Program-made: the position numbers and the translations under genes | Origin: Acidimicrobiaceae bacterium | GTDB lineage: Bacteria > Actinomycetota > Acidimicrobiia > Acidimicrobiales > RAAP-2 | Direction of reading: 5' to 3' | NCBI GenBank assembly: GCA_003167415.1 | Contig: PMTF01000010.1 | Span: forward strand, 20,288-84,287 | DNA: 64,000 bases | Part shown: one piece after another, positions 1-64,000 of the stretch | Position numbering within the stretch: position 1 is the first letter of the stretch | Layout: each line of letters starts with the position of its first letter | Notes under the pieces: model-generated | Told to the model about the DNA's origin: nothing | The model's input: the letters and a program-made list of their open reading frames with translations, nothing else | The model's database searches: none

Positions 1-1062
1 GTACTGATCGCGCCAGTCATTGATGGTCTTCCACCACACGTCGAGGTTGCGCGGCATCGCCTGGGCGGCGTCGAACGCCGTAAGGACGGCGCCCACGTTG
101 CTCTGAATCGCGACGTCGGCGTGACGCACCTTATTGAATTCGGCTCGATCGATGTCCACGTGGATCACCTTGGCGCCGGCGGCGAAAGTCGGGATCTTTC
201 CGGTCACGCGGTCATCGAAGCGAGCGCCGAGCGAGATGAGGAGGTCACTCTTTTGAATGGCGGTGACCGCGGTGTACATGCCGTGCATGCCGGGCATGCC
301 GAGGTGTTGCTCGTGTGAATCCGGGAAGGCCCCGCGGGCCATCAACGTCGTAACGACCGGCATGCCGGTGCGCTCGGCGAAGACCAGCAGCTCGTTCGCG
401 GCGCGCGACTTCAAGGTGCCGCCACCCACGTAGAGGACCGGTCGCTCCGATTCTGCGATCAGCGTCACCGCGCGCGCGACCGCCCCTTCGTCGAGAACGA
501 CCTCGGGACGATAGCCCGGCAGGTCGTACTCCTCGATGCTCGCCGGGTACCACCAATCCATCATCGACTGGGTCACGTCCTTGGGCACGTCGATCAGGAC
601 CGGGCCCGGTCGACCGGTCGTGGCCAAGTGGAACGCCGCGGCGACCGCGCGCGGGATCTCCTGCGCCGATTGGACGAGGAAGTTGTGCTTCGTGATCCCC
701 ATGGTGATGCCGGTGATGTCGCATTCTTGAAAGGCGTCGCTGCCGATGGCGGCGGTCGCCACCTGGCCGGTGATCACGACCAGGGGTGTGGAGTCCATGT
801 GGGCGTTGCCGATCGGCGTGACGATGTTGGTCGCGCCGGGACCGCTCGTGACCATCGCGACGCCGGGACGCCCGGTCGCCAGGGCGTAGCCCTCGGCCAT
901 GTGACCGGCGCCCTGTTCGTGGCGCACGAGGATGTGGCGGATTGACGAGTCCAGGAGCGGGTCGTAGACCGGGAGGATGGCGCCGCCGGGCAGCCCGAAG
1001 ATCGTGTCGACGCCCTCTTGTTCGAGGCTCCTGATCAGTGCCTGCGCTCCTGTGAGTTGCAC
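1..1062 (-). CDS. ilvB: Acetolactate synthase large subunit (partial, C-terminus beyond window)
   Basis: Catalytic thiamine-diphosphate subunit of acetolactate (acetohydroxyacid) synthase, the first common step of valine, leucine and isoleucine synthesis. The first 354 residues lie in the window. The N-terminus has the family's FGLPGG segment and the [14 protein letters not shown] motif, whose Glu (about residue 49) activates the cofactor. The start is a GTG preceded by an AAAGGA ribosome site. It follows an attenuator and leader peptide 25-130 nt upstream, and ilvD lies further upstream on the same strand. ilvN/ilvC would be expected just outside the window (inference). Family assignment is secure. 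Confidence 0.96.
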
Positions 1063-1086
1063 AATGTTCCTTTGTTCTTAGATAAG

Positions 1087-1115
1087 CAAAAAGGCCTCCC
1101 TTATTTGGGAGGCCT
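1087..1115 (-). terminator. ilvB attenuator: intrinsic terminator hairpin
   Basis: Perfect 9-bp inverted repeat (AGGCCTCCC at 1092-1100, GGGAGGCCT at 1107-1115) with a 6-nt loop, followed in the minus-strand transcript by five U residues. It lies between the branched-chain leader peptide and the ilvB ribosome site, the position of a transcription attenuator. I did not resolve a convincing alternative antiterminator. Confidence 0.85.
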
Positions 1116-1136
1116 CCGGAGTACGTGTGAGCGTGA

Positions 1137-1190
1137 CTACCGGCGCCGCGCGCCTACTACCACCACGAGAATGTCGTTACGGGTCGTCAC
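1137..1190 (-). CDS. Branched-chain amino-acid leader peptide (17 aa)
   Basis: Short frame starting GTG and reading MTTRNDILVVVVGARRR then TAG. Ile-Leu-Val-Val-Val-Val are consecutive, so ribosome progress would sense charged tRNA for exactly the end-products of ilvB. It ends 22 nt before the terminator stem. No ribosome site precedes it: a -10-like CAAGAT lies exactly 6 nt upstream of the GTG, suggesting a leaderless transcript that begins with the peptide's start codon. This is the classical design of ilv attenuators; here it is read directly from the sequence. Confidence 0.88.
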   Translation of the reverse strand: MTTRNDILVVVVGARRR

Positions 1191-1225
1191 GTACTTATCT
1201 TGACACACGGAGCTTCCCAGCACAA
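1191..1225 (-). promoter_or_regulatory. Promoter of the ilv leader
   Basis: TTGTGC (1220-1225) and CAAGAT (1197-1202) separated by 17 nt, with 6 nt from CAAGAT to the leader-peptide GTG. Spacing fits a housekeeping-sigma promoter. It lies just beyond the ilvD stop codon, so ilvB can be transcribed independently of ilvD. Confidence 0.55.
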
Positions 1226-1230
1226 GGCGC

Positions 1231-2910
1231 CTACCTCGTAGTAACCGCTCCCTTCTCCGCGCCCTGGGCCATGCGAGCGAACTTTTCGAGCACGCCGGTG
1301 GTGTAGCGAGGGACGAAGGGCGCGACGTGCTTGGCGCGTTCGGCGAGTTCGACCGGATCGACGGCGAGTTCGATGGACAACGTCTCGACGTCGATCGTGA
1401 TCCGGTCACCGTCGCGTACGAGCGCGATCGGGCCACCGTCGAGCGCCTCCGGCGCCACGTGACCGACGCAGAATCCGTGCGTCCCACCACTGAACCGGCC
1501 GTCGGTAATGAGGGCGCAGTCGCTCCCACGGCCGACGCCCTTCATCGCGCCGGTGACCATCAGCATCTCGCGCATGCCCGGACCGGATTTGGGACCTTCG
1601 TAGCGAATGACCAGCACGGTCTCGGGCTCGATCTCGTTGGCGAGGATCGCCGCGAGCGCGAACTCCTCGCCGTCGAAGACGCGTGCGCGACCACTGAACT
1701 GCAGTTGGTCGATCCCGGCGACCTTCACGACGGCACCCTTGGGCGCCAACGATCCCCGCAACACCGCGATGCCCCCGCGGTCATGTATGGGGCGAGTGAG
1801 ATCGTGCACCACCTCGCCGTCGGGCGTCGCCGCGTGATAGTCCGCGAGGCTCTCGGCCATCGATTTGCCGGTCACGGTCATGACGTCACCGTGCAAGAGG
1901 TCGTGATCGAGGAGATGCTGGAGGACGACCGGTACGCCACCGACCCGGTCGAGGTCACTCATGTGAAAGCGGCCGTGCGGCTTCATGTCGGCGATGTGGG
2001 GAACCCGGGCCGCCACTTTGTTGAAGTCGTCCAGCTCGAGATCGACGCGAGCCTCGTGGGCGATGGCGAGCAAGTGCAAGACGGCGTTGGTCGATCCACC
2101 GAGGGCCATCACGACGGCAATCGCGTTTTCGAAGGCCGGCTTAGTCATCACCTGGCGCGCGTTGATGCCGCGGTCGAGGAGATTCAATACCGCCAGTCCC
2201 GAGTCGTAGGCGTACTGGTCCCGACGCGGGTCGATCGAAGGCACCGAGGCGCTGCCGAGTAGCGACATCCCGAGCGCCTCGCCGACGCTCGCCATCGTGT
2301 TGGCGGTGAACATCCCTGCACAACTGCCCTCACCAGGACAGGCCGCGCACTCGATCGCCGTGAGCTCTTCGTCGCTCATCGCGCCCACGGCGTTGGCGCC
2401 GACGGCCTCGAAGACCGAGGTGATGTCGAGCGCGCGGCCGTCGAGTTCACCGGGCATGATCGTGCCGCCGTAGAGGAACACGCTCGGCACGTCCAGACGG
2501 GCGGCCGCCATCAACATTCCGGGGAGCGATTTGTCACATCCGGCCAGGGTCACCATGGCGTCGAAACTCTCGGCGTGCATGACGCACTCCACCGAGTCGG
2601 CGATGACCTCGCGTGAGACGAGCGAGGCGCGCATGCCCTCGTGTCCCATCGAGATGCCGTCGGAGACGGCGATCGTCACGAATTCAAACGGCACGCCGCC
2701 AGCGTCGCGTACGGCGACCTTGGTGCGCTTGGCCAGGCGGTCGAGCGGCAGGTTGCAGGGCGTGACTTCGTTCCAACTCGAGGCAACGCCAATCTGGGGC
2801 TTCGTCATATCCTCGTCGGTGAGGCCCATGGCGCGCAGCATCGAGCGCGCCGGGGCGCGGCTCTTGCCGAGCGTCACGTCGGTACTTCGTGGCGTGGGGT
2901 GGATCGTCAT
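1231..2910 (-). CDS. ilvD: Dihydroxy-acid dehydratase
   Basis: Dehydrates 2,3-dihydroxy-isovalerate and -methylvalerate to the 2-keto acids of valine and isoleucine; iron-sulfur enzyme of the IlvD/Edd family. At 559 aa it is full length. Cysteines for the cluster are visible at C52 (TPCN), C125 (AGCDKS) and C197 (EGSCAG). The ATG start is preceded by TAGACT at a 6-nt distance with no ribosome site, suggesting leaderless expression. It lies upstream of ilvB on the same strand, separated by the attenuator. Confidence 0.97.
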
Positions 2911-2922
2911 GGGTGAAGTCTA
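2911..2922 (-). promoter_or_regulatory. Leaderless -10 element of ilvD
   Basis: TAGACT followed by TCACCC and then the ATG; 6-nt spacing places the transcript start at the start codon. Confidence 0.6.
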
Positions 2923-2953
2923 CGAAACGAGGTTGCCGGTCGGCGACGAGGGG

Positions 2954-3961
2954 CTACGAACGCGCGTAGACGCTGACCGTCTCGCCGGTCGCGAGCAACT
3001 CGACCCACGTCTGGCCAGAACGAAGTGCGATCACTTTGCCCGACGCCGAACGATACGCAGTCTTCAGGCGGATGTTGCGGCGGAACCACGTACCCTTTTG
3101 CAGGCGTCCGTCGGAGAAGACCTCGACCGGTCCGGAGCCCACCATCTGGGCGTAAGAACCCTCGACCCCGACCCCTCCGAAGTAGTTCACGCTCATCACG
3201 ATCACGTTGGTCGGCGCCACCCGAACACCGGTCGCCGTCACGTCGGGCGTCCCGAAGATCGATCGCAACCATGTGCGGGTCTTGCCGTTCCACTGATAGG
3301 ACGTGGCGAAGCCCGAAAGGAAGTTCACAGTGAAGGAACCGACCGGTGCGCCGAGCGCCGGGGCGTTCCTCGACACGTAGGTGAAGAGCGGCGGCGGCGG
3401 GTGGACCTTGCCTCCCTCTTTCATCAGCAGTTCCGCGTTGGCGAACAGGTTGTGGGGCGGTGGCCGGGTGGGGTCGCGGAACATCGCCGCACCGGCGTTC
3501 GATTGGTCGATGAGCTTCACCGGCGCGGTCTCGATGCTCGATAGGGCGTACTGCGCGCCGCCGGAGAAGGCGAAGATGCCGCCGATCGGAAAGACGATCT
3601 CTCGATCGGTGCGTCGCACCGATCGCACCGGTCCGACTTTCGTTGGCAGATTGGAATTGAAGATGGCGGCCAGCCGAGTGATGCCGCCTTCGACAATTTC
3701 TTCGTACACGACGTCGGCTTCGTTGATGCCGTACTGCGGATGCGCCTGCGGCGTGTTGTCCATCTTGATCGTGAGCGCCGAACGACGCTTCGTGACGGCG
3801 GTCGGATCGGGCAGGCCCGTCAACGCGGCGACGCGGCGATGCGGCACTGGCGTGGTGGTGGTGGTCGTCGACGTTGTGGTCGTCGTGTCAGCGGCGCTCG
3901 CGCTCGCCGCGACACCACTCAAGAGCACGATCGCCATCACGACGAGGGGAGGGCGGCGCAT
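2954..3961 (-). CDS. Secreted DUF3048 (YerB-like) protein
   Basis: 335 aa with an N-terminal signal sequence (residues 1-23, ending SASAAD), a Thr-rich linker (about 25-37) and the two-part DUF3048 domain, recognisable from IKMDNTPQAHPQYGINEADVV, VGPVRSVRRTD and NVIVMSVNYF. The family is exported or cell-wall associated and of unknown biochemical role. There is no lipobox Cys at the cleavage site, so a secreted rather than lipoprotein form is likely. Its own promoter lies just upstream and nothing in the neighbourhood suggests a pathway. Confidence 0.85.
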   Translation of the reverse strand: MRRPPLVVMAIVLLSGVAASASAADTTTTTSTTTTTTPVPHRRVAALTGLPDPTAVTKRRSALTIKMDNTPQAHPQYGINEADVVYEEIVEGGITRLAAIFNSNLPTKVGPVRSVRRTDREIVFPIGGIFAFSGGAQYALSSIETAPVKLIDQSNAGAAMFRDPTRPPPHNLFANAELLMKEGGKVHPPPPLFTYVSRNAPALGAPVGSFTVNFLSGFATSYQWNGKTRTWLRSIFGTPDVTATGVRVAPTNVIVMSVNYFGGVGVEGSYAQMVGSGPVEVFSDGRLQKGTWFRRNIRLKTAYRSASGKVIALRSGQTWVELLATGETVSVYARS

Positions 3962-3973
3962 AGGAAAAAACTA
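3962..3973 (-). promoter_or_regulatory. Leaderless -10 element of the DUF3048 gene
   Basis: TAGTTT, then TTTCCT, then ATG. The pyrimidine-rich spacer contains no ribosome-binding sequence. Confidence 0.6.
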
Positions 3974-4014
3974 CTGCTTCACGCAGCGATGTTGACGACA
4001 GCGTCGTTCTTCAC

Positions 4015-5442
4015 TCAGCGACGTGCTTGGAGTTCGGCGATGACCTCTTTGCCGTTCGCTTGGCCGCTGGTCAGTTTCATGACTTGGCCGATGAAGAACT
4101 GCGCCAGCTTTTCGTCGCCCGATCGGTAGCGCGACCACTCGTCGGGATTCTCCTCAATCAGTTGGGCTACCACTTCGCCCAGCGCGCCCGAAGCGAGTCG
4201 CTCGAATCCTTTGCTCGCCGCGACGGACGTGGGCTCTCCCCCATTGGCGAGGATCTCAGCGAGCACCGTCTTGGACTGGGTCGCGGATAGCTCACCGCGT
4301 TGTTCCATTAGCAACGTCGCTACGTACGACTCGACGCTCAATTTGTCCACGCCATCGAGGTCGCTCGCGATTTCGTTCGCGGCGCGAGCGATCGCCGGCT
4401 CGGGCGCGACGCCGGCGTCGAGAGCCGCAACGACAAACGGGTCAAGACCGAGGTCGATAACGACTTCGAGCGCGTCGAGCAGCGCGGGCGCCGGATCCGC
4501 GAGTCGCAGGGTAAGCACCGCACGCCGCTCGGCGGGCATCGGCTTGAGGCCGTCGCGCACGCGGTCTTGCCACGCCTGGTCCGGTACGAGGTCCACGAGA
4601 TCGGGCTCGCGGAAGTAGCGGTAGTCGTCGGCCTCCTCTTTCACCCGCATCGTCGAGGTCGAGCCGAGGTTCTCGTCCCAGTGACGGGTCTCCTGGCGAA
4701 CCCTGGCGCCGCCCTCGATCATCTCGACCTGTCGCGCGGCCTCGAAGTCGATGGCGTGCACGAGGCTGCGCAACGAGTTCAGGTTCTTGATCTCGCATCG
4801 GGTGCCGAACGGCTCGCCCGTTCGTCGCACCGAGACGTTGGCGTCGATGCGCATCGAGCCTTCTTCCATTCGTCCGTCCGAGGCGCCGGTGGCGATCAAG
4901 ATGCCGCGCAACTCCGCGGCGTACGTGCGGGCCTGGGCGGAACTGCGTATGTCGGGTCCCGAGACGATCTCCACCAACGGCACGCCGGAACGGTTGTAGT
5001 CGACCAGTGACCGATCGGCGTCGTGGATCCGACCGCTGCCGCCCAGATGAGTCGACTTGCCGGTGTCCTCTTCGAGGTGGGCCCGTTCGATCGAGACCCG
5101 CGAACCGTCGGGCAGATCGAGGTAGCCGCCAGCGTTGATCGGCAGGTCGTACTGACTGATCTGAAAGTCTTTGGGCATGTCGGGATAGAAGTAGTTCTTA
5201 CGGTGAAACGTCGACGGCGAGATCGTGCTGTGCAGGGCGGTGCCGATGGCCATCGCCAACTCGACGGCGCGCACGTTGAGTACCGGAAGCGATCCGGGCA
5301 GTCCCAAGCAGACCGGACAGACGTTGGTGTTCGGCGCGGCGCCGAAGGTGTTCGCGCAGCCGCAGAACATCTTGGTGTTGGTCTTGAGCTCGGTGTGGAC
5401 CTCGAGTCCGACCACCATCTCCCAACCGTCGGGCAGGCTCAC
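4015..5442 (-). CDS. gatB: Asp-tRNA(Asn)/Glu-tRNA(Gln) amidotransferase subunit B
   Basis: Kinase/tRNA-binding subunit of GatCAB, which phosphorylates and then amidates mischarged Glu-tRNA(Gln) or Asp-tRNA(Asn). 475 aa, normal length. The N-terminus has the family's [11 protein letters not shown] segment and the Cys-rich CGCANTFG...CPVCLGLPG zinc region (about 28-50); the C-terminus is the YqeY-like tRNA-binding tail. Its ATG overlaps the gatA stop by 4 nt, so translation is coupled. Its presence suggests the organism lacks GlnRS and/or AsnRS (known of the system, not seen here). Confidence 0.97.
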
Positions 5443-6863
5443 GGCCGTCCGTCCGCGATTTCCAGGACCCGCGCGCCGGCGAAGAGCTGCGCCTCACTTC
5501 GTCCGGGACCGAGTAGCTGCACGCCGATCGGCAGTCCTGCTTCGCCGGTGCCGAAGGGCACCGAGATTGCTGGCTCGCCGGAGAGGTTGCTGGGAATGGT
5601 GAAGACGTCCGAGAGGTACATCGCCATCGGGTCGGCCGTCTTCGAGCCGAATTCGAAGGCCACCGATGGCGTGGTGGCGCCCAGCAGGAGATCGGCCTCT
5701 CGGTACGCGCGGCGAAAGGCGTCGATGGTGAGCGTGCGGACCTTTAGGGCCTGTCCGTAGTACGCGTCGTAGTAGCCCGCCGAGAGCGCGTAGGTCCCGA
5801 GCATGATGCGGCGCTTCACTTCCTCGCCGAAGCCGGCCGTGCGCGTGGCTTCCATCATCGCGGTCACGTCGTCGGCCTTCACGCGAAGCCCGTAGCGCAC
5901 ACCGTCGAATCGCGCGAGGTTGCTCGACGCCTCGGCGGGCGCTATCAGGTAATACGCGCTCAATCCCAGACGGAACTCGGGCACCGAGAGCTCGACGATC
6001 GCGGCGCCGGCCTCTTTGAGGACTTCGACCGCGCGCTCAACGGAGGCCACGACGTCGGCGTCGGCGCCGTCAATGAGTTCGCGCACCACTCCGATGCGCT
6101 TGCCCGCGACACCGTCCTCGACGTGTGCGACCAGTGACGGCGATGGTTCCGGGAGCGAAGTCGAATCCAGGGGGTCGTGTCCGGCGATCGCTTCGAGCGC
6201 GATGGCGGCGTCGCTCACCGTCTTGGTAAGCGGGCCGATCTGGTCCAACGAACTGGCGAAGGCGATGAGACCGTAGCGCGAGACGAGACCGTAGGAGGGC
6301 TTCACGCCGATGAGCCCACAGAGCGCGGCCGGTTGTCGGATCGAGCCGCCGGTGTCGCTCCCGAGAGCGAGCGGCGTCATGTCGGCGGCGACGGCCGCGG
6401 CCGAGCCGCCCGACGAGCCGCCGGGAACCCTCGACGTGTTGTGCGGGTTTCGCGTGGGGCCGAAGGCCGAGTTCTCGGTCGACGATCCCATGGCGAACTC
6501 ATCGAGGTTGGTCTTGCCAACGGGAACGGCTCCGGCGGCGAGAAGTCGATCGACCACCGTGGCGCTATACGGCGAACGCCACCCCTCGAGGATCTTGGAC
6601 GAACAGGTCGTGGGAATATTCGTCTGACACAGGTTGTCCTTCAGCGCGACCGGCACGCCCGCGAGGCTCCCGACGTTCTCACCGCGGGCGACTCGCTCGT
6701 CAACGGCGCTTGCCGCCGCTCGGGCGCCTTCCTCATCGACGTAAAGAAAGACGTTGAGCTCTTCGTTGCGAGAACGAATCTGGGCGAGCGATTCTTCGAG
6801 CACCGACACCGCACTGGTGTCGCCATTTTGGACGTCGAGCGCCATTTGACGAGCGCACTTCAC
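5439..6863 (-). CDS. gatA: Asp-tRNA(Asn)/Glu-tRNA(Gln) amidotransferase subunit A
   Basis: Amidase-signature subunit that releases ammonia from glutamine for GatB. 474 aa. The catalytic triad is visible: Lys75 in VALKDN, the GGSSGGS loop at about 148-154, and the nucleophile Ser174 in GSDTGGSIR. The GTG start overlaps the gatC stop (GTGA), typical of the gatC-gatA-gatB order found here. An internal ATG six codons later is an alternative start. Confidence 0.97.
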
Positions 6864-7159
6864 GGCGCCTCGCCCAAGATTCGCGGCACGGCGAAGCGCC
6901 CGTTTTCGGCGTCAGGCGCCATGGCCATGACGACGTCGTGATCGAGACACTCTCGTGGCACGTCGTCGCGTACCACGTTGATGAGGCCGAAGGGGTGCGC
7001 CGTCGCGACGACACCCTCGAGGTCGAGCGCGTTCATGTCACTGGCGTGATCGAGGACCTGGCCGAGCTGTTCGGTGAACATGTCGAGTTCAGCGTCACTC
7101 ATGATCAGACGCGCCAACTTGGCGACGTGCGCGACGTCCTCGCGACGAAGTTCCGGCAT
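6860..7159 (-). CDS. gatC: Asp-tRNA(Asn)/Glu-tRNA(Gln) amidotransferase subunit C
   Basis: Small scaffold subunit that wraps around the GatA-GatB interface. 99 aa, normal length, with the family pattern [11 protein letters not shown] near the N-terminus and the conserved LRxD-like segment VVRDDVP towards the end. Its ATG shares one nucleotide with the stop codon of the upstream esterase, so the esterase and the three gat genes probably form one transcript. Confidence 0.95.
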
Positions 7160-7914
7160 TACACCAATACCTTCGCGAGGAACTCGATCGTCGCGCTTTC
7201 TACGAGCTCTTGGTCGTTATCCAGGGTTGCGACGTGATACGACTCTTCGAGCCAGATTCGCTCGACCGGTCCCGAAGACTTCTCAACGATCTCGTCGCCG
7301 TTGGCGGGCGCGACCGTGTGGTCCTCACGGCTCGAGAGCAACAGACTCGGCGCGGTGATGGAGGCCAGATTGGCGTCCACGACTTCGACGCCTTCGATGA
7401 CGCTTTGCAGGGCGCGAAGCGGCCACCCGTCGTACTTCGCTTCGCTGATGCCCTCTTTCTTGATGTCGGAACCGCCGTCGGTCGCCAGAACTTCGAGACC
7501 GGAGTCAATTAAGTCTCGAAGCCCCTGCTCCATCTCGGCGCCGGGTCCTTTGAGCATCGGATTGATGAAGACGCATCCGGCGATCGAGAGGCGCTCCTCG
7601 GCGATCAGGGCCGTGAGTCCCCCACCTACCGAGAGACCGACCACGGCGACCTTGTCGCAACGTTGGGCCAGTTCGTCGTAGGCGCCGAGCGCGACCTCGA
7701 CAAAGTCGGGCCAGCGACGCGGCACGAGGTCTTCGAGCGACGTGCCGTGACCGGGAAGTCGCGGCAACTCAACGCTGTAGCCGGCTCGCGCGCAGCGTTC
7801 GGCGAGGGGGCGCATGGAGTACGGATTGCCGGTGAACCCGTGCAATACGAGCACGCCCATCGAATTTCCGGACGAGGAAAACGGTTCGCAGCCGGGCATA
7901 ATGTCGTTGGTCAT
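7159..7914 (-). CDS. Alpha/beta-hydrolase (carboxylesterase, Est30-like)
   Basis: 251-aa serine hydrolase. HGFTGNP (about 25-31) forms the oxyanion hole, GLSVGG carries nucleophile Ser95, SREDHTV the acid Asp and SYHVATLD the catalytic His; order and spacing match monoacylglycerol-lipase/Est30 carboxylesterases. No signal peptide, so cytosolic. The natural substrate cannot be read from the sequence. It heads the gatCAB transcript (1-nt overlap). A TAGGCT box 8 nt before the ATG may be its promoter. Confidence 0.85.
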   Translation of the reverse strand: MTNDIMPGCEPFSSSGNSMGVLVLHGFTGNPYSMRPLAERCARAGYSVELPRLPGHGTSLEDLVPRRWPDFVEVALGAYDELAQRCDKVAVVGLSVGGGLTALIAEERLSIAGCVFINPMLKGPGAEMEQGLRDLIDSGLEVLATDGGSDIKKEGISEAKYDGWPLRALQSVIEGVEVVDANLASITAPSLLLSSREDHTVAPANGDEIVEKSSGPVERIWLEESYHVATLDNDQELVESATIEFLAKVLV

Positions 7915-7918
7915 AGGT

Positions 7919-8122
7919 TCAAAGCCTATCGGTCACCTCGCGCAGACTTTTCCGAACGGCTTCGCGGAATCGATCGAATGTAGAGCGACGAAAACAGTTG
8001 AGGTCCCTCCCGGCTTCGGTGCCGAGCGTCCCGAAGGCACCCGAACTGGAATCGGTGCGGGCGTTGAGTAGACCGTCGGCGTTTTCGCGATCGACGTGCG
8101 CCCCATGGCGCTCCTCGCTCAC
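7919..8122 (-). CDS. Possible small protein (67 aa), translationally coupled
   Basis: A GTG overlaps the stop codon of the upstream dehydrogenase (GTGA), as at true gene junctions in this window, and opens a 67-codon frame ending FREAVRKSLREVTDRL, a basic potential helix. No recognisable family. It otherwise fills a 200-nt gap. It could equally be a chance frame. Confidence 0.28.
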   Translation of the reverse strand: MSEERHGAHVDRENADGLLNARTDSSSGAFGTLGTEAGRDLNCFRRSTFDRFREAVRKSLREVTDRL

Positions 8123-8997
8123 TGCAACAGCGTGGGCAGTTGTTCGGCCAGTTCGGCGACCGACCAACGATCATTCTTCTCGAGTGTCGTGGTCATCGTC
8201 CAGTTCTGGAACTTGCGCACGGTGCCGCCCTGCACGAAGAAGACCTGTCCGGTGATGTCGCAGTCCTCCATCGCCAGGCTCGCCACCAACGGCGAAATGT
8301 TCGCGGGGTCCCACGTGTCAAAGACCGACGCGTCCGACGGCGCCACTACGTGATCGGACAGACCGGGCGTCGACTCGGTCATGCGGGTTCGCGCCGCCGG
8401 CGCGATCGCGTTCGCCCGCACGCCGTAACGACCGAGTTCTTCGGCGATGATGACCGTGAACGCGGCGATGCCGGCCTTGGCGGCGCCGTAGTTCGATTGA
8501 CCGATGTTGCCGAGTAACCCGGACGTCGAGGACGTGTTGATGATGGCGGCCTTCACCGGATTGCCGGCCTTGGCCTCCTCGCGCCAGTAGTTGGCGGCGT
8601 GACGCGTCGGCACGAAATGTCCCTTCAAGTGGACGTTGATCACCGAATCCCAGTCCTCTTCACTCAGGTTGACCAGCACGCGGTCGCGCAGGATTCCGGC
8701 GTTGTTCACCAACACGTGCAGCGTGCCGTAGGTCTCCAACGCGCACTGCACGAGTCGCTGGCCACCCTCCCAGTCGGCGACGTTGTCGTGATTGGCCACG
8801 GCTTCGCCACCCATGGCCGTGATCTCGGCCACCACCTCTTCGGCCGGCGAGGCGGCGTGACTCGAGCCGTCCAGCGCGCCGCCAAGGTCGTTCACCACGA
8901 CCTTGGCGCCCTCGTGGGCGAAGAGCAGCGCGTGCTCTCGCCCGATGCCGCGACCGGCTCCGGTGATGATTGCTACGCGACCGTCCAGCGCACCCAT
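8119..8997 (-). CDS. Short-chain dehydrogenase/reductase (HSD17B4/FabG-like)
   Basis: 292-aa NAD(P)-dependent oxidoreductase. TGAGRGIG (about 12-19) binds the cofactor, NNAG is present, and the catalytic Ser...Tyr-x3-Lys lies in NTSSTSG and SNYGAAKAG. The long insert after the first strand (LGGALDGSSHAASPAEEV) and the C-terminal extension resemble the (3R)-hydroxyacyl-CoA dehydrogenase type found in actinobacterial fatty-acid or sterol degradation. The exact substrate is unknown. AAAGGGG before the ATG is a clear ribosome site. Confidence 0.88.
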   Translation of the reverse strand: MGALDGRVAIITGAGRGIGREHALLFAHEGAKVVVNDLGGALDGSSHAASPAEEVVAEITAMGGEAVANHDNVADWEGGQRLVQCALETYGTLHVLVNNAGILRDRVLVNLSEEDWDSVINVHLKGHFVPTRHAANYWREEAKAGNPVKAAIINTSSTSGLLGNIGQSNYGAAKAGIAAFTVIIAEELGRYGVRANAIAPAARTRMTESTPGLSDHVVAPSDASVFDTWDPANISPLVASLAMEDCDITGQVFFVQGGTVRKFQNWTMTTTLEKNDRWSVAELAEQLPTLLQ

Positions 8998-9049
8998 GGT
9001 GACCCCTTTGAAGAATGATGTGAACCGATTGTACCGACGATGACGAGAC

Positions 9050-9349
9050 CTACTGAGTCCGGCCCCGGCGCCAGAAGTAGGGCGGTCGGGCGTGCGCGTG
9101 GTAGTGGTCGGGGATGTTGCGCATGTGGTCGTCGTAGGACCAGTTGCCGTCGCCGAACTCGGCGTCAGCGACGGTTCGCAACGCCGAGTGGAGCCGCTCC
9201 ATCACGTCCTCGGGCGGCGCGACGTCGTGCTTGATCCAGACGACCATCGGCACCAGGCAGATCTCACAATCGGCGATCCAACAGTCGTCATCTTCGAAGT
9301 ACCGCGTGGTGATGACGGCCGCCTCGCACAGGTCACAGCCGACACTCAT
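9050..9349 (-). CDS. Small cysteine-rich (probable zinc-binding) protein
   Basis: 99 aa with C5-x2-C8 and C23/C28-x2-C31, followed by a His-rich, aromatic C-terminus (DHYHAHARPPYFW). Two CxxC pairs suggest a zinc knuckle. I do not recognise a named family. Its ATG overlaps the stop of the PASTA protein by 4 nt (ATGA), so the two are co-translated and may be functionally linked. Confidence 0.7.
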   Translation of the reverse strand: MSVGCDLCEAAVITTRYFEDDDCWIADCEICLVPMVVWIKHDVAPPEDVMERLHSALRTVADAEFGDGNWSYDDHMRNIPDHYHAHARPPYFWRRGRTQ

Positions 9350-11232
9350 TGGACGTGCAGTGTCACCGACGAAAGTTTCTTCACCATCGTGCCGGCGACC
9401 GGCGTCTCAGAGACCACCTTCGTCCATGTCGGCTTCGTACCGGCGCCGGGTCCGGTCGTGTGGTAGTAGAGATCGGCCGCGGTCATCGCCGCCGACACTT
9501 GCGCCTGGTTCAGGCCGACGACGTTCGGCACCGCGACCAGGGCCTGACTCGCGATCGTCGTGGTGGTCGACGGGACCGTCGTGGTCGTGGTCGTGGTGGC
9601 CGGACCGGTGCTTCGTTCCAGGACGACCGTCGAATGAACGACCGCTGAGGTGATTGACTTGCCGGCGGTATTGACGACGCCAGCGATGCGACCGAGGGGC
9701 GTGGTGGCGTTCGAAATCATCCGAGAGGCCGGACAACTCGCGACGAGGTGCAGATGTACCAGTTGGGGTTCGGCCTGACGGCAGGTCTCACCGATGAGAT
9801 GGGCGGGCAGTCGCACGGTCTGTACGCCATCGGAGACCGTCACCGTGATCACCTGACCGCTCTTGGCCTCGGTGTTGAACAGGGGTGTCTGCGTAATGAT
9901 CGTGCCACTCTTGGCGCTCGAGGAGAACGCGTGCTTGATGGCGACGACGAAGCCGTCGGCTTTGACGGTCGTACGAAGACTGTTGATGGGCGCGCTAGTG
10001 GTGAAACTGGAGTTCTGGTACTCGCTCAAATTGACGCCGACGAAGTTCGGCACCGAGTTGTCTTGCGTGAAGAGTCCGACCTTCCAGGCGATGCCCCCGC
10101 CGATCGCGACGACGAGTAGTACCAACGCCGCCACGAGAAAGGCCAGACGACGTGACCGCGGAAGCCCCGCGTAGTCCAGGTCGTCGAAATCGTTGCGAAC
10201 GCTCCGGCTGCGACCCACCGGCGAACTCGTGGTAACCCACTCATCGGCCGGACGGGCGTGACGCGGCGCGCCGTTTCGACCGAGTGAAGATACGACCGCG
10301 TTCGCACCGGTGATCTGATCGGGCGACGGCGGTCGAAAGCCCACCGAATTTCTGGGTTCGGACGGTCGGTACTGACTGAGCAGCGGCACCTCTCCCCCGG
10401 TGGGCGGTATCACCAAGGGGGCGAAGTCACTCACGACCGCTCCGAGGCGACTGGCGAACTGCTCGGCGTCGAGTCGTTGACGCGGGTCCGAGACCGCGGC
10501 CTGGGCGAGCACCATGTCGAGGGTGCCGAGCTCCGGACGCATCGGCAGCGTCGCGTTGATCCGGGCGCGCAGCACCGCCTCGGGCGTCACGCCATCGAAG
10601 GGCGTGATGCCGGTGACCGCTTCGTAGAGAATGAGGGCGAGGGCGTAGACGTCGCTGCGAGCGTTGGCCGGATCACCGATCGCTTGTTCGGGACTGAGGA
10701 AGCGCACGTCGTCGAGCGTCACGCGTTCGCGATACTCCTTGCCGATACCCGCCAACGCGATATCGCTCACGCGAACGCGACCTTCTTCGTCGAGTAACAG
10801 CTTCGACGGGGAGAGCGCGCCGTGCACCATGTCGTTCTCGTGGACGTAGGCCAACGCACTGCCGACGTCGCGACCGAGTCGCGCGCCGTCGTCCACGCTC
10901 AACGTACGTCCGCTCGAGAGCACGTCTTCGAGCGAACCCCCGCTGAGGTACTCACAGATCATGAAGATCGAACCGGACTCTTGGCCACCGTCGAAGACGC
11001 GGGCGAGGTGCGTGTGGCTCAGCGTGGCGGCCTTGATGATTCGCTCGCGAAAGGCGCGTCGAACGTCCTCGTGACCGGCCAGTCGGGGCAACAACACCTT
11101 CACCACGACCGCGCGCTGGAGCGACTGGTCGTCCGCCAAATAGACCTCGGCCGTGTTACCTATTCCCAGGAGCTCCTGGATGCGGTAGCGGTTGACCAGG
11201 AGGTGTCCGTTGGCGAAGGTCGGCGCTGGCAT
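9346..11232 (-). CDS. Membrane PASTA protein with degenerate Ser/Thr kinase domain (pseudokinase)
   Basis: 628 aa: kinase fold (about 15-270), proline/serine-rich linker, one membrane segment (about 362-385), then extracellular PASTA-type repeats with a Thr-rich linker (about 545-559) before the last repeat (PNVVGLNQAQV). The PknB-like layout is clear. The ATP-binding Lys45 remains, but HRD is H137-G-A, the catalytic Asn is Lys144, and DFG is D157-I-A, so phosphotransfer is unlikely. The SPEQ segment and later subdomains persist, arguing for a structural or signal-binding role. The start at 11232 has an AGGA site; an in-frame upstream extension is Arg-rich and not protein-like. Confidence 0.88.
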   Translation of the reverse strand: MPAPTFANGHLLVNRYRIQELLGIGNTAEVYLADDQSLQRAVVVKVLLPRLAGHEDVRRAFRERIIKAATLSHTHLARVFDGGQESGSIFMICEYLSGGSLEDVLSSGRTLSVDDGARLGRDVGSALAYVHENDMVHGALSPSKLLLDEEGRVRVSDIALAGIGKEYRERVTLDDVRFLSPEQAIGDPANARSDVYALALILYEAVTGITPFDGVTPEAVLRARINATLPMRPELGTLDMVLAQAAVSDPRQRLDAEQFASRLGAVVSDFAPLVIPPTGGEVPLLSQYRPSEPRNSVGFRPPSPDQITGANAVVSSLGRNGAPRHARPADEWVTTSSPVGRSRSVRNDFDDLDYAGLPRSRRLAFLVAALVLLVVAIGGGIAWKVGLFTQDNSVPNFVGVNLSEYQNSSFTTSAPINSLRTTVKADGFVVAIKHAFSSSAKSGTIITQTPLFNTEAKSGQVITVTVSDGVQTVRLPAHLIGETCRQAEPQLVHLHLVASCPASRMISNATTPLGRIAGVVNTAGKSITSAVVHSTVVLERSTGPATTTTTTTVPSTTTTIASQALVAVPNVVGLNQAQVSAAMTAADLYYHTTGPGAGTKPTWTKVVSETPVAGTMVKKLSSVTLHVQ

Positions 11233-11257
11233 AGTTCCTAACCCTACCGATTTGTGC

Positions 11258-14346
<3,089 letters not shown>

Positions 14347-14374
14347 CGTCCTAGTCTGCCAGCCGCGGCGACTC

Positions 14375-15538
14375 CTAAGCCTCGCTGCGCAACTTGTAGA
14401 CGACGCCGGAAAGGATCGCGATGACCGCGTCGACCTCTTCGTCGGTCGTCTCGGCCCCCATGGAAAGTCGCAGCGACCCACGGGCGCGCTCGCGCGAGAC
14501 ACCCATCGCAGCCAGTACGTGACTGGGGCTCGCGGCGCCGCTCGAACAGCTGGCGGCCGCCGATGCGCAGACGCCCTCTTGGTCCAATAGGAACAGAAGT
14601 TCGTCGCTCGCCAGATCTTCGAACGTGACGTGCACCGTCCCCGGCACGCGCAGAGCTCCCAGGCCGGTCACGACGCATCCGGGAATCAGACTCACGGCCG
14701 CGACGAGCTTCTCTTGGAGGTCGAGTACCCGGTCGTTCACTTCGGAGAGTTCTTTCTTCGTCACGCGCACCGCGGCGGCCAGTCCCACGGCGGCCGCGAC
14801 GTCGACGGTGCCGCCGCGACGTCCGCGCTCTTGTCCCCCGCCGGGTACGACCGCTTCGAGCGGGATGTCGCTACGCAGGATCAGTGCGCCGCAGTTCACC
14901 GGACCCCCGATCTTGTGCGCGCAGATCGAGATCATGTCGGTCGTGGCCGTCATGTTGGCCAGCGGCACCGACGACGCCGCCGCAATGGCGTCGGTGTGCG
15001 TCAAGACGCCCCCGGGAATGATGGACTTCGAAAGCGCGCTCACGCCGTCGAGCGGCTGTCGCACGCCGGTCTCGTTATTGGCCGCCATCACACTGACCAG
15101 CGCGGTGTCGTCACTGAGCTGGTTCATGAGCGAGTCGAGGTCGACGACGCCGTCGTGGTCGACGTCGATGTAGCGCACGCACACGTCGTCGTAGTCGCGC
15201 GCCATCTTTTCGGCGGCGTCGCTGACCGCGTGGTGTTCGATACGACTGATCAGAATCTCTGAGCGCTCGTGCGATCGGCGATGGTGGTTGGTGACACCAG
15301 CAATGGCGAGGTCACAGGACTCCGTGCCGCCGCCGGTGAAGATGACGCCGCCGGGCTTGGCCCCCACGAACGCTGCGACCTCGTCACGGGCCTCTTCGAC
15401 GGCCCGGCGGGCGTCGCGCGCGGCCTTGTGGCTGCCCGAAGGGTTGCCGACCACGCCGCGTTGCCAGGGCGCCATGGCGTCGGCGACTTCGTCGCGCCGG
15501 GGGGCCGACGCCGCGTGGTCGAAGTAGTACTGGCTCAC
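14375..15538 (-). CDS. Cysteine desulfurase (NifS/IscS family)
   Basis: 387-aa PLP enzyme that removes sulfur from cysteine as an enzyme-bound persulfide. PLP Lys in CAHKIGGP; catalytic Cys in the short-loop ASCSSGAASPSHVL of the IscS/NifS class; NNETG is also present. Immediately upstream of mnmA, so it probably serves tRNA thiolation. No iscU or sufB is nearby. Its ATG overlaps the aldehyde dehydrogenase stop by 4 nt. Confidence 0.94.
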   Translation of the reverse strand: MSQYYFDHAASAPRRDEVADAMAPWQRGVVGNPSGSHKAARDARRAVEEARDEVAAFVGAKPGGVIFTGGGTESCDLAIAGVTNHHRRSHERSEILISRIEHHAVSDAAEKMARDYDDVCVRYIDVDHDGVVDLDSLMNQLSDDTALVSVMAANNETGVRQPLDGVSALSKSIIPGGVLTHTDAIAAASSVPLANMTATTDMISICAHKIGGPVNCGALILRSDIPLEAVVPGGGQERGRRGGTVDVAAAVGLAAAVRVTKKELSEVNDRVLDLQEKLVAAVSLIPGCVVTGLGALRVPGTVHVTFEDLASDELLFLLDQEGVCASAAASCSSGAASPSHVLAAMGVSRERARGSLRLSMGAETTDEEVDAVIAILSGVVYKLRSEA

Positions 15539-16899
15539 GCCACGAAGAAGGTTTTGACGTTCGTGAACTCGCGTACGCCAAACTCACCCAGTTCACGACC
15601 GAAACCGGAATCCTTCGTCCCGCCGAAGGGCAGTTCCGGCATCGAGGCGACGATGGAGTTGGCGAAGACCATCCCGACGTCGAGACCGGCGATGGCCGCG
15701 TCGATCTCCTTCTGGTCGGTCGCGTGGATCGCGCCACCGAGGCCCCACGGCGTGTCATTGGCGAAGGCAATCGCGGCGTCGAGGTCCTCGACGACTTCGA
15801 CCACCGCCACCGGGCCGAAAAGCTCTTCGCAGCCGGCTCGCGTGCCGGTCGGGACGTTGGTCAACACCGTCGCCGGAAAGTAGTACCCGCGCCGTTCGAG
15901 CGGTGTGCCCCCGGTTAAAGCGACAGCGCCCTGGGCGACGGAGTCCGCGACCTGCGCCGTCAACTCGTCGAGCTGCGAGCGGCTCACCACCGGTCCGAGG
16001 ACGGTCGCGGGGTCCATGGGATCGCCGGTGGGGACCGCGGCCATGGCCGCGACGAAGCGCTCGATGAACTCGTCGGCGCGCTCGCGCACGACGATGAAGC
16101 GCTTGGAGGCAATGCAGGACTGACCGTTGTTCTGCAATCGCGCGGTGACCGCCATAGGCACCGTCGCGTCCATGTCGGCTGAGCTGGCCACGATGAAGGG
16201 GTCCGAGCCGCCCAGTTCGAGGACCGACTTCTTCAAGTGCTGACCGGCGACCTCGGCGACCGAGCGGCCGGCGCGGTCCGAGCCGGTGAGCGTCACCGCG
16301 GCGATGCGCGGGTCCGCGATGATGCGCGGGACCTGATCGTGACTGACGAAGAGCGTGGTCACGACGCCCTTGGGGAAACCCGAGCGCGTGAAGAGGTCCT
16401 CGATGAACTTGGCGCACCCGGGCACGTTGGAGGCGTGCTTAAGGACCATCACGTTGCCGGCCATGACGGTCGGCGCGGCGACGCGAATGAACTGCCAGAG
16501 CGGATAGTTCCACGGCATCACCGCGAGAACGGCGCCGATCGGGTCGTAGCGGATGCCGCTGCGCGATCCACTCGTCGATACATTTTCGTCTTTCAACATC
16601 GCCTCGGCGTGCTCGGCGTAGTAGCGCATCGTCATGGCGCACTTGGCGACCTCACCCTTGGCGGAGGTGAAGGTCTTACCCATTTCGCTGGTCAGGAGTT
16701 CGGCGACGACCGGGATCTCGCTCTCGAGCAGTTCGGCCGCGCGAATCATCAAATGCGCCCGGTCCGATACGGAGGTCGCGCGCCACGCCTCGAAGGCCGT
16801 GGCCGCGTGGGCGAGGGCCCGCTCGACGTCCTCATCGCTGTGGGCGTCAAATTCAGCGACGAACTCTTCGGTGGCGGGATTAATTGCGGTGAATGACAT
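15535..16899 (-). CDS. Aldehyde dehydrogenase, succinate-semialdehyde type (GabD1-like)
   Basis: 454-aa NAD(P)-dependent aldehyde dehydrogenase. [12 protein letters not shown] carries the general-base Glu and [12 protein letters not shown] the catalytic Cys; both motif variants and the compact length match the GabD1/succinate-semialdehyde dehydrogenase group. It could finish the GABA route suggested by the polyamine genes at 29-34 kb, but it is not linked to them. The start at 16899 was chosen over an in-frame upstream codon because it gives the canonical [12 protein letters not shown] start and a -10-like CAGACT 6 nt away. Confidence 0.88.
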
Positions 16900-16903
16900 G
16901 TCC

Positions 16904-18154
16904 CTAGTCTGCCAGCAAAACAACCGGCTCATTCGGGGTCACGGCGATCTCACGCCAGAACTCGGGTCGCCACAGCGTGACGATTCCCAGTACCAGCGCC
17001 AACAAAACGGCGTCGCACACGCTGACCGGGCGCACCCCCCACGTCCGCGCGAAGGCTGCTTGCACGAGGGCGCCCAGTGGATAGAACATCGACAGCGAGA
17101 GGTTGTAGAGCGAGAGAATTCGCGAGCGTTCACTGGTGGGCGCGTGCAACTGCACTGAGGTGTTGAGCCCGGTCAAGGTGCCGACGTACGCACCACCGAG
17201 TACCACCAGGGCCGCGACGGCCTCCGCCAACGTCTGCGCGAATCCGTAGAGCGCGAGGGCCAACGCCACCGTCGCGAGCGAACCACGCAGGACGGCGATG
17301 CGTGACGTACGTCGAGCGATCGCGGGCAGGGTCACCGCGCCGATGACCGCGCCCACGCCCTGGGCGGCCACGAGCCACGCGACGCCGATCCGCCCGGCGT
17401 GCAACGTTTGGATGGCCATGGCCGGCACGAGCGCGATGAAGGGACTGGCGATCAACGCAACGGTCCCGATGCCGATGATCGGGTATCGACAGCCCTTGAC
17501 GGACCACGCGCGGATCGCGCCGTATTTCGTTTCCGACCAAATGCGAAGTGACGTGGTCGGCTTGGGTCTGGTCGCCGAACGCACGAAGGAGAACATCACC
17601 ACGACGAACACGAAGGACGCCGCGTTAATCGCGAAACAGACGCCGGGCGAGGCGAACGCCAACGTCACGCCGGCCAGCAAGGGCCCGATGATACGACCGA
17701 GGTTGAACTGCGCCGACGAAAGCGACACCGCGGCGAAGACCTCGTCACGATTCACGAGGTCCGGCAACAACGACTGCCACGCCGCCCACGACGCCGAACT
17801 GGCGAGTCCCTCGACGATGGCCAGGTAGCACGCCAACTCGGGCGTTAAGTGGTGCGTCAAAGCGGCCGTTGCGAGCGCGCTCGCAGTGAGGGCCATCACG
17901 AAATTGTTGGCTTGAATCCAACGTTGTCGCACCACGCGGTCGGCGATCACGCCGCCGAGTGGCGCGCCGATCAGGGCCGGGGTCCACGCGCACACCGTCA
18001 AGAGTCCGAGCCATAGGGCGTCGTGCGTCGTCTCGGTCAGGTAGACGCCGAGGGCCACCGTCTGCATCCAGGTGCCCGTGGAAGAGACGAACGATGAAGT
18101 GAGAGAAAGGGCGAAGCTTCGGTGACGAAGCGGCGCGAACGACGCAGAAGCCAT
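16904..18154 (-). CDS. MFS transporter (EntS/MFS_3-type exporter)
   Basis: 416 aa with about 12 hydrophobic helices. The opening SSTGTWMQTVALGVYL and the loop GGVIADRVVRQR are typical of the MFS_3 (enterobactin exporter-like) group, proton-driven effluxers. Substrate unknown. ATG at 18154 is preferred over the adjacent GTG because TAGCGT sits exactly 6 nt upstream. The aldehyde dehydrogenase begins 4 nt after its stop. Confidence 0.86.
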   Translation of the reverse strand: MASASFAPLRHRSFALSLTSSFVSSTGTWMQTVALGVYLTETTHDALWLGLLTVCAWTPALIGAPLGGVIADRVVRQRWIQANNFVMALTASALATAALTHHLTPELACYLAIVEGLASSASWAAWQSLLPDLVNRDEVFAAVSLSSAQFNLGRIIGPLLAGVTLAFASPGVCFAINAASFVFVVVMFSFVRSATRPKPTTSLRIWSETKYGAIRAWSVKGCRYPIIGIGTVALIASPFIALVPAMAIQTLHAGRIGVAWLVAAQGVGAVIGAVTLPAIARRTSRIAVLRGSLATVALALALYGFAQTLAEAVAALVVLGGAYVGTLTGLNTSVQLHAPTSERSRILSLYNLSLSMFYPLGALVQAAFARTWGVRPVSVCDAVLLALVLGIVTLWRPEFWREIAVTPNEPVVLLAD

Positions 18155-18166
18155 CACTAAACGCTA
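18155..18166 (-). promoter_or_regulatory. Leaderless -10 element of the MFS exporter
   Basis: TAGCGT, TTAGTG, ATG; decides the start codon in favour of ATG. Confidence 0.5.
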
Positions 18167-18203
18167 ATGTCCGGCGGCGACCTCCCCCGGTCGCGCCGAC
18201 GGG

Positions 18204-18326
18204 CTATTGGTCGCGCTGCTTGCGGCGCGGGCGAAGGGCGAACCACCAGATCGAGATGATCGAGGCCAGGACGCCCAGGACGCCAATAGTGGACTTCGCG
18301 CCTTTGCCCTTCTGGTTTTCAGCCAT
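18204..18326 (-). CDS. 40-aa single-pass membrane peptide
   Basis: Frame MAENQKGKGAK followed by a hydrophobic helix (about residues 13-30, STIGVLGVLASIISIWWFAL) and a strongly basic tail RPRRKQRDQ. The positive C-terminal end after the helix suggests the tail stays in the cytoplasm. It lies alone between the MFS promoter and the terminator of yceI. No family recognised; codon use is like neighbouring genes and the TM topology is protein-like, so I regard it as probably real. Confidence 0.62.
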   Translation of the reverse strand: MAENQKGKGAKSTIGVLGVLASIISIWWFALRPRRKQRDQ

Positions 18327-18344
18327 GACCCATCGTAACGAGCA

Positions 18345-18373
18345 AAACGCCGGGGACAACGTCCCCGGCGTTT
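18345..18373 (-). terminator. Bidirectional terminator after yceI
   Basis: Perfect 13-bp inverted repeat (AAACGCCGGGGAC / GTCCCCGGCGTTT, 3-nt loop). In the minus direction the stem ends in UUUU, 16 nt after the yceI stop. Confidence 0.85.
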
Positions 18374-18389
18374 CAGCGCAGCTGATCGG

Positions 18390-18962
18390 TTAGACCGCTT
18401 GGTGGGCCTCAACGGCGAGTTCGATCGCAATCTTGTTGCCGAGGACCAAACTGCCGTTCTCCAGTGTGCCACTGAAGTTGATCCCGAAGTCACGACGGTC
18501 GAACTCGGCGCGCGCTTCAAAACCAGTGACGGAGACACCAGGGGTCATGGAAGGACCGGTACCGAGGTACTCGAGGTCGAACGTGACGGACTTGGTAATG
18601 CCCTTGATGGTGAGGTCAGCGACGACCTCGAAGTCGTCGCCCTTGGCGCTGACTTTGGTCGACGTGAGCGTCAAGGTCGGGAAGGTCTCGAACTCGAGAA
18701 AATCCGGACTCTTGAGGTGCGCGTCGCGCATCTCGTTGTCGGTCGTGATGCTGGCGGCCTGAACGGTCGCTTGAAGGCTCGAGGTTTCGGGCGTGTCGCC
18801 AATGGTGATCACACCGACGAAGTCGGTGAATCGACCGCGGACCTTGGAGGCCACGAGGTGACGGGCGACAAAGCCGACCGTCGAGTGGACGGCGTCGACG
18901 TTGTAGGTGCCGGCAACGGGCAGGTTGCTGGTGGCAACTTCGGTAGTGGGGGAACTGGTCAT
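18390..18962 (-). CDS. YceI-family protein
   Basis: 190 aa, lipocalin-like barrel that binds isoprenoid or other amphiphilic lipids. Family marks: GTYNVDAVHSTVGFVARHL near the N-terminus, SITTDNEMRDAHLKSPDFLE, and LTIKGITKSVTFD. No signal peptide, so this copy is predicted cytosolic, unlike E. coli YceI. Strong AGGAGA ribosome site before the ATG at 18962. Divergent from a MarR gene with a shared 110-nt intergenic region, a common arrangement suggesting MarR control. Confidence 0.92.
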   Translation of the reverse strand: MTSSPTTEVATSNLPVAGTYNVDAVHSTVGFVARHLVASKVRGRFTDFVGVITIGDTPETSSLQATVQAASITTDNEMRDAHLKSPDFLEFETFPTLTLTSTKVSAKGDDFEVVADLTIKGITKSVTFDLEYLGTGPSMTPGVSVTGFEARAEFDRRDFGINFSGTLENGSLVLGNKIAIELAVEAHQAV

Positions 18963-19007
18963 TTCGAATCTCCTGTTATCTAGGCACTTACTGTGCTGCT
19001 CTGAGTA

Positions 19008-19043
19008 TACTTGCTTATGCAACTACTTGTCAAGCAGTACTTG
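19008..19043. promoter_or_regulatory. Candidate MarR operator region (TACTTG repeats)
   Basis: Three copies of TACTTG at 19008, 19024 and 19038 (16 and 14 nt apart), with a CTTG-T-CAAG palindrome at 19027-19035. They lie between divergent yceI and marR, immediately upstream of the marR -10. This is the expected place for a MarR-family operator; the assignment is inference. Confidence 0.45.
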
Positions 19044-19060
19044 TTAGGCGAACTATATGG

Positions 19061-19072
19061 TATAGTGTTTGC
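19061..19072 (+). promoter_or_regulatory. Leaderless -10 element of marR
   Basis: TATAGT, GTTTGC, ATG; no ribosome site in the AT-rich upstream sequence. Confidence 0.62.
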
Positions 19073-19531
19073 ATGAGTTTCCAAGCCAATTCCTGCCCTT
19101 CGGGGGACGAAAAGGTCCAGTTGTTCGGCCTATTGCTGGAAACCAACGCTCGACTCTCCCGGAGTCTGGGCCTGGAGTTAGAAGCCGAATGCGAACTCCC
19201 CCTCGCCTGGTTCGACGTCCTATTGCAATTACGTCGCTCGCCCGAGGGACGACTCAAGATGAACGAGATCGCCGACGCGATCGTCCACTCGAGCGGCGGC
19301 ACGACCCGACTCGTCGATCGCATTGAAGAGGCCGGCCTCGTCGAGCGCCAAAACTGTCCGAGCGATCGCCGTGCGATTCACGTCGCCATCACCGACGCCG
19401 GAAACGCCAAGTTGGACGAAGCGCTCAACGTTCACCTCGAGTACTTGGACGAGAGCCTCGCCAAGCAGCTCACCGAAAGCGAACGCGCGACCCTGGCCTC
19501 ATTGTTGACGAAGCTCAACGCCTCTCGTTAA
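19073..19531 (+). CDS. MarR-family transcriptional regulator
   Basis: 152 aa winged-helix regulator. The helix-turn-helix is in LKMNEIADAIVHSSGGTTRLVDRIEEAGLVER and the wing in NCPSDRRAIHVAITDAG. Dimerisation helices flank it. Probably an autoregulator that also controls divergent yceI. Its TAA overlaps the ileS stop on the other strand within the tetranucleotide TTAA. Confidence 0.93.
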   Translation: MSFQANSCPSGDEKVQLFGLLLETNARLSRSLGLELEAECELPLAWFDVLLQLRRSPEGRLKMNEIADAIVHSSGGTTRLVDRIEEAGLVERQNCPSDRRAIHVAITDAGNAKLDEALNVHLEYLDESLAKQLTESERATLASLLTKLNASR

Positions 19532-22500
19532 TCCTTCGCGACCCAGGCCCTCGCCTCGCGCTCGTCGTCGAGTTCCAGCACGGTCCCCTCGCCCCAGCCC
19601 GGGCCGGTGATTACTTCAACGGCCAACACCTCGCTCGCCAAAGTCGCGAAGCCGTCCGCGAGATCGTCGATTCCCGAGACGTGAAGGACGATTCGGTCGG
19701 CCACGTCCAAACCGGAGTTCTTGCGAAGGTCCTGCACCTGGCGGATGACGTCGCGTAGAAATCCCCGGCGACGCAGGTCGTGATCGAGCGTCAAATCGAG
19801 GGCGATGACCTCGCCGCCATCGCGCGACACCGCGTAGCCTTCTTGTCCCTTTACCCGTAGCTCGATGTCCTCGCCGTTCAGTTCGAACGTGCCCGACGAG
19901 AGTGTGACGCTGAGCGATCCGCCCGATTCGAGCGTCTCGGCCGCCGCGACGGAGTCGAGAGCCGCCAACGCCGGTTTTAACTCCTTCACCGCCTCGCCGA
20001 GACGTGGACCCACGGTTCGGAAGTTCGGCACGAGTTCGAAGGTCAACACATTGGCTAGGTCCGTCGCGTATTCCAACTGATCAACGTTGAGTTCGTCTTC
20101 GACCACGCCGGCCGGCGGCATGGCAGAGAGCGACGGCAAGAACACCAGCGCTTTCGAGAGGGGCTGACGCACTTTCATGCCGGCCTCGGCGCGCGCCGCG
20201 CGACCCAGCGACGTGAGTCGTCGGGCCACGGCCATCGACTCCTCGAGTGCGACATTTCGACGCTCCGGTTCGCCGATGGGCCAGTCGGTGAGATGGACCG
20301 AGTCCGTCTCTCCGACGTCGAACAGTTCGACGTAGAGACGCTCGGCGACGAAGGGACAGAACGGCGCCAGGAGCAACGTCACCCGCTGCAGGACGTCTAG
20401 CAGGGTGGCCTGCGCGGCCAGGGAATCGGAGCGCGGTGCCTTGGGGTCGGTGCGCCAGAAGCGTCGACGGGTTCGTCGCACGTACCAGTTCGACAGGTCG
20501 TCAATCAGTTCGCTCAACGCGTTCGTGCCGCCGAGCGGCTCGTAGCCGTCGAGGGCGCTCGTGACCGCCGCCGTCACGCACTCGAGACGAGAGAGGATCC
20601 ACTGGTCGATCGCGGCGCGATCGTGGTGAGCGGGAATCTCCGGGTCTGTCGGGTCGAAGTTGTTGATCGAGGCGTAGAGCGTGAAGAAACTGAAGGTGTT
20701 CCAGAGCGTGGCGAGCGTCTCGCGAAGCGAGGCGTCAATGGCGCCGAAACTCGTGCGAGTGGAGGACCAGGGCGAGCCCTGGGAGAACATCCACCAGCGC
20801 AGCGGATCGGCGCCACGAGTGTTCAACACCTCCCACGGGTCAATCACGTTGCCCACGGACTTGCTCATTTTCTTGCCGTCCTCGTCCACGATGAGGCCGA
20901 GGCACAACACGTGCTCGTACGGTGTGGCGCCGAAGACCAAGGTGTTCACCGCGAGCAAGGTGTAGAACCACCCTCGCGTCTGATCAATGGCTTCCACGAT
21001 GAGTTGCGCCGGGAACTGCATCGCCTCGGCGCTCCCTTCAACGTGGGGATAGCCCACCTGCGCCGCGGGCATGGACCCGGCGTCGAACCACGCGTCGATG
21101 ACCGGTTCCACCCGGCGAGCCTCTTTCGCGCACGTTCGACACGGCACGAGGACCTCATCGATACCCGGACGATGCGGGTCGAGGTCGCCGAGGTCTCGTC
21201 CGGCGAGCGCCGAAAGCTCGGCGAGCGAGCCGACGCAGGTGAAGTGATCGTCGGGACAACGCCAAATCGGAAGCGGCGTGCCCCAGAAGCGGTCGCGCGA
21301 TAGCGCCCAATCGACGTTGTTGTCCAGCCAGTTGCCGAAGCGGCCGTCGCGAATGTGCTCCGGGTGCCAGTCGATAGTCGCGTTCTCGGCGAGCATTTTC
21401 TCGCGGAACTTGCTCGTCGCCACGTACCAACTCGGTTTGCCCCAGTAGATGAGGACGGTTCCGCAACGCCAGCAGTGCGGCAGCGAGTGGTTGTAGTTGA
21501 GCCGGCGGATCAAGACGCCACGTCGTTCGAGTTCGTCGTTGATGACGTGGTTCGCGGCGCGCACGTCTTGACCTTCGAGCCACGGGATCTCCGTGGTGAA
21601 CGTGCCGTCCGGTCCGACGGGATTGACCGTGGGCAGACCATGATCGCGCGCCACCTGGCGGTCGATCTCGCCGAAGGCCGGCGCCTGATGAACGAGTCCG
21701 GTGCCTTCTTCGATCGTGACGTAGTCCGCCAGCACGACGTAACAGGCGTCCACGTCGTCGGGCAGTGCGGCGTCGGTGAAGGGCCGCTCGTAGTGCACGC
21801 CGGCCAAGGCGTTCCCGGAGAGCGTGGCGCTCGGCACGACACCGGCCCCAAAGACCGACTCGACGAGTTCGGCGGCCACGATGACGCCGTCGACCACGGC
21901 GTACGTGATCTCGGGGTTGACCGCGACCGCCACGTTCGACAGTAACGTCCACGGCGTCGTCGTCCACACGGCGAGATGGGTCGCGCCGGCGAGATCGTGC
22001 GCGTCGGCGTCGGTGATCCGAAGCCGAACGTACGCGCTCTCGTCGACTTCGTCGGAATAGACCTCCGGCTGACCCAGTTCGTGGCTCGAGAGGGACGTGC
22101 CGCAGCGAGGGCAGTACGGAATGACTTTGAGGTCTTCGTACAACAGGCCGCGCTCGAAGAGTTGCTGCAGGTGCCACCAGACCGATTCGACGTACTCCGG
22201 ATGGAACGTGTAGTACGCGTGCTCCATGTCGGTCCAGTAGCCAATGCGTTCGGTGAGCCGTTCGAATTCGCCGACGAACGTGAGGACCGATTCGCGGCAG
22301 AGTCGCGCGAACTCCTCGACACCGACCTGCTCGACGATGGCCTTCTTCCCCGAGATGCCGAGTTGCTTTTCCACCTGGACTTCCACTGGTAGTCCGTGAG
22401 TGTCCCAACCCGCTCGGCGCGCCACGAAGCGGCCCTGCATTGTCTGGTAACGACAGAAGAGGTCCTTGTAGACGCGCGCCCACACGTGATGGAGACCGGG

Positions 22501-22659
22501 CATGCCGTTCGCCGTCGGCGGACCCTCGTAGAAGACCCACGGCTCGGCTCCTTCACGATGCTTCATGGACCGTGCGAAGACGTCGTTGGTGCGCCAGCGG
22601 GCCAGTTCGGCTTCTTCGAGAGCCACAAAATCCAGTTCGGCGCTGACGGGGCGAAACAC
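19528..22659 (-). CDS. ileS: Isoleucyl-tRNA synthetase (long, type-2 form)
   Basis: Class I synthetase charging tRNA(Ile). 1043 aa. The HIGH-type motif is PTANGMPGLHH (about 48-58) and the KMSKS loop is KKMSKSVGN. CP1 editing domain and a long anticodon-binding C-terminus are present. Length and N-terminal layout match the eukaryotic-like/type-2 IleRS group, known in mycobacteria and usually less sensitive to mupirocin (family knowledge). Clear AAGGAG ribosome site 3 nt before the ATG. Confidence 0.97.
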   Translation of the reverse strand: MFRPVSAELDFVALEEAELARWRTNDVFARSMKHREGAEPWVFYEGPPTANGMPGLHHVWARVYKDLFCRYQTMQGRFVARRAGWDTHGLPVEVQVEKQLGISGKKAIVEQVGVEEFARLCRESVLTFVGEFERLTERIGYWTDMEHAYYTFHPEYVESVWWHLQQLFERGLLYEDLKVIPYCPRCGTSLSSHELGQPEVYSDEVDESAYVRLRITDADAHDLAGATHLAVWTTTPWTLLSNVAVAVNPEITYAVVDGVIVAAELVESVFGAGVVPSATLSGNALAGVHYERPFTDAALPDDVDACYVVLADYVTIEEGTGLVHQAPAFGEIDRQVARDHGLPTVNPVGPDGTFTTEIPWLEGQDVRAANHVINDELERRGVLIRRLNYNHSLPHCWRCGTVLIYWGKPSWYVATSKFREKMLAENATIDWHPEHIRDGRFGNWLDNNVDWALSRDRFWGTPLPIWRCPDDHFTCVGSLAELSALAGRDLGDLDPHRPGIDEVLVPCRTCAKEARRVEPVIDAWFDAGSMPAAQVGYPHVEGSAEAMQFPAQLIVEAIDQTRGWFYTLLAVNTLVFGATPYEHVLCLGLIVDEDGKKMSKSVGNVIDPWEVLNTRGADPLRWWMFSQGSPWSSTRTSFGAIDASLRETLATLWNTFSFFTLYASINNFDPTDPEIPAHHDRAAIDQWILSRLECVTAAVTSALDGYEPLGGTNALSELIDDLSNWYVRRTRRRFWRTDPKAPRSDSLAAQATLLDVLQRVTLLLAPFCPFVAERLYVELFDVGETDSVHLTDWPIGEPERRNVALEESMAVARRLTSLGRAARAEAGMKVRQPLSKALVFLPSLSAMPPAGVVEDELNVDQLEYATDLANVLTFELVPNFRTVGPRLGEAVKELKPALAALDSVAAAETLESGGSLSVTLSSGTFELNGEDIELRVKGQEGYAVSRDGGEVIALDLTLDHDLRRRGFLRDVIRQVQDLRKNSGLDVADRIVLHVSGIDDLADGFATLASEVLAVEVITGPGWGEGTVLELDDEREARAWVAKD

Positions 22660-22720
22660 ATTTCTCCTTCAAAGAGTCATCACATCGTACTGAACCAGGA
22701 ATCCGCGACGAACCGACCCC

Positions 22721-22732
22721 TACGATGTCCAC
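22721..22732 (+). promoter_or_regulatory. Leaderless -10 element of GNAT gene
   Basis: TACGAT, GTCCAC, then GTG. Confidence 0.58.
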
Positions 22733-23206
22733 GTGATTCCCATCACCGTCCTCCCCGAATCCATTGACACCAGCGGCGCTCTCGCCCTCGTGCACGCGGC
22801 GAGTGACGAACTCCAACAGCGCTACGGCGGCGAGGGCGACAATAAGCACCTCGTCGTCGACGAGTTACGCCCGCCACGCGGCCTCTTCCTCGTCGCGCGC
22901 CGCGATCATGATCTCGTGGGCGGCGTCGGTCTTCGATTGATCTGCGAGCCCGGTCTGCACTTCGCCGAGGTCAAGCGGCTTTGGGTGCGACCGGACCTGC
23001 GTCGCGAGGGCATCGGTCTCGCCTTGATGAACGAGATCGAAACGCACGCCAAGGAACTCGGGTACGTGACGCTCTTCCTCGAGTCCGGACCGGCGCAACC
23101 CGAGGCGCTAACGCTCTATCAGTCAAACGGTTGGACGGAGATCGGTAAGTACCCCGTCGGCGCCTTCAGCCATCCCCAAGCCCGGCGATTCTCGAAGGAT
23201 CTTTAG
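22733..23206 (+). CDS. GNAT-family N-acetyltransferase
   Basis: 157 aa acetyl-CoA-dependent transferase. The acetyl-CoA site is VKRLWVRPDLRREGIGLALM (motif A with R-x-x-G-I-G), and the C-terminal ALTLYQSNGWTEIG is typical of the fold. Acceptor substrate unknown. Single-gene unit, convergent with the HAD phosphatase with stop codons sharing TTAG. Confidence 0.86.
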   Translation: MIPITVLPESIDTSGALALVHAASDELQQRYGGEGDNKHLVVDELRPPRGLFLVARRDHDLVGGVGLRLICEPGLHFAEVKRLWVRPDLRREGIGLALMNEIETHAKELGYVTLFLESGPAQPEALTLYQSNGWTEIGKYPVGAFSHPQARRFSKDL

Positions 23207-23862
23207 GCGAACTGCTCGTCCAACCAGTCCGGCGACAGTTCCTCGAGCGTGTCCAGCACGAGGTCGGCCAGGAGGAATTCGACGTCGGCGCGGTCTTCGG
23301 GCGTCGGCACCACGACCAGACGCATGCTCGCGGCCCGCGCTGCGATGACCCCCGCGGTGGAGTCTTCGAAGACCAGACAGCGCGATGGCTCGATGCCGAG
23401 TGAGGACGCAGCGGTAAGAAAGACACCGGGATGAGGTTTGCCGTAAGGCTCGAACTCGGCGGAATGTATGGACGCGAATCGAGTCGTCAAGTTGAAATGT
23501 TCGAGACTGCGATGGATTAACGCCAACGGTGTGGAGCTGGCCAAGGCTACCGGTCCGCGTTCACTCGTGAGATCGATCGCGCGGATCGCGCCGGGCAGGA
23601 GCCGACCCTCGGACTCGACGAGTGACCCCACCCGTTCGAGCAACATCTCGACTACCTCGTTGGCGCTCGGTCCGCTCCAGGGATAGCGCGCGTACCAGTA
23701 GTCGACGACCTCCTTGACGAACACGCCCTTGGTCGAACGCCTCGAACTCTCGTAGAGCGGAACGCCGAGGGTGCCGAAGATGTCGACTTCGGCTTTGTGC
23801 CACAAGACCTCGGAGTCGATCAAGAGGCCGTCCATGTCGAACAGCGAGGCCGCAATACTCAC
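23203..23862 (-). CDS. HAD-superfamily phosphatase (beta-phosphoglucomutase-like)
   Basis: 219 aa. Motif I DMDGLLIDSE contains the nucleophile Asp, motif II is ASSTPL, motif III the Lys of YGKPHP, and motif IV VFEDSTAG. Cap domain is the alpha-helical C1 type, as in phosphoglycolate phosphatase and beta-PGM. Substrate not predictable. GTG at 23862 is preferred (gives VSIAASLFDMDG); a CAGAGT box lies 6 nt upstream. Confidence 0.86.
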   Translation of the reverse strand: MSIAASLFDMDGLLIDSEVLWHKAEVDIFGTLGVPLYESSRRSTKGVFVKEVVDYWYARYPWSGPSANEVVEMLLERVGSLVESEGRLLPGAIRAIDLTSERGPVALASSTPLALIHRSLEHFNLTTRFASIHSAEFEPYGKPHPGVFLTAASSLGIEPSRCLVFEDSTAGVIAARAASMRLVVVPTPEDRADVEFLLADLVLDTLEELSPDWLDEQFA

Positions 23863-23888
23863 CCGGCAACTCTGGCACACGAGCCACC

Positions 23889-23900
23889 TAGGGTTGCTCC
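23889..23900 (+). promoter_or_regulatory. Leaderless -10 element of two-domain GNAT gene
   Basis: TAGGGT, TGCTCC, ATG. It lies only 27 nt from the start of the divergent HAD gene, so the two promoters are interleaved. Confidence 0.6.
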
Positions 23901-24830
23901 ATGACAACCGTTCGCCAATTGGAACCAAATGACGTTGAAGCCGTCGTCACACGCATCTGTGATCGTTTGGCTCGCGACGCCGAAAACCAGCCTCTGGTGA
24001 ACCCGTCGATTTCCACGCAGCTGCTATCCGATTCCTTGCGCGAAGCGACCGATCAGACCTGGGTCGCAGATCACGACGGCGTCATCGTCGGTCACCTCTA
24101 CGGTGCGATGTTGGAGAGTGAGACCTACGGCAACGGCGTGTGGATTGGACCCGACGGCGCCTCCTTCGACACCACCGATATTCTGAGCGATCTCTACAGC
24201 GCAGCCGGGGCGCGATGGATCGAGCACGGAGCTCTCGAGCACTACGTGTGGACCATTGACGACGTCGCTTCTACGCAGCCGTGGTACGAGATGGGCTTTG
24301 CGCGGATGCACGTGCGCGGCGTCATGCGACTCGAGGGACCTTTTGATCACGCCCTACCCGAGGGCTACGCGCTTCGCCGTGGTGGCGTCGACGACCTCGA
24401 GATCGCGGTGGCCTTGGACGACGAACTCGACGCGGTCCAGCGCGTCGGACCGAGCTTCTCCATCGGCCTCGACCACTCTTCCAAAAGTGACAATCTCTTG
24501 GAGACTCTCGAGGACCCCGAGGTGCACCACTACATCGTGCAATTGGGAGAGGACCCCGTGGCCCAGTGCATCACCTTTCCGCTGCCGCATCGTCGCGGGT
24601 CCTTTGAGCACACGCTCCACTTGAGCGCCGTGACCGTCGACGCCGAACACCGGCACCTGGGCGTCGGTACGGCCATGGTCGACGCCGCCCTTCGTGACGC
24701 GCAGATCGCCGGGTTCGAGTTCGTGGAAACGAATTGGCGCGTGACCAACCGTCGGGCGAGGAACTTCTGGTTGGACTGCGGATTCGAGCCAACCTACGTG
24801 CGACTGCATCGCACGATCGGGCTCGGCTAG
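23901..24830 (+). CDS. Two-domain GNAT acetyltransferase
   Basis: 309 aa with an N-terminal GNAT-like half (degenerate, ending near residue 140) and a C-terminal canonical half with LSAVTVDAEHRHLGVGTAMVD and the terminal NRRARNFWLDCGFEPTYVRL. Tandem GNATs of this size occur in actinobacteria (the mycothiol synthase MshD is one), but key similarity here is too weak to call MshD. Convergent with the glutathione-peroxidase gene, sharing CTAG. Confidence 0.8.
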   Translation: MTTVRQLEPNDVEAVVTRICDRLARDAENQPLVNPSISTQLLSDSLREATDQTWVADHDGVIVGHLYGAMLESETYGNGVWIGPDGASFDTTDILSDLYSAAGARWIEHGALEHYVWTIDDVASTQPWYEMGFARMHVRGVMRLEGPFDHALPEGYALRRGGVDDLEIAVALDDELDAVQRVGPSFSIGLDHSSKSDNLLETLEDPEVHHYIVQLGEDPVAQCITFPLPHRRGSFEHTLHLSAVTVDAEHRHLGVGTAMVDAALRDAQIAGFEFVETNWRVTNRRARNFWLDCGFEPTYVRLHRTIGLG

Positions 24831-25309
24831 CTCAAGTCCGCTTCGATCGCACTTATGAGGATCGGGTCTTCCGGCGTCACCTTGGGTGCGAAACGTTGCA
24901 CGGAACCGTCGGGACCGATGAGAAACTTTTCGAAGTTCCATCGAATGTCACCGGAGTAGCCCTCGGCGTCGGCCGTTTGATTCAACGTGGCGTAGATGGG
25001 ACTCTGGTTCTCGCCGTTGACGTCGATCTTCTCAAAGAGCGGAAAGGTCACGCCGTACGTCGTCGAGCAGAAGGTCTGGATCTCCTCGGCGGTGCCGGGC
25101 TCTTGTCCCGCGAACTGGTTGCAGGGAAAACCGACGACGCTGAAGTCTCGGTCCGCGTAGGTCTTTTGCAACTGCTCGAGGCCCTCGTACTGCGGCGTCA
25201 GGCCGCACTTGGAGGCGACGTTGACGACCAGGACGGTCTTGCCGTCGTAGGGCGCCAACGAACTCGGTTCGCCATCGAGGGTGTGCAGGGGGACGTCGTA
25301 GATGGTCAT
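24827..25309 (-). CDS. Glutathione-peroxidase family (thiol peroxidase)
   Basis: 160 aa non-seleno peroxidase reducing peroxides, in bacteria usually with thioredoxin. The peroxidatic Cys is in ASKCGLTPQY, with GFPCNQFAGQEPG carrying the catalytic Gln and second Cys, and WNFEKFLI the Trp/Asn. All active-site residues present. Cytosolic, monocistronic. Confidence 0.94.
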   Translation of the reverse strand: MTIYDVPLHTLDGEPSSLAPYDGKTVLVVNVASKCGLTPQYEGLEQLQKTYADRDFSVVGFPCNQFAGQEPGTAEEIQTFCSTTYGVTFPLFEKIDVNGENQSPIYATLNQTADAEGYSGDIRWNFEKFLIGPDGSVQRFAPKVTPEDPILISAIEADLS

Positions 25310-25321
25310 TTCGTGACACTA
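25310..25321 (-). promoter_or_regulatory. Leaderless -10 element of the peroxidase gene
   Basis: TAGTGT, CACGAA, ATG. Confidence 0.58.
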
Positions 25322-25349
25322 ACGGGCCGTCGCCGAAGGTGGCGCGTCG

Positions 25350-25361
25350 TAGGCTGCACGC
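25350..25361 (+). promoter_or_regulatory. Leaderless -10 element of the quinone-reductase gene
   Basis: TAGGCT, GCACGC, GTG. Confidence 0.58.
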
Positions 25362-26312
25362 GTGCGCTGCGTCGTCATCCACGAGGGCAACCTTGAAATA
25401 CAGGAGCGTGAGACCCCGAATCCCGGTCCCAACGACGTCATCGTCGCGGTCCGTGGCGCCGGCATCAACGCGGCCGACCTCATGCAACGCGACGGCCACT
25501 ACCCCGCTCCCGACGGTTGGCCCGTGGACGTTCCCGGTATGGAACTGGCCGGGGTCGTGAGCGCCGTCGGGGAGCGCGTGCACGAGCCACTGTTGGGACG
25601 ACGAGTCTGCGCGATCGTCGGCGGCGGCGCGCAATCGACGCACTGTCTCGTGCCGAGCGAACACCTGCTCTTCGTACCCGATCACGTCAGTTGGGATCAG
25701 GCGGGAGGCTTTCCCGAAGCCTTCACGACCGCCCACGACGCGCTCGTGACCCAAGGACACGTCAGCGCCGGCGAACGGGTTCTGATCTCCGGATCGACCG
25801 GCGGCGTGGGCATCGCCGCGGTGCAGATCGCCCACGCGCTCGGCGCTCACGTGATCGCCGTCACCAGGACGAGCGAGCACCACGACGCGCTTGGCGAGTA
25901 CGGCGCCGACGAGACCGTCACGCTCGATCAGGTCGGCGAGGTTGGTCGCGTGGACGTAATACTCGAGCTGGTCGGCGCGGCCCACTTGAGCGTCGCCCAA
26001 GGACTGCTCAATCCGTTCGCTCGCGTCGTGGTGATCGGCATCTCCGGCGGCGGCAGCCGCGTCGACGTCGACCTTCGGCTGTTCATGGGCTCGCGTTCGA
26101 CGCTGACCGGATCGACCCTTCGTTCGAGGACTCGCCAAGAAAAAGGCGAGGTCGCCGATCGGGTCAGTCAAACGCTCATCCCTCGCTGGCGCACCGGTGA
26201 AGTTCGCGTGCCGGTGGCCCGGAGTTTTGTGTTGGAAGAGGTCGCGCAGGCTTACGAGTACTTCGCCCAACCGGGCAAGTTCGGCAAGGTCGTCTTGCGG
26301 ATCGAAGAGTGA
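25362..26312 (+). CDS. Zinc-free MDR oxidoreductase (NADPH:quinone reductase-like)
   Basis: 316 aa medium-chain reductase. GroES-like N-domain (GAGINAADLMQRDGHYP, the quinone-reductase signature) and Rossmann domain with SGSTGGVGIAAVQIAHALGA. No structural-zinc Cys cluster, consistent with the QOR/TP53I3 group. Likely reduces quinones or enones with NADPH. Divergent from the peroxidase gene 52 nt away, so both may answer to oxidative stress (inference). Confidence 0.88.
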   Translation: MRCVVIHEGNLEIQERETPNPGPNDVIVAVRGAGINAADLMQRDGHYPAPDGWPVDVPGMELAGVVSAVGERVHEPLLGRRVCAIVGGGAQSTHCLVPSEHLLFVPDHVSWDQAGGFPEAFTTAHDALVTQGHVSAGERVLISGSTGGVGIAAVQIAHALGAHVIAVTRTSEHHDALGEYGADETVTLDQVGEVGRVDVILELVGAAHLSVAQGLLNPFARVVVIGISGGGSRVDVDLRLFMGSRSTLTGSTLRSRTRQEKGEVADRVSQTLIPRWRTGEVRVPVARSFVLEEVAQAYEYFAQPGKFGKVVLRIEE

Positions 26313-26319
26313 GCCCCGT

Positions 26320-26331
26320 TAGTTTGACTCG
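26320..26331 (+). promoter_or_regulatory. Leaderless -10 element of DUF5522 gene
   Basis: TAGTTT, GACTCG, GTG; only 7 nt after the preceding stop codon. Confidence 0.55.
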
Positions 26332-26553
26332 GTGAGTACTCCAGTCCCTCGACCGCATCCGAGTCGATGCGATCCGTCGCGTTCGGACTACGACGCCATC
26401 ATCGAAGCCCACGAAGCGGCCACATTCGCCGGTGAGCCGACGTACCGAGATCCGACGTCCGGTCTCATGGTCTTGACGGCGGCCACGCACCTGGCGCGCG
26501 GAACGTGCTGTGAGAGTGGCTGTCGCCACTGCCCTTACGTCGAAGCCGGATAG
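26332..26553 (+). CDS. DUF5522 small cysteine protein
   Basis: 73 aa. Central DYDAIIEAHEAATFAGEPTYRDPTSG and the C-terminal CCESGCRHCPY motif identify the DUF5522 family, whose four clustered Cys probably bind a metal or iron-sulfur centre; function unknown. It follows the quinone reductase by 19 nt and overlaps the end of the opposite DHA2 exporter by 19 nt. Confidence 0.85.
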   Translation: MSTPVPRPHPSRCDPSRSDYDAIIEAHEAATFAGEPTYRDPTSGLMVLTAATHLARGTCCESGCRHCPYVEAG

Positions 26554-28073
26554 ACCTCGGTCACGGCTTCGTCGTGTTGTCCGAGGTGGTCTCGGTCGAT
26601 ATTCACCAGCGCGAAGAACACCATCGCGGCGATGAACAGCATTAAGGATCCGAAGCGGAACGATTCGTCATAGCCGTGGACGTGGGACGTGGCGATCAAC
26701 AGCAATTTCGCCTTCGCCGTCATCGCCGGGTGCGAATGCTTCAGGGCGGCCACCATGAACGCGGTCCCACTGGAAACGACGATGGTGTTGGCGATCGCCG
26801 TACCGAAGGATCCACCGATCTGTTGGGACGTTGTCAGTACCGCCGACGCGGCGCCGGTGTCGTCCGGTCGCACGTTGAAGAGCGCCGTCGAGGCGATCGA
26901 CACGAAAGCCATGCCCAGTCCGAGGCTGGTGACGATCATGGCCGGCATGACGCTCGAGACGTACGAGCTGTCGACCTTGATGAAGGAGAGATAGAGGAAC
27001 CCGAAGGCCGCCATCAGGTTGCCGATGGTCGCCAGCGGTCGCGGCCCGAATTTGGGGAGCCATTGACCGGTCATTCCCGCGGCGAGTATGACGCCGATCG
27101 AGAACGGCATGAACAACAGTCCGGTCTTCACGGCCGAGTACTGCTCGACGTACTGGAAATAGAACGTCATGAAGAGAAACATCCCGAAGAGTCCAAGTCC
27201 GACGAACAGCTGCGCGAGGAAGGCGCCGGCCCGAACCCGGTCGGTGATGAGTCGTAGCGGCAGTAGCGGCTCCTTGATGCGGCTTTCGATGACGAAAAAG
27301 ACCAGCAGCAAGAAGGCGCCGAGGACCAGAAACGGCCACGCACTCGTCGAGCCCCAGCCGTCGGTCGAGGCCTGGGAGACCCCGAAGACGACGCTGAGCA
27401 TGCCCGCCGTCGCCGTGAGCGCACCCGGGACGTCGTAGTGCGGATGACCCTCGACCTTGGATTCGCGAACGTTCGGCACGGCGAGGGAGAACGCAATGAT
27501 GGCCATCGGCGTGTTGACGAAGAGACACCAGCGCCAGGACAAATACTGCGTCAGCAGACCCCCGGCGATCAGTCCGATCGCGCCACCTACCCCGGCGAGG
27601 GCGCCGTAGACCGCGAAGGCCTTGGCCCGCTCCTTGGAGTCCGTGAAGGTCACCGAGATCAGTGACAACGCCGCGGGCGCGAGCAGTGCGCCAAAAAGTC
27701 CCTGCAGGGCCCGCGCGCCGAAGAGCCACTGTTGGTTCTGGGCGAACCCTCCGAGGAGCGAAGCGCCCGCGAAGCCGAGGAGCCCGATGAGGAACGACCG
27801 CTTGCGACCCATGTAGTCACCGATTCGTCCACCGAGCAGCAGGAACCCGCCGAAGGTGAGGGTGTAGGCGGTGATGGCCCACTGATAGTTCCTCTGCGCG
27901 ATTGCCAAGCCACCGAGCACCTTGGGCAGCGAGGCGTGCGGCAGCGCAATGTTCACGATCGAGGCGTCGAGGATCACCATCAATTGCGCGATGCCGATGA
28001 CGACGAGAGCGAACCAACGTCGCGGATCGGGCATTTCGGCGTGAACGACGTGACTGACTGAAGCGTCCGACAT
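26535..28073 (-). CDS. DHA2-family MFS drug exporter (EmrB/QacA type)
   Basis: 512 aa with about 14 hydrophobic helices. Signatures: LDASIVNIALPHA (motif D1), GGRIGDYMGRKRSF (motif A), and the motif C region VYGALAGVGGAIGLIAGG. Proton-coupled multidrug or metabolite efflux. ATG at 28073 has GGGGGAATTG upstream; an in-frame TTG just before it is less likely. Lies downstream of ald in the same direction. Confidence 0.92.
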   Translation of the reverse strand: MSDASVSHVVHAEMPDPRRWFALVVIGIAQLMVILDASIVNIALPHASLPKVLGGLAIAQRNYQWAITAYTLTFGGFLLLGGRIGDYMGRKRSFLIGLLGFAGASLLGGFAQNQQWLFGARALQGLFGALLAPAALSLISVTFTDSKERAKAFAVYGALAGVGGAIGLIAGGLLTQYLSWRWCLFVNTPMAIIAFSLAVPNVRESKVEGHPHYDVPGALTATAGMLSVVFGVSQASTDGWGSTSAWPFLVLGAFLLLVFFVIESRIKEPLLPLRLITDRVRAGAFLAQLFVGLGLFGMFLFMTFYFQYVEQYSAVKTGLLFMPFSIGVILAAGMTGQWLPKFGPRPLATIGNLMAAFGFLYLSFIKVDSSYVSSVMPAMIVTSLGLGMAFVSIASTALFNVRPDDTGAASAVLTTSQQIGGSFGTAIANTIVVSSGTAFMVAALKHSHPAMTAKAKLLLIATSHVHGYDESFRFGSLMLFIAAMVFFALVNIDRDHLGQHDEAVTEVYPAST

Positions 28074-28143
28074 CAATTCCCCCGAGCGGTGTTAGAAGTG
28101 CGAGTCCTGGACACGGCCACAACACCCATCGGGCCGTCGCCGT

Positions 28144-29262
28144 TTATAGGAGCGAGCGTAGTGGACTGAAGGCCACGCCAAGGGACTCGGCCACCGGTCC
28201 GTAGGTGACGGCGCCCTCGACGACGGTGACGCCCTCGGCCAGAGCGTCGTCGGCCACGACGGCCTCGCGCCATCCGTGGCGCGCCAACTCCATGGCGTAA
28301 GGCAACGTAGCGTTGGCCAGCGCGTAGGTCGACGTGTAGGGAAACGCGCCGGGCATGTTGGCCACGCAGTAGAAAATCGAACCGTTCACCTCGAACACCG
28401 GGTCCGAGTGCGTGGTCGGGTGGGTTGCTTCAAAGCAGCCGCCCTGGTCAACAGAGATATCGACCAACACCGAGCCGTGGCGCATTCGTGCCACCAGCTC
28501 GTTACTCACGAGCTTGGGCGCCTTGGCACCGACCACCAACACGGCGCCAATGACGATATCGGCGTCGAGGCAGGCGTCTTCGAGTGCCAGCGTCGAGGAC
28601 GCGATGGTCTGGACGCGTCCGTCGAAGTGAATGTCGACCTGGCGAAGTCGTTCGAGGTTGCGATCAAGGATCTTGACGTTGGCGTGTAGTCCGGCGGCCA
28701 TTGTCGCGGCCGCCAGTCCCGAGACACCCGCACCGATGACGACGACATTGGCCGGCGCGACGCCGGGCACGCCACTGATGAGTGTCCCGTGTCCCCCGCC
28801 GGGACGCATGAGGTGATGCGCGGCCATCAAGGGAGCCATTCGTCCAGCGACTTCGCTCATGGGGGTGAGCAGCGGCAACGAATTGTCGCGCAGACGGACC
28901 GTTTCGTAGGCAATGGCGACGTTGTTCGCGGCGACCAACGCGTCAGTGCATTCGCGCGAGGCCGCGAGGTGGAGGTACGTAAAGAGCACCTGGTCCTTGT
29001 GGGCGCTCAAGCGGTGATACTCCGGGGCGATCGGTTCTTTCACCTTCATCAGCAGTTCGCTCTCGGACCAGACATCATCGGCCGAATCAACGATGGTCGC
29101 TCCGTTGGCCACGTAGTCGGCGTCGGCGATCGACGAGCCGACACCGGCGCTTCGTTCGATGAGGACACGATGACCGGCCCCGGTCAGTTCTCGCGCGCCG
29201 GCCGGCGTCAGCGCCACGCGGTACTCGTCCGTCTTGATTTCCTTTGGTACGCCGATGATCAT
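28144..29262 (-). CDS. ald: Alanine dehydrogenase
   Basis: 372 aa NAD-dependent enzyme interconverting alanine and pyruvate plus ammonia. Family N-terminus MIIGVPKEIKTDEYRVALTP, the catalytic Lys/His region VKEPIAPEY and YLHLAAS, and the NAD site VIGAGVSGLAAATMA are present. GAAAGGATG precedes the ATG. Supplies pyruvate/ammonia exchange near the amine-catabolism genes, but linkage may be coincidental. Confidence 0.96.
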   Translation of the reverse strand: MIIGVPKEIKTDEYRVALTPAGARELTGAGHRVLIERSAGVGSSIADADYVANGATIVDSADDVWSESELLMKVKEPIAPEYHRLSAHKDQVLFTYLHLAASRECTDALVAANNVAIAYETVRLRDNSLPLLTPMSEVAGRMAPLMAAHHLMRPGGGHGTLISGVPGVAPANVVVIGAGVSGLAAATMAAGLHANVKILDRNLERLRQVDIHFDGRVQTIASSTLALEDACLDADIVIGAVLVVGAKAPKLVSNELVARMRHGSVLVDISVDQGGCFEATHPTTHSDPVFEVNGSIFYCVANMPGAFPYTSTYALANATLPYAMELARHGWREAVVADDALAEGVTVVEGAVTYGPVAESLGVAFSPLRSLL

Positions 29263-29419
29263 CGTTGATCATCCTTTCTGGTTTTTGTCGCCCCATCCAC
29301 GGTAGTCACTCGCCGTGAGCGCGTGCTGCGGTGAGTGATGACCTCACCAACGGCGACGATTGGGCGGTCTGTTCAATCGACGTCGTCGACACCTCTCGCG
29401 TCGACGTCTCAAAGAAGCC

Positions 29420-30847
29420 TCACGACTCGATGTTGTGCATGACGTGCTTCACGCGCGTGTAGTCCTCGAAGCCGTACATCGAGAGATCCTTGCCGTAGCC
29501 GGACCTCTTGAACCCTCCGTGCGGCATCTCGGCCACCAGTGGAATGTGCGTGTTGACCCACACGCAGCCGAAGTCGAGGTCCCTCGTGAAGCGCATGGCG
29601 CGGCCGTGGTCGCTGGTCCACACCGATGACGCCAGTCCGTAGTCGACGCCGTTGGCCCAGGCGAGCGCCTCGGCTTCGTCGCTGAACTTCTGCACCGTGA
29701 TCACGGGACCGAAGATCTCACTCTGGATCATCTCGTCGTCCTGGTGCAGGTCGGCGACGACCGTCGGCTCTATGAAGTAGCCGGCGTCACCCACCTGTTG
29801 GCCCCCGGCGGCCAGCGACGCGTGTCCCGGCGAGCGAGCGAGGAAACCGGTGACGCGCTGGAACTGATTGACGTTGTTGACCGGTCCGAAGAGCGCGTCG
29901 TCATTGTCGGGTGGACCGATGACCGTGTTTCGCGCCTGTTCGGCCAGGGCGTCCACGAAGTCGCCGTACACCTTGGGCCCCGCGAGCACCCGAGTGGCCG
30001 CGGTGCAGTCCTGACCGGCGTTGAAGTAACCGGCGACCGCAATGTTCTCGGCGGCCGAGGCGATGTCGACGTCATCGAAGACGATGACCGGTGCCTTGCC
30101 GCCCAGTTCGAGGTGGACCCGCTTCAGGGTCTGGGACGCGCTCGAGGCGACCTCCATGCCGGCACGCACTGAGCCGGTCACCGACACCATGGCCGGGATC
30201 GAGTGCTCCACCAGCGCGCGACCGGTGTCGCGGTCACCGCACACCACGTTGAAGACCCCCGCCGGCAGGACCTCCGCCATCAGTTGCGCCATTAACACCG
30301 TCGAGGCCGGCGTCGAATCACCGGGCTTCAACACCATCGTGTTGCCGGCCGCAATCGCGGGCGCCCACTTCCACACCGCCATCATCATCGGGTAGTTCCA
30401 CGGCGTGACCGCGCCGCACACGCCGATTGGCTCTCGGCGAACGTAACTCGTCATGCCCTCCATGTACTCCGCCGCACCGCGACCCTCCAAGAGGCGCGCC
30501 GCCCCGGCGAAGAAACGAATCTGGTCGATCATCGGCGGAATCTCTTCACTCATCGTGAGTGAGATGATTTTCCCGCAGTTCTCGGCCTCAACGGCGACGA
30601 GCTCTTCGGCGTGCGCTTCGAGGATGTCGGCGATCTGTTGGAGGGCCCGGCTGCGCTGGGACGGCGTCGTCCGTTTCCAACTTTGGAAGGCCGCGTTCGC
30701 CACTTGCAACGCGTGATCGACGTCGGCGGCGTTGGACACGGGCATCTCGGCGAAAGGCTCACCGGTCGCGGGGTTGATCAGCTCCACGTACTTTTTGCTC
30801 TTGGGAGCGACGGACTCGCCCCCCACAAAATTGTCCAAACGACGCAT
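29420..30847 (-). CDS. Aminobutyraldehyde dehydrogenase-like aldehyde dehydrogenase
   Basis: 475 aa NAD-dependent aldehyde dehydrogenase. [17 protein letters not shown] holds the general-base Glu and [13 protein letters not shown] the catalytic Cys; the latter variant is typical of gamma-aminobutyraldehyde dehydrogenases (PatD-like), which convert 4-aminobutanal to GABA. Ribosome site GGGAGGG 4 nt before the ATG at 30847. Divergent from the Lrp regulator and amine-catabolic genes, supporting a role in putrescine degradation. Confidence 0.88.
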
Positions 30848-31043
30848 TTTTCCCTCCCAGTCACGGGCACCGTCTCGGTGCCGCCCTGAGCCACTCTGCC
30901 AGAGATTGCCTGGGCGCTGCAACCTAGGCTGAAGATATAAGCCCCCTCAAGTAAAAAATACGACGCTTTCCGTCGCTCTAGCCCCCTATACTGTCTCTAT
31001 CCGCAGCAAGGTGGCCCTAGGGCTACTTCGCCGGGAGTGACCA
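30848..31043. promoter_or_regulatory. Divergent control region of the amine-catabolism locus
   Basis: 196 nt between the aldehyde dehydrogenase and the lrp-like gene. It contains TATACT (about 30986) as a plausible -10 for lrp, a 10-bp palindrome GCCCTAGGGC (about 31013-31022) downstream of it, and an AT-rich patch (about 30935-30961). Lrp-family proteins usually bind in their own divergent regions, so these are the likeliest operators. Confidence 0.4.
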
Positions 31044-31568
31044 ATGCCAGCAACCAAACCACTTCGTCAGACCGAGAAGAGCGCGAAGCGCTCGACTTCG
31101 GAACTGATCTCGTCCGCGCCCAATGGTCTTGATTCCATCGATCGACAGATCATCAGTCACCTACAGCGCGACGGCCGTCGCGCCTACGGGGCCATCGCCA
31201 CCGAAGTGGGACTCTCCGAAGCGGGAGTGCGTCGTCGGGTGCAACGCCTGAAGGAGTCCGGGGTGATGCAGATCGTCGCGATCACCGATCCACTGCAACT
31301 CGGCTACGGCCGCGAAGCGCTCATTGGCATTCGCGTGCACGGTGACGTTCGCCTCGTCGCCGACAAGATCGCTTCGATTGACGAAGCGAACTACGTGGTC
31401 ATGACCGCCGGCAGCTTCGACATCATCGCCGAGGTCATCGCCGTCGACGACGACGCACTGGTCCACCTCTTGAATGACTCGATTCGGAGCATTCCCGGGG
31501 TGACCGAAGTCGAGACATTTCTGTATTTGAAGCTTTCAAAGCAGACATACGTATGGGGGACCAAGTGA
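31044..31568 (+). CDS. Lrp/AsnC-family transcriptional regulator
   Basis: 174 aa. AsnC-type helix-turn-helix (LDSIDRQIISHLQRDGRRAYGAIATEVGLSEAGVRRRVQRL, about 29-69, extends over the motif) followed by the RAM ligand-binding domain ending GVTEVETFLYLKLSKQTYVWG. An N-terminal 28-residue extension is unusual but similar to regulators linked to polyamine genes. First gene of a three-gene unit; the aminotransferase overlaps its stop (GTGA). CGGGAGTGA is the ribosome site. Confidence 0.92.
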   Translation: MPATKPLRQTEKSAKRSTSELISSAPNGLDSIDRQIISHLQRDGRRAYGAIATEVGLSEAGVRRRVQRLKESGVMQIVAITDPLQLGYGREALIGIRVHGDVRLVADKIASIDEANYVVMTAGSFDIIAEVIAVDDDALVHLLNDSIRSIPGVTEVETFLYLKLSKQTYVWGTK

Positions 31569-32980
31569 CGCTGAACACCATTAGCGACGGAATCAATTTC
31601 ACGGACGAGAAACACGCGAGTCATAACTACTCCGAGCGCGCTCGGCGCCACCTCTGGCTCCAGATGTCGCGCATGGGTGCCTACGACGAGCACTCCGAAG
31701 TACCGATCATGGTGCGCGGCGAAGGCACACGGGTCTACGACGCCAACGGCACCGAGTATTTTGACGGACTCTCGGGACTCTTCACCAACATGCTCGGTCA
31801 CGGTCGCGCCGACATCGCGGCGGCGGCGGCCGAGCAGATGACCACGATGGCCTTCTTCCCCCTGTGGACCTACGCCCACCCCAAAGCCATCGAACTGGCC
31901 GAGAAGATCGCGAGCCTCGCCCCCGGTGACCTCAACCGAGTCTTCTTCACCTCCGGGGGCGCCGAAGCCAACGAGAGCGCCTGGAAACTCGCGCGTCAGT
32001 ACCACAAGATGCGCGGCGACACCGATCGCTACAAGGTCATCAGTCGCGACGTCGCCTATCACGGCACCACCATGGGCGCCCTGACGATCACCTCACTCGA
32101 GGGATACCGCCAACCATTCGAGCCGCTGGTCCCCGGCGCCGTGAAGGTCCCCGCGGTCAACTTCTATCGCGCCGAGCAGTACGGCGACGACTTCGAGGCC
32201 TTCGGACTGTGGCAGGCCCACCAGATCGAAGAGGCGATTTTGCGCGAGGGTCCCGAGACCGTCGCCGCGGTCTTCCTAGAGCCGGTCCAGAACGCCGGCG
32301 GTTGCTTCACTCCCCCGCCGAACTACTGGAAGGCGGTGCGGGAGATCTGTGACCGCTACGGCGTGATCCTCGTCTCGGACGACGTCATCTGCGCTTTCGG
32401 TCGACTCGGCACCTGGTTCGGTGGTCAGAAGTTCGACTACGTGCCCGACATCATCACGTGCGCCAAGGGCATCACGGCCGGCTACGCCCCGCTCGGCGCG
32501 ATGATCGTGTCGGATCGTCTGGCCGAGCCCTTCCAGCACGGCGACGCCTCGTTCGTTCACGGCTTCACCTGGTCCGGACACCCGGTCTCGTGTGCCGTGG
32601 CGCTCAAGAGCATCGAGATCATGGAGAACGAAAACGTGCTGGAGAACGTCCTGGCCAACGAGGACTACTTCCGTCAGAGTCTCTTGAACTTGCGCGACAT
32701 CCCCATCGTGGGCGACGTACGCGGTACGGGCTATTTCTGGGGCGTGGAACTGGTGAAGAACCAGGCGACCAAAGAGACGTGGGCCGGTGAAGACGCCGAA
32801 CGACTGCTCCGCGGTTACGTCTCGCCCGAGATGTTCCGCCGCGGTCTCATCTGCCGCTCGGACGACCGGGGTGACCCCGTGGTCCAACTCGCGCCACCGC
32901 TGATCTCTACCAGGGCCGACATCGACTTCATGGTGGGCACCATGCGCGAGGTCTTCACCGGAGCCGTCAAGTTCATCTGA
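31565..32980 (+). CDS. Class III aminotransferase, putrescine/polyamine type
   Basis: 471 aa PLP enzyme. Motifs: FTSGGAEANESAWKLARQYH, the Asp-x-x-x-x-Phe of SDDVICAFGRLG, and PLP Lys in CAKGITAGYAPLGA. Resembles SpuC/omega-amine:pyruvate aminotransferases. GTG at 31565 is chosen because GGGGGA lies 5 nt upstream and GTGA overlaps the lrp stop; an upstream ATG lacks a site. With the FAD oxidase and aldehyde dehydrogenase it would degrade diamines through aminobutanal. Confidence 0.88.
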   Translation: MTLNTISDGINFTDEKHASHNYSERARRHLWLQMSRMGAYDEHSEVPIMVRGEGTRVYDANGTEYFDGLSGLFTNMLGHGRADIAAAAAEQMTTMAFFPLWTYAHPKAIELAEKIASLAPGDLNRVFFTSGGAEANESAWKLARQYHKMRGDTDRYKVISRDVAYHGTTMGALTITSLEGYRQPFEPLVPGAVKVPAVNFYRAEQYGDDFEAFGLWQAHQIEEAILREGPETVAAVFLEPVQNAGGCFTPPPNYWKAVREICDRYGVILVSDDVICAFGRLGTWFGGQKFDYVPDIITCAKGITAGYAPLGAMIVSDRLAEPFQHGDASFVHGFTWSGHPVSCAVALKSIEIMENENVLENVLANEDYFRQSLLNLRDIPIVGDVRGTGYFWGVELVKNQATKETWAGEDAERLLRGYVSPEMFRRGLICRSDDRGDPVVQLAPPLISTRADIDFMVGTMREVFTGAVKFI

Positions 32981-32982
32981 TC

Positions 32983-34371
32983 GTGTCGCCATCGCAGTCA
33001 CTGTGGTGGTCGTCACTCGAGCGCCCAGTCACGCCCCGGCCGGCGCTGCGACGTCATCTGGACGTCGACGTTGCGATCGTCGGCGGCGGCTTCACCGGTC
33101 TCTGGACCGCGCGAGAACTGCTGCGCCGAGACCCCACGCTTCGCGTCGCGGTACTCGAGAAAGTGGTCTGCGGATTCGGCGCGTCGGGACGAAACGGCGG
33201 GTGGGCCTCGGGACTCTTTCCGATGAGTAACGCCAGTGTCATCCGGCGTTACGGCCGAGAGTCCTTCGACCACCAGCGACACCTACTCCAAGAGGCCGTC
33301 GTCGAACTCGGGTCCTCGGCGCGCGAGGACGGCATCGACGCGCGCTTCGTGCACGGTGGCACGATGAAGTTCGCTCGCAGTGATGTCCAAGTCGCGCGAC
33401 TCGCCGAGGAGATCTCGTCGTCGCGCGATGAGGGCCTCGGCGAGGAAGATCTCGCCTGGATCGAGGGGACGGACCTCGACGGGCACGGTCGCGTGGCCGG
33501 TGCGCTTGGCGCGACGTATTCTCCGCACTGTGCACGGATCGACCCCGCGCGACTGGTTCGGGGACTGTGCGACGTCGTGGAGCACCTCGGCGCCATGATC
33601 TTCGAGAACACTGCGGTCACGCGAATCATCCCGGGCCGTCTCGGCCGTCAGGCGGAGGTCGTCACGATCGGGGCGAACGTGCACGCCGACGTCGTCGTGC
33701 GAGCCACCGAGGGATTCACGCCGAACCTGCCGCACGAGCGTCGCTCCGTCGTGCCCCTGTACTCCTTGATGATCGCCACCGAACCGCTCGCGAAGGACTT
33801 CTGGGATGACGTCGGTTTCGCGCACTACGAAACCTTCGCCGACGATCGCCACCTCATCATCTACGGCCAGCGCACGAGTGACGACCGGATCGCCTTCGGG
33901 GGCCGTGGTGCGCCCTATCACTTCGGATCCTCCGTCGAACCGGGTTTCGACACCGATCAAAGGGTCTTCGACAAGCTCGAAGTCACGTTGCGTGAGCTCT
34001 TTCCGACGTTGGACGCCTCGATCACCCACGCCTGGGGCGGCCCCCTCGCGATGCCCCGGGACCATTCGCCGTTCGTGCGCGTCGACTTCGAGTCGGGCCT
34101 CGCCGCCGCGGGCGGTTACACCGGTGACGGCGTCGTGCTCAGCCACGTAGCCGCGACCGCGCTCGCCGATCTGATCACGCGACCGGATAGCGAGACCGCC
34201 TTTACCCGCCTGCCCTTCGTGCAACGCTCGGGGCGTCGCTGGGAGTTCGAACCCTTTCGCTGGATCGGCATCAACGCGGGGCTTTTCCTCGCCGGCTGGG
34301 CCGACCGCGTCGAAGCGAAGCACGCCCGGGTGAGCCGCGCGAGTCGTTGGCTCGATCACCTCGTCGACTGA
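32983..34371 (+). CDS. FAD-dependent amine oxidoreductase (DAO/PuuB-like)
   Basis: 462 aa. N-terminal dinucleotide site VAIVGGGFTGLWTARELLRRD, then GASGRNGGWASG, the DAO-family FAD-binding segment also found in gamma-glutamylputrescine oxidase. C-terminal GGYTGDGVVLSHV contacts FAD. Begins with GTG 2 nt after the aminotransferase stop, so same transcript. Probably oxidises an amine or N-substituted amine in polyamine breakdown; no gamma-glutamylputrescine synthetase is present in the window. Confidence 0.86.
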   Translation: MSPSQSLWWSSLERPVTPRPALRRHLDVDVAIVGGGFTGLWTARELLRRDPTLRVAVLEKVVCGFGASGRNGGWASGLFPMSNASVIRRYGRESFDHQRHLLQEAVVELGSSAREDGIDARFVHGGTMKFARSDVQVARLAEEISSSRDEGLGEEDLAWIEGTDLDGHGRVAGALGATYSPHCARIDPARLVRGLCDVVEHLGAMIFENTAVTRIIPGRLGRQAEVVTIGANVHADVVVRATEGFTPNLPHERRSVVPLYSLMIATEPLAKDFWDDVGFAHYETFADDRHLIIYGQRTSDDRIAFGGRGAPYHFGSSVEPGFDTDQRVFDKLEVTLRELFPTLDASITHAWGGPLAMPRDHSPFVRVDFESGLAAAGGYTGDGVVLSHVAATALADLITRPDSETAFTRLPFVQRSGRRWEFEPFRWIGINAGLFLAGWADRVEAKHARVSRASRWLDHLVD

Positions 34372-34374
34372 GGT

Positions 34375-35022
34375 CTAGCGAAGAATGTTGACCGCGCGCG
34401 CCGCGACCACGGCGATGGTGACGAAGGACACGATCGATTCGCCCGCGAACAGCACCTTCATGCGAACCGAGAGGGGCATGGCGTCGGCCGGCGCGAAACT
34501 CGTGCCGTTCGCCAGCGAGGTGTAGAGGTAGTCAATGAAATTAGGGCGCCAGTCCTCGGGCGCCATGTCGGGGTTCTCCATTTGCGGGAACTGCAGATCG
34601 GGCATCAGTTTCTCGCCCGAGGCACGACGATGAGGTCCCCCGCGATCGACCTCCCAGAACCAGAGACCGTAGACAATGACGTTCGTGATCCACACTGCGA
34701 CCGCCGAAAAGATCAACGCTCGTCCTTGAGAAACGTGGCCCGCCAACAAGTGATGCACGAGCAGCACCAACGAGGTGACGTTGGCCAGGGTGACCAAAGC
34801 AATGAGGCCAATCGTGGCGTGGCGAATCCACACGCTCTCGTCGGGGTGACGATGCTTTCGCGCCGAGAGCGGGGCCAGCGGCAGGGCCACCAGTACCGGC
34901 ACCAGCCAGTGCGGTCCCACGACCAATCGACTGGGCAGCGCGACGTAGAGCGCGACGCACGCGACCAGGGCGAGTGACGCGGGCCAGCGAGGCTCGGCTC
35001 TGACGCGGCTCACGGCGCTCAA
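34375..35022 (-). CDS. DUF1345 membrane protein
   Basis: 215 aa with five hydrophobic helices and the family segment FIDYLYTSLANGTSFAPADAMPLSVRMK. Function unknown. Its ATG overlaps the stop of the upstream secreted-protein gene by 4 nt. It ends 3 nt from the convergent FAD oxidase stop. Confidence 0.85.
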   Translation of the reverse strand: MSAVSRVRAEPRWPASLALVACVALYVALPSRLVVGPHWLVPVLVALPLAPLSARKHRHPDESVWIRHATIGLIALVTLANVTSLVLLVHHLLAGHVSQGRALIFSAVAVWITNVIVYGLWFWEVDRGGPHRRASGEKLMPDLQFPQMENPDMAPEDWRPNFIDYLYTSLANGTSFAPADAMPLSVRMKVLFAGESIVSFVTIAVVAARAVNILR

Positions 35023-35822
35023 CTTACCTGCGCGGTCCCTTGGCCCAACGACGCCAGGTTGTCGGGCAGTAACAACGTGGCGATTGACGTCGAGAAAAGT
35101 TGGCGAATCGAGGAGACCTTGACGGCATTGACGTCGCTCGCCGATGGAGCGGTGATCGTCGTTGGCTTGTTGTACGAGAGGACCTGCAGCGTGATCTTGC
35201 TCATGTCGTGTCTCGAACGTGAGGTCATCGTCGCGCCGGTCACCTCGCCGCCACTGCCGGTCGTGATGGTGATATCGAGCGAGCCGAGGACCGTCTTCTT
35301 CGGGGTTCCCAGCACGTTGCTCAAGGCGACGTCGTTGCTCGAAAAGTCATACGTCGTGGAGTACCCGCTCGTGGTGACCGTCTTGTGGTCGAAGCTCTTG
35401 ATCAAATTGAGGTCCGGCGCCGGTTGCGTCATCTCGAGCGCGATACCGAAAAACGACGGCGCGTGTTCGTCGATCTCGAGCCACTTGCCCGACGAGATGT
35501 CGGCCGCCTCGGCATAAAGGTGATTGCCGACCAGTCGAAGTTCGACCGAGGTCTGGGTAAACAGCAACGGAAACTGCACGATCGCCTCGGCGCGCGACGT
35601 GTCGAAATTGACGTTGATGGTCGCCGAGACGGTGTACGCCTGACCGTTGGACACGGACATGAGCAGACTCGCCGAACGCGGTGGCACCCCGTTCAAGACC
35701 AGCGGGTCCTTGGGAATGCCCGAGGGATTCGGGTCGGTGGCGGCGAGCACGACCCCCAGGAACGTAAGGGCGGAGGCAAAACAGGCGAGCGCGATTCCCG
35801 ACGATTTCTTGAACGCGGCCAT
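35019..35822 (-). CDS. Secreted protein, possibly LolA/LppX-like fold
   Basis: 267 aa. N-terminal hydrophobic signal (about 8-28, ALACFASALTFLGVVLAA) without a typical lipobox, then mostly beta-strand sequence (YTVSATINVNF, SVELRLVGNHLYAEAADISSGKWLEID), reminiscent of lipoprotein carriers of the LppX/LprG kind. No named family recognised; a role in envelope lipid handling is only a guess. Co-transcribed with the DUF1345 gene. Confidence 0.62.
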   Translation of the reverse strand: MAAFKKSSGIALACFASALTFLGVVLAATDPNPSGIPKDPLVLNGVPPRSASLLMSVSNGQAYTVSATINVNFDTSRAEAIVQFPLLFTQTSVELRLVGNHLYAEAADISSGKWLEIDEHAPSFFGIALEMTQPAPDLNLIKSFDHKTVTTSGYSTTYDFSSNDVALSNVLGTPKKTVLGSLDITITTGSGGEVTGATMTSRSRHDMSKITLQVLSYNKPTTITAPSASDVNAVKVSSIRQLFSTSIATLLLPDNLASLGQGTAQVS

Positions 35823-35834
35823 TGGAACACCTTA
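35823..35834 (-). promoter_or_regulatory. Leaderless -10 element of the secreted-protein gene
   Basis: TAAGGT, GTTCCA, ATG. Confidence 0.58.
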
Positions 35835-35863
35835 ACTGTTCGAAATTTTCACTCCGGAGCCGT

Positions 35864-36838
35864 TCAGGCCAGTGGCTCTTGCAGTATCTCCAGTAGTAGT
35901 TCCAGCGAGATGTTGCGACCGCTCGCGATGAAGCCGATGCGCGAGGTCGCGTCGTCGATCAGGTCGTTCGTTATCGCCGCGTACGACGCCGACGCCGATC
36001 CCTCGATCACGATGCCGTTGTTCTCCGCCGCTTCGCGAACGGCTCGACGAATATCAATCTCGGGCACCAAGACGAGGGGGATGTCGTGCGACGCGATCAG
36101 TTCATTGGTCACCGATCCGTCGTCGCCGCCGCCCGCGAGTCCGTCGGCGATCGTGGGACGGTGCACCACCTCGGCCATGGTCGCGCCGCGCAACACGTGA
36201 TACAGCGCAGCGCTCTCGTTCGGTTGCACGCCGGTGACGCGAATGTCCGAACGCCCGTGCGCGTCGCGGGAGATGAGCGCACCGGAGAGGAGTCCACCGC
36301 CGCCCACCGAGATGACGAGGTGCTCGAGCTCGGGCGCCTGGAGCAGTATCTCGTCGAAGACGGTCGACTGTCCGGCGATAACGTCCGAGTTATTGAACGG
36401 CGAGATGAAGCGAATTGATCGCTCGTCGGCCAACGCCAGGCCGTGGGCCTGCGCCTCGTCGAATGACGATCCGAATTGGATCAGTTCGATCATGTAATTG
36501 CCCAGTTTTTTTACCTTGGCGGCCGAAGCGTTCTGGGGAACCACGACCGTCGCGGGAACGCCCAGCGCGGAGGAGGCGTAGGCGACGCCCAGTCCGTGAT
36601 TGCCGGCCGACGCGGTGATCACGGCGCCGTTGGGATCGTCACGCCGTGCGGCGTCGACCGCGGCCAACGCACCTCGGACCTTGAACGACCCCGTGGGTTG
36701 GAAGCTTTCCATCTTCACCAGTACCGGTCGCCCGCGCAACGAAAGTGTGATGGTGGGCGTCGCGATGAGGTGATCGGCAATGACGCGTCGCGCCGCTTCA
36801 ATTTGCTCGACGCTCGGGGGCAAGACCTGACGAATCAT
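35864..36838 (-). CDS. PLP-dependent threonine/serine dehydratase
   Basis: 324 aa fold-II enzyme deaminating threonine or serine to 2-oxobutanoate or pyruvate. PLP Lys in FQPTGSFKVRGAL, ASAGNHGLGVAYA substrate loop and the phosphate-binding SVGGGGLLSG. Lacks the C-terminal ACT domain of biosynthetic IlvA, so it is the catabolic TdcB-like form and is probably not feedback-controlled by isoleucine. Serine racemase activity is an alternative. Confidence 0.9.
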   Translation of the reverse strand: MIRQVLPPSVEQIEAARRVIADHLIATPTITLSLRGRPVLVKMESFQPTGSFKVRGALAAVDAARRDDPNGAVITASAGNHGLGVAYASSALGVPATVVVPQNASAAKVKKLGNYMIELIQFGSSFDEAQAHGLALADERSIRFISPFNNSDVIAGQSTVFDEILLQAPELEHLVISVGGGGLLSGALISRDAHGRSDIRVTGVQPNESAALYHVLRGATMAEVVHRPTIADGLAGGGDDGSVTNELIASHDIPLVLVPEIDIRRAVREAAENNGIVIEGSASASYAAITNDLIDDATSRIGFIASGRNISLELLLEILQEPLA

Positions 36839-36851
36839 CGTTGACAGCCTA
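36839..36851 (-). promoter_or_regulatory. Leaderless -10 element of the dehydratase gene
   Basis: TAGGCT, seven nucleotides, ATG. Confidence 0.52.
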
Positions 36852-36884
36852 CAGTGCTCGATTTCTCGCTTTTCTACGGTCAGG

Positions 36885-36896
36885 TAAGGTCATCGA
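36885..36896 (+). promoter_or_regulatory. Leaderless -10 element of the CadD-like gene
   Basis: TAAGGT, CATCGA, GTG. Confidence 0.58.
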
Positions 36897-37463
36897 GTGC
36901 ACACGATTCTCAGTGTCATTGTCGTGGCCGTCCTCGCGTTTGTCGGAACGATGTTCGACAATTTCTTCGCCTTCGCCGCGCAATTGATCGTCACGGAAAA
37001 AAAGCGCTTCCGTCGTGTGAGTTACGCCCAGGCCCTCGGTGTCGCCACACTGCTCGTTCTCGCCGGGGGCATCGGATCCCTGCTCACCCCGATTCCCCTT
37101 CCGTGGATCGGACTTCTCTGTTTGGCTCCGTGGGCTCTGGCGTGGTACGCGTGGCGACACCGCGACAGAGCGCCGCACGAGGTCTTTCGACGAGGTGCGC
37201 TCACCACCTTCGTGGTGACGTTGGCCCTCGGCGGCGACAACCTCGCCGTATGGATCCCCCTGCTTCGCGCCGACGGGATCGCCCACGCCTTCGTGACCGT
37301 CGTGATATTCGCCGCCATGGAACTGTTGTTCATAGTCAGCGCTCAGTGGATCAGCGGCCGACCCGGCCTCGTCGCGTGGGGCACGAAACACGCGCCGTTA
37401 TTTCTACCGTGGCTGTACTTCAGTCTCGGCGTCTTGATCTTGATCGAATGTGGTTCGCTGTAG
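36897..37463 (+). CDS. CadD-family cadmium/cation transporter
   Basis: 188 aa, about five membrane helices, with the family's acidic motifs TMFDNFFAFAAQ in helix 1 and ALGGDNLAVWIPL in helix 4, expected to handle cations. CadD proteins confer cadmium resistance or move other cations or amines. No metal regulator is adjacent. Single gene. Confidence 0.82.
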   Translation: MHTILSVIVVAVLAFVGTMFDNFFAFAAQLIVTEKKRFRRVSYAQALGVATLLVLAGGIGSLLTPIPLPWIGLLCLAPWALAWYAWRHRDRAPHEVFRRGALTTFVVTLALGGDNLAVWIPLLRADGIAHAFVTVVIFAAMELLFIVSAQWISGRPGLVAWGTKHAPLFLPWLYFSLGVLILIECGSL

Positions 37464-37534
37464 CGCGTATTGCGGTTATCCCTGTCCTTGGCCTTATCGC
37501 TTCGCGCGTCGATGCAACATTGCTTAACTTCGGT

Positions 37535-38092
37535 TCAAAAGATGAACGGCAGGAGCATCTTGGTCGAGCGCTTATACGCCGGGTAGGTGTCGGGGAACCG
37601 CTCGGTCAGGTAGCGCTCCTCGACGATCGCGCTGTAGATGAAGTAGACCCCGGCGAGCGCCACGGCAATCAGCCACGACCAGCTCAGCGCTACCGCGGTG
37701 CCGATACCCGCGACCAAAATTCCGGTGTAGATGGGATGGCGAACCAGTCGGTACGGACCGCTGGTCACCAACTCCGGGTCGTCCTTGCGTGACATCGGAG
37801 TACCCCAGTTGCGACCGAGGTGCACGCGGGCCCAGATGGCGAATCCGAGTCCAACCGCGAAGAGGACGAGCCCGAGAGCTGCGCGTAACGGATCCGAATT
37901 GAGACCGCGATTCCGGAAGGCTCCCAATCGAATCAGGAGGAGTGCGAGGACGACGATGAGCGCCCTGATCCGCAGTTCGCGGCCCCACGACAAGCGCCCC
38001 TTCTTCATGGAGAAAGCTGCCACCAGCCAGTAAATCCAGAACGCCGTCCATCCGAAAGCGAAAACGAGCTCGATCGCGTGCATGCGACTCAT
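37535..38092 (-). CDS. ICMT-family membrane methyltransferase
   Basis: 185 aa, about four helices. The C-terminal pattern SGPYRLVRHPIYTGILVAGIG...AIVEERYLTERFPDTYPAYKRSTKMLLPFIF is that of isoprenylcysteine carboxyl methyltransferase-like (PEMT/ICMT) enzymes, which use S-adenosylmethionine. Bacterial substrates are unknown. Two nearby ATGs (38092, 38083) are possible starts; neither has a good ribosome site. Confidence 0.85.
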   Translation of the reverse strand: MSRMHAIELVFAFGWTAFWIYWLVAAFSMKKGRLSWGRELRIRALIVVLALLLIRLGAFRNRGLNSDPLRAALGLVLFAVGLGFAIWARVHLGRNWGTPMSRKDDPELVTSGPYRLVRHPIYTGILVAGIGTAVALSWSWLIAVALAGVYFIYSAIVEERYLTERFPDTYPAYKRSTKMLLPFIF

Positions 38093-38187
38093 ATTTCCAC
38101 ACGCACTTCGCGGGATGCCTTGCGTCGCATTTTCGTGCGGCTCGATCTTGGCCCAACCGAATCTCGTCGCCACGAACTCAACGTGAC

Positions 38188-38199
38188 TAGCGTTGAACG
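38188..38199 (+). promoter_or_regulatory. Leaderless -10 element of MFS gene at 38200
   Basis: TAGCGT, TGAACG, GTG. Confidence 0.58.
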
Positions 38200-39357
38200 G
38201 TGGCCCAAAGCACTCCTCAACAGACTCTGCGACGCCTCACCATCATCGTGGCGATCCAGTGGATGGGCGCCACCTTGGGTCTTCCGCTACTTCCGCTGTT
38301 CCTCGAGCACCGCGGGGGCGTGCCCACGATCATCGGATTCATCATGGCGTCGTTCTTCGTGGCCGGCGTCGTCACCCAGTTCTTTCTGGGACGACTGGCC
38401 GACCGATTCGGCCGACGTCCGGTGCTCATCTACAGCCTCATCGCCTACGGCATCGCCAGCACGGCGTACCTCCTCCCGGTCTCCGCACCGTGGTTCGCCC
38501 TCGCGCGAGCAGTCCAGGGGGCGTCGGCCGGCGCGATCGAGGTGGCGTCGATGTCGGCCGTGGCGGCCCTCTTTTCTGAGAGCGAACGTGGTCGAGCGAT
38601 TTCGCGCATCATCGCCGCGCAATTGCTCGGGCTCGCACTCGGACCAATAGCGGGCGTCGTGGTATCAGTGAACAGCCTTGGTTGGGCCTTCTTCGCAGCC
38701 GGCATGATCAGCTTCGTCGCGGCGATCGTCACGTACCGAACGAACTTGGGCGACCGAGCGTTCGATCCGACGCCGCTGCCCAAGTTGCAGTGGAGCCCGC
38801 AACTCACGGGTGCCCTGGTGGCCGCCAGCGCCAGTGGTCTCGTCATCGGCGTCTACGAAGCCTGTTGGAGCCTGTTAATGCACGCCCACCACGCTTCGAC
38901 GTTGCAGATCCGCCTGAGCTGGACAATCTTCTGTCTCCCCTTCGTGGCCCTCAGTGGCATCGGGGGATGGTTGGCTGATCACGCCAATCGTCGCTACGTC
39001 GCCCTCGCCGGATTGCTGAACGGAGCGCTCTTTCTCTCCATCTATCCGCATATTCACAACAACGACCTCATTTTGTTCATGGGGTCACTGGAGTCCATTG
39101 GCGCCGCAATGTCGGCGCCGTCCATTTCGTCGCTGATGAGCCAAGGGGCGGTCCATCGCGAACTCAGTCGGCGCCAGGGCCTCTACGCGACCTCGAATAC
39201 AGCGGCACTCGCCGTCGCCGCCGGGACCTCTGGATTCCTCTTCACGATCAATTCGGCGCTTCCCTTTACGCTGCTCGCCGTCGTCTCGGCAGTCTTCGGA
39301 CTGACGACACTTTGGTGGTGGCGCGACGTGACGGGCAACATCACCGAAACCGCATGA
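38200..39357 (+). CDS. MFS transporter (MFS_1, multidrug-type)
   Basis: 385 aa, 12 predicted helices. The cytoplasmic loop LGRLADRFGRRPVLI is the MFS motif A; FSESERGRAISRI links helices 4 and 5. Similar to DHA1-type multidrug exporters (YfmO/MdtG-like); substrate unknown. Followed by a clear terminator. Confidence 0.87.
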   Translation: MAQSTPQQTLRRLTIIVAIQWMGATLGLPLLPLFLEHRGGVPTIIGFIMASFFVAGVVTQFFLGRLADRFGRRPVLIYSLIAYGIASTAYLLPVSAPWFALARAVQGASAGAIEVASMSAVAALFSESERGRAISRIIAAQLLGLALGPIAGVVVSVNSLGWAFFAAGMISFVAAIVTYRTNLGDRAFDPTPLPKLQWSPQLTGALVAASASGLVIGVYEACWSLLMHAHHASTLQIRLSWTIFCLPFVALSGIGGWLADHANRRYVALAGLLNGALFLSIYPHIHNNDLILFMGSLESIGAAMSAPSISSLMSQGAVHRELSRRQGLYATSNTAALAVAAGTSGFLFTINSALPFTLLAVVSAVFGLTTLWWWRDVTGNITETA

Positions 39358-39366
39358 TCATGTGGC

Positions 39367-39395
39367 AAAAGGGGGCGGCTCTCGCCGCCCCTTTT
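39367..39395. terminator. Bidirectional intrinsic terminator
   Basis: AAAA-G-GGGGCGGC, TCTC loop, GCCGCCCC-TTTT: an 8-bp GC stem extended by A-U pairs with U-tracts in both directions, between the convergent MFS and solute-binding-protein genes. Confidence 0.85.
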
Positions 39396-39424
39396 GTTAG
39401 TTCTTCAGTTGGTAGCTACAGCAA

Positions 39425-41320
39425 CTAGCTCTTCCAGATTTGGTCCCAGCGCGCCGCTCCGGCGTCTGGGCTGAGGCAGCGAGTCGTACCATCACCGGCA
39501 GTTCCCGATACCCAGTTCTGCACGTTCGACCTCGCGGCCCACGCATTGACCGTTGTGTCAAGCATGACGTAGGGAATCTCGATCGCGAAGCGACGGTTCA
39601 CCGCCTGCCACGCAGTCTTTTCCGCCGCCGAACCGGGACGCGCGGCGAGGGCTGCCAACAAGGAAGTCTCGACCACGGGGTCGGCCTGGTGGGCGAAGTT
39701 CACCGCACCCGCGATCTGGGTTCCGGCCGGAAGTCCCGCCATGCCCAAACCTCCAACGGCCGGTGATGACGTCGCTGACTGGGAGTTCCACCACACATAG
39801 TTCTCCGACTGGTCGGCGCCACCGAATTGGTTCCAGCCCGCGCAGTCGTACTCGCCGTAAATCACGTTGTTGATGAGCGTGCTCTGGACAGCTGAACGGG
39901 GCGTGATCGTGACGCCGATCTTCGCAAACTCCTGCTCGAAGAAAGCGAAGGCCTTGGTCGCGCTTGCACTGCCGGATACGATGTCCATGACGAAGGCAAC
40001 CTTGGATACGTTGTTCTTCGCCTTGTAGGCGTCGACGAGGGCTTTGGCCTTCGTCGGGTTGTAGGCCGGGTAGCCGGGGTTCTTGTAGAACGGCGAACTC
40101 TTTCGGAAGATGCCATCCGCGATCGCACCCACGCTGTCGTCAATTACCCGGAAGTACGTACTGCGATTGACGGCCATGGCCAAGGCCTGACGAATGCTTT
40201 GGTCGTTCACGACTGGCTTCATGGTCGTGTCCCACTGCCCCGACGACGGGTTGACGGCGCCCATGGTGCCGATCCAGTCAGCCTCTTGGACCAGCAGCGG
40301 CGGCGCCTGACCCTTCAAGATGTACGGCAGTGAACCAGGCACGGTCGGTGCGAATTCGCCGGCCCACGCGAAGTACTGGTTCATCGTTCCCGTCGTGTTC
40401 ATGATCAAGAAGTTGAGCCCTGGGTCGCGCGGCGCGTGGATGTCCGTAACGTAACTGACGCCCTTCATGTGCTTGAAGGCATTAATCTGCGGACCATTCT
40501 GTTGAAGGATCATGTCCACGTTACCGGCCTGCAGTGCCTGGTTACGGGCTTCGGGGTCGACGATCGTCTTGAAGTGAATGTTGCTCAAGTACGGCAACTG
40601 ACGACCGTGCGCGTCCGACTTCCAGTAGTTTCCGTTCTTCGTCAGTTGGGACTCAACGTTCACCTGCCAGGACTTCACCTTGAACGGACCGGTGCCGATG
40701 GGGTTGCCCGTGTACGTGGGCACGAATGAGGTCGGGTGCGCCATGTAGCTGATCTGTTGCTCGCACAAGAAGATCGGGAACGACGAGAACGGAATCACCA
40801 AGTTGTACGCAACGGTGAAACTGTCCACTTTCGTTACCGAACCGATGATTGGCTTAATTGCTAGGCCGACCGTGGGGTCGGCGTTGGCGGCGACCCAGTT
40901 GGCTACAACTATGTCGGCGTCCAATGAATCGCCGTTCGTGAAGGTGACGCCCTGGCGAAGGGGAATCGTCCACACCGAGTAATTCGCGTTCGGGGTGGCT
41001 GAGAGCGCCAGCATCGGCAGCGCGACCTTTCCATTCGCCGACACCACAAAGAGTGGATCGTAGAGCGCGTTGGCGACACAAAAACCTGAGGCGTCCAACT
41101 TGCCTTGTGCGCCGTTAAAAACGTGATAGTTCGGAACATCGGAGAGAGTCCCGACGGTCAGCGTCCCCCCACGCCTCGGCTTTCCATTGTTCACACCAAT
41201 TGCGGCGGCGCTGGCCGAGGTGGCAAGAAGATCGTCAACGATCGATCCGGCCAGTGCGACACCACCAATTGTGGCAGCTGAGTGAGTTAGGAACGATCGG
41301 CGATCGAACGTGGATGACAT
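39425..41320 (-). CDS. Family-5 extracellular solute-binding protein (peptide/nickel type), Tat signal
   Basis: 631 aa. Starts MSSTFDRRSFLTHSAAT, a twin-arginine-type signal, then a mature domain with RRGGTLTVGT, the family-5 opening, and VTFTNGDSLDADIV and IGTGPFKVKSW, hallmarks of DppA/OppA-like proteins. No lipobox, and no permease or ATPase genes lie next to it, so its transporter partner is elsewhere. GGGGGAAAGCGGGA precedes the ATG. Ends at a terminator shared with the MFS gene. Confidence 0.88.
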   Translation of the reverse strand: MSSTFDRRSFLTHSAATIGGVALAGSIVDDLLATSASAAAIGVNNGKPRRGGTLTVGTLSDVPNYHVFNGAQGKLDASGFCVANALYDPLFVVSANGKVALPMLALSATPNANYSVWTIPLRQGVTFTNGDSLDADIVVANWVAANADPTVGLAIKPIIGSVTKVDSFTVAYNLVIPFSSFPIFLCEQQISYMAHPTSFVPTYTGNPIGTGPFKVKSWQVNVESQLTKNGNYWKSDAHGRQLPYLSNIHFKTIVDPEARNQALQAGNVDMILQQNGPQINAFKHMKGVSYVTDIHAPRDPGLNFLIMNTTGTMNQYFAWAGEFAPTVPGSLPYILKGQAPPLLVQEADWIGTMGAVNPSSGQWDTTMKPVVNDQSIRQALAMAVNRSTYFRVIDDSVGAIADGIFRKSSPFYKNPGYPAYNPTKAKALVDAYKAKNNVSKVAFVMDIVSGSASATKAFAFFEQEFAKIGVTITPRSAVQSTLINNVIYGEYDCAGWNQFGGADQSENYVWWNSQSATSSPAVGGLGMAGLPAGTQIAGAVNFAHQADPVVETSLLAALAARPGSAAEKTAWQAVNRRFAIEIPYVMLDTTVNAWAARSNVQNWVSGTAGDGTTRCLSPDAGAARWDQIWKS

Positions 41321-41430
41321 CTTTGTCCCGCTTTCCCCCTGGAGCTCCGGCCTTGTGCTGGCGCTCCTACTGGTCGCAACTTAGCAAGAACCCATCGAGA
41401 AAAAAGGCCACAAATCTCCTCGGGTTATAA

Positions 41431-41474
41431 TCCCAGGGCCCGACGGGCAGGGCGACGCCGATCGGACCCTGGGA
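41431..41474. repeat. Long stem-loop upstream of the solute-binding protein
   Basis: TCCCAGGGCCCGA and TCGGACCCTGGGA pair at 12 of 13 positions around an 18-nt loop. A perfect TATAAT (41426-41431, plus strand) abuts the left arm. It sits 110 nt upstream of the solute-binding-protein start, so operator, transcript structure or terminator are all possible. Confidence 0.5.
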
Positions 41475-42125
41475 AACTCATGCGCGGCCGTGTGGGTGAC
41501 GGCCAGCGAGGGGTGCAGAGCGTCGTGACATCGATCACGGCGGTAATGGTCGCTGTGATATTCACAACGCGAGTTCCGGCGACTTTGAGTGCCTTCGCCC
41601 ACTGATTCGCCGTGAAATGTCGTTGAATCAGCGAGGAGTGTTCGTTCGGAATGGAAGATCGAAACCGGGGTCATTGCAATCGATGCCGCATTCTTGCCGT
41701 ATATCCCTGGCGAAAGTGCGGTACTGGCGAACAGTGTTCGACAGGTTCGGGCGCAGTACGTGGTTTCATTTGCCTCGCTGCTTTGCGGTGCCCAGCGACG
41801 CGTCGACCGGTCAGTCACGTCGTCCGTCGTTACCGAGATGAATTCGGTGCGATCAATAGTTCTCACGGTCATGGTGAACATCGTGAAACTCGCCCTCTAT
41901 CTCGAGTCGCCTTGCATCGAGACACACCCATCTTCAAAGGTCGGTTTGTGAGAGCCTTGTGAAAGTCCTTCGAGGCACTTTAGATGGCCATAAATGGCGC
42001 TTCTTGCCCGATCGTGGAGTACTCACCCTGTATTTAGCTGATAATGCTCGATCCTTGGCGAGTTCCGCCTGAATCGAGGTAGATAACCATTAAATCGACA
42101 AGATTGAGATCGTCTTTTCTTAAAG

Positions 42126-42407
42126 CAGAGCCCAGACGGAGGGGGGGCCGTCTGGGCTCTGAGAACTGAGGAAGTGGTGCATCAGGGCCCGGATGGTAGG
42201 GAGGGACCACCCGGGCCCTGAGATTGTGTCGACACCTATTACTTAGGTGTTCGTTGCTGTGGCACCTCGCGCATTTGCACCGATTCTGCTCGAGGTCACT
42301 TCACCAGCGAACCCGGAAGAAGGTCCTGCGTGTCGTGGGCCTCTCTTCCGGGATCGCTGGTACATGGGAGTTTCGCTTTCTGTCTCGAGTGGGGGATATC
42401 GAGACAG
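42126..42407. ncRNA. Candidate structured RNA: five tandem stem-loops
   Basis: Stem 1: 42126-42161, 14 perfect bp, loop AGGGGGGG. Stem 2: 42182-42221, 16-nt arms with one mismatch, loop AGGGAGGG. Stem 3: 42232-42250, 7 bp. Stem 4: 42303-42361, 8 + 9 + 6 bp with one mismatch and one bulge. Stem 5: 42380-42407, 9 perfect bp, loop GTGGGGGATA. On the plus strand the loops are G-rich; read from the minus strand they are C-rich, as in small RNAs that pair with ribosome sites. A plausible plus promoter is TTGGCG (about 42055) and TAGATA (about 42079). The strand and whether it is transcribed are not established. Confidence 0.5.
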
Positions 42408-42596
42408 GGACATCTTCCTCAATGAGTGTGTGGATGACATTGGGAGGACGTAAGAAGGAATTAAAACTCGAAGTTCGTCACGAAGTTGTCACGAAGGCCT
42501 CATGAACGGATTGAATTCGGGCATACTGGGCGCGTACGACTAGCACCTCACGGAGTCGTATCAGGGGCACACCAGCTATTAGGGAGGACCACACGA

Positions 42597-44150
42597 GTGG
42601 CGACAGGCATTGATATTCACGACGGATCATCGGGCGACGAAGCCTTCAAGGTTGAACGACGAGGCATTGACTACGTGCCCGAGAACGAGCGCTGGGCGAC
42701 CCCGCGCAACATCGCCGCCCTCTGGGCGGGTACGTCGATCAACGTCGAGTACTTCATCTACGGCGCACTCTTGATGGGCTTCGGCTTCAGCTTCTATACG
42801 GCGCTCGCGGTCATCATCATCGGCAATCTCTCGTATTTCCTCTTGGGACTCGCGTCACTGCAAGGTCCCGAGGCCGGCACGACGGCCTTCATGATCTCTC
42901 GGGCGCCCTTCGGCATTCGAGGTTCGCGGTTGCTCAGTTTCTTCAACTGGCTCACTCAATTGGGATTCGAGACCGAGGGACTGATCCTGATTGTCGGCGC
43001 GGCACTCGTGCTGACCCAGATGGCCGGCCTCCACACCTCGAGTGGTTTGAAGGTCGCCTACATCATTCTCGCGGCGGCGATTCAGGCCGTGATGCCCTAC
43101 CTGGGTCACGCGACGATGGTCAAGGTGCTCCGCGCGCTGATCATTCCCTTTGGCGCGATTTTCGTGTTGTTGGCGATCTATGACTTCAAGCACGGGTCCG
43201 CGAGTTTCAAGGGCTTCGGCGGAGGTTGGGAGCTCTTCACCGCGGGGTTGGCCTTCACCTTCGCCCTGTCCGGGGTCGGCTGGACGGAGTGCGGCAATGA
43301 CTACACCCGCTACGTCGCTCGCGACGCGAGCAAGGGATCCATCGTCGGCTGGATGTTCCTCGGCACGGCGATTCCCGAGATCTTCATGATGGTCCTCGGT
43401 GCGGCCACGTTCACGTTCATCTCCTCGAGTGCGCAGTCGGCTGACTGGAACGGTTCGAATCCCTTCGAGGCGCTGCACGTACAGCACATCATTCCCAGTT
43501 GGGTGGTCGCGCTCTTTCTGATCTTCGCGATCGTGCAGCTGTTCGGCATCAACTCACTCGATCTCTACTCATCCGGCGTCTCGCTCCAGGCGATGGGACT
43601 CAAACTCAAGCGCTACCAGGCCGTCGTTCTCGACAGCTTCCTCGCCTGTGGACTCACGATCTGGGCCATGTTCCAGTCGACCTTCTCGCTCTACATGAGG
43701 GAGTTCGTCGGCGTCATCATCGTGTGGATCGCCCCGTGGCTCGGCATCTATTTGATGGACTGGATCATGCGCAAGTATCGCTACAGCGCCTCGGAACTCC
43801 AGCGCGACGACAAGGACGGGATCTACTACGTCGGCAAAAGCGGCGTGAACTGGAACTCCATCGTCGCCTTCGTCGTCGGCATGGTCTGTGCCACGATCGC
43901 CTTCTCCAAGGCGCCGCCGCCGGTCAACTTCCCGTTCCATTGGATGACGCCGATTTCGAATCACTACGGGGGCGCCTGCGCCGGCAATCTCGTCCACAAC
44001 GTCTGCACCGCCGGGTGGTACGGTGGCGCCGACTTCTCGGTGCCGACGGGCATCATCGTGGCCGCACTCGTGTACTTCGTACTCGAGAAGGTTACCGGGA
44101 ACGTGTCTCGACAGGTCGCCAAGCAACAAGAACTCGAACCCACGTTGTAG
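42597..44150 (+). CDS. NCS1-family nucleobase permease (CodB-like)
   Basis: 517 aa, about 12 membrane helices. WATPRNIAALWAGTSINVEYFIYGALL near the N-terminus and SGVGWTECGNDYTRYVARD in the middle are NCS1 signatures; these carriers import cytosine, purines, allantoin or related rings with cations. GTG at 42597 follows AGGGAGGA. Nearby phosphoribosyltransferase, cytosine deaminase and upp point to cytosine or uracil as substrate (inference). Confidence 0.88.
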   Translation: MATGIDIHDGSSGDEAFKVERRGIDYVPENERWATPRNIAALWAGTSINVEYFIYGALLMGFGFSFYTALAVIIIGNLSYFLLGLASLQGPEAGTTAFMISRAPFGIRGSRLLSFFNWLTQLGFETEGLILIVGAALVLTQMAGLHTSSGLKVAYIILAAAIQAVMPYLGHATMVKVLRALIIPFGAIFVLLAIYDFKHGSASFKGFGGGWELFTAGLAFTFALSGVGWTECGNDYTRYVARDASKGSIVGWMFLGTAIPEIFMMVLGAATFTFISSSAQSADWNGSNPFEALHVQHIIPSWVVALFLIFAIVQLFGINSLDLYSSGVSLQAMGLKLKRYQAVVLDSFLACGLTIWAMFQSTFSLYMREFVGVIIVWIAPWLGIYLMDWIMRKYRYSASELQRDDKDGIYYVGKSGVNWNSIVAFVVGMVCATIAFSKAPPPVNFPFHWMTPISNHYGGACAGNLVHNVCTAGWYGGADFSVPTGIIVAALVYFVLEKVTGNVSRQVAKQQELEPTL

Positions 44151-44158
44151 AGAACGAG

Positions 44159-44188
44159 ACGGCCCCCGAGTCTCGGCTCGGGGGCCGT
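44159..44188. terminator. Hairpin between convergent permease and phosphoribosyltransferase genes
   Basis: Perfect 12-bp stem ACGGCCCCCGAG / CTCGGGGGCCGT with a 6-nt loop, extendable by AGAACG/CGTTCT. No good U-tract; position between two stop codons supports a bidirectional terminator. Confidence 0.65.
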
Positions 44189-44201
44189 GACGTTCTCGAA
44201 G

Positions 44202-44810
44202 CTATCCCGCCCAGTCTTCGACGAGGCCACCCGAACCATCGGGGCGAAAGACCGGAATCGAGCCGAGTGCTCGAACCATTTGCGCGTCGTCGCCGAGCGA
44301 GGTTCGCCAAATCGACGCCTCGGTCACCAATGTGCCGATGACGACGATTTCGGCGCCGACCCCGCGCAACAGTCGAAGAGCCGTTCCGGTCGAGGCGCCG
44401 GTCGAAATCACGTCGTCCACGATGGCCACGCGCTTGCCGGCGACGTCCTTGATCCGGGCGCGATCAAAGAGCAGGCGTTGCTCGGCGTCGGTCGTGATCG
44501 AACGAACGCTCTCGCTTACCGCGTCGGCCAAGTGGATCTTGGGGGTCTTGTGCAAGATGACGTACTGATCGAGCCCCAGGTGCCGCGTGACTTCGACAGC
44601 CACTGGGATGCCCATCGTCGCCACCGTCGCGACGATGTCGACGTCGTAGGGTCGAATGATCTCGGCCAGTTCGGCGCCCGCGCGCGACATGAACTCGACG
44701 CCCATGTCGACCGTGATGAGGAGGGCCAAGGCCAACTGTTGGTTCAGCGAGACGAGCGGGAGGTCAACGCGCTGAGAGCCGATATCGACTGAGTACGTGC
44801 GCTCGCCCAC
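44202..44810 (-). CDS. Type I phosphoribosyltransferase
   Basis: 202 aa. The PRPP-binding motif is VAIVDDVISTGASTG, preceded by the flexible-loop region; overall similar to adenine/xanthine phosphoribosyltransferases. It joins a base to PRPP in salvage. GTG start; TATGCT 8 nt upstream overlaps the -10 of the divergent deaminase on the opposite strand (22 nt between the two start codons), so the pair is probably co-regulated. Confidence 0.86.
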   Translation of the reverse strand: MGERTYSVDIGSQRVDLPLVSLNQQLALALLITVDMGVEFMSRAGAELAEIIRPYDVDIVATVATMGIPVAVEVTRHLGLDQYVILHKTPKIHLADAVSESVRSITTDAEQRLLFDRARIKDVAGKRVAIVDDVISTGASTGTALRLLRGVGAEIVVIGTLVTEASIWRTSLGDDAQMVRALGSIPVFRPDGSGGLVEDWAG

Positions 44811-44820
44811 GCTGAGCGAG

Positions 44821-44832
44821 CATACTTAACCG
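44821..44832 (+). promoter_or_regulatory. -10 element of the cytosine deaminase (interlocked divergent promoters)
   Basis: CATACT, TAACCG, ATG on the plus strand. TATGCT for the opposite gene occupies 44819-44824 on the minus strand, so the two elements overlap by four bases. Confidence 0.5.
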
Positions 44833-45303
44833 ATGAGTTCATCCCTTGCACCACTCGATCGCGACCTCGCCCAACGAATGCTCGTGACGGCGTACGACGA
44901 AGCCGTCCTCGGACTGAGCGAGGGCGGCATTCCCATTGGCGCGGCGCTCTACTTGCGCGACGGCACCCTGATCAGCTCCGGCCACAACCGACGGGTCCAG
45001 GAACGCGACGCGTCGGTGCACGCCGAGACCGACGCCTTTCGCAAGGGCGGTCGTCGACGTGATTACCCGGACACCGTCATGGTCACGACGCTCTCACCGT
45101 GCTGGTACTGCTCGGGACTGGTTCGTCAGTTCAATATCGGCGCCGTGGTGATTGGTGAAGCGACGACCTTTCACGGCGGTCACGACTGGCTCGCCGAACT
45201 CGGGGTCGAAATCGTCGTGTTGGATGACCCAGCGTGCACCGAGCTACTGGGCACCTTCATACTCGAACATCCCGATCTCTGGAACGAGGACATCGGGCTC
45301 TGA
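44833..45303 (+). CDS. Cytosine deaminase, yeast FCY1-like
   Basis: 156 aa zinc hydrolase. HAE (in SVHAETDAF) and PCxxC (TLSPCWYCSGL) are the cytidine-deaminase-fold zinc site. The layout EGGIPIGAALYLRDG, SGHNRRVQE, and the C-terminal DLWNEDIGL closely follows the Saccharomyces FCY1 type rather than the unrelated bacterial CodA. It would turn cytosine into uracil for Upp. Guanine deaminase or TadA are less likely because of this C-terminal match. Confidence 0.87.
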   Translation: MSSSLAPLDRDLAQRMLVTAYDEAVLGLSEGGIPIGAALYLRDGTLISSGHNRRVQERDASVHAETDAFRKGGRRRDYPDTVMVTTLSPCWYCSGLVRQFNIGAVVIGEATTFHGGHDWLAELGVEIVVLDDPACTELLGTFILEHPDLWNEDIGL

Positions 45304-45456
45304 TTAGGGGACCGACATACCAGACCCACCCGGCGCAGCCGATGAATGATGCCTACTCGACGAGTGACTCGGCAGGTGATCACGAGTTTCACAATCTGCT
45401 CGCAGAACCGCCTCCCAACCCTCATCGGTTCATCATGCGAGGGTGAGGACCACTTA

Positions 45457-46236
45457 CTAAGTTGAGTAGGTGGCGTAAACCACCACCGAGACGACCTTGG
45501 GAATCGAGCTGGTGTTGAAGTCTCCGCTGCCGTAATTGACGGACCGGGGCGCATCCACCGACACTTGTCCCACCGTGATCGAAATCGGCTTCCCCAACTT
45601 AATCTGTTTGCCCAACGCGGCTTGGGCACGCTGTCGAGCGTTTGCGGCCGCCTCTGCCGTGAGAGCGGGTCGCAGTTTCTTCAATCCATTGAAGGTGTAC
45701 TGCGGTTGTTGTGCGATGAACGGAAGGTTTTTGGCGAGCAGGAGATTACTGACGCCCAGAACACGCTGCATGGCGGTCAGGCGAGAGGACTGCACGGTGA
45801 CCGTTTGGCTCATAGTGAAACTGGTCACTTGACCGGTGGCCTGTGTATTGGGTTGCACATTTACCGTGCCAAATGAGATTTCGTCGTTGAGAGCTCCGGC
45901 GGCGATAAGCGCGTTGCGAATTTGGGCCGCCCACCCGTTCAATTGCGCCAGTGCCGCCGAGGTTGTCGGCTGCGTGCTGGCCACACCTGCCATCCATTGG
46001 AATGTGTTGGACGTGACTGCCTGTTGAGCAGAACCGGTAATCGTGATCTGGTTGGTCTGCGGTTGATTTCGGTTTCGGATCCCCGATGCTACCGAGAACG
46101 ATCCGATGATGAACGCCGCCGAGAGGATGATCATTCCAATCAACTGCTCATGTGACCGAATCGAGCCTTTCTTCCGGGACGCTGGTTCTTGGCCCTTATT
46201 CTCGATGCCGATGTCGGCTCCCTCTTCGGCACTCAC
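45457..46236 (-). CDS. SIMPL-domain (DUF541) membrane-anchored protein
   Basis: 259 aa: cytoplasmic basic N-terminus, one membrane helix (about 31-51), then an extracytoplasmic SIMPL domain (ITITGSAQQAVTSNTFQWMAGV ... ISITVGQVSVDAP). Family role is unclear; several members are envelope proteins. It sits between the deaminase and upp without an evident functional link. Confidence 0.85.
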   Translation of the reverse strand: MSAEEGADIGIENKGQEPASRKKGSIRSHEQLIGMIILSAAFIIGSFSVASGIRNRNQPQTNQITITGSAQQAVTSNTFQWMAGVASTQPTTSAALAQLNGWAAQIRNALIAAGALNDEISFGTVNVQPNTQATGQVTSFTMSQTVTVQSSRLTAMQRVLGVSNLLLAKNLPFIAQQPQYTFNGLKKLRPALTAEAAANARQRAQAALGKQIKLGKPISITVGQVSVDAPRSVNYGSGDFNTSSIPKVVSVVVYATYST

Positions 46237-46248
46237 CGGTTAACGTTA
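46237..46248 (-). promoter_or_regulatory. Leaderless -10 element of the SIMPL gene
   Basis: TAACGT, TAACCG, GTG. Confidence 0.58.
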
Positions 46249-46322
46249 TCCCAACTCTTACCCCATTTTTCTGACCAATTCGCCGCGAACTGCCGGGTGC
46301 GTCAGGTATGTCAGTCCCCTGA

Positions 46323-46958
46323 TTAGCGCGCCGGAGGTCCGAAGAGTCGGTCGCCGGCGTCACCGAGACCGGGCGTAATGTAACCGACGTCGTTCAATTC
46401 GGCGTCGAGTGCGGCGGCCACGATGGCGACGTCCGGGTGCTTCGAGAAGACGTAGTCGACACCCGGCTGGGCCGCGATGAGACACAGCACGGTCACGTCG
46501 CCGGCGCCGCGCTCGCGAAGCATCTCCAGCACGCAGACCAACGATCCCCCCGTGGCGAGCATCGGGTCACAGAGCACGACATGTACCCCGGCGAGCGATT
46601 CGGGCAGTCCGTCGAGGTAGACGTCGGGCTTCAACGTCTCTTCGTTGCGACGGAGACCGACCAGACAGACCCGGTGATGCGGCAAGACCTCCTGCACCGC
46701 CGGGCTCATGCCGAGACCGGCGCGCAGGATCGGGACTATCAGATATTCGGTATCGATGCGCACCGCCGGCGCACCCTTGAGAACCGGCGTGTCGACGGTC
46801 GTCTGGGTGACGGGCGTATCACGAAAGGCCTCGTAGGCGACGAATCGCGAGATCTCTCCGGCGAGGCGCAAGAAGTCCGCGTTGGAGGTCGCCACGTCAC
46901 GCAAACTGCGCACTTTGTCGGCGACCACCGGATGGTTGATGACGTGAAGTGAAGGCAC
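46323..46958 (-). CDS. upp: Uracil phosphoribosyltransferase
   Basis: 211 aa; converts uracil and PRPP into UMP. Family marks: TEYLIVPILRAGLGMSPAVQEVLP, the PRPP loop VVLCDPMLATGGSL and the uracil-binding C-terminus DVGYITPGLGDAGDRLFG. With the deaminase and permease this completes a cytosine to uracil to UMP salvage route. Confidence 0.96.
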   Translation of the reverse strand: MPSLHVINHPVVADKVRSLRDVATSNADFLRLAGEISRFVAYEAFRDTPVTQTTVDTPVLKGAPAVRIDTEYLIVPILRAGLGMSPAVQEVLPHHRVCLVGLRRNEETLKPDVYLDGLPESLAGVHVVLCDPMLATGGSLVCVLEMLRERGAGDVTVLCLIAAQPGVDYVFSKHPDVAIVAAALDAELNDVGYITPGLGDAGDRLFGPPAR

Positions 46959-46970
46959 GAGGTCACACTA
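46959..46970 (-). promoter_or_regulatory. Leaderless -10 element of upp
   Basis: TAGTGT, GACCTC, GTG. Confidence 0.58.
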
Positions 46971-47346
46971 CGCCGAGCGAAGTTCACGCGTCGCCGTGGC
47001 GTCGCTCACGGTTGCCACGATCCACAAACGCCCCACGGGGCTCGAAGCACGTCGGGAATATTCGAGTTTGTGAAACCTTCGCAGTACCGAACGCCGATGA
47101 GCTGATCCACCGTCCAGTGGTGGCCACGAAGTCGCGTGAAGATTGGCAGTCGGCCTCCGTCTTACATCTCGACGCCCACCTGTTCGCTGACGTGGTTAGA
47201 GAGTTCCATCGACGCGAGACCACCGAGTAGGTCTTCGTGGTCGCGTCGTACGCGTACCGAGCGCGCCTGGAACGAAACCCGTGATCGCTGACGCCGGTAC
47301 GTGTCGACGACGTCGGTTACCGAGAATCGAGGTCGCAGACGACCGG
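46971..47346. other. Intergenic region between upp and the ABC exporter
   Basis: Nearly 400 nt with no recognised gene. It includes the weak minus-strand frame described at 47162-47359; the remainder holds no strong hairpin, repeat or RNA signature that I can see. Confidence 0.4.
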
Positions 47347-47359
47347 TATTATTGATCAA
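47162..47359 (-). CDS. Possible small protein (65 aa)
   Basis: TTG-started frame ending VRRDHEDLLGGLASMELSNH...; third-position GC is fairly high, and AGGAAAG lies about 10 nt upstream of the TTG. It begins within the start codon of the opposite ABC gene, so both could hardly have independent promoters. No family recognised; may be chance. Confidence 0.22.
   Translation of the reverse strand: MINNTGRLRPRFSVTDVVDTYRRQRSRVSFQARSVRVRRDHEDLLGGLASMELSNHVSEQVGVEM
47347..47358 (+). promoter_or_regulatory. Leaderless -10 element of the ABC exporter operon
   Basis: TATTAT, TGATCA, ATG; the most AT-rich of the boxes in this window. Confidence 0.62.
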
Positions 47360-49215
47360 TGGCTTCTTTCCTATCTTCGCGTTCCGAACGCGTCCGAGAG
47401 CGAGAGCGAGAGCAGCATTCGGCCAATCCCTTGGGAGGGGTACGGTCGAAGTATCCCGGTCCGCGCCACGAAATCTCGCGCGATCAGAGCCTGACCTGGT
47501 GGCGCCGAGTACTTCCAGTGATTCAATCACACCGCGTGACGTTCGTGACGGCGATTGTCCTTTCGTTCGTGAGTCTCATCTTCCAGGTGCTCGTGCCGAA
47601 CATGCTGAGTAACGACATCGACCACACGTTCGTGCGCCACGTAGCGTCTCTACACGGCGACGTTGTCTCGCTCGTCATCGTGGGGCTGTTGGCGGGAGCG
47701 GCCGGCATCATCTCTCGGCAATTCCTCTACAACACGGCCTATAACGTGGAGGCGGACCTCCGTTCGCTCATCTACCAGCACTTGACCTGGCTCTCGTTCA
47801 GTTTCTACGACCGGGTCCAGTCCGGTCAACTCATCAGCCGTGCGAACAGCGACATTCGCAGTGTTCAGATGTACTCCATCTTCGCGCCGCTCATCATCGT
47901 GCAGTGCTTCATCGGTGTCGTCGCTTTTGGATTCATGCTCAGCATCAACTGGGCGTTGGCGCTGATCTCGATGATCGTGATGCCGATTCTGTACGTGGTC
48001 GGCATCAAGATGCGCCGGGTCATGTTCCCGATCTCCTGGATCACCCAGGCCCGCTTGGCCGAGGTCGCGACAATCGTCGATGAGAACGTGAACGGTGTTC
48101 GCGTGGTGAAGTCGTTCGCGCAAGAGGAGGCGGAAATTGATCGCCTCGCCGACGCTGCGGAAGGGGTCGCCTGGGCCTACATCAAGGACGCGAACATTCG
48201 AGCGATCTGGTCGCCCTGGGTCCAGAACCTGCCCCAATTGGGACTCGCCCTGGTACTGCTCTGTGGTGGTTGGATGGTCCTGCACGGAGACCTGGTCTAT
48301 CCCCAAATCCTCGCCTTCAGTCTCTATCTCTTGATGCTCCAGGCACCGTTCATGATGCTCGGCCAGCTCGTCATGATGGGACAGCGCGCCAAGGCCAGCG
48401 CCGGTCGAATCTTCGAGATCCTCGACGAGAATCCCGAGATCGTGGACCGCCCCGGCGCCTACGACCTCCTTGACGTACGTGGCGCGATCGATTTCAATCA
48501 CGTGAGCTTCACCTACGACAACGGTGCCGAGATTCTTCGCGACTTCGACGCCCACCTCTCGCCGGGAGAGACGGTTGCGATCGTCGGGCGCACCGGATCG
48601 GGCAAGTCCACCGTGGCGCGACTGCTCAATCGCTTCTACGACGTGACCGACGGCGCCATCACCATCGACGGACACGACCTGCGTGACGTGACACTCACCT
48701 CGCTTCGCGAGAACGTCGGCGTCGTGCTCGACGAGCCGTTCCTCTTCTCCGTCTCCATCCGCGACAACATCGCCTACGGACGGCCCGACGCTTCCCTTGA
48801 GGAGATTCAGGCGGCGGCGCTCGCCGCGAACGCCGACGAGTTCATCGTACGCCTGCCCAATGGTTACGAGACCGTCGTCGGCGAGCGTGGCTATACCCTC
48901 TCCGGTGGTCAGCGCCAGCGCATCGCGATTGCCAGAACGTTGCTGCTCAATCCTCCGATCCTCATTCTCGACGACGCCACCAGCTCGATCGACGTGCACG
49001 TGGAGTCCGGCATCTATGAGGCCCTACGCGGTCTCTTGACGCAGCGCACCACGATCGTCATTGCGCACCGTATCTCGACCATCGCACTCGCCAGTCGGGT
49101 CTTGGTGCTCGATGAGGGTCACGTGATCGCCAATGGCACGCACGAGGAGTTACTCGAACGCGAACCGCTGTATTCAGAGATTCTCGCCCAGACCACGTCG
49201 AGCGAGGGGTCCTGA
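47359..49215 (+). CDS. ABC exporter half-transporter A (degenerate ATP site)
   Basis: 618 aa: six-helix ABC membrane domain (about 55-345) and ATPase domain (about 375-610). Walker A GRTGSGKST (410-418) and signature LSGGQ (514-518) are normal, but the Walker B Glu is Asp539 (LILDDATSS) and the Q-loop Gln is Asp (VVLDEPFLF). This is the hallmark of the non-hydrolysing half of heterodimeric exporters. Partner gene begins in the stop codon (TGATG). Confidence 0.92.
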   Translation: MASFLSSRSERVREREREQHSANPLGGVRSKYPGPRHEISRDQSLTWWRRVLPVIQSHRVTFVTAIVLSFVSLIFQVLVPNMLSNDIDHTFVRHVASLHGDVVSLVIVGLLAGAAGIISRQFLYNTAYNVEADLRSLIYQHLTWLSFSFYDRVQSGQLISRANSDIRSVQMYSIFAPLIIVQCFIGVVAFGFMLSINWALALISMIVMPILYVVGIKMRRVMFPISWITQARLAEVATIVDENVNGVRVVKSFAQEEAEIDRLADAAEGVAWAYIKDANIRAIWSPWVQNLPQLGLALVLLCGGWMVLHGDLVYPQILAFSLYLLMLQAPFMMLGQLVMMGQRAKASAGRIFEILDENPEIVDRPGAYDLLDVRGAIDFNHVSFTYDNGAEILRDFDAHLSPGETVAIVGRTGSGKSTVARLLNRFYDVTDGAITIDGHDLRDVTLTSLRENVGVVLDEPFLFSVSIRDNIAYGRPDASLEEIQAAALAANADEFIVRLPNGYETVVGERGYTLSGGQRQRIAIARTLLLNPPILILDDATSSIDVHVESGIYEALRGLLTQRTTIVIAHRISTIALASRVLVLDEGHVIANGTHEELLEREPLYSEILAQTTSSEGS

Positions 49216-51167
49216 TGGGTTGGGGTGGTCCCGGTGGCGGAGCGATGTTCGGTCCCAGCGCGTCCTCGTCGAGCGGACGGGCCGGACTTCCCTTCGGCGG
49301 CATTCCCGAAGAACTGATGGAGGAGGCGACGAAGCTGCTCGCGAGCGAACCCGTTCGCCCGACGTCCCACGTTCACTTCACGCAACGACCAAGCGAGAAG
49401 GAACGCGAGCGCTTGACCCTTCCTCAACTGCTACGCGTCTACCCCAAATGGGTCGTTGCCGGTTCGGCGCTCGTCATCGTCATCAGCCTCACGTTGCAGG
49501 CCGGACCGCTCCTCACCGAGTTCGCCATCAGTCACGGGATGGAGCGCCACAGGAGCCTGAGCGTGATCGTGGTGTGCGCGGTGCTGTACCTCACCCTCGC
49601 GTTCGTCAGTGTCTACTTCCAACGTCAGCAGGTCAACGTCACAGGCAAGCTCTCTTCACGCGTCATGCACGACCTACGTATTCGAGTCTTCACGCAGTTC
49701 CAGCGACTCAGCCTCGACTTCTTCACCGAAGAGAAGGCCGGCGTATTGATGAGTCGGATGACGAGTGACATCGAGAACTTACAACAGTTGATTCAAGACG
49801 GCATCAGCCAGTTCGCGCTCCAGGGACTCACGATGGTCGTCATCACCGTCATCTTGTTCCTCACGAACGTCGAACTCGCGACGTGGACCGTGCTGCTCGT
49901 GGTACCCATCCTCGTCGTCTTTTCGATCTGGTATCACCACGCGTCGGAGAAGGGCTACCTCCTCGCACGCGACCGAATCGCGATCCTCTTGGCCGACCTT
50001 TCCGAGTCGCTCTACGGGATTCGTGTCGTGACTGCGAACAACCGCCAGCGCCGCAACATCCGAAATCACCGACACGTGGTGGGCGCCTATCGTGACGCCA
50101 ACGCGTACACCGGTCGCGTCAACGCAATCTATGGTCCGTCCACGCTCATGATCGGCATCTTGGGCCAGGCCATGCTGCTCGGCATCGGCGGCCACATGGT
50201 CTTGAACAACCAACTCAACGTGGCGCAACTCATCGTGTTCTTCCTCTACCTCAATCGATTCTTCGCACCGATCCAACTGCTCGTCCAGCAGTACACGACC
50301 CTCCAACAGGGACGCTCGTCGATCATCCGGCTGCGCGAACTGCTCGACACCGCGCCGACCGTCGACGAGATGCCTGACGCGACCGACCTGCCCGTCATCG
50401 AGGGCCGAATCACCTTCGAGCACGTCGACTTCGCGTATTTGAGCGACGAGCCGGTGTTGCACGACGTCAATCTGGAGATCTCCCCCGGCGAGTCCGTCGC
50501 CTTCGTTGGTCCGACCGGCGCCGGCAAGTCGACCATGGCAAAACTCGCGAACCGCTTCTATGACCCCACGTCGGGCCGGGTGCTCCTCGACGGGATCGAC
50601 ATCAGGACGGTCACCCTGGGTTCGCTGCGCTCACAGCTCGGCGTCGTACCCCAAGAGCCCTTCCTCTTCGCGGGGTCCATCCGCACCAACTTGAGCTTCG
50701 GCCACCCCGAAGCGACCGAGGACGAGATCAACACCGCGGTCGACGTCGTCGGGCTACGTGAATTGGTTGACCGGCTGCCCCAAGGGCTCGACACTCCTGT
50801 GCACGAGCGTGGCCAGACGCTTTCGGCCGGGGAACGTCAACAGCTCGCGCTGGCGCGGGCCTTCCTCGCGCGGCCCCGGGTGCTCATCTTGGACGAAGCA
50901 ACGTCCTCACTCGACCTGCAAAGCGAGACGGTCATCGAGCGGGCCCTCGATCGACTCCTCGAGGGCCGTTCGGCGATTCTCATCGCGCATCGCCTCACGA
51001 CCGCCCAACGCGCGGACCGCATCGTCGTCATCGACCACGGCGGCATCGTCGAGATGGGTACACCCGCGGAACTTCTGGCTCGGGGCGGCGCCTACGCCAC
51101 CATGTACGACGCGTGGCTCGCCTCGGGCGGCCGCGACGCAACCCGCGCCGACGCGAAGGACCTTTAA
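49215..51167 (+). CDS. ABC exporter half-transporter B (hydrolytic Walker B)
   Basis: 650 aa. A Gly/Ser-rich cytoplasmic lead (about 1-65) precedes the six-helix domain and ATPase. Walker A GPTGAGKST, Q-loop VPQEPFLF and Walker B LILDEATSS with catalytic Glu are intact, while the signature is altered to LSAGE. The degenerate composite site is therefore A's Walker motifs with B's signature, and the active site is B's Walker motifs with A's LSGGQ. Exports lipids, peptides or drugs; substrate unknown. Confidence 0.93.
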   Translation: MGWGGPGGGAMFGPSASSSSGRAGLPFGGIPEELMEEATKLLASEPVRPTSHVHFTQRPSEKERERLTLPQLLRVYPKWVVAGSALVIVISLTLQAGPLLTEFAISHGMERHRSLSVIVVCAVLYLTLAFVSVYFQRQQVNVTGKLSSRVMHDLRIRVFTQFQRLSLDFFTEEKAGVLMSRMTSDIENLQQLIQDGISQFALQGLTMVVITVILFLTNVELATWTVLLVVPILVVFSIWYHHASEKGYLLARDRIAILLADLSESLYGIRVVTANNRQRRNIRNHRHVVGAYRDANAYTGRVNAIYGPSTLMIGILGQAMLLGIGGHMVLNNQLNVAQLIVFFLYLNRFFAPIQLLVQQYTTLQQGRSSIIRLRELLDTAPTVDEMPDATDLPVIEGRITFEHVDFAYLSDEPVLHDVNLEISPGESVAFVGPTGAGKSTMAKLANRFYDPTSGRVLLDGIDIRTVTLGSLRSQLGVVPQEPFLFAGSIRTNLSFGHPEATEDEINTAVDVVGLRELVDRLPQGLDTPVHERGQTLSAGERQQLALARAFLARPRVLILDEATSSLDLQSETVIERALDRLLEGRSAILIAHRLTTAQRADRIVVIDHGGIVEMGTPAELLARGGAYATMYDAWLASGGRDATRADAKDL

Positions 51168-52234
51168 GCCATCTCCTTGACGGCCTCGATGAGCGACGCC
51201 GGCGTCTGCTCGCCGAGCGGGATCGGGTGCACTTGCAAGTGGGTCACGCCGGCCTCCCTGAATGCGGCGACGCGCTCCTTCACGTAACTCGCCGGACCGC
51301 ACAGCGTCGTGAGTTCCAGGAACTCGTCGGGTATCGCCGTCTCGGCCTCCTTCTTCTTGCCACTGAGGTAGAGGTCCTGGATGATCGCAGCCTCCTTCTC
51401 GTAGCCGTAGCGCACCATGAGTTCGTTGTAGAAGTTCTTGCCCTTGGCACCCATGCCCCCGACGTAGAGGGCGGTCCCCGGACGCGAGAACTCTCGTAGC
51501 GCCGTGACGTCCTTCCCTTCGCCGATGGCGAGCAGACCACCGGCCGAGATCATCAGTTCGCCCAGCGACGGGTCGCGCTTCGCTCGCCCGGCCGTGAGCG
51601 ACGCGCCCCAGACCTCGTGGGCGCGCTCGGGAATGAAGAAGACCGGGAGCCAGCCGTCGGCAATGGCCGCGGTCATCTCGACGTTCTTTTCTCCCAGCGA
51701 TGCGATCCATATCGGAATCTCACTGCGCACGGGGTGCGTCAATATCTTCAGCGCCTTGCCGAGGCCGGTGCCCTGGTCACTCGGCAGCGGCAGCGTGAAG
51801 TTCTTGCCGTGGTGCATGAGCGGCGCCTCTCGCTTCCAGACGTCGCGACAGATCTCGACGATCTCTCGAGTGCGCCCGAGCGGGTTGGTGTACGGCACGC
51901 CGTAGAAGCCCTCGATGACCTGAGGACCCGAGGCGCCGAGACCCAGGTGGAATCGTCCGTCGGAGAGCGCGTCCACGCCCGCGGCGGTCATCGCGATCAA
52001 CGACGGCGTTCGCGAGTAGATGTTCATGATCCCCGAGCCGATCTGGACGCGCTCGGTCAACGCCGCGAAGTACCCCATCAGGGAGGGGCTGTCGAATCCG
52101 TATACCTCGGCGACCCAGACGAGGTCGAGGCCGGCGCGCTCCATCTCGGCGACACTTCGCGCCGCCTCCTTGAAGCCTCCCGAGTACGCCAGGATCGTGG
52201 AAATCTGGAGCGGTGGACTAGTGGTCGAGGTCAT
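51164..52234 (-). CDS. LLM-class (F420-type) flavin oxidoreductase
   Basis: 356 aa luciferase-like TIM barrel. LDLVWVAEVYGFDSPSLMGYFAALT, IGSGIMNIYSRTPSLIAMTAAGVD and GRFHLGLGASGPQVIEGFYG are typical of actinobacterial F420-dependent LLM enzymes acting on secondary metabolites or xenobiotics. The cofactor is inferred from family. ATG at 52234 chosen for the TACTCT box 7 nt upstream. Stop shared (TTAA) with the ABC operon. Confidence 0.9.
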   Translation of the reverse strand: MTSTTSPPLQISTILAYSGGFKEAARSVAEMERAGLDLVWVAEVYGFDSPSLMGYFAALTERVQIGSGIMNIYSRTPSLIAMTAAGVDALSDGRFHLGLGASGPQVIEGFYGVPYTNPLGRTREIVEICRDVWKREAPLMHHGKNFTLPLPSDQGTGLGKALKILTHPVRSEIPIWIASLGEKNVEMTAAIADGWLPVFFIPERAHEVWGASLTAGRAKRDPSLGELMISAGGLLAIGEGKDVTALREFSRPGTALYVGGMGAKGKNFYNELMVRYGYEKEAAIIQDLYLSGKKKEAETAIPDEFLELTTLCGPASYVKERVAAFREAGVTHLQVHPIPLGEQTPASLIEAVKEMA

Positions 52235-52247
52235 GGACGTCAGAGTA
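52235..52247 (-). promoter_or_regulatory. Leaderless -10 element of the LLM gene
   Basis: TACTCT, seven nucleotides, ATG; lies within about 60 nt of the TnpB start codon on the other strand. Confidence 0.52.
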
Positions 52248-52306
52248 GCGAAGTTGTCTGCGAACGAACATCTGGCACGTAACACCCTTCAAGTACCGTC
52301 CAACCA

Positions 52307-53758
52307 ATGGACCAGCCCTACCGCAATCGTGGAGTGCTGGTGTCTCTCGACCCGACGCCCGCCCAGGCGCAACTGATGCGCAGTTACTGCGGAGCGTCAC
52401 GCTTCGCCTACAACTGGGCGGTGGCCATCGCCAAAGAGAACCTGGACACGCGGAAAAGGGAACGCCGGGACGGAATCGAGGAGGCCGAACTCACAATAAA
52501 GCTCTCCTGGTCGCAATATTCTATGACCCCCCTTTGGAACTCAAGGAAGGACGAGGTCGCCCCGTGGCACCGCGACGTGACCTGGCACGCCTTTTGCAGT
52601 GGAGTCACTAACGCCACGATTGCGCTGAAGAACTTCGACGAATCGAAGAAGGGCGTTCGCAAGGGCGAACCGGTCGGATTCCCGAACTTCAAGAACCGCC
52701 ATTCGAAGCAGTCCTTCACGCTGATCAATGTCAACCGATCCAGAGGTTGGTTCTCAATGGACTCACGGCACGTGCGACTCATTCTGCCGCGCTTCGCCAC
52801 GGACCCTCGGATCGCGCGGCGGCGCAAACAACTCCAGTGGCTGCACACGACCGAGTCACTTTGTCGCCTCAAAAAGAAGGTCGCCTCCGGCGAGTGGACA
52901 ATCCAGGCGGTGACGATTTCGTTTACTGGTGGACGTTGGCAGGCCTCATTCTCGGTTCGTCAGTACTCTGTCGCTATCACGAGCGCCACGAAGTTGCTCG
53001 GTCCAATCATGGCAATAGATTTCGGGGTGACGCACTTGGCAACTCTGTCGGTGCCGGTGATGCGGCTCAGTGACGCCAGCGGTAACGTCGAGAATCCTCG
53101 GCACCTGGAGGCGGAGCTCAAACGGCTCGCCAAACTCGATCGCCAAATTTCACGGTGCGTGAAAGGGTCGAAGAACCACGCGAAGTTCCGCCTACGCCGC
53201 CAGCGCCTCTATGGGCGGATCTCTCGGACGAGGAACCTTAACTTGCACCGGCTCTCTACGACGTTGGCCGGAAGCTTCGAGACGGTGGTGATCGAAGACC
53301 TCAACGTTGTTGGCATGGTGAAGAAGTCGAAGAAGAACACCGCGAAGGCGCTCCGACGTTCAATCCTCGACGCCGGATTCTATGAACTGCGACGCCAACT
53401 CACCTATAAGACCGAAGACCGGGGACACCGCGTCGTCGTGGTCAATCGGTTCTACCCCTCTTCGAAGATGTGCTCTCACTGTGGCGAGACGAAAGCCAAG
53501 CTCGCCCTCAGTGATCGCGTCTTCGAGTGCAGTAAGTGCGGCATAAGTCTCGACCGGGACGTGAACGCCGCGCGCAACATCCGTGATGAAGGAAATCGCC
53601 TTCTCACTAATGAAGCTTCAACCGTCGCGGGGCACCAACCCGAGACGTTAAACGCTGACTTGAGGGACCGTGAGACTAAACCGCTCAGGCGGGGACGCGG
53701 GGACCGTTACCAGAGCAGAACCACGCAGCCAGCACGAACGTTGTCTCTGTTGGCATAG
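52307..53758 (+). CDS. tnpB: TnpB RNA-guided nuclease (IS200/IS605 OrfB)
   Basis: 483 aa. N-terminal helix-turn-helix/RuvC-adjacent domain (YCGASRFAYNWAVAIAKEN), then a RuvC nuclease with all three acidic residues: D238 (AIDFGV), E330 (VIEDLNV) and D418 (LDRDVNAARN). Zinc ribbon C389-x2-C392 and C408-x2-C411. The 50-residue tail after the nuclease is low in structure, as expected where the guide RNA is encoded in the 3' end of the gene. Intact, so probably functional. Longer than the 408-aa ISDra2 protein. Confidence 0.93.
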   Translation: MDQPYRNRGVLVSLDPTPAQAQLMRSYCGASRFAYNWAVAIAKENLDTRKRERRDGIEEAELTIKLSWSQYSMTPLWNSRKDEVAPWHRDVTWHAFCSGVTNATIALKNFDESKKGVRKGEPVGFPNFKNRHSKQSFTLINVNRSRGWFSMDSRHVRLILPRFATDPRIARRRKQLQWLHTTESLCRLKKKVASGEWTIQAVTISFTGGRWQASFSVRQYSVAITSATKLLGPIMAIDFGVTHLATLSVPVMRLSDASGNVENPRHLEAELKRLAKLDRQISRCVKGSKNHAKFRLRRQRLYGRISRTRNLNLHRLSTTLAGSFETVVIEDLNVVGMVKKSKKNTAKALRRSILDAGFYELRRQLTYKTEDRGHRVVVVNRFYPSSKMCSHCGETKAKLALSDRVFECSKCGISLDRDVNAARNIRDEGNRLLTNEASTVAGHQPETLNADLRDRETKPLRRGRGDRYQSRTTQPARTLSLLA

Positions 53759-53800
53759 GTAGTGGAAAGGGTGGTGGCAACGCCGCCCGGGGTTGGTCGG
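53600..53800 (+). ncRNA. Probable omegaRNA region of TnpB
   Basis: By family knowledge the guide-RNA scaffold overlaps the tnpB 3' end and runs to the element's right end. The stretch contains the GGTGGC-AAC-GCCGCC stem-loop and G-rich segments. Exact ends and guide start are not determinable here. Confidence 0.4.
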
Positions 53801-53881
53801 TGATTCTTATTCTGACTTGCCTTGTGTACGCTGGTACCTGTAAGCAATCTCGCTTTCACAAGATCAAAGGCTGGTGACAAC

Positions 53882-55156
53882 GTGGTCACGCGTCCGACTG
53901 AGGCGTCCCCTCACGAATTCAACCCGTGGCTGCATGTCACGTCACTCATCGAGACGGCCGGGCACCTGCTCGGCCTGAACGAGGGATTGATCAAGCGAAT
54001 CGTGACCCCGGAGCGGATCCTCGAAGTCGCGGTCCCCGTTCGCATGGATTCCGGCGAAATCGAGATGTTCCACGGGTGGCGGATCCAACACAGCACGGCG
54101 CGCGGCCCCGGTAAAGGTGGCATTCGCTTCCATCCCAGTGTGAACGTCGATGAGATCGCGGCCCTCAGCGCCGACATGTCCATCAAATGCGCGGTCGTCA
54201 ATATCCCCTACGGCGGCGCCAAGGGCGGCATCCGCGTCGACCCGGCGGCGCTGAGTCGCGCCGAACTCGAGCGACTGACCCGCCGCTACGCCTTCTCCAT
54301 CGCGCCCATGATTGGACCGGACCGCGACATTCCCGCCCCGGACATCAATACCGACACGCAAGTCATGAGTTGGATCATGGACACCGTGTCGATGCTGGCC
54401 GGACACAACATCCCCGGCGTCGTCACCGGCAAGCCGCTCGCCATCGGTGGCACGCTCGGACACGCCGGCGCGACGTCACTCGGTGTCACCATCTGCACCA
54501 GCGCGATCCTCCAGCGACTCGGCCGCCTCGCCAGTGAACAGCGCGTGGTCATCCAGGGCTACGGCAAGGTCGGAGCGCCGTTGGTGAAGCTCCTGAGCGA
54601 CCGCGGCATGAAGGTCGTCGGTGTCGCCGATATTCGCGGGGCGATCCACGTTCCCACGGGCATCGATCCCGTGCTCATGGCCAGTCACTTCAAGGAGGCC
54701 GGCACCATCGTCGGCTACCCCAACGCCGAAGCGATCGCGGCCGATCTGCTCTTCACGCTGCCCAGTGATATCGCGATCCCCGCCGCCTTGGGTGGCGTCA
54801 TCGACCAGGACATCGCCAAGACCATGTCGGCCTCGATCGTCGTCGAAGCGGCCAACGGTCCGACCACCGGCGAGGGAGCCGAGGTACTCGCGAGTCGAGG
54901 TATCGCGGTGGTGCCCGACGTCCTCGCCAACGCCGGGGGCGTCGTCGCGTCGTACTTCGAGTGGGCCCAAGACCTCCAGGGCTATCTATGGGAGCCGGAA
55001 CTGTTCCACGACCGTTTGGAAAAGACGTTGCGCGAAGCCTTCAATTACATCTGGACTCGTCACCTCCAACTAGGCGTCACGTTGCGCGAGACGGCGATCG
55101 CCGTCGGTGTCGAGCGCATCGCCGAAGCGACCGAGTTGCGCGGACTCTTCCCCTAA
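53882..55156 (+). CDS. gdhA: Glutamate dehydrogenase family protein
   Basis: 424 aa hexameric-type NAD(P)-dependent dehydrogenase interconverting glutamate and 2-oxoglutarate. GKGGIRFHPSVNVDEI, the catalytic Lys of ADMSIKCAVVNIPYGGAKGGI, Asp in IPAPDINTD and the NAD site VIQGYGKVGAP match GdhA. GTG start at 53882 with AAAGG about 11 nt upstream; a TACGCT box at 53827 may be the promoter. A leucine/valine-type specificity is less likely given the sequence around PAPDINTDTQVM. Confidence 0.9.
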   Translation: MVTRPTEASPHEFNPWLHVTSLIETAGHLLGLNEGLIKRIVTPERILEVAVPVRMDSGEIEMFHGWRIQHSTARGPGKGGIRFHPSVNVDEIAALSADMSIKCAVVNIPYGGAKGGIRVDPAALSRAELERLTRRYAFSIAPMIGPDRDIPAPDINTDTQVMSWIMDTVSMLAGHNIPGVVTGKPLAIGGTLGHAGATSLGVTICTSAILQRLGRLASEQRVVIQGYGKVGAPLVKLLSDRGMKVVGVADIRGAIHVPTGIDPVLMASHFKEAGTIVGYPNAEAIAADLLFTLPSDIAIPAALGGVIDQDIAKTMSASIVVEAANGPTTGEGAEVLASRGIAVVPDVLANAGGVVASYFEWAQDLQGYLWEPELFHDRLEKTLREAFNYIWTRHLQLGVTLRETAIAVGVERIAEATELRGLFP

Positions 55157-55258
55157 TCGATTCGACTCCTACCTCCGTGTTCACGGACTAGTCACACTCC
55201 GGTGGGTCGTAATAAAATTGTCTTGTCGTAGCCGCTCGTCCTGTGCGAGTGTTACGAG

Positions 55259-55393
55259 ATGACACCGACCGAACCCTCTCGCGATGAACTTGAAGAGATC
55301 ATCGCGTCGTTGCGCGAAGAGATCACTCGACTGAAGGAAGAGATCCGTCGAATCCGTCGGGAAACCAACGAAGTTCCGCCGCACTATCTCTAG
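55259..55393 (+). CDS. 44-aa coiled-coil peptide
   Basis: Reads MTPTEPSRDELEEIIASLRE and continues as a charged helix rich in Glu, Arg and Lys with Leu/Ile at heptad spacing (I..L..I..L..I..I), ending PPHYL. Third-position codon use is like that of neighbours. Upstream TTGTCG and GAGTGT are 18 nt apart, with 6 nt to the ATG, consistent with a leaderless promoter. It ends 3 nt from the GH3 stop on the other strand. No family recognised; probably a real small protein. Confidence 0.6.
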   Translation: MTPTEPSRDELEEIIASLREEITRLKEEIRRIRRETNEVPPHYL

Positions 55394-55396
55394 CGG

Positions 55397-56545
55397 TTAT
55401 GACGTGGTGGTGGTCGATGAACACGTGAGTTGATTGCGAGCCGCCAGATCCAGCGAGGCGGCGTAGGCCAACCTCACCTTGGCGATGATGCCGTCAGCGA
55501 CCGCCTTCACGATGGTGCTGGAGATGTTGGCGGCCTGGGCCAACGTCGCCGTCACCGACGTTGGCGATCCGAACAGGATCAAGTCATCACCGGCCGCCAG
55601 CGCCTCCACCGACGCGGCGGCCACGCTGAGGTGCAGCGCGCTAATTGCCCCGGCCGACAACGAGTCGGTGACGATGAGTCCATTAAAACCAAGGTCGTTC
55701 CGTAGAGCATTTACAGCGACCGACGAGAGTCCGGCCGGCAGTGAGGTCAGACCGGGAACTCGCGCATTCGACATCATTACCGCGGTGGCACCGTTCGCGA
55801 TCGCCTGACGAAAGGGAACGAGTCCCGTCGTTTGCAATTTCGCCCACGACAGTATCGCCGCCGGACCGTAGTCGGTGTCGCGCGTCGCGTAGCCCAGTCC
55901 CGGAAAGTGCTTCACGACCGACATCACGCCGGCCTCTTGGAGACCCTTCATGAACGCGGTGCCGTCCGTCGCAGCGACCGACGGAACACCACTGAAGGAT
56001 CGGTAGCCGTCGGGATTGGCCGCACCGGGATACTGCGCCCGACCGTCCACGTCCAGCACCGGCGCGAGGTCCGTGTTCACGCCCGCGGCCGCCAGAGCGG
56101 TACCGACCCGTCGCGCGATCGCGGTGATCTGCGTCGCGCTGAGGTTCTTCCCCATCGTCTGCGCCCACGGAAACGAACCGACCAAGTTCGTGAGCCGTTC
56201 GATGCCGCCGCCCTCTTCGTCGGTCATTACCATCCAGGCGTAATGGCCGGGTCGTTCACGCTGCAACGTGGCGAGGACCTGCGGCATCGACGCGGGCGCC
56301 GTCGAACCGAACAGCAGAATTCCGCCATAACCGGCGCGCGCGGCCGGGGCCAACGCACCGATATTCGTCGCCTCGACCGGAATGGCGATGGTCTCGTTCG
56401 CCAACTGCGCGGTCGTCCAGGTCGAGACGATTTGCAGAGCGCACTCGACGTTCGTGGTGGACGTTCGATTCTCACTCGCGCCGGCACTGACGACGAGCAC
56501 GCTCGAGAGCACTGCCGCACCGAGAAGGATTCGCCACTGTCGCAC
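55397..56545 (-). CDS. Secreted glycoside hydrolase family 3 (NagZ/LpqI-like)
   Basis: 382 aa with a signal peptide (about 1-23). GH3 barrel: MTDEEGGGIERL, NTDLAPVLDVD, KHFPGLGYATRDTDYG and the nucleophile Asp of GLIVTDSLSAGAI. Probably a beta-N-acetylglucosaminidase acting on peptidoglycan fragments. The loop His used as acid/base in E. coli NagZ (DSH) is Asp here. The C-terminus is a short Ser/Thr tail after a Cys. No Cys at the signal cleavage site, so not a lipoprotein. Confidence 0.85.
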   Translation of the reverse strand: MRQWRILLGAAVLSSVLVVSAGASENRTSTTNVECALQIVSTWTTAQLANETIAIPVEATNIGALAPAARAGYGGILLFGSTAPASMPQVLATLQRERPGHYAWMVMTDEEGGGIERLTNLVGSFPWAQTMGKNLSATQITAIARRVGTALAAAGVNTDLAPVLDVDGRAQYPGAANPDGYRSFSGVPSVAATDGTAFMKGLQEAGVMSVVKHFPGLGYATRDTDYGPAAILSWAKLQTTGLVPFRQAIANGATAVMMSNARVPGLTSLPAGLSSVAVNALRNDLGFNGLIVTDSLSAGAISALHLSVAAASVEALAAGDDLILFGSPTSVTATLAQAANISSTIVKAVADGIIAKVRLAYAASLDLAARNQLTCSSTTTTS

Positions 56546-56557
56546 GAATGAAGGCTA
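56546..56557 (-). promoter_or_regulatory. Leaderless -10 element of the GH3 gene
   Basis: TAGCCT, TCATTC, GTG. Confidence 0.58.
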
Positions 56558-56613
56558 CGGCGGCGAATCGCGCACTACCGACCGCTACGCTGACGAGCGT
56601 CGAAACGAGTCCG

Positions 56614-57396
56614 ATGCCACAGTTGATGCCCGCGGCCTTCATCGGTCACGGTAACCCCATGAACGCGATCGAACAGAATCGCTACACCGAGAGTTGGACG
56701 AGTTTCGGAGCCTCGATGGAGAAGCCCCGAGCCATCCTCGTGATCTCGGCGCACTGGTACGTCAATATCACCGCGGTCACGGCCATGGCCACGCCGCGCA
56801 CGATTCACGACTTCTACGGTTTCCCGAAAGACCTGTTCGCCGTCGAGTATCCGGCGCCGGGCGATCCCTCCGTCGCCCAACGAATCGTCGACGTCGTCGA
56901 ACCGACCTACGTCGGACTTGATGAGGACAGTTGGGGTATCGACCACGGCACGTGGTCGGTCCTCGTACACATGTTTCCCGCGGCGGACGTGCCCGTACTG
57001 CAACTTTCCATCAACGCCGAACTGCCCTTCGACTACCACTTCAATTTGGGCGCGAAGTTGCACGCGCTTCGCGGCGAGGGCGTTCTCATCGTGGGCAGCG
57101 GCAATGTCGTGCATAACCTACGACTCGTCGACTTCAACTCCCCCGGCGTGGGTACCGACTGGGCTCATCGATTCGACGACGACATGCGCGAGATCATGAC
57201 GAGCGACGCGACCGAACTCGGTCGGGCCGGTGCTCACGATGATTACCGTCTCGCCGTCCCGACACCCGATCACTTCTTGCCACTCGCCTACGTCGCGGGA
57301 TTGTCGGCCGCGGCGAATACGCCGACGCGCACGCTGATCGACGGCTACGAGTTCGGTTCGTTATCGATGACCGCGTACGAGTTGCCGGTCGCCTAG
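56614..57396 (+). CDS. DODA-type extradiol dioxygenase (YgiD-like)
   Basis: 260 aa. FIGHGNPMNAI supplies the first zinc/iron His, ISAHWYVN the second, WGIDHGTWSVLVHMFP a third and GSGNVVHNLRL the catalytic His; the same set as E. coli YgiD (4,5-DOPA dioxygenase). Ring-opens catechols; natural substrate unknown. ATG at 56614 gives the family start MPQLMPAAFIGHG; a frame extension to 56548 would be off-family. Confidence 0.9.
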   Translation: MPQLMPAAFIGHGNPMNAIEQNRYTESWTSFGASMEKPRAILVISAHWYVNITAVTAMATPRTIHDFYGFPKDLFAVEYPAPGDPSVAQRIVDVVEPTYVGLDEDSWGIDHGTWSVLVHMFPAADVPVLQLSINAELPFDYHFNLGAKLHALRGEGVLIVGSGNVVHNLRLVDFNSPGVGTDWAHRFDDDMREIMTSDATELGRAGAHDDYRLAVPTPDHFLPLAYVAGLSAAANTPTRTLIDGYEFGSLSMTAYELPVA

Positions 57397-57397
57397 A

Positions 57398-57640
57398 TCA
57401 CTTTCGACGCGAGAGTCGTACTGCTCGCACCAGCGACGCCGCCAGCGCGAGAGTGGCGAACGCGGGCAGGACCACGATCGCGGCGGTGTTGAAATGGCCA
57501 CGCTCACTCAGCAGGGCAATGACCCCGATGATCACCAGAGCCGCGACGAAGAGTTCGGGCGTGTCGCCCACCAAGAAGTCCCACCAGAAGCGACCGAAGC
57601 CCCGGATGAGGCGCAGCACCAGAGGCGGACGATCGTTCAC
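57398..57640 (-). CDS. 80-aa two-helix membrane protein
   Basis: Two hydrophobic helices (about 28-44 and 52-70) between basic ends (VNDRPPLVLRLIRGFGRFWWDFLVGD..., ...RAVRLSRRK). Starts with GTG overlapping the stop of the COG4280-like gene (GTGA), so the two form an operon and probably a complex or a subunit pair. No named family. Confidence 0.7.
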   Translation of the reverse strand: MNDRPPLVLRLIRGFGRFWWDFLVGDTPELFVAALVIIGVIALLSERGHFNTAAIVVLPAFATLALAASLVRAVRLSRRK

Positions 57641-58404
57641 GCGCTCGTCCTCTGCGTTTGTGCGCTGGTCTCGCGTCGCAGGGACAGGACGAATAGCCAC
57701 GTGACGACGGCGTAAATCGCGGCCAGTCCGAGGAGCATGGAATCGCCGCCGGGCCAACGGACCTTCAAACCTTCCCCGGTCCAGAACGTCCCGTAGGTCA
57801 CCAGTAGCACGCCGACCGACATCTTCAATAGGTTCTCCGGCACGCTCGAGAGCTGTTTGGCGACCACGACGCCGCACAGGCCGACCAGGACGACGGCGAC
57901 CGCGGCCACGACGGACGCGAGACCCAGCTGGTGTGCCGACGTGCCAAGCGTGATGACCAGAATGACGACCTCGAGGCCTTCGAGGAAGACTCCCTTGAAG
58001 GCCATGACGAAGGCGATGCGGTCACGACCGGGTGTCGAACCGGCTGCTCGTAACGTGGCGACGGACTCTTCATAGATGGCGTCCTCGTCGTGTTTGGCTT
58101 TCAAGCCCGATGCACGGAGAATCGACTTTCGCAGCCACTGCATTCCGAAGATAAGTAGCACTCCGCCGACGACGAGTCGCAAGGCACTGAGTGGAACGTG
58201 CACGAGGGCCGGACCGAAAGCCGCGACGAGGGCCGTCAGTACCAACAGCGCCGTGCCCGTTCCTTCGAAAGCGGAGCGCCATCCGCGCGTGTGACCGACC
58301 GCCAGCACAATCGTGAGGGCTTCAACCATCTCCACGCACGACGCCAGGAACACGGCACCGACGAGCACGACCGTTCCCGATGAAACTGATGTTGCTACGA
58401 ACAC
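57637..58404 (-). CDS. COG4280-like membrane protein with FTR1-like motifs
   Basis: 255 aa, about seven helices. Two related motifs, CVEMVEALTIVLAVGHTRGW and KGVFLEGLEVVILVITLGTSA, each place paired Glu in a helix, like the RExxE sites of FTR1-type iron permeases; the protein looks like a two-repeat transporter. Cation transport is an inference. GTG start with AGAGGGAAAG upstream. Gene follows the his operon without overlap. Confidence 0.65.
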   Translation of the reverse strand: MFVATSVSSGTVVLVGAVFLASCVEMVEALTIVLAVGHTRGWRSAFEGTGTALLVLTALVAAFGPALVHVPLSALRLVVGGVLLIFGMQWLRKSILRASGLKAKHDEDAIYEESVATLRAAGSTPGRDRIAFVMAFKGVFLEGLEVVILVITLGTSAHQLGLASVVAAVAVVLVGLCGVVVAKQLSSVPENLLKMSVGVLLVTYGTFWTGEGLKVRWPGGDSMLLGLAAIYAVVTWLFVLSLRRETSAQTQRTSA

Positions 58405-58575
58405 AACTCTTTCCCTCTTACTGGAATCACATACGCAGTGCTGTCGCGAAGAAATGCGATTGCACCGAAGTACGTGGCAAATCGATTCATCCGAACAACT
58501 CAGTCGAATCGCACGCCCATATCAGGTCCAAGGTTACTATTCGTCACGCGCAACCGGCCGTGATCTCGTCGCTCA

Positions 58576-59118
58576 CTACTCACGGCGCCGAAGTTCGTCT
58601 TCGACCGCGGCCGGGTCGAGTCCTCGTGAACGGAGCAGGACGAAAGTGTGAAACCACAGGTCGGCCGCTTCTTCGATCACTCGTTGGTCACTTTCGCTGA
58701 GGGCCGCGACCACCAGTTCGACCGCCTCTTCCCCGACCTTTCGCGCGACGTGGCTGGTCCCTTCGTGAAGCAAGTCCACGACGTAGGAGCCTTCGGGGGC
58801 GTCTTGTTCGCGTCGGAGGATCTTACGCCACAGCCACGGCGTGAAACACGACGTGGCCCCGTCGTGGCAGGCCGGTCCGTCGGCGGAAACGCGCACCAGA
58901 ACCGCGTCGTCGTCGCAATCATGCGCGATTTCGACGACGTGCATCGTGTTGCCCGACGTCTCGCCCTTTCGCCACAGCTTCTGACGAGACCGCGAGAAAA
59001 AGTGAAGGAGTCCGCTCGATCGCGTCAGCGCGAGCGCCTCTTCGTCCATCCAACCCAACATCAAGACGCGCCCGGAAGCGTCGTCTTGCACGATTGCCGC
59101 GCGGAGTTCATCACTCAT
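58576..59118 (-). CDS. hisIE: Bifunctional phosphoribosyl-AMP cyclohydrolase / phosphoribosyl-ATP pyrophosphatase
   Basis: 180 aa carrying histidine steps 2 and 3. HisI half (about 1-95): [27 protein letters not shown], and the zinc Cys of [20 protein letters not shown]. HisE half (about 100-180): [32 protein letters not shown]. Both active sites look complete. In most actinobacteria the two are separate genes, so the fusion is worth noting. ATGA overlap with hisF. Confidence 0.94.
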
Positions 59119-59867
59119 ATCAATTCCCTCATTGGTCGAAGTTGGATACCGAGGTCTTGGATCTCCCGACGAAGACCGGGCAGGCCAGCCGGGTTCTCGT
59201 GCACGATCGACGCGATCAGCGCCGCGTCGGTAATTCGCAGGGCGTCGGCCACGTGCGCGGCCGAACCGGCACCACCCGACGCGATGACCGGCACTGACAC
59301 GGCGTCACGAACGGCGGCGGTCAACACGAGGTCGAATCCTTCCCGGCGCCCGTCGTGCGAAATCGACGTCAACAGAATCTCACCGGCGCCCCGCGACGCT
59401 GCTTCCACGGCCCACGGAATCGTCTTGGTCGCGGTCACCACGCGACCGCCGTGCGTGTGCACGACACCGTCGCCGGCGTCGATCGCGACCACCACCGCTT
59501 GACTGCCGTAGCGCCGGGCAATCGCGCTGATCAAACTGGGATCGGCGAGAGCGGCCGAGTTGAGGGACACCCGGTCCGCACCGGACTCGATGATTCGGAT
59601 CGCGTCCTCCACGGAGCGCACACCGCCGCCGACGGTGAAGGGAATCTCCAGTACGTCGGCGACGTCGGCGACCACCGTCGTCATCGTGGCGCTCTCCTCG
59701 GGCGTCGCCGTGATGTCCAAGAAGACCAGTTCGTCGGCTCCTCCGTCGCTGTAGAACTTCGCGAGTTCGACCGGATCACCGACGTCTCGGAGTCCCACGA
59801 AGTTGACGCCCTTGACGACGCGGCCGTGCGCCACGTCGAGACAGGGGATCAGACGGGCGAGAGGCAT
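59115..59867 (-). CDS. hisF: Imidazole glycerol phosphate synthase cyclase subunit
   Basis: 250 aa (beta-alpha)8 barrel that, with HisH, makes imidazole glycerol phosphate. Catalytic Asp in [17 protein letters not shown], the second Asp in VVAIDAGDG, and phosphate loops GGGVRSVED and ASGGAGS are intact. Its start lies 19 nt inside the hisH frame, coupling the synthase subunits. Confidence 0.96.
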
Positions 59868-60403
59868 CGCTCGAGAAACGCCAAGCCGGCGGTCCCGCTC
59901 TTTTCCGGGTGGAATTGGACCCCGAAGAACGAGCCGCGTTCGACGGCGACGGTCACACCTTCGGACGTGGCGACGCCGTCGGGGCAGTGCGCGGCGTACG
60001 AGTGGGCGAAGTAATACGCGTCACCCCACGGCTCCACCGTGGCCCAACCCAAGCGAGGGACCCGACCCTCGGTCATCCGATGGACCGAACCGCTCAGCAG
60101 CCCGATGCCGTCGACGCCACCGTCCTCGTCACTGTGCTCCAGGGCCAACTGCATGCCGAGACAGATACCGAGGATCGGCGCGCCGGTCTCAAAGCGATCA
60201 CGCAGAGCTTGGGCCGCGCCGGTCGAATCGAGGTGGTCCATGGCGCTGCGCGCCGAACCGACCCCCGGGAGGATCACCAGGTCGACATCCGTGATCACGG
60301 CGGGATCGCAGCTGACCACGCTGGTTGCACCCAGGTGGGCGAGCGCCGCCCGTACTGATCGCGTATTGCCGGCGCCGTAGTCGACCACCACGACGTCATT
60401 CAT
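59849..60403 (-). CDS. hisH: Imidazole glycerol phosphate synthase glutaminase subunit
   Basis: 184 aa class I glutamine amidotransferase. Nucleophile Cys in ILGICLGMQL, His-x-Glu in FFGVQFHPEKSG; oxyanion loop PGVG. Supplies ammonia to HisF. ATG overlaps the HisCB stop (ATGA). The hisA gene that normally lies between hisH and hisF is absent. Confidence 0.96.
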   Translation of the reverse strand: MNDVVVVDYGAGNTRSVRAALAHLGATSVVSCDPAVITDVDLVILPGVGSARSAMDHLDSTGAAQALRDRFETGAPILGICLGMQLALEHSDEDGGVDGIGLLSGSVHRMTEGRVPRLGWATVEPWGDAYYFAHSYAAHCPDGVATSEGVTVAVERGSFFGVQFHPEKSGTAGLAFLERCLSPV

Positions 60404-61920
60404 AGCGAACCCTTGGTCGAGCGCACGAGCGTGCCGTCGCGAGTGAGGGCCTGAGCGAGGGCCCGTCCGACGGCTTTGAACGCGGCCTCGGCGACGTGGT
60501 GATCGTTCTCACCGGTCGCCGTCACGTGCAGCGTGATCCTCGCGTTCTGAGCGAGGGACTGAAACGCGTGCGCGGCCATGCCCGGGTCGGGTGTGATTGC
60601 GATAGTGGCGGTGGCTCGACCGGAGAGGTCAACGACGGCGTGGGCCAGGGCCTCGTCCATCGGTACGCGCGCCTCGCCGTAGCGCGTGAGTCCTCGGCGA
60701 TCGCCGAGCGCCTCGTCGAGGGCTTCGCCGAAGGTGATCATCATGTCCTCCACCATGTGGTGTTCGCCGGTCTCGAGGTCGCCCACCCCCTCCAAACGAA
60801 GGTCCATACCTCCGTGAAACGCCAACTGCTGGAGCATGTGGTCGTAGAAACCGAGCCCGGTGTTCACGTAGACACGACCTTCGCCGGGAATGCGGAGCCG
60901 GATGTTCAACAGCGTCTCGGCCGTCGCGCGACGACGACGCACCGAAGGACTCGGCATCGCCGCGCCCTCGCGAACGCCGCGCAGTGCGTCGAGCAAGACG
61001 TTGTCGTCGAGTTCGTCCTTCACGCTGATCCTCAGTCCGCCTTCGTAGGCGCGCACGACCACGCCGTAGGCCATCAGCTGCTCGACCAGTTCTTGGGGAC
61101 TCTCCATCGGGATGAAGAGGAAGTTCGTGTAGGACTTCACCGGCGCCAGTCCGAGCGAGGTCAACTCCCCGGCGAGTCGCTCGCGCTCCGCCACCTGCGT
61201 CGAGACGTCGAGCGGCGTCGCGATGGCCGCGAGTGCCAGTGACGCCGACAGCGACGAGACCGAGAGCGGGGCCTGACGAGACGTGATGATGTCGATCAAC
61301 TCCGGACTGGCGATGGCGTAGCCGACGCGCGCGCCGGCCAGTCCGTAGGCCTTGGAGAACGTTCGCAGCACGACGGCGCCGGAGTTCACACGGTCCAGCG
61401 CGTCGACGCCGGCGTAATCGGCGTAGGCCTCGTCGATGATCAACTGGCCGTCCACGTCGGGGATCTCTGGCAACTCTCCCGTCGGGTTGTTCGGTCGACA
61501 GACGAAGACGAGGTCCGCCGTCTTTGGATCGTCCACGATCGTGGCGCCGGCCATGGCCGCGGCGTAGGGGTACATCGAATAGGAGAACGCGGGCACCGTG
61601 GCCACGGTGCCCCCCTCGGCGAAAAGCCGCGCCAGCAAGACGATGAACTCGTCGCTGCCGGCGCCGAGTGCGACCTGATCGAGGCCGACGCCGTGTCGTT
61701 CGGCGATAGCCGCGCGCAACGCGAAATATCGACCGCGGTCGTATTCGTTGACGTCCGCGAGGGCCCGAGCCAGCGCCGCCGGGCGAGCGCTGGGAGGCGG
61801 CGTCGTCGCGACGTTGCCGTCGAAGCGGATGATCTCGCGCGGGTCCAATCCGACTTTCTCCGCGATCACCTCGTTCGACGGGGGCCACTGGTAACTTGCG
61901 AGCTCGACGGGCCGTTTCAT
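60400..61920 (-). CDS. hisCB: Fused histidinol-phosphate aminotransferase / IGP dehydratase (HisC-HisB)
   Basis: 506 aa open frame. Residues about 1-318 are HisC: CRPNNPTGELP, IIDEAYADY, and PLP Lys190 in FSKAYGLAGARVGY. Residues about 322-506 are HisB: FYDHMLQQLAFHGG, GEHHMVED, NDHHVAEAAFKAVG, with the metal His/Glu set intact. The frames join through VREGAAMPSPSVRRRRATAE without a stop. An internal ATG at codon 322, with GAGGG upstream, could give separate HisB, so a true fusion or nested start are both possible. Overlaps hisD and hisH by 4 nt each. Confidence 0.9.
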   Translation of the reverse strand: MKRPVELASYQWPPSNEVIAEKVGLDPREIIRFDGNVATTPPPSARPAALARALADVNEYDRGRYFALRAAIAERHGVGLDQVALGAGSDEFIVLLARLFAEGGTVATVPAFSYSMYPYAAAMAGATIVDDPKTADLVFVCRPNNPTGELPEIPDVDGQLIIDEAYADYAGVDALDRVNSGAVVLRTFSKAYGLAGARVGYAIASPELIDIITSRQAPLSVSSLSASLALAAIATPLDVSTQVAERERLAGELTSLGLAPVKSYTNFLFIPMESPQELVEQLMAYGVVVRAYEGGLRISVKDELDDNVLLDALRGVREGAAMPSPSVRRRRATAETLLNIRLRIPGEGRVYVNTGLGFYDHMLQQLAFHGGMDLRLEGVGDLETGEHHMVEDMMITFGEALDEALGDRRGLTRYGEARVPMDEALAHAVVDLSGRATATIAITPDPGMAAHAFQSLAQNARITLHVTATGENDHHVAEAAFKAVGRALAQALTRDGTLVRSTKGSL

Positions 61921-62975
61921 CGACGCGCCGTGACCTTGTGGGCGGGCATCTCCTCGAGATCGGCCAGCGCCTCGATCGTGGGCGCCAGGCGGTCGAGTCC
62001 CTCCTTGGTGACGCGCTGGACGGTGACCGTCTTCATGAAGGCCTCGAGACCGAGCCCGCCCGTCGACTTGGCCCACCCGCCGGTCGGCAGCACGTGATTG
62101 CCGCCGGTGGCGTAGTCGCCCGCCGGCACCGGCGAGTAGGGACCGACGAAGACCGCACCGGCGTTTCGAATGCGATCGGCCAGGGACTCCGCGCGCTCTC
62201 CCAACAGCGCGACGTGCTCGGCGGCGTAGGCCTCGACTTCGGCCAGTGCGGCGTCGAGGTCGTCGCCGACCCACACCACATGGGCGAGCGAGTCGGGACC
62301 GTGTTCCATTTGAGCGTCGAGTTCTTGTTGGACGATTTCGGCGTCGAAGCCGACGTCCGCCACGACGACCACTTCACTCGGTCCGGCCGGTAGATCGATC
62401 GCCACGTCGCGACTGACGAGGAGTTTGGCGGTGTTGACCGCGCCCCCGCCGGGACCAAAGATCTTGTCGACCGGGGCGATCGACTCGGTGCCGTAGGCCA
62501 TGGCCGCGATAGCTTGCGCGCCACCGATCGCCCACACCTCGTCGATGCCGAGCAGCGCGGCGGCGGCGGCGACCGTGGCCGATCCCTTCGGCGGGGTACA
62601 GACCACGATTCGTTCCACCCCGGCGACCTGGGCGGGCACGCCCGCCATGATGAGCGACGACACCAGGCCGGTCGGCACGTAGATGCCAATCGAACGAATG
62701 GGCGTCCATCGACGTTCGAGCGTGACGCCGGGCAATACTTCCAGCGTCACGTCGGTCGGTCGTTGCGCGGCGTGCCAGGTGCGTACGTTTTCGGCCGCGG
62801 CGAGCACCGCCGAAGTGGGAATGTCACCGTAGGCAACGGCGCGCTGGGGACTCGAGGCCGTGGTGCCGTCAAACTTCTTCGACCATTCGACGAGTGCGAC
62901 GTCGCCGCGGGCTCGAACATCGTTCACGATGTCCTCAATGGTGACGGGCGTTTCGGTGGCGACGGGTTTGCTCAC
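61917..62975 (-). CDS. hisD: Histidinol dehydrogenase, unusually short (352 aa)
   Basis: Last two steps of histidine synthesis. GTG start overlapping hisG stop (GTGA). Zinc ligands are visible in LDAQMEHGPD (Gln, His), GDYATGGNHVLPT (Asp) and PAHKVTAR (His); the general-base pair Glu-His is in YAAEHVAL. Typical enzymes are about 430 aa; here a segment between the first zinc pair and the Glu-His is about 60-70 residues shorter and the N-terminus starts later. All catalytic residues remain, so likely active. Confidence 0.93.
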   Translation of the reverse strand: MSKPVATETPVTIEDIVNDVRARGDVALVEWSKKFDGTTASSPQRAVAYGDIPTSAVLAAAENVRTWHAAQRPTDVTLEVLPGVTLERRWTPIRSIGIYVPTGLVSSLIMAGVPAQVAGVERIVVCTPPKGSATVAAAAALLGIDEVWAIGGAQAIAAMAYGTESIAPVDKIFGPGGGAVNTAKLLVSRDVAIDLPAGPSEVVVVADVGFDAEIVQQELDAQMEHGPDSLAHVVWVGDDLDAALAEVEAYAAEHVALLGERAESLADRIRNAGAVFVGPYSPVPAGDYATGGNHVLPTGGWAKSTGGLGLEAFMKTVTVQRVTKEGLDRLAPTIEALADLEEMPAHKVTARR

Positions 62976-63829
62976 GGCACCATCCGTTCGACGGGCAGCG
63001 TGAGGATTGAACTCGCGCCGCAGGCTTCCAACCGCGGCAATAGCGACCAAATCTCGGCCGCCGGCACCAACGCGTGCACCGCCACCACGCCCGGCGTCGC
63101 CAGGTCCATGATCGTTGGCGATCCCGACGTAGGTAACAACGCCGTCACTTCGGCCAGCCGATTCTTGGCGACGTTGCACAAGAGGTAACGATTCGCCCGA
63201 GCGTTGATGACGGATCCGAGCACCATGGTCAGCGTCCGGCGAGCTTCGTGATCGGTGGAGCCGACTCGCCCGACCAGCACCGCTTCCGATTCGAACAACG
63301 TGCCGACCGAGCGAAGTCCGTTGGTGCGCAGCGTGCTCCCCGTCGATACCAAGTCGATGATTGCGTCGGCCAGACCGAGTCGGGGTGATATCTCGACCGA
63401 CCCAGTGACCTGTACCAGTTCGGCGCTGACGCCGCGTTCGGCCAAAGCGCGAGCGGCGATACGCGGGTGCGAGGTGGCGATTCGTCGACCGGCGAGGTCC
63501 TCGATGCGCCGAGCGTCATCTTCCATCGAGACCGCCGCCTGCAGCGAGCAGGCGCCGTAGCCCAGGCGTAGGAGAACCTCGATGTCGCACTCGCGCTCCG
63601 AAATCAAGTCGAGACCGGTGATCCCGCAGTCCACCACGCCGTCTTGGACGTACTCGGGCACGTCCTCGGCCCGCACGAAGAGCAAATCGATGTCGGCGTT
63701 GCGACAGTGCGATTGCAACACGCGCTCGCCCGGCTCCTGAGGCGAGACGCCGCTCGCTTCCAACAGGGACCACGATGGTTCGCGAAGTCGGCCCTTGGAC
63801 GGCAACGCCAACGACAGGCGACGGTTCAT
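62972..63829 (-). CDS. hisG: ATP phosphoribosyltransferase (HisG-long)
   Basis: 285 aa, committed and feedback-regulated step. LALPSKGRLREPS, VQDGVVDCGITGLDLISE, and the PRPP loop DLVSTGSTLRTNGL are HisG features; the extra C-terminal ACT-like domain (about 210-285) marks the long, histidine-inhibited form. CGGAGCC ribosome site 7 nt before the ATG at 63829. ATGA overlap with the upstream regulator gene. Confidence 0.95.
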   Translation of the reverse strand: MNRRLSLALPSKGRLREPSWSLLEASGVSPQEPGERVLQSHCRNADIDLLFVRAEDVPEYVQDGVVDCGITGLDLISERECDIEVLLRLGYGACSLQAAVSMEDDARRIEDLAGRRIATSHPRIAARALAERGVSAELVQVTGSVEISPRLGLADAIIDLVSTGSTLRTNGLRSVGTLFESEAVLVGRVGSTDHEARRTLTMVLGSVINARANRYLLCNVAKNRLAEVTALLPTSGSPTIMDLATPGVVAVHALVPAAEIWSLLPRLEACGASSILTLPVERMVP

Positions 63830-64000
63830 CGTCGGCTCCGTTTCAAAACGGCGGCGTAACCGCCCTCGCCGTAGTGGAGCCATTGGGCGACGCGCGTGAC
63901 CGTCGCGGTCGACGCCCCCGTTCGTCGCGATATCTCTTGGTAGGAGACACCGTCATTCACCAAACGCGCCACCTGGAGGCGTTGGCCCATGGCGTCGATC
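63826..64000 (-). CDS. TrpR/YerC-family regulator (partial; N-terminus beyond window)
   Basis: 58 codons of the C-terminal part are visible: MGQRLQVARLVNDGVSYQEI, then SRRTGASTATVTRVAQWLHYGEGGYAAV, the TrpR-superfamily helix-turn-helix of YerC/HisR proteins. Overlaps the hisG start by 4 nt, so it is the first visible gene of the his operon. A TrpR-type his repressor (HisR) is known in Firmicutes; its place here suggests the same role (inference). Confidence 0.85.
   Translation of the reverse strand, partial: IDAMGQRLQVARLVNDGVSYQEISRRTGASTATVTRVAQWLHYGEGGYAAVLKRSRR

What the first reader, a model, noticed from the sequence alone, without database searches (positions are those of the whole stretch)
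42126..42407. Five tandem stem-loops with near-identical G-rich 8-nt loops: candidate new structured RNA
Seen directly: five hairpins in under 300 nt, with stems of 14, 15 of 16, 7, about 22 and 9 pairs. The first two stems differ in sequence but display AGGGGGGG and AGGGAGGG in 8-nt loops; the fifth shows GTGGGGGATA. Different stems with the same loop suggest selection on loop sequence. If transcribed from the minus strand, the loops become C-rich (CCCCCCCT, CCCTCCCT), as in regulatory small RNAs that bind ribosome-binding sites (established for several Gram-positive sRNAs). If plus, they form a 5' leader of the NCS1 permease. No known RNA family matched by eye.
Basis: partly seen in the sequence, partly recalled or inferred. 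Interest (0 to 1): 0.8.

Follow-up and report, generated by a model that had tools for sequence, protein, structure and literature searches.

The report
RNA hairpins that outlived their gene
Two tandem hairpins with C-rich loops, still present in an uncultured actinobacterium where the protein gene beside them has decayed, are likely a small RNA that would quiet other genes by pairing with their ribosome-binding sites.

Summary
The five hairpins are real, but not one structure. H2 (42182-42221) and H1 (42126-42161) are the core; H5 is the leader, and H4 and H3 lie in the deleted remnant, of a minus-strand DUF5666 gene that is intact in relatives. Across the genus a 15-bp hairpin with a CCUCCC loop (minus strand) lies 7-37 nt after that gene's stop codon and upstream of the next gene's promoter-like sequence. 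Its stem covaries (13 of 15 pairs change on both sides); G-U outnumber A-C pairs 25 to 4, favouring the minus strand. Of 37 tree rows without an intact gene, 20 keep the hairpin, 19 of them with a promoter-like block; the other 17 have neither. Among hairpin-bearing rows the gene state changes at least 6 times. In the own genome the model finds only H1 and H2 below E = 1, and no Rfam family matches. Best reading: a 3'UTR-derived or stand-alone small RNA working like 6C/B11 RNA, its loops pairing with G-rich ribosome-binding sites; transcription and pairing are inferred. A terminator that insulates the next gene is the main rival. The plus-strand NCS1-leader reading is not supported.

The parts
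42126..42161 (-). H1, second (3') hairpin of the tandem pair; minus-strand loop CCCCCCCU at 42140-42147; tail CTTTAAG
   Evidence: model R1 hit 1.5e-9; loop predicted unpaired, probability 1.0; the counterpart in G010 (L090) is followed by TTTTTT
42182..42221 (-). H2, conserved C-loop hairpin; minus-strand loop CCCUCCCU at 42198-42205
   Evidence: model R1 hit 7.4e-11; covariation in 35 related hairpins; loop predicted unpaired
42232..42250 (-). H3, 7-pair hairpin overlapping the remnant's stop codon; not part of the conserved element
   Evidence: sequence; position relative to the remnant ORF
42303..42361 (-). H4, hairpin inside the remnant coding region; outer stem not kept in G034
42243..42365 (-). 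remnant of the DUF5666 gene: N-terminal and C-terminal ends joined by a roughly 650-nt internal deletion; 40 codons here, frameshifted in G034
   Evidence: alignment with L088/L089 and translation; start position; intact homologue P0001 has DUF5666
42380..42407 (-). H5, hairpin in the 5' leader of the DUF5666 unit; loop UAUCCCCCAC on the minus strand
   Evidence: leaders of relatives
42451..42465 (-). conserved promoter-like block TTTAN5TTCTTA of the minus-strand unit (promoter role inferred; the sigma-70 scan finds no site)
   Evidence: absent together with the hairpin in 17 of 17 hairpin-less rows without intact gene
41376..41390 (-). conserved promoter-like TTCTTGCTAAGTTGC of the downstream SBP gene, which puts the hairpins outside the SBP leader (promoter role inferred)
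39425..41320 (-). ABC-transporter solute-binding protein, family 5 (SBP)
   Evidence: PF00496
42597..44150 (+). NCS1 nucleobase permease, divergent neighbour; SD-like TAGGGAGGACC at 42580-42590
   Evidence: PF02133; TIGR00800 below its cut-off; leader alignment

Best explanation
H2 and H1 are the surviving 3' hairpins of a decayed DUF5666 gene on the minus strand, and they likely form a small RNA whose predicted-unpaired C-rich loops would pair with G-rich ribosome-binding sites, much as 6C/B11 RNA does. Shown: the hairpins, the covarying stems and kept CCUCCC loop of the family, their place 3' of the gene, the gene's internal deletion here, and the survival of hairpin and promoter-like block where the gene is gone. 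Inferred: that the block drives transcription, that the transcript (about 330 nt here, from near 42440 to near 42110) or a processed 3' piece is the active form, and that the loops block translation by masking Shine-Dalgarno sequences. NCS1 is the best-scoring gene of the window for H2's loop, though not for H1's, and is only a candidate target.
For: Covariation: 13 of 15 pairs with changes on both sides, score 0.530 against 0.246 +/- 0.015 shuffled and at most 0.127 slid; in 15 hairpins from genomes without an intact gene 11 of 15 pairs, 0.503. Loop: 28 of 35 aligned hairpins hold CCTCCC (rows were chosen partly by a C-rich loop). Strand: G-U 25, A-C or C-A 4. One locus: R1 finds only H2 and H1 below E = 1 in the own genome (H2's reverse strand also scores, 0.0015) and matches 54 of 99 genus genomes; of the 31 strong-hit loci inspected 30 hold the SBP gene, the other is a short contig piece with DUF5666. 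Survival: of 37 rows without an intact gene 20 keep the hairpin (19 with the block) and 17 have neither (L063 set as hairpin+); at least 6 gene-state changes among 38 hairpin+ rows. The loops differ from other strong hairpins of this genome, 16 of 28 of which have 3-4 nt loops and none a CCTCCC-type loop. H2's loop pairs best with the NCS1 start region among 50 greedily picked genes (-19.7 kcal/mol), and GGGAGG is found at 2 of those 50. Mechanism precedent: B11's C-rich terminator loop on G-tracts near ribosome-binding sites (passages of PMC12395582 and PMC10470900).
Against: No transcript was seen, and the sigma-70 promoter scan of the region finds no site. 24 of 30 rows scored hairpin-negative keep GGGAGG before NCS1, so there is no co-loss with this target; the base next to it could pair with the loop base in only 21 of 35 cases. 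Another gene scores nearly as well as NCS1 for H2 (-19.4), and NCS1 is not among the best for H1's loop (-13.2 against -19.0). Nine rows with an intact gene have no C-loop hairpin by my filter, among them L055 and L056 with a 4-nt loop. 6 of 18 rows with both gene and hairpin lack the block by my strict pattern, as does L057. 14 of the 20 gene-less hairpin+ rows are one clade. 45 of 99 genus genomes have no R1 match at E <= 0.01.
Confidence: 0.5

Rival explanations
1. The hairpins are a transcription terminator/insulator of the DUF5666 unit that protects the downstream SBP promoter; the loop sequence is incidental.
For: They lie just 3' of the stop codon and upstream of the SBP promoter-like sequence; H1's counterpart in G010 is followed by TTTTTT; a kept promoter would still need a terminator after gene loss.
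Against: Only 4 of 40 hairpins have a T-rich tail and the terminator scan finds none here; loops of mostly 8-10 nt kept as CCUCCC are not needed for termination; 16 of 28 other strong hairpins of this genome have 3-4 nt loops. U-less terminators in actinobacteria (recalled) weaken the tail argument.
Confidence: 0.3
2. The C-rich loop is a binding site for an RNA-binding protein or the ribosome rather than for mRNAs; the RNA is a sponge or stability element.
For: A single-stranded C-rich loop on a covarying stem is equally what a protein site looks like.
Against: No candidate protein is known to me (none was searched for); the loop core is an exact complement of GGGAGG-type Shine-Dalgarno sequences.
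Confidence: 0.12
3. A DNA element: a dyad operator or cruciform-forming site between divergent genes.
For: It lies between divergently transcribed genes and has long inverted repeats.
Against: The arms change freely with compensation and G-U exceeds A-C 25 to 4, which a DNA dyad would not predict; in many relatives a whole gene separates it from NCS1.
Confidence: 0.05
4. A plus-strand 5' leader or riboswitch of the NCS1 permease.
For: The hairpins lie on the 5' side of NCS1.
Against: NCS1 has its own conserved -10-like element and leader within about 80 nt; the hairpin can be about 1 kb away with an opposite gene between; wobble pairs favour minus.
Confidence: 0.03

Closest known systems
6C / B11 small RNA of actinobacteria (Rfam RF01066)
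   Same: Hairpins with C-rich loops, a GC-rich 3' hairpin, complementarity to G-rich ribosome-binding sites (mechanism as reported in PMC12395582 and PMC10470900, passages seen)
   Different: RF01066 has no match in the own genome and none over its cut-off in 61 genus genomes; the usual loop core is CCUCCC rather than a pure C run; tied to the 3' end of a DUF5666 gene; most rows have one hairpin, not two
3'UTR-derived small RNAs (types I and II; passages of PMC7821165)
   Same: Sits directly 3' of a coding gene, same strand
   Different: The coding part has been lost repeatedly while the 3' hairpin stayed; no transcript mapped
Intrinsic transcription terminators
   Same: GC-rich hairpin after a stop codon, in G010 followed by U6
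   Different: 36 of 40 hairpins lack a T-rich tail; a mostly 8-10 nt conserved loop
sX13 (RF02232), C-rich-loop sRNA of Xanthomonadaceae
   Same: C-rich loops on the minus strand; weak alignment over H2-H1 (18.8 bits)
   Different: Gathering score is 50 bits; E = 0.38, chance level

Membership tests
6C RNA (RF01066) | score over the Rfam gathering threshold | tested here: not met
   0 matches in the own genome; 0 of 61 genus genomes over the cut-off, 5 of 61 with chance-level matches at E 0.37-0.60; the control search itself rang only below the cut-off (C. glutamicum; C. glutamicum and C. vibrioides)
6C RNA (RF01066) | two hairpins each displaying about six or more C in the loop (recalled; B11 loops of six and nine C) | tested here: inconclusive
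   H1 loop CCCCCCCU has seven C; H2 loop CCCUCCCU has six C broken by a U; most relatives show a single hairpin
6C RNA (RF01066) | C-rich loop pairs with G-tracts at ribosome-binding sites in vivo | not testable with these tools
   only predicted duplexes
3'UTR-derived sRNA | located 3' of a coding gene on the same strand | tested here: met
   18 rows with intact gene and hairpin, 7-37 nt after the stop codon; in the window itself the gene is a remnant
3'UTR-derived sRNA | separate stable RNA species | not testable with these tools
   no RNA-seq available
Intrinsic terminator | GC-rich hairpin followed by a U-tract | tested here: not met
   4 of 40 hairpins have at least 5 T in 8 nt; the window's H1 tail CTTTAAG is not one of them, and one search finds no terminator-like site
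any curated Rfam family | gathering-threshold match | tested here: not met
   0 in the window; in 16 related loci the 2 matches at E <= 1 are far below their gathering scores

The most novel reading that the evidence does not exclude
In this Acidimicrobiaceae-related genus the regulatory hairpin, not the protein, is the lasting product of the locus: a DUF5666 mRNA has turned into a stand-alone C-loop regulatory RNA at least six separate times by loss of coding sequence that spared promoter and 3' hairpin.
Probability: 0.4. Interest if true: 0.7.

Novelty: new variant of a known kind. Interest (0 to 1): 0.52.

Why it matters
It would be a C-loop small RNA, working like 6C, in a genus where the 6C model finds nothing, and a natural series that shows how an mRNA 3' end becomes an independent regulatory RNA, with intact, partly deleted and fully deleted stages in living relatives. 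That makes a usually untestable question about the origin of bacterial small RNAs testable: the same hairpin can be compared with and without its gene.

Tried and rejected
Rfam at gathering threshold, and at loose E-values on the region and on 16 relatives: nothing credible; the mir/MIR/Chlorobi-1/sX13/ar7 hits are far below threshold. A general terminator or repeat family: rejected, because the model finds one locus per genome in nearly all cases that I inspected (weaker hits elsewhere, such as G017 contig 39, were not all followed) and CCTCCC-type loops are absent from the other 28 strong hairpins of 287 kb. Conservation outside the genus: of 298 order genomes 5 match at E <= 0.001, 3 of them the own genus (strict filters, few candidates scored per genome); of the two others one has loop ACCTCCAG and the other a TTTC/GAAA tetraloop, so no convincing relatives. 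NCS1 as a proven target: not supported by co-loss or by matching changes. The first tree placed four proteins read in a wrong frame or strand (L058, L065, L066, L082) on a long branch and lacked L051; I corrected the translations and rebuilt it. L029 and L048 (contig ends) were dropped, and L042's gene state was left open. L063 was scored hairpin+ by hand because searches show its C-loop hairpin although the filter missed it. L068 has a GGGAGG-loop hairpin with one mismatch but was counted as hairpin-negative. 'Without an intact gene' means my filter (DUF5666 match over 60 bits and an ORF of at least 180 codons); L053, L080 and L083 have short signal-like ORFs of 80-111 codons there, and DUF5666-like matches remain elsewhere in 12 of 15 genomes searched. 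Literature: searches on 6C, DUF5666, UTR-derived sRNAs, Acidimicrobiia RNAs and sRNAs from gene remnants showed nothing on this element in the rows listed (listings only, capped at 10-15 rows).

Full report
What is there. The five hairpins are present at the stated places. H1 (42126-42161) and H2 (42182-42221) share the 8-nt loop; H5 (42380-42407) has a 10-nt G-rich loop; H3 and H4 have unrelated loops. None of 100 shuffles folds as well on either strand (z -7.3 plus, -9.5 minus), and none of 300 shuffles gave even one hairpin with H2's score. In a 287,329-base sample of the same genome only H1 and H2, of 30 strong hairpins, carry such a loop; of the other 28 (one of them H4), 16 have loops of 3-4 nt.

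Surroundings. The hairpins lie between two divergent genes, an SBP (39425-41320, minus, PF00496) and an NCS1 permease (42597-44150, plus, PF02133). NCS1 has a match at E <= 1e-100 in 93 of 99 genus genomes. I took its upstream region from 67 of these genomes (loci L021-L087), 6 of them with a second, longer stretch. The nearest named record is an Acidimicrobiaceae MAG, isolate palsa_551 (98% NCS1 identity); its contig length is that of G034's contig. The window's own record may have been left out of that search.

What the hairpins belong to. In many relatives the gap holds a minus-strand gene of about 240-390 codons with a signal-like start; a representative, P0001, matches DUF5666 (PF18914, 33.7 bits against a cut-off of 27). 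In the 18 tree rows with intact gene and hairpin, the hairpin begins 7-37 nt after the stop codon and precedes a conserved SBP promoter-like sequence, TTCTTGCTAAGTTGC. Aligned with two close relatives, the window and G034 lack about 650 nt of that gene: the start and end of the coding region are joined, 40 codons in the window and frameshifted in G034. H5 is therefore 5' leader, H4 and H3 are remnant coding sequence, and H2 and H1 are 3' hairpins. H1 and H2 stems show no change between the window and G034, although only 652 of 705 aligned columns are identical; at that rate no change in 60 bases has p = 0.009.

Structure evidence. Thirty-five distinct hairpins from these gaps were aligned on the minus strand. 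97.7% of cells pair, 13 of 15 pairs change on both sides, and the covariation score is 0.530 against 0.246 in shuffles and at most 0.127 when slid. Mismatches by strand are 25 G-U and 4 A-C/C-A on the minus strand (binomial p 1e-4, relatedness not removed, and the finder allowed G-U on the strand searched). Loops contain CCTCCC in 28 of 35 rows; five of the other seven are the second (3') hairpins of a pair (L021, L030, L088, L089, L090) and the remaining two are L050 (CTCTCCCT) and L052 (a run of seven C). Rows were selected partly for C-rich loops, so this count is not blind. In 15 hairpins from genomes without an intact gene the pattern is the same (11 of 15 pairs, 0.503).

One locus per genome. 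Covariance model R1 finds H2 (7e-11) and H1 (1.5e-9) in the own genome, H2's reverse strand (0.0015), and nothing else below E = 1. In the genus 54 of 99 genomes match at E <= 0.01. Of the 31 strong-hit loci that I inspected (two of them the window's own), 30 contain the SBP gene; the other is a short contig piece with DUF5666 only. Weaker hits at other loci exist and were not all followed. In 298 genomes of the order, 3 of the 5 matches are the genus itself and the other two are unconvincing.

The hairpin outlives the gene. Of 65 tree rows, 38 have the C-loop hairpin: 18 with an intact gene and 20 without (L063 set by hand). Of the 20, 19 keep a block TTTAN5TTCTTA, the likely promoter of the minus-strand unit, 123-208 nt from NCS1 over all rows that have it and mostly about 130. 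Of the 17 rows with neither intact gene nor hairpin, none has the block. Against a perfect rule, 6 of the 18 gene-and-hairpin rows and L057 miss the block by my strict pattern, nine rows have an intact gene but no C-loop hairpin by my filter (four of these with the block), and one row's gene state is unknown. On a 65-row NCS1 tree (36 of 62 inner branches starred) the gene state changes at least 6 times among the 38 hairpin+ rows. Visible remnants in the window, L045, L059 and L035 make losses the natural direction. One starred clade of 14 genomes has kept the hairpin and block without the gene, so 14 of the 20 rows are one event or few. Two DUF5666-like matches at 33 and 36% identity remain elsewhere in the own genome.

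How it likely works. In a predicted fold of a 331-nt minus-strand transcript the H1, H2 and H5 loops are unpaired with probability 0.97-1.0. C-rich loops of the mycobacterial 6C/B11 RNA bind G-tracts near ribosome-binding sites and repress their targets (passages of PMC12395582 and PMC10470900). The CCUCCC loop is complementary to GGGAGG; the NCS1 start region ranks first of 50 greedily picked genes for H2's loop, but not for H1's, and GGGAGG occurs at 2 of 50. Against NCS1 as the target, 24 of 30 rows scored hairpin-negative keep GGGAGG, and another gene scores nearly as well. I therefore commit to a trans-acting, SD-masking RNA of unknown target set, at 0.5, with a terminator/insulator as the main rival at 0.3. 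No promoter site of sigma-70 type and no terminator-like site is found by the simple scan.

Relation to known kinds. It works like 6C but is not filed as 6C: RF01066 has no match in the own genome and none over its cut-off in 61 genus genomes, with the caveat that the control search rang only weakly. No Rfam family matches. As a 3'UTR-derived RNA it meets the position test; processing and transcription are untested.

Noticed in passing
window 42522-42561 (NCS1 leader, plus strand): Conserved -10-like CATACT followed by a small hairpin GTACGACTAGCACCTCACGGAGTCGTA in much of the genus, with paired changes by eye and an anti-SD-like CACCTC/CCCCTC in its loop; no Rfam match. A possible separate leader element.
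   Followed up: partly
window about 41320-41390 (SBP leader, minus strand): Strongly conserved promoter-like TTCTTGCTAAGTTGC, then a hairpin that in many relatives displays GCACAAGG, then GGGGGAAAGCAGG before the start.
   Followed up: no
window 42477-42503: GTCAC repeats with an 11-bp period (GTCACGAAGTTGTCACGAAGGCCTCAT) beside the TTTA-N5-TTCTTA block; looks like an OmpR-family (GlnR/PhoP type, recalled) regulator site shared by the divergent units.
   Followed up: no
L004 (G017 contig 39), about 1501-1546: A second C-loop hairpin (loop TCCCCAAT) away from NCS1 and SBP in one genome, stem nearly identical to H1's.
   Followed up: partly
window 42380-42407 and leaders of relatives: The 5' leader hairpin H5 also has a C-run or CCTCCC loop in about 10 of the 26 leaders printed (my reading), so both ends of the DUF5666 transcript may display C-rich loops.
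   Followed up: partly
window 44159-44188: Ordinary-looking hairpin (13 pairs, loop CTCG) just after the NCS1 stop codon, between convergent genes: a contrast to H1/H2.
   Followed up: no
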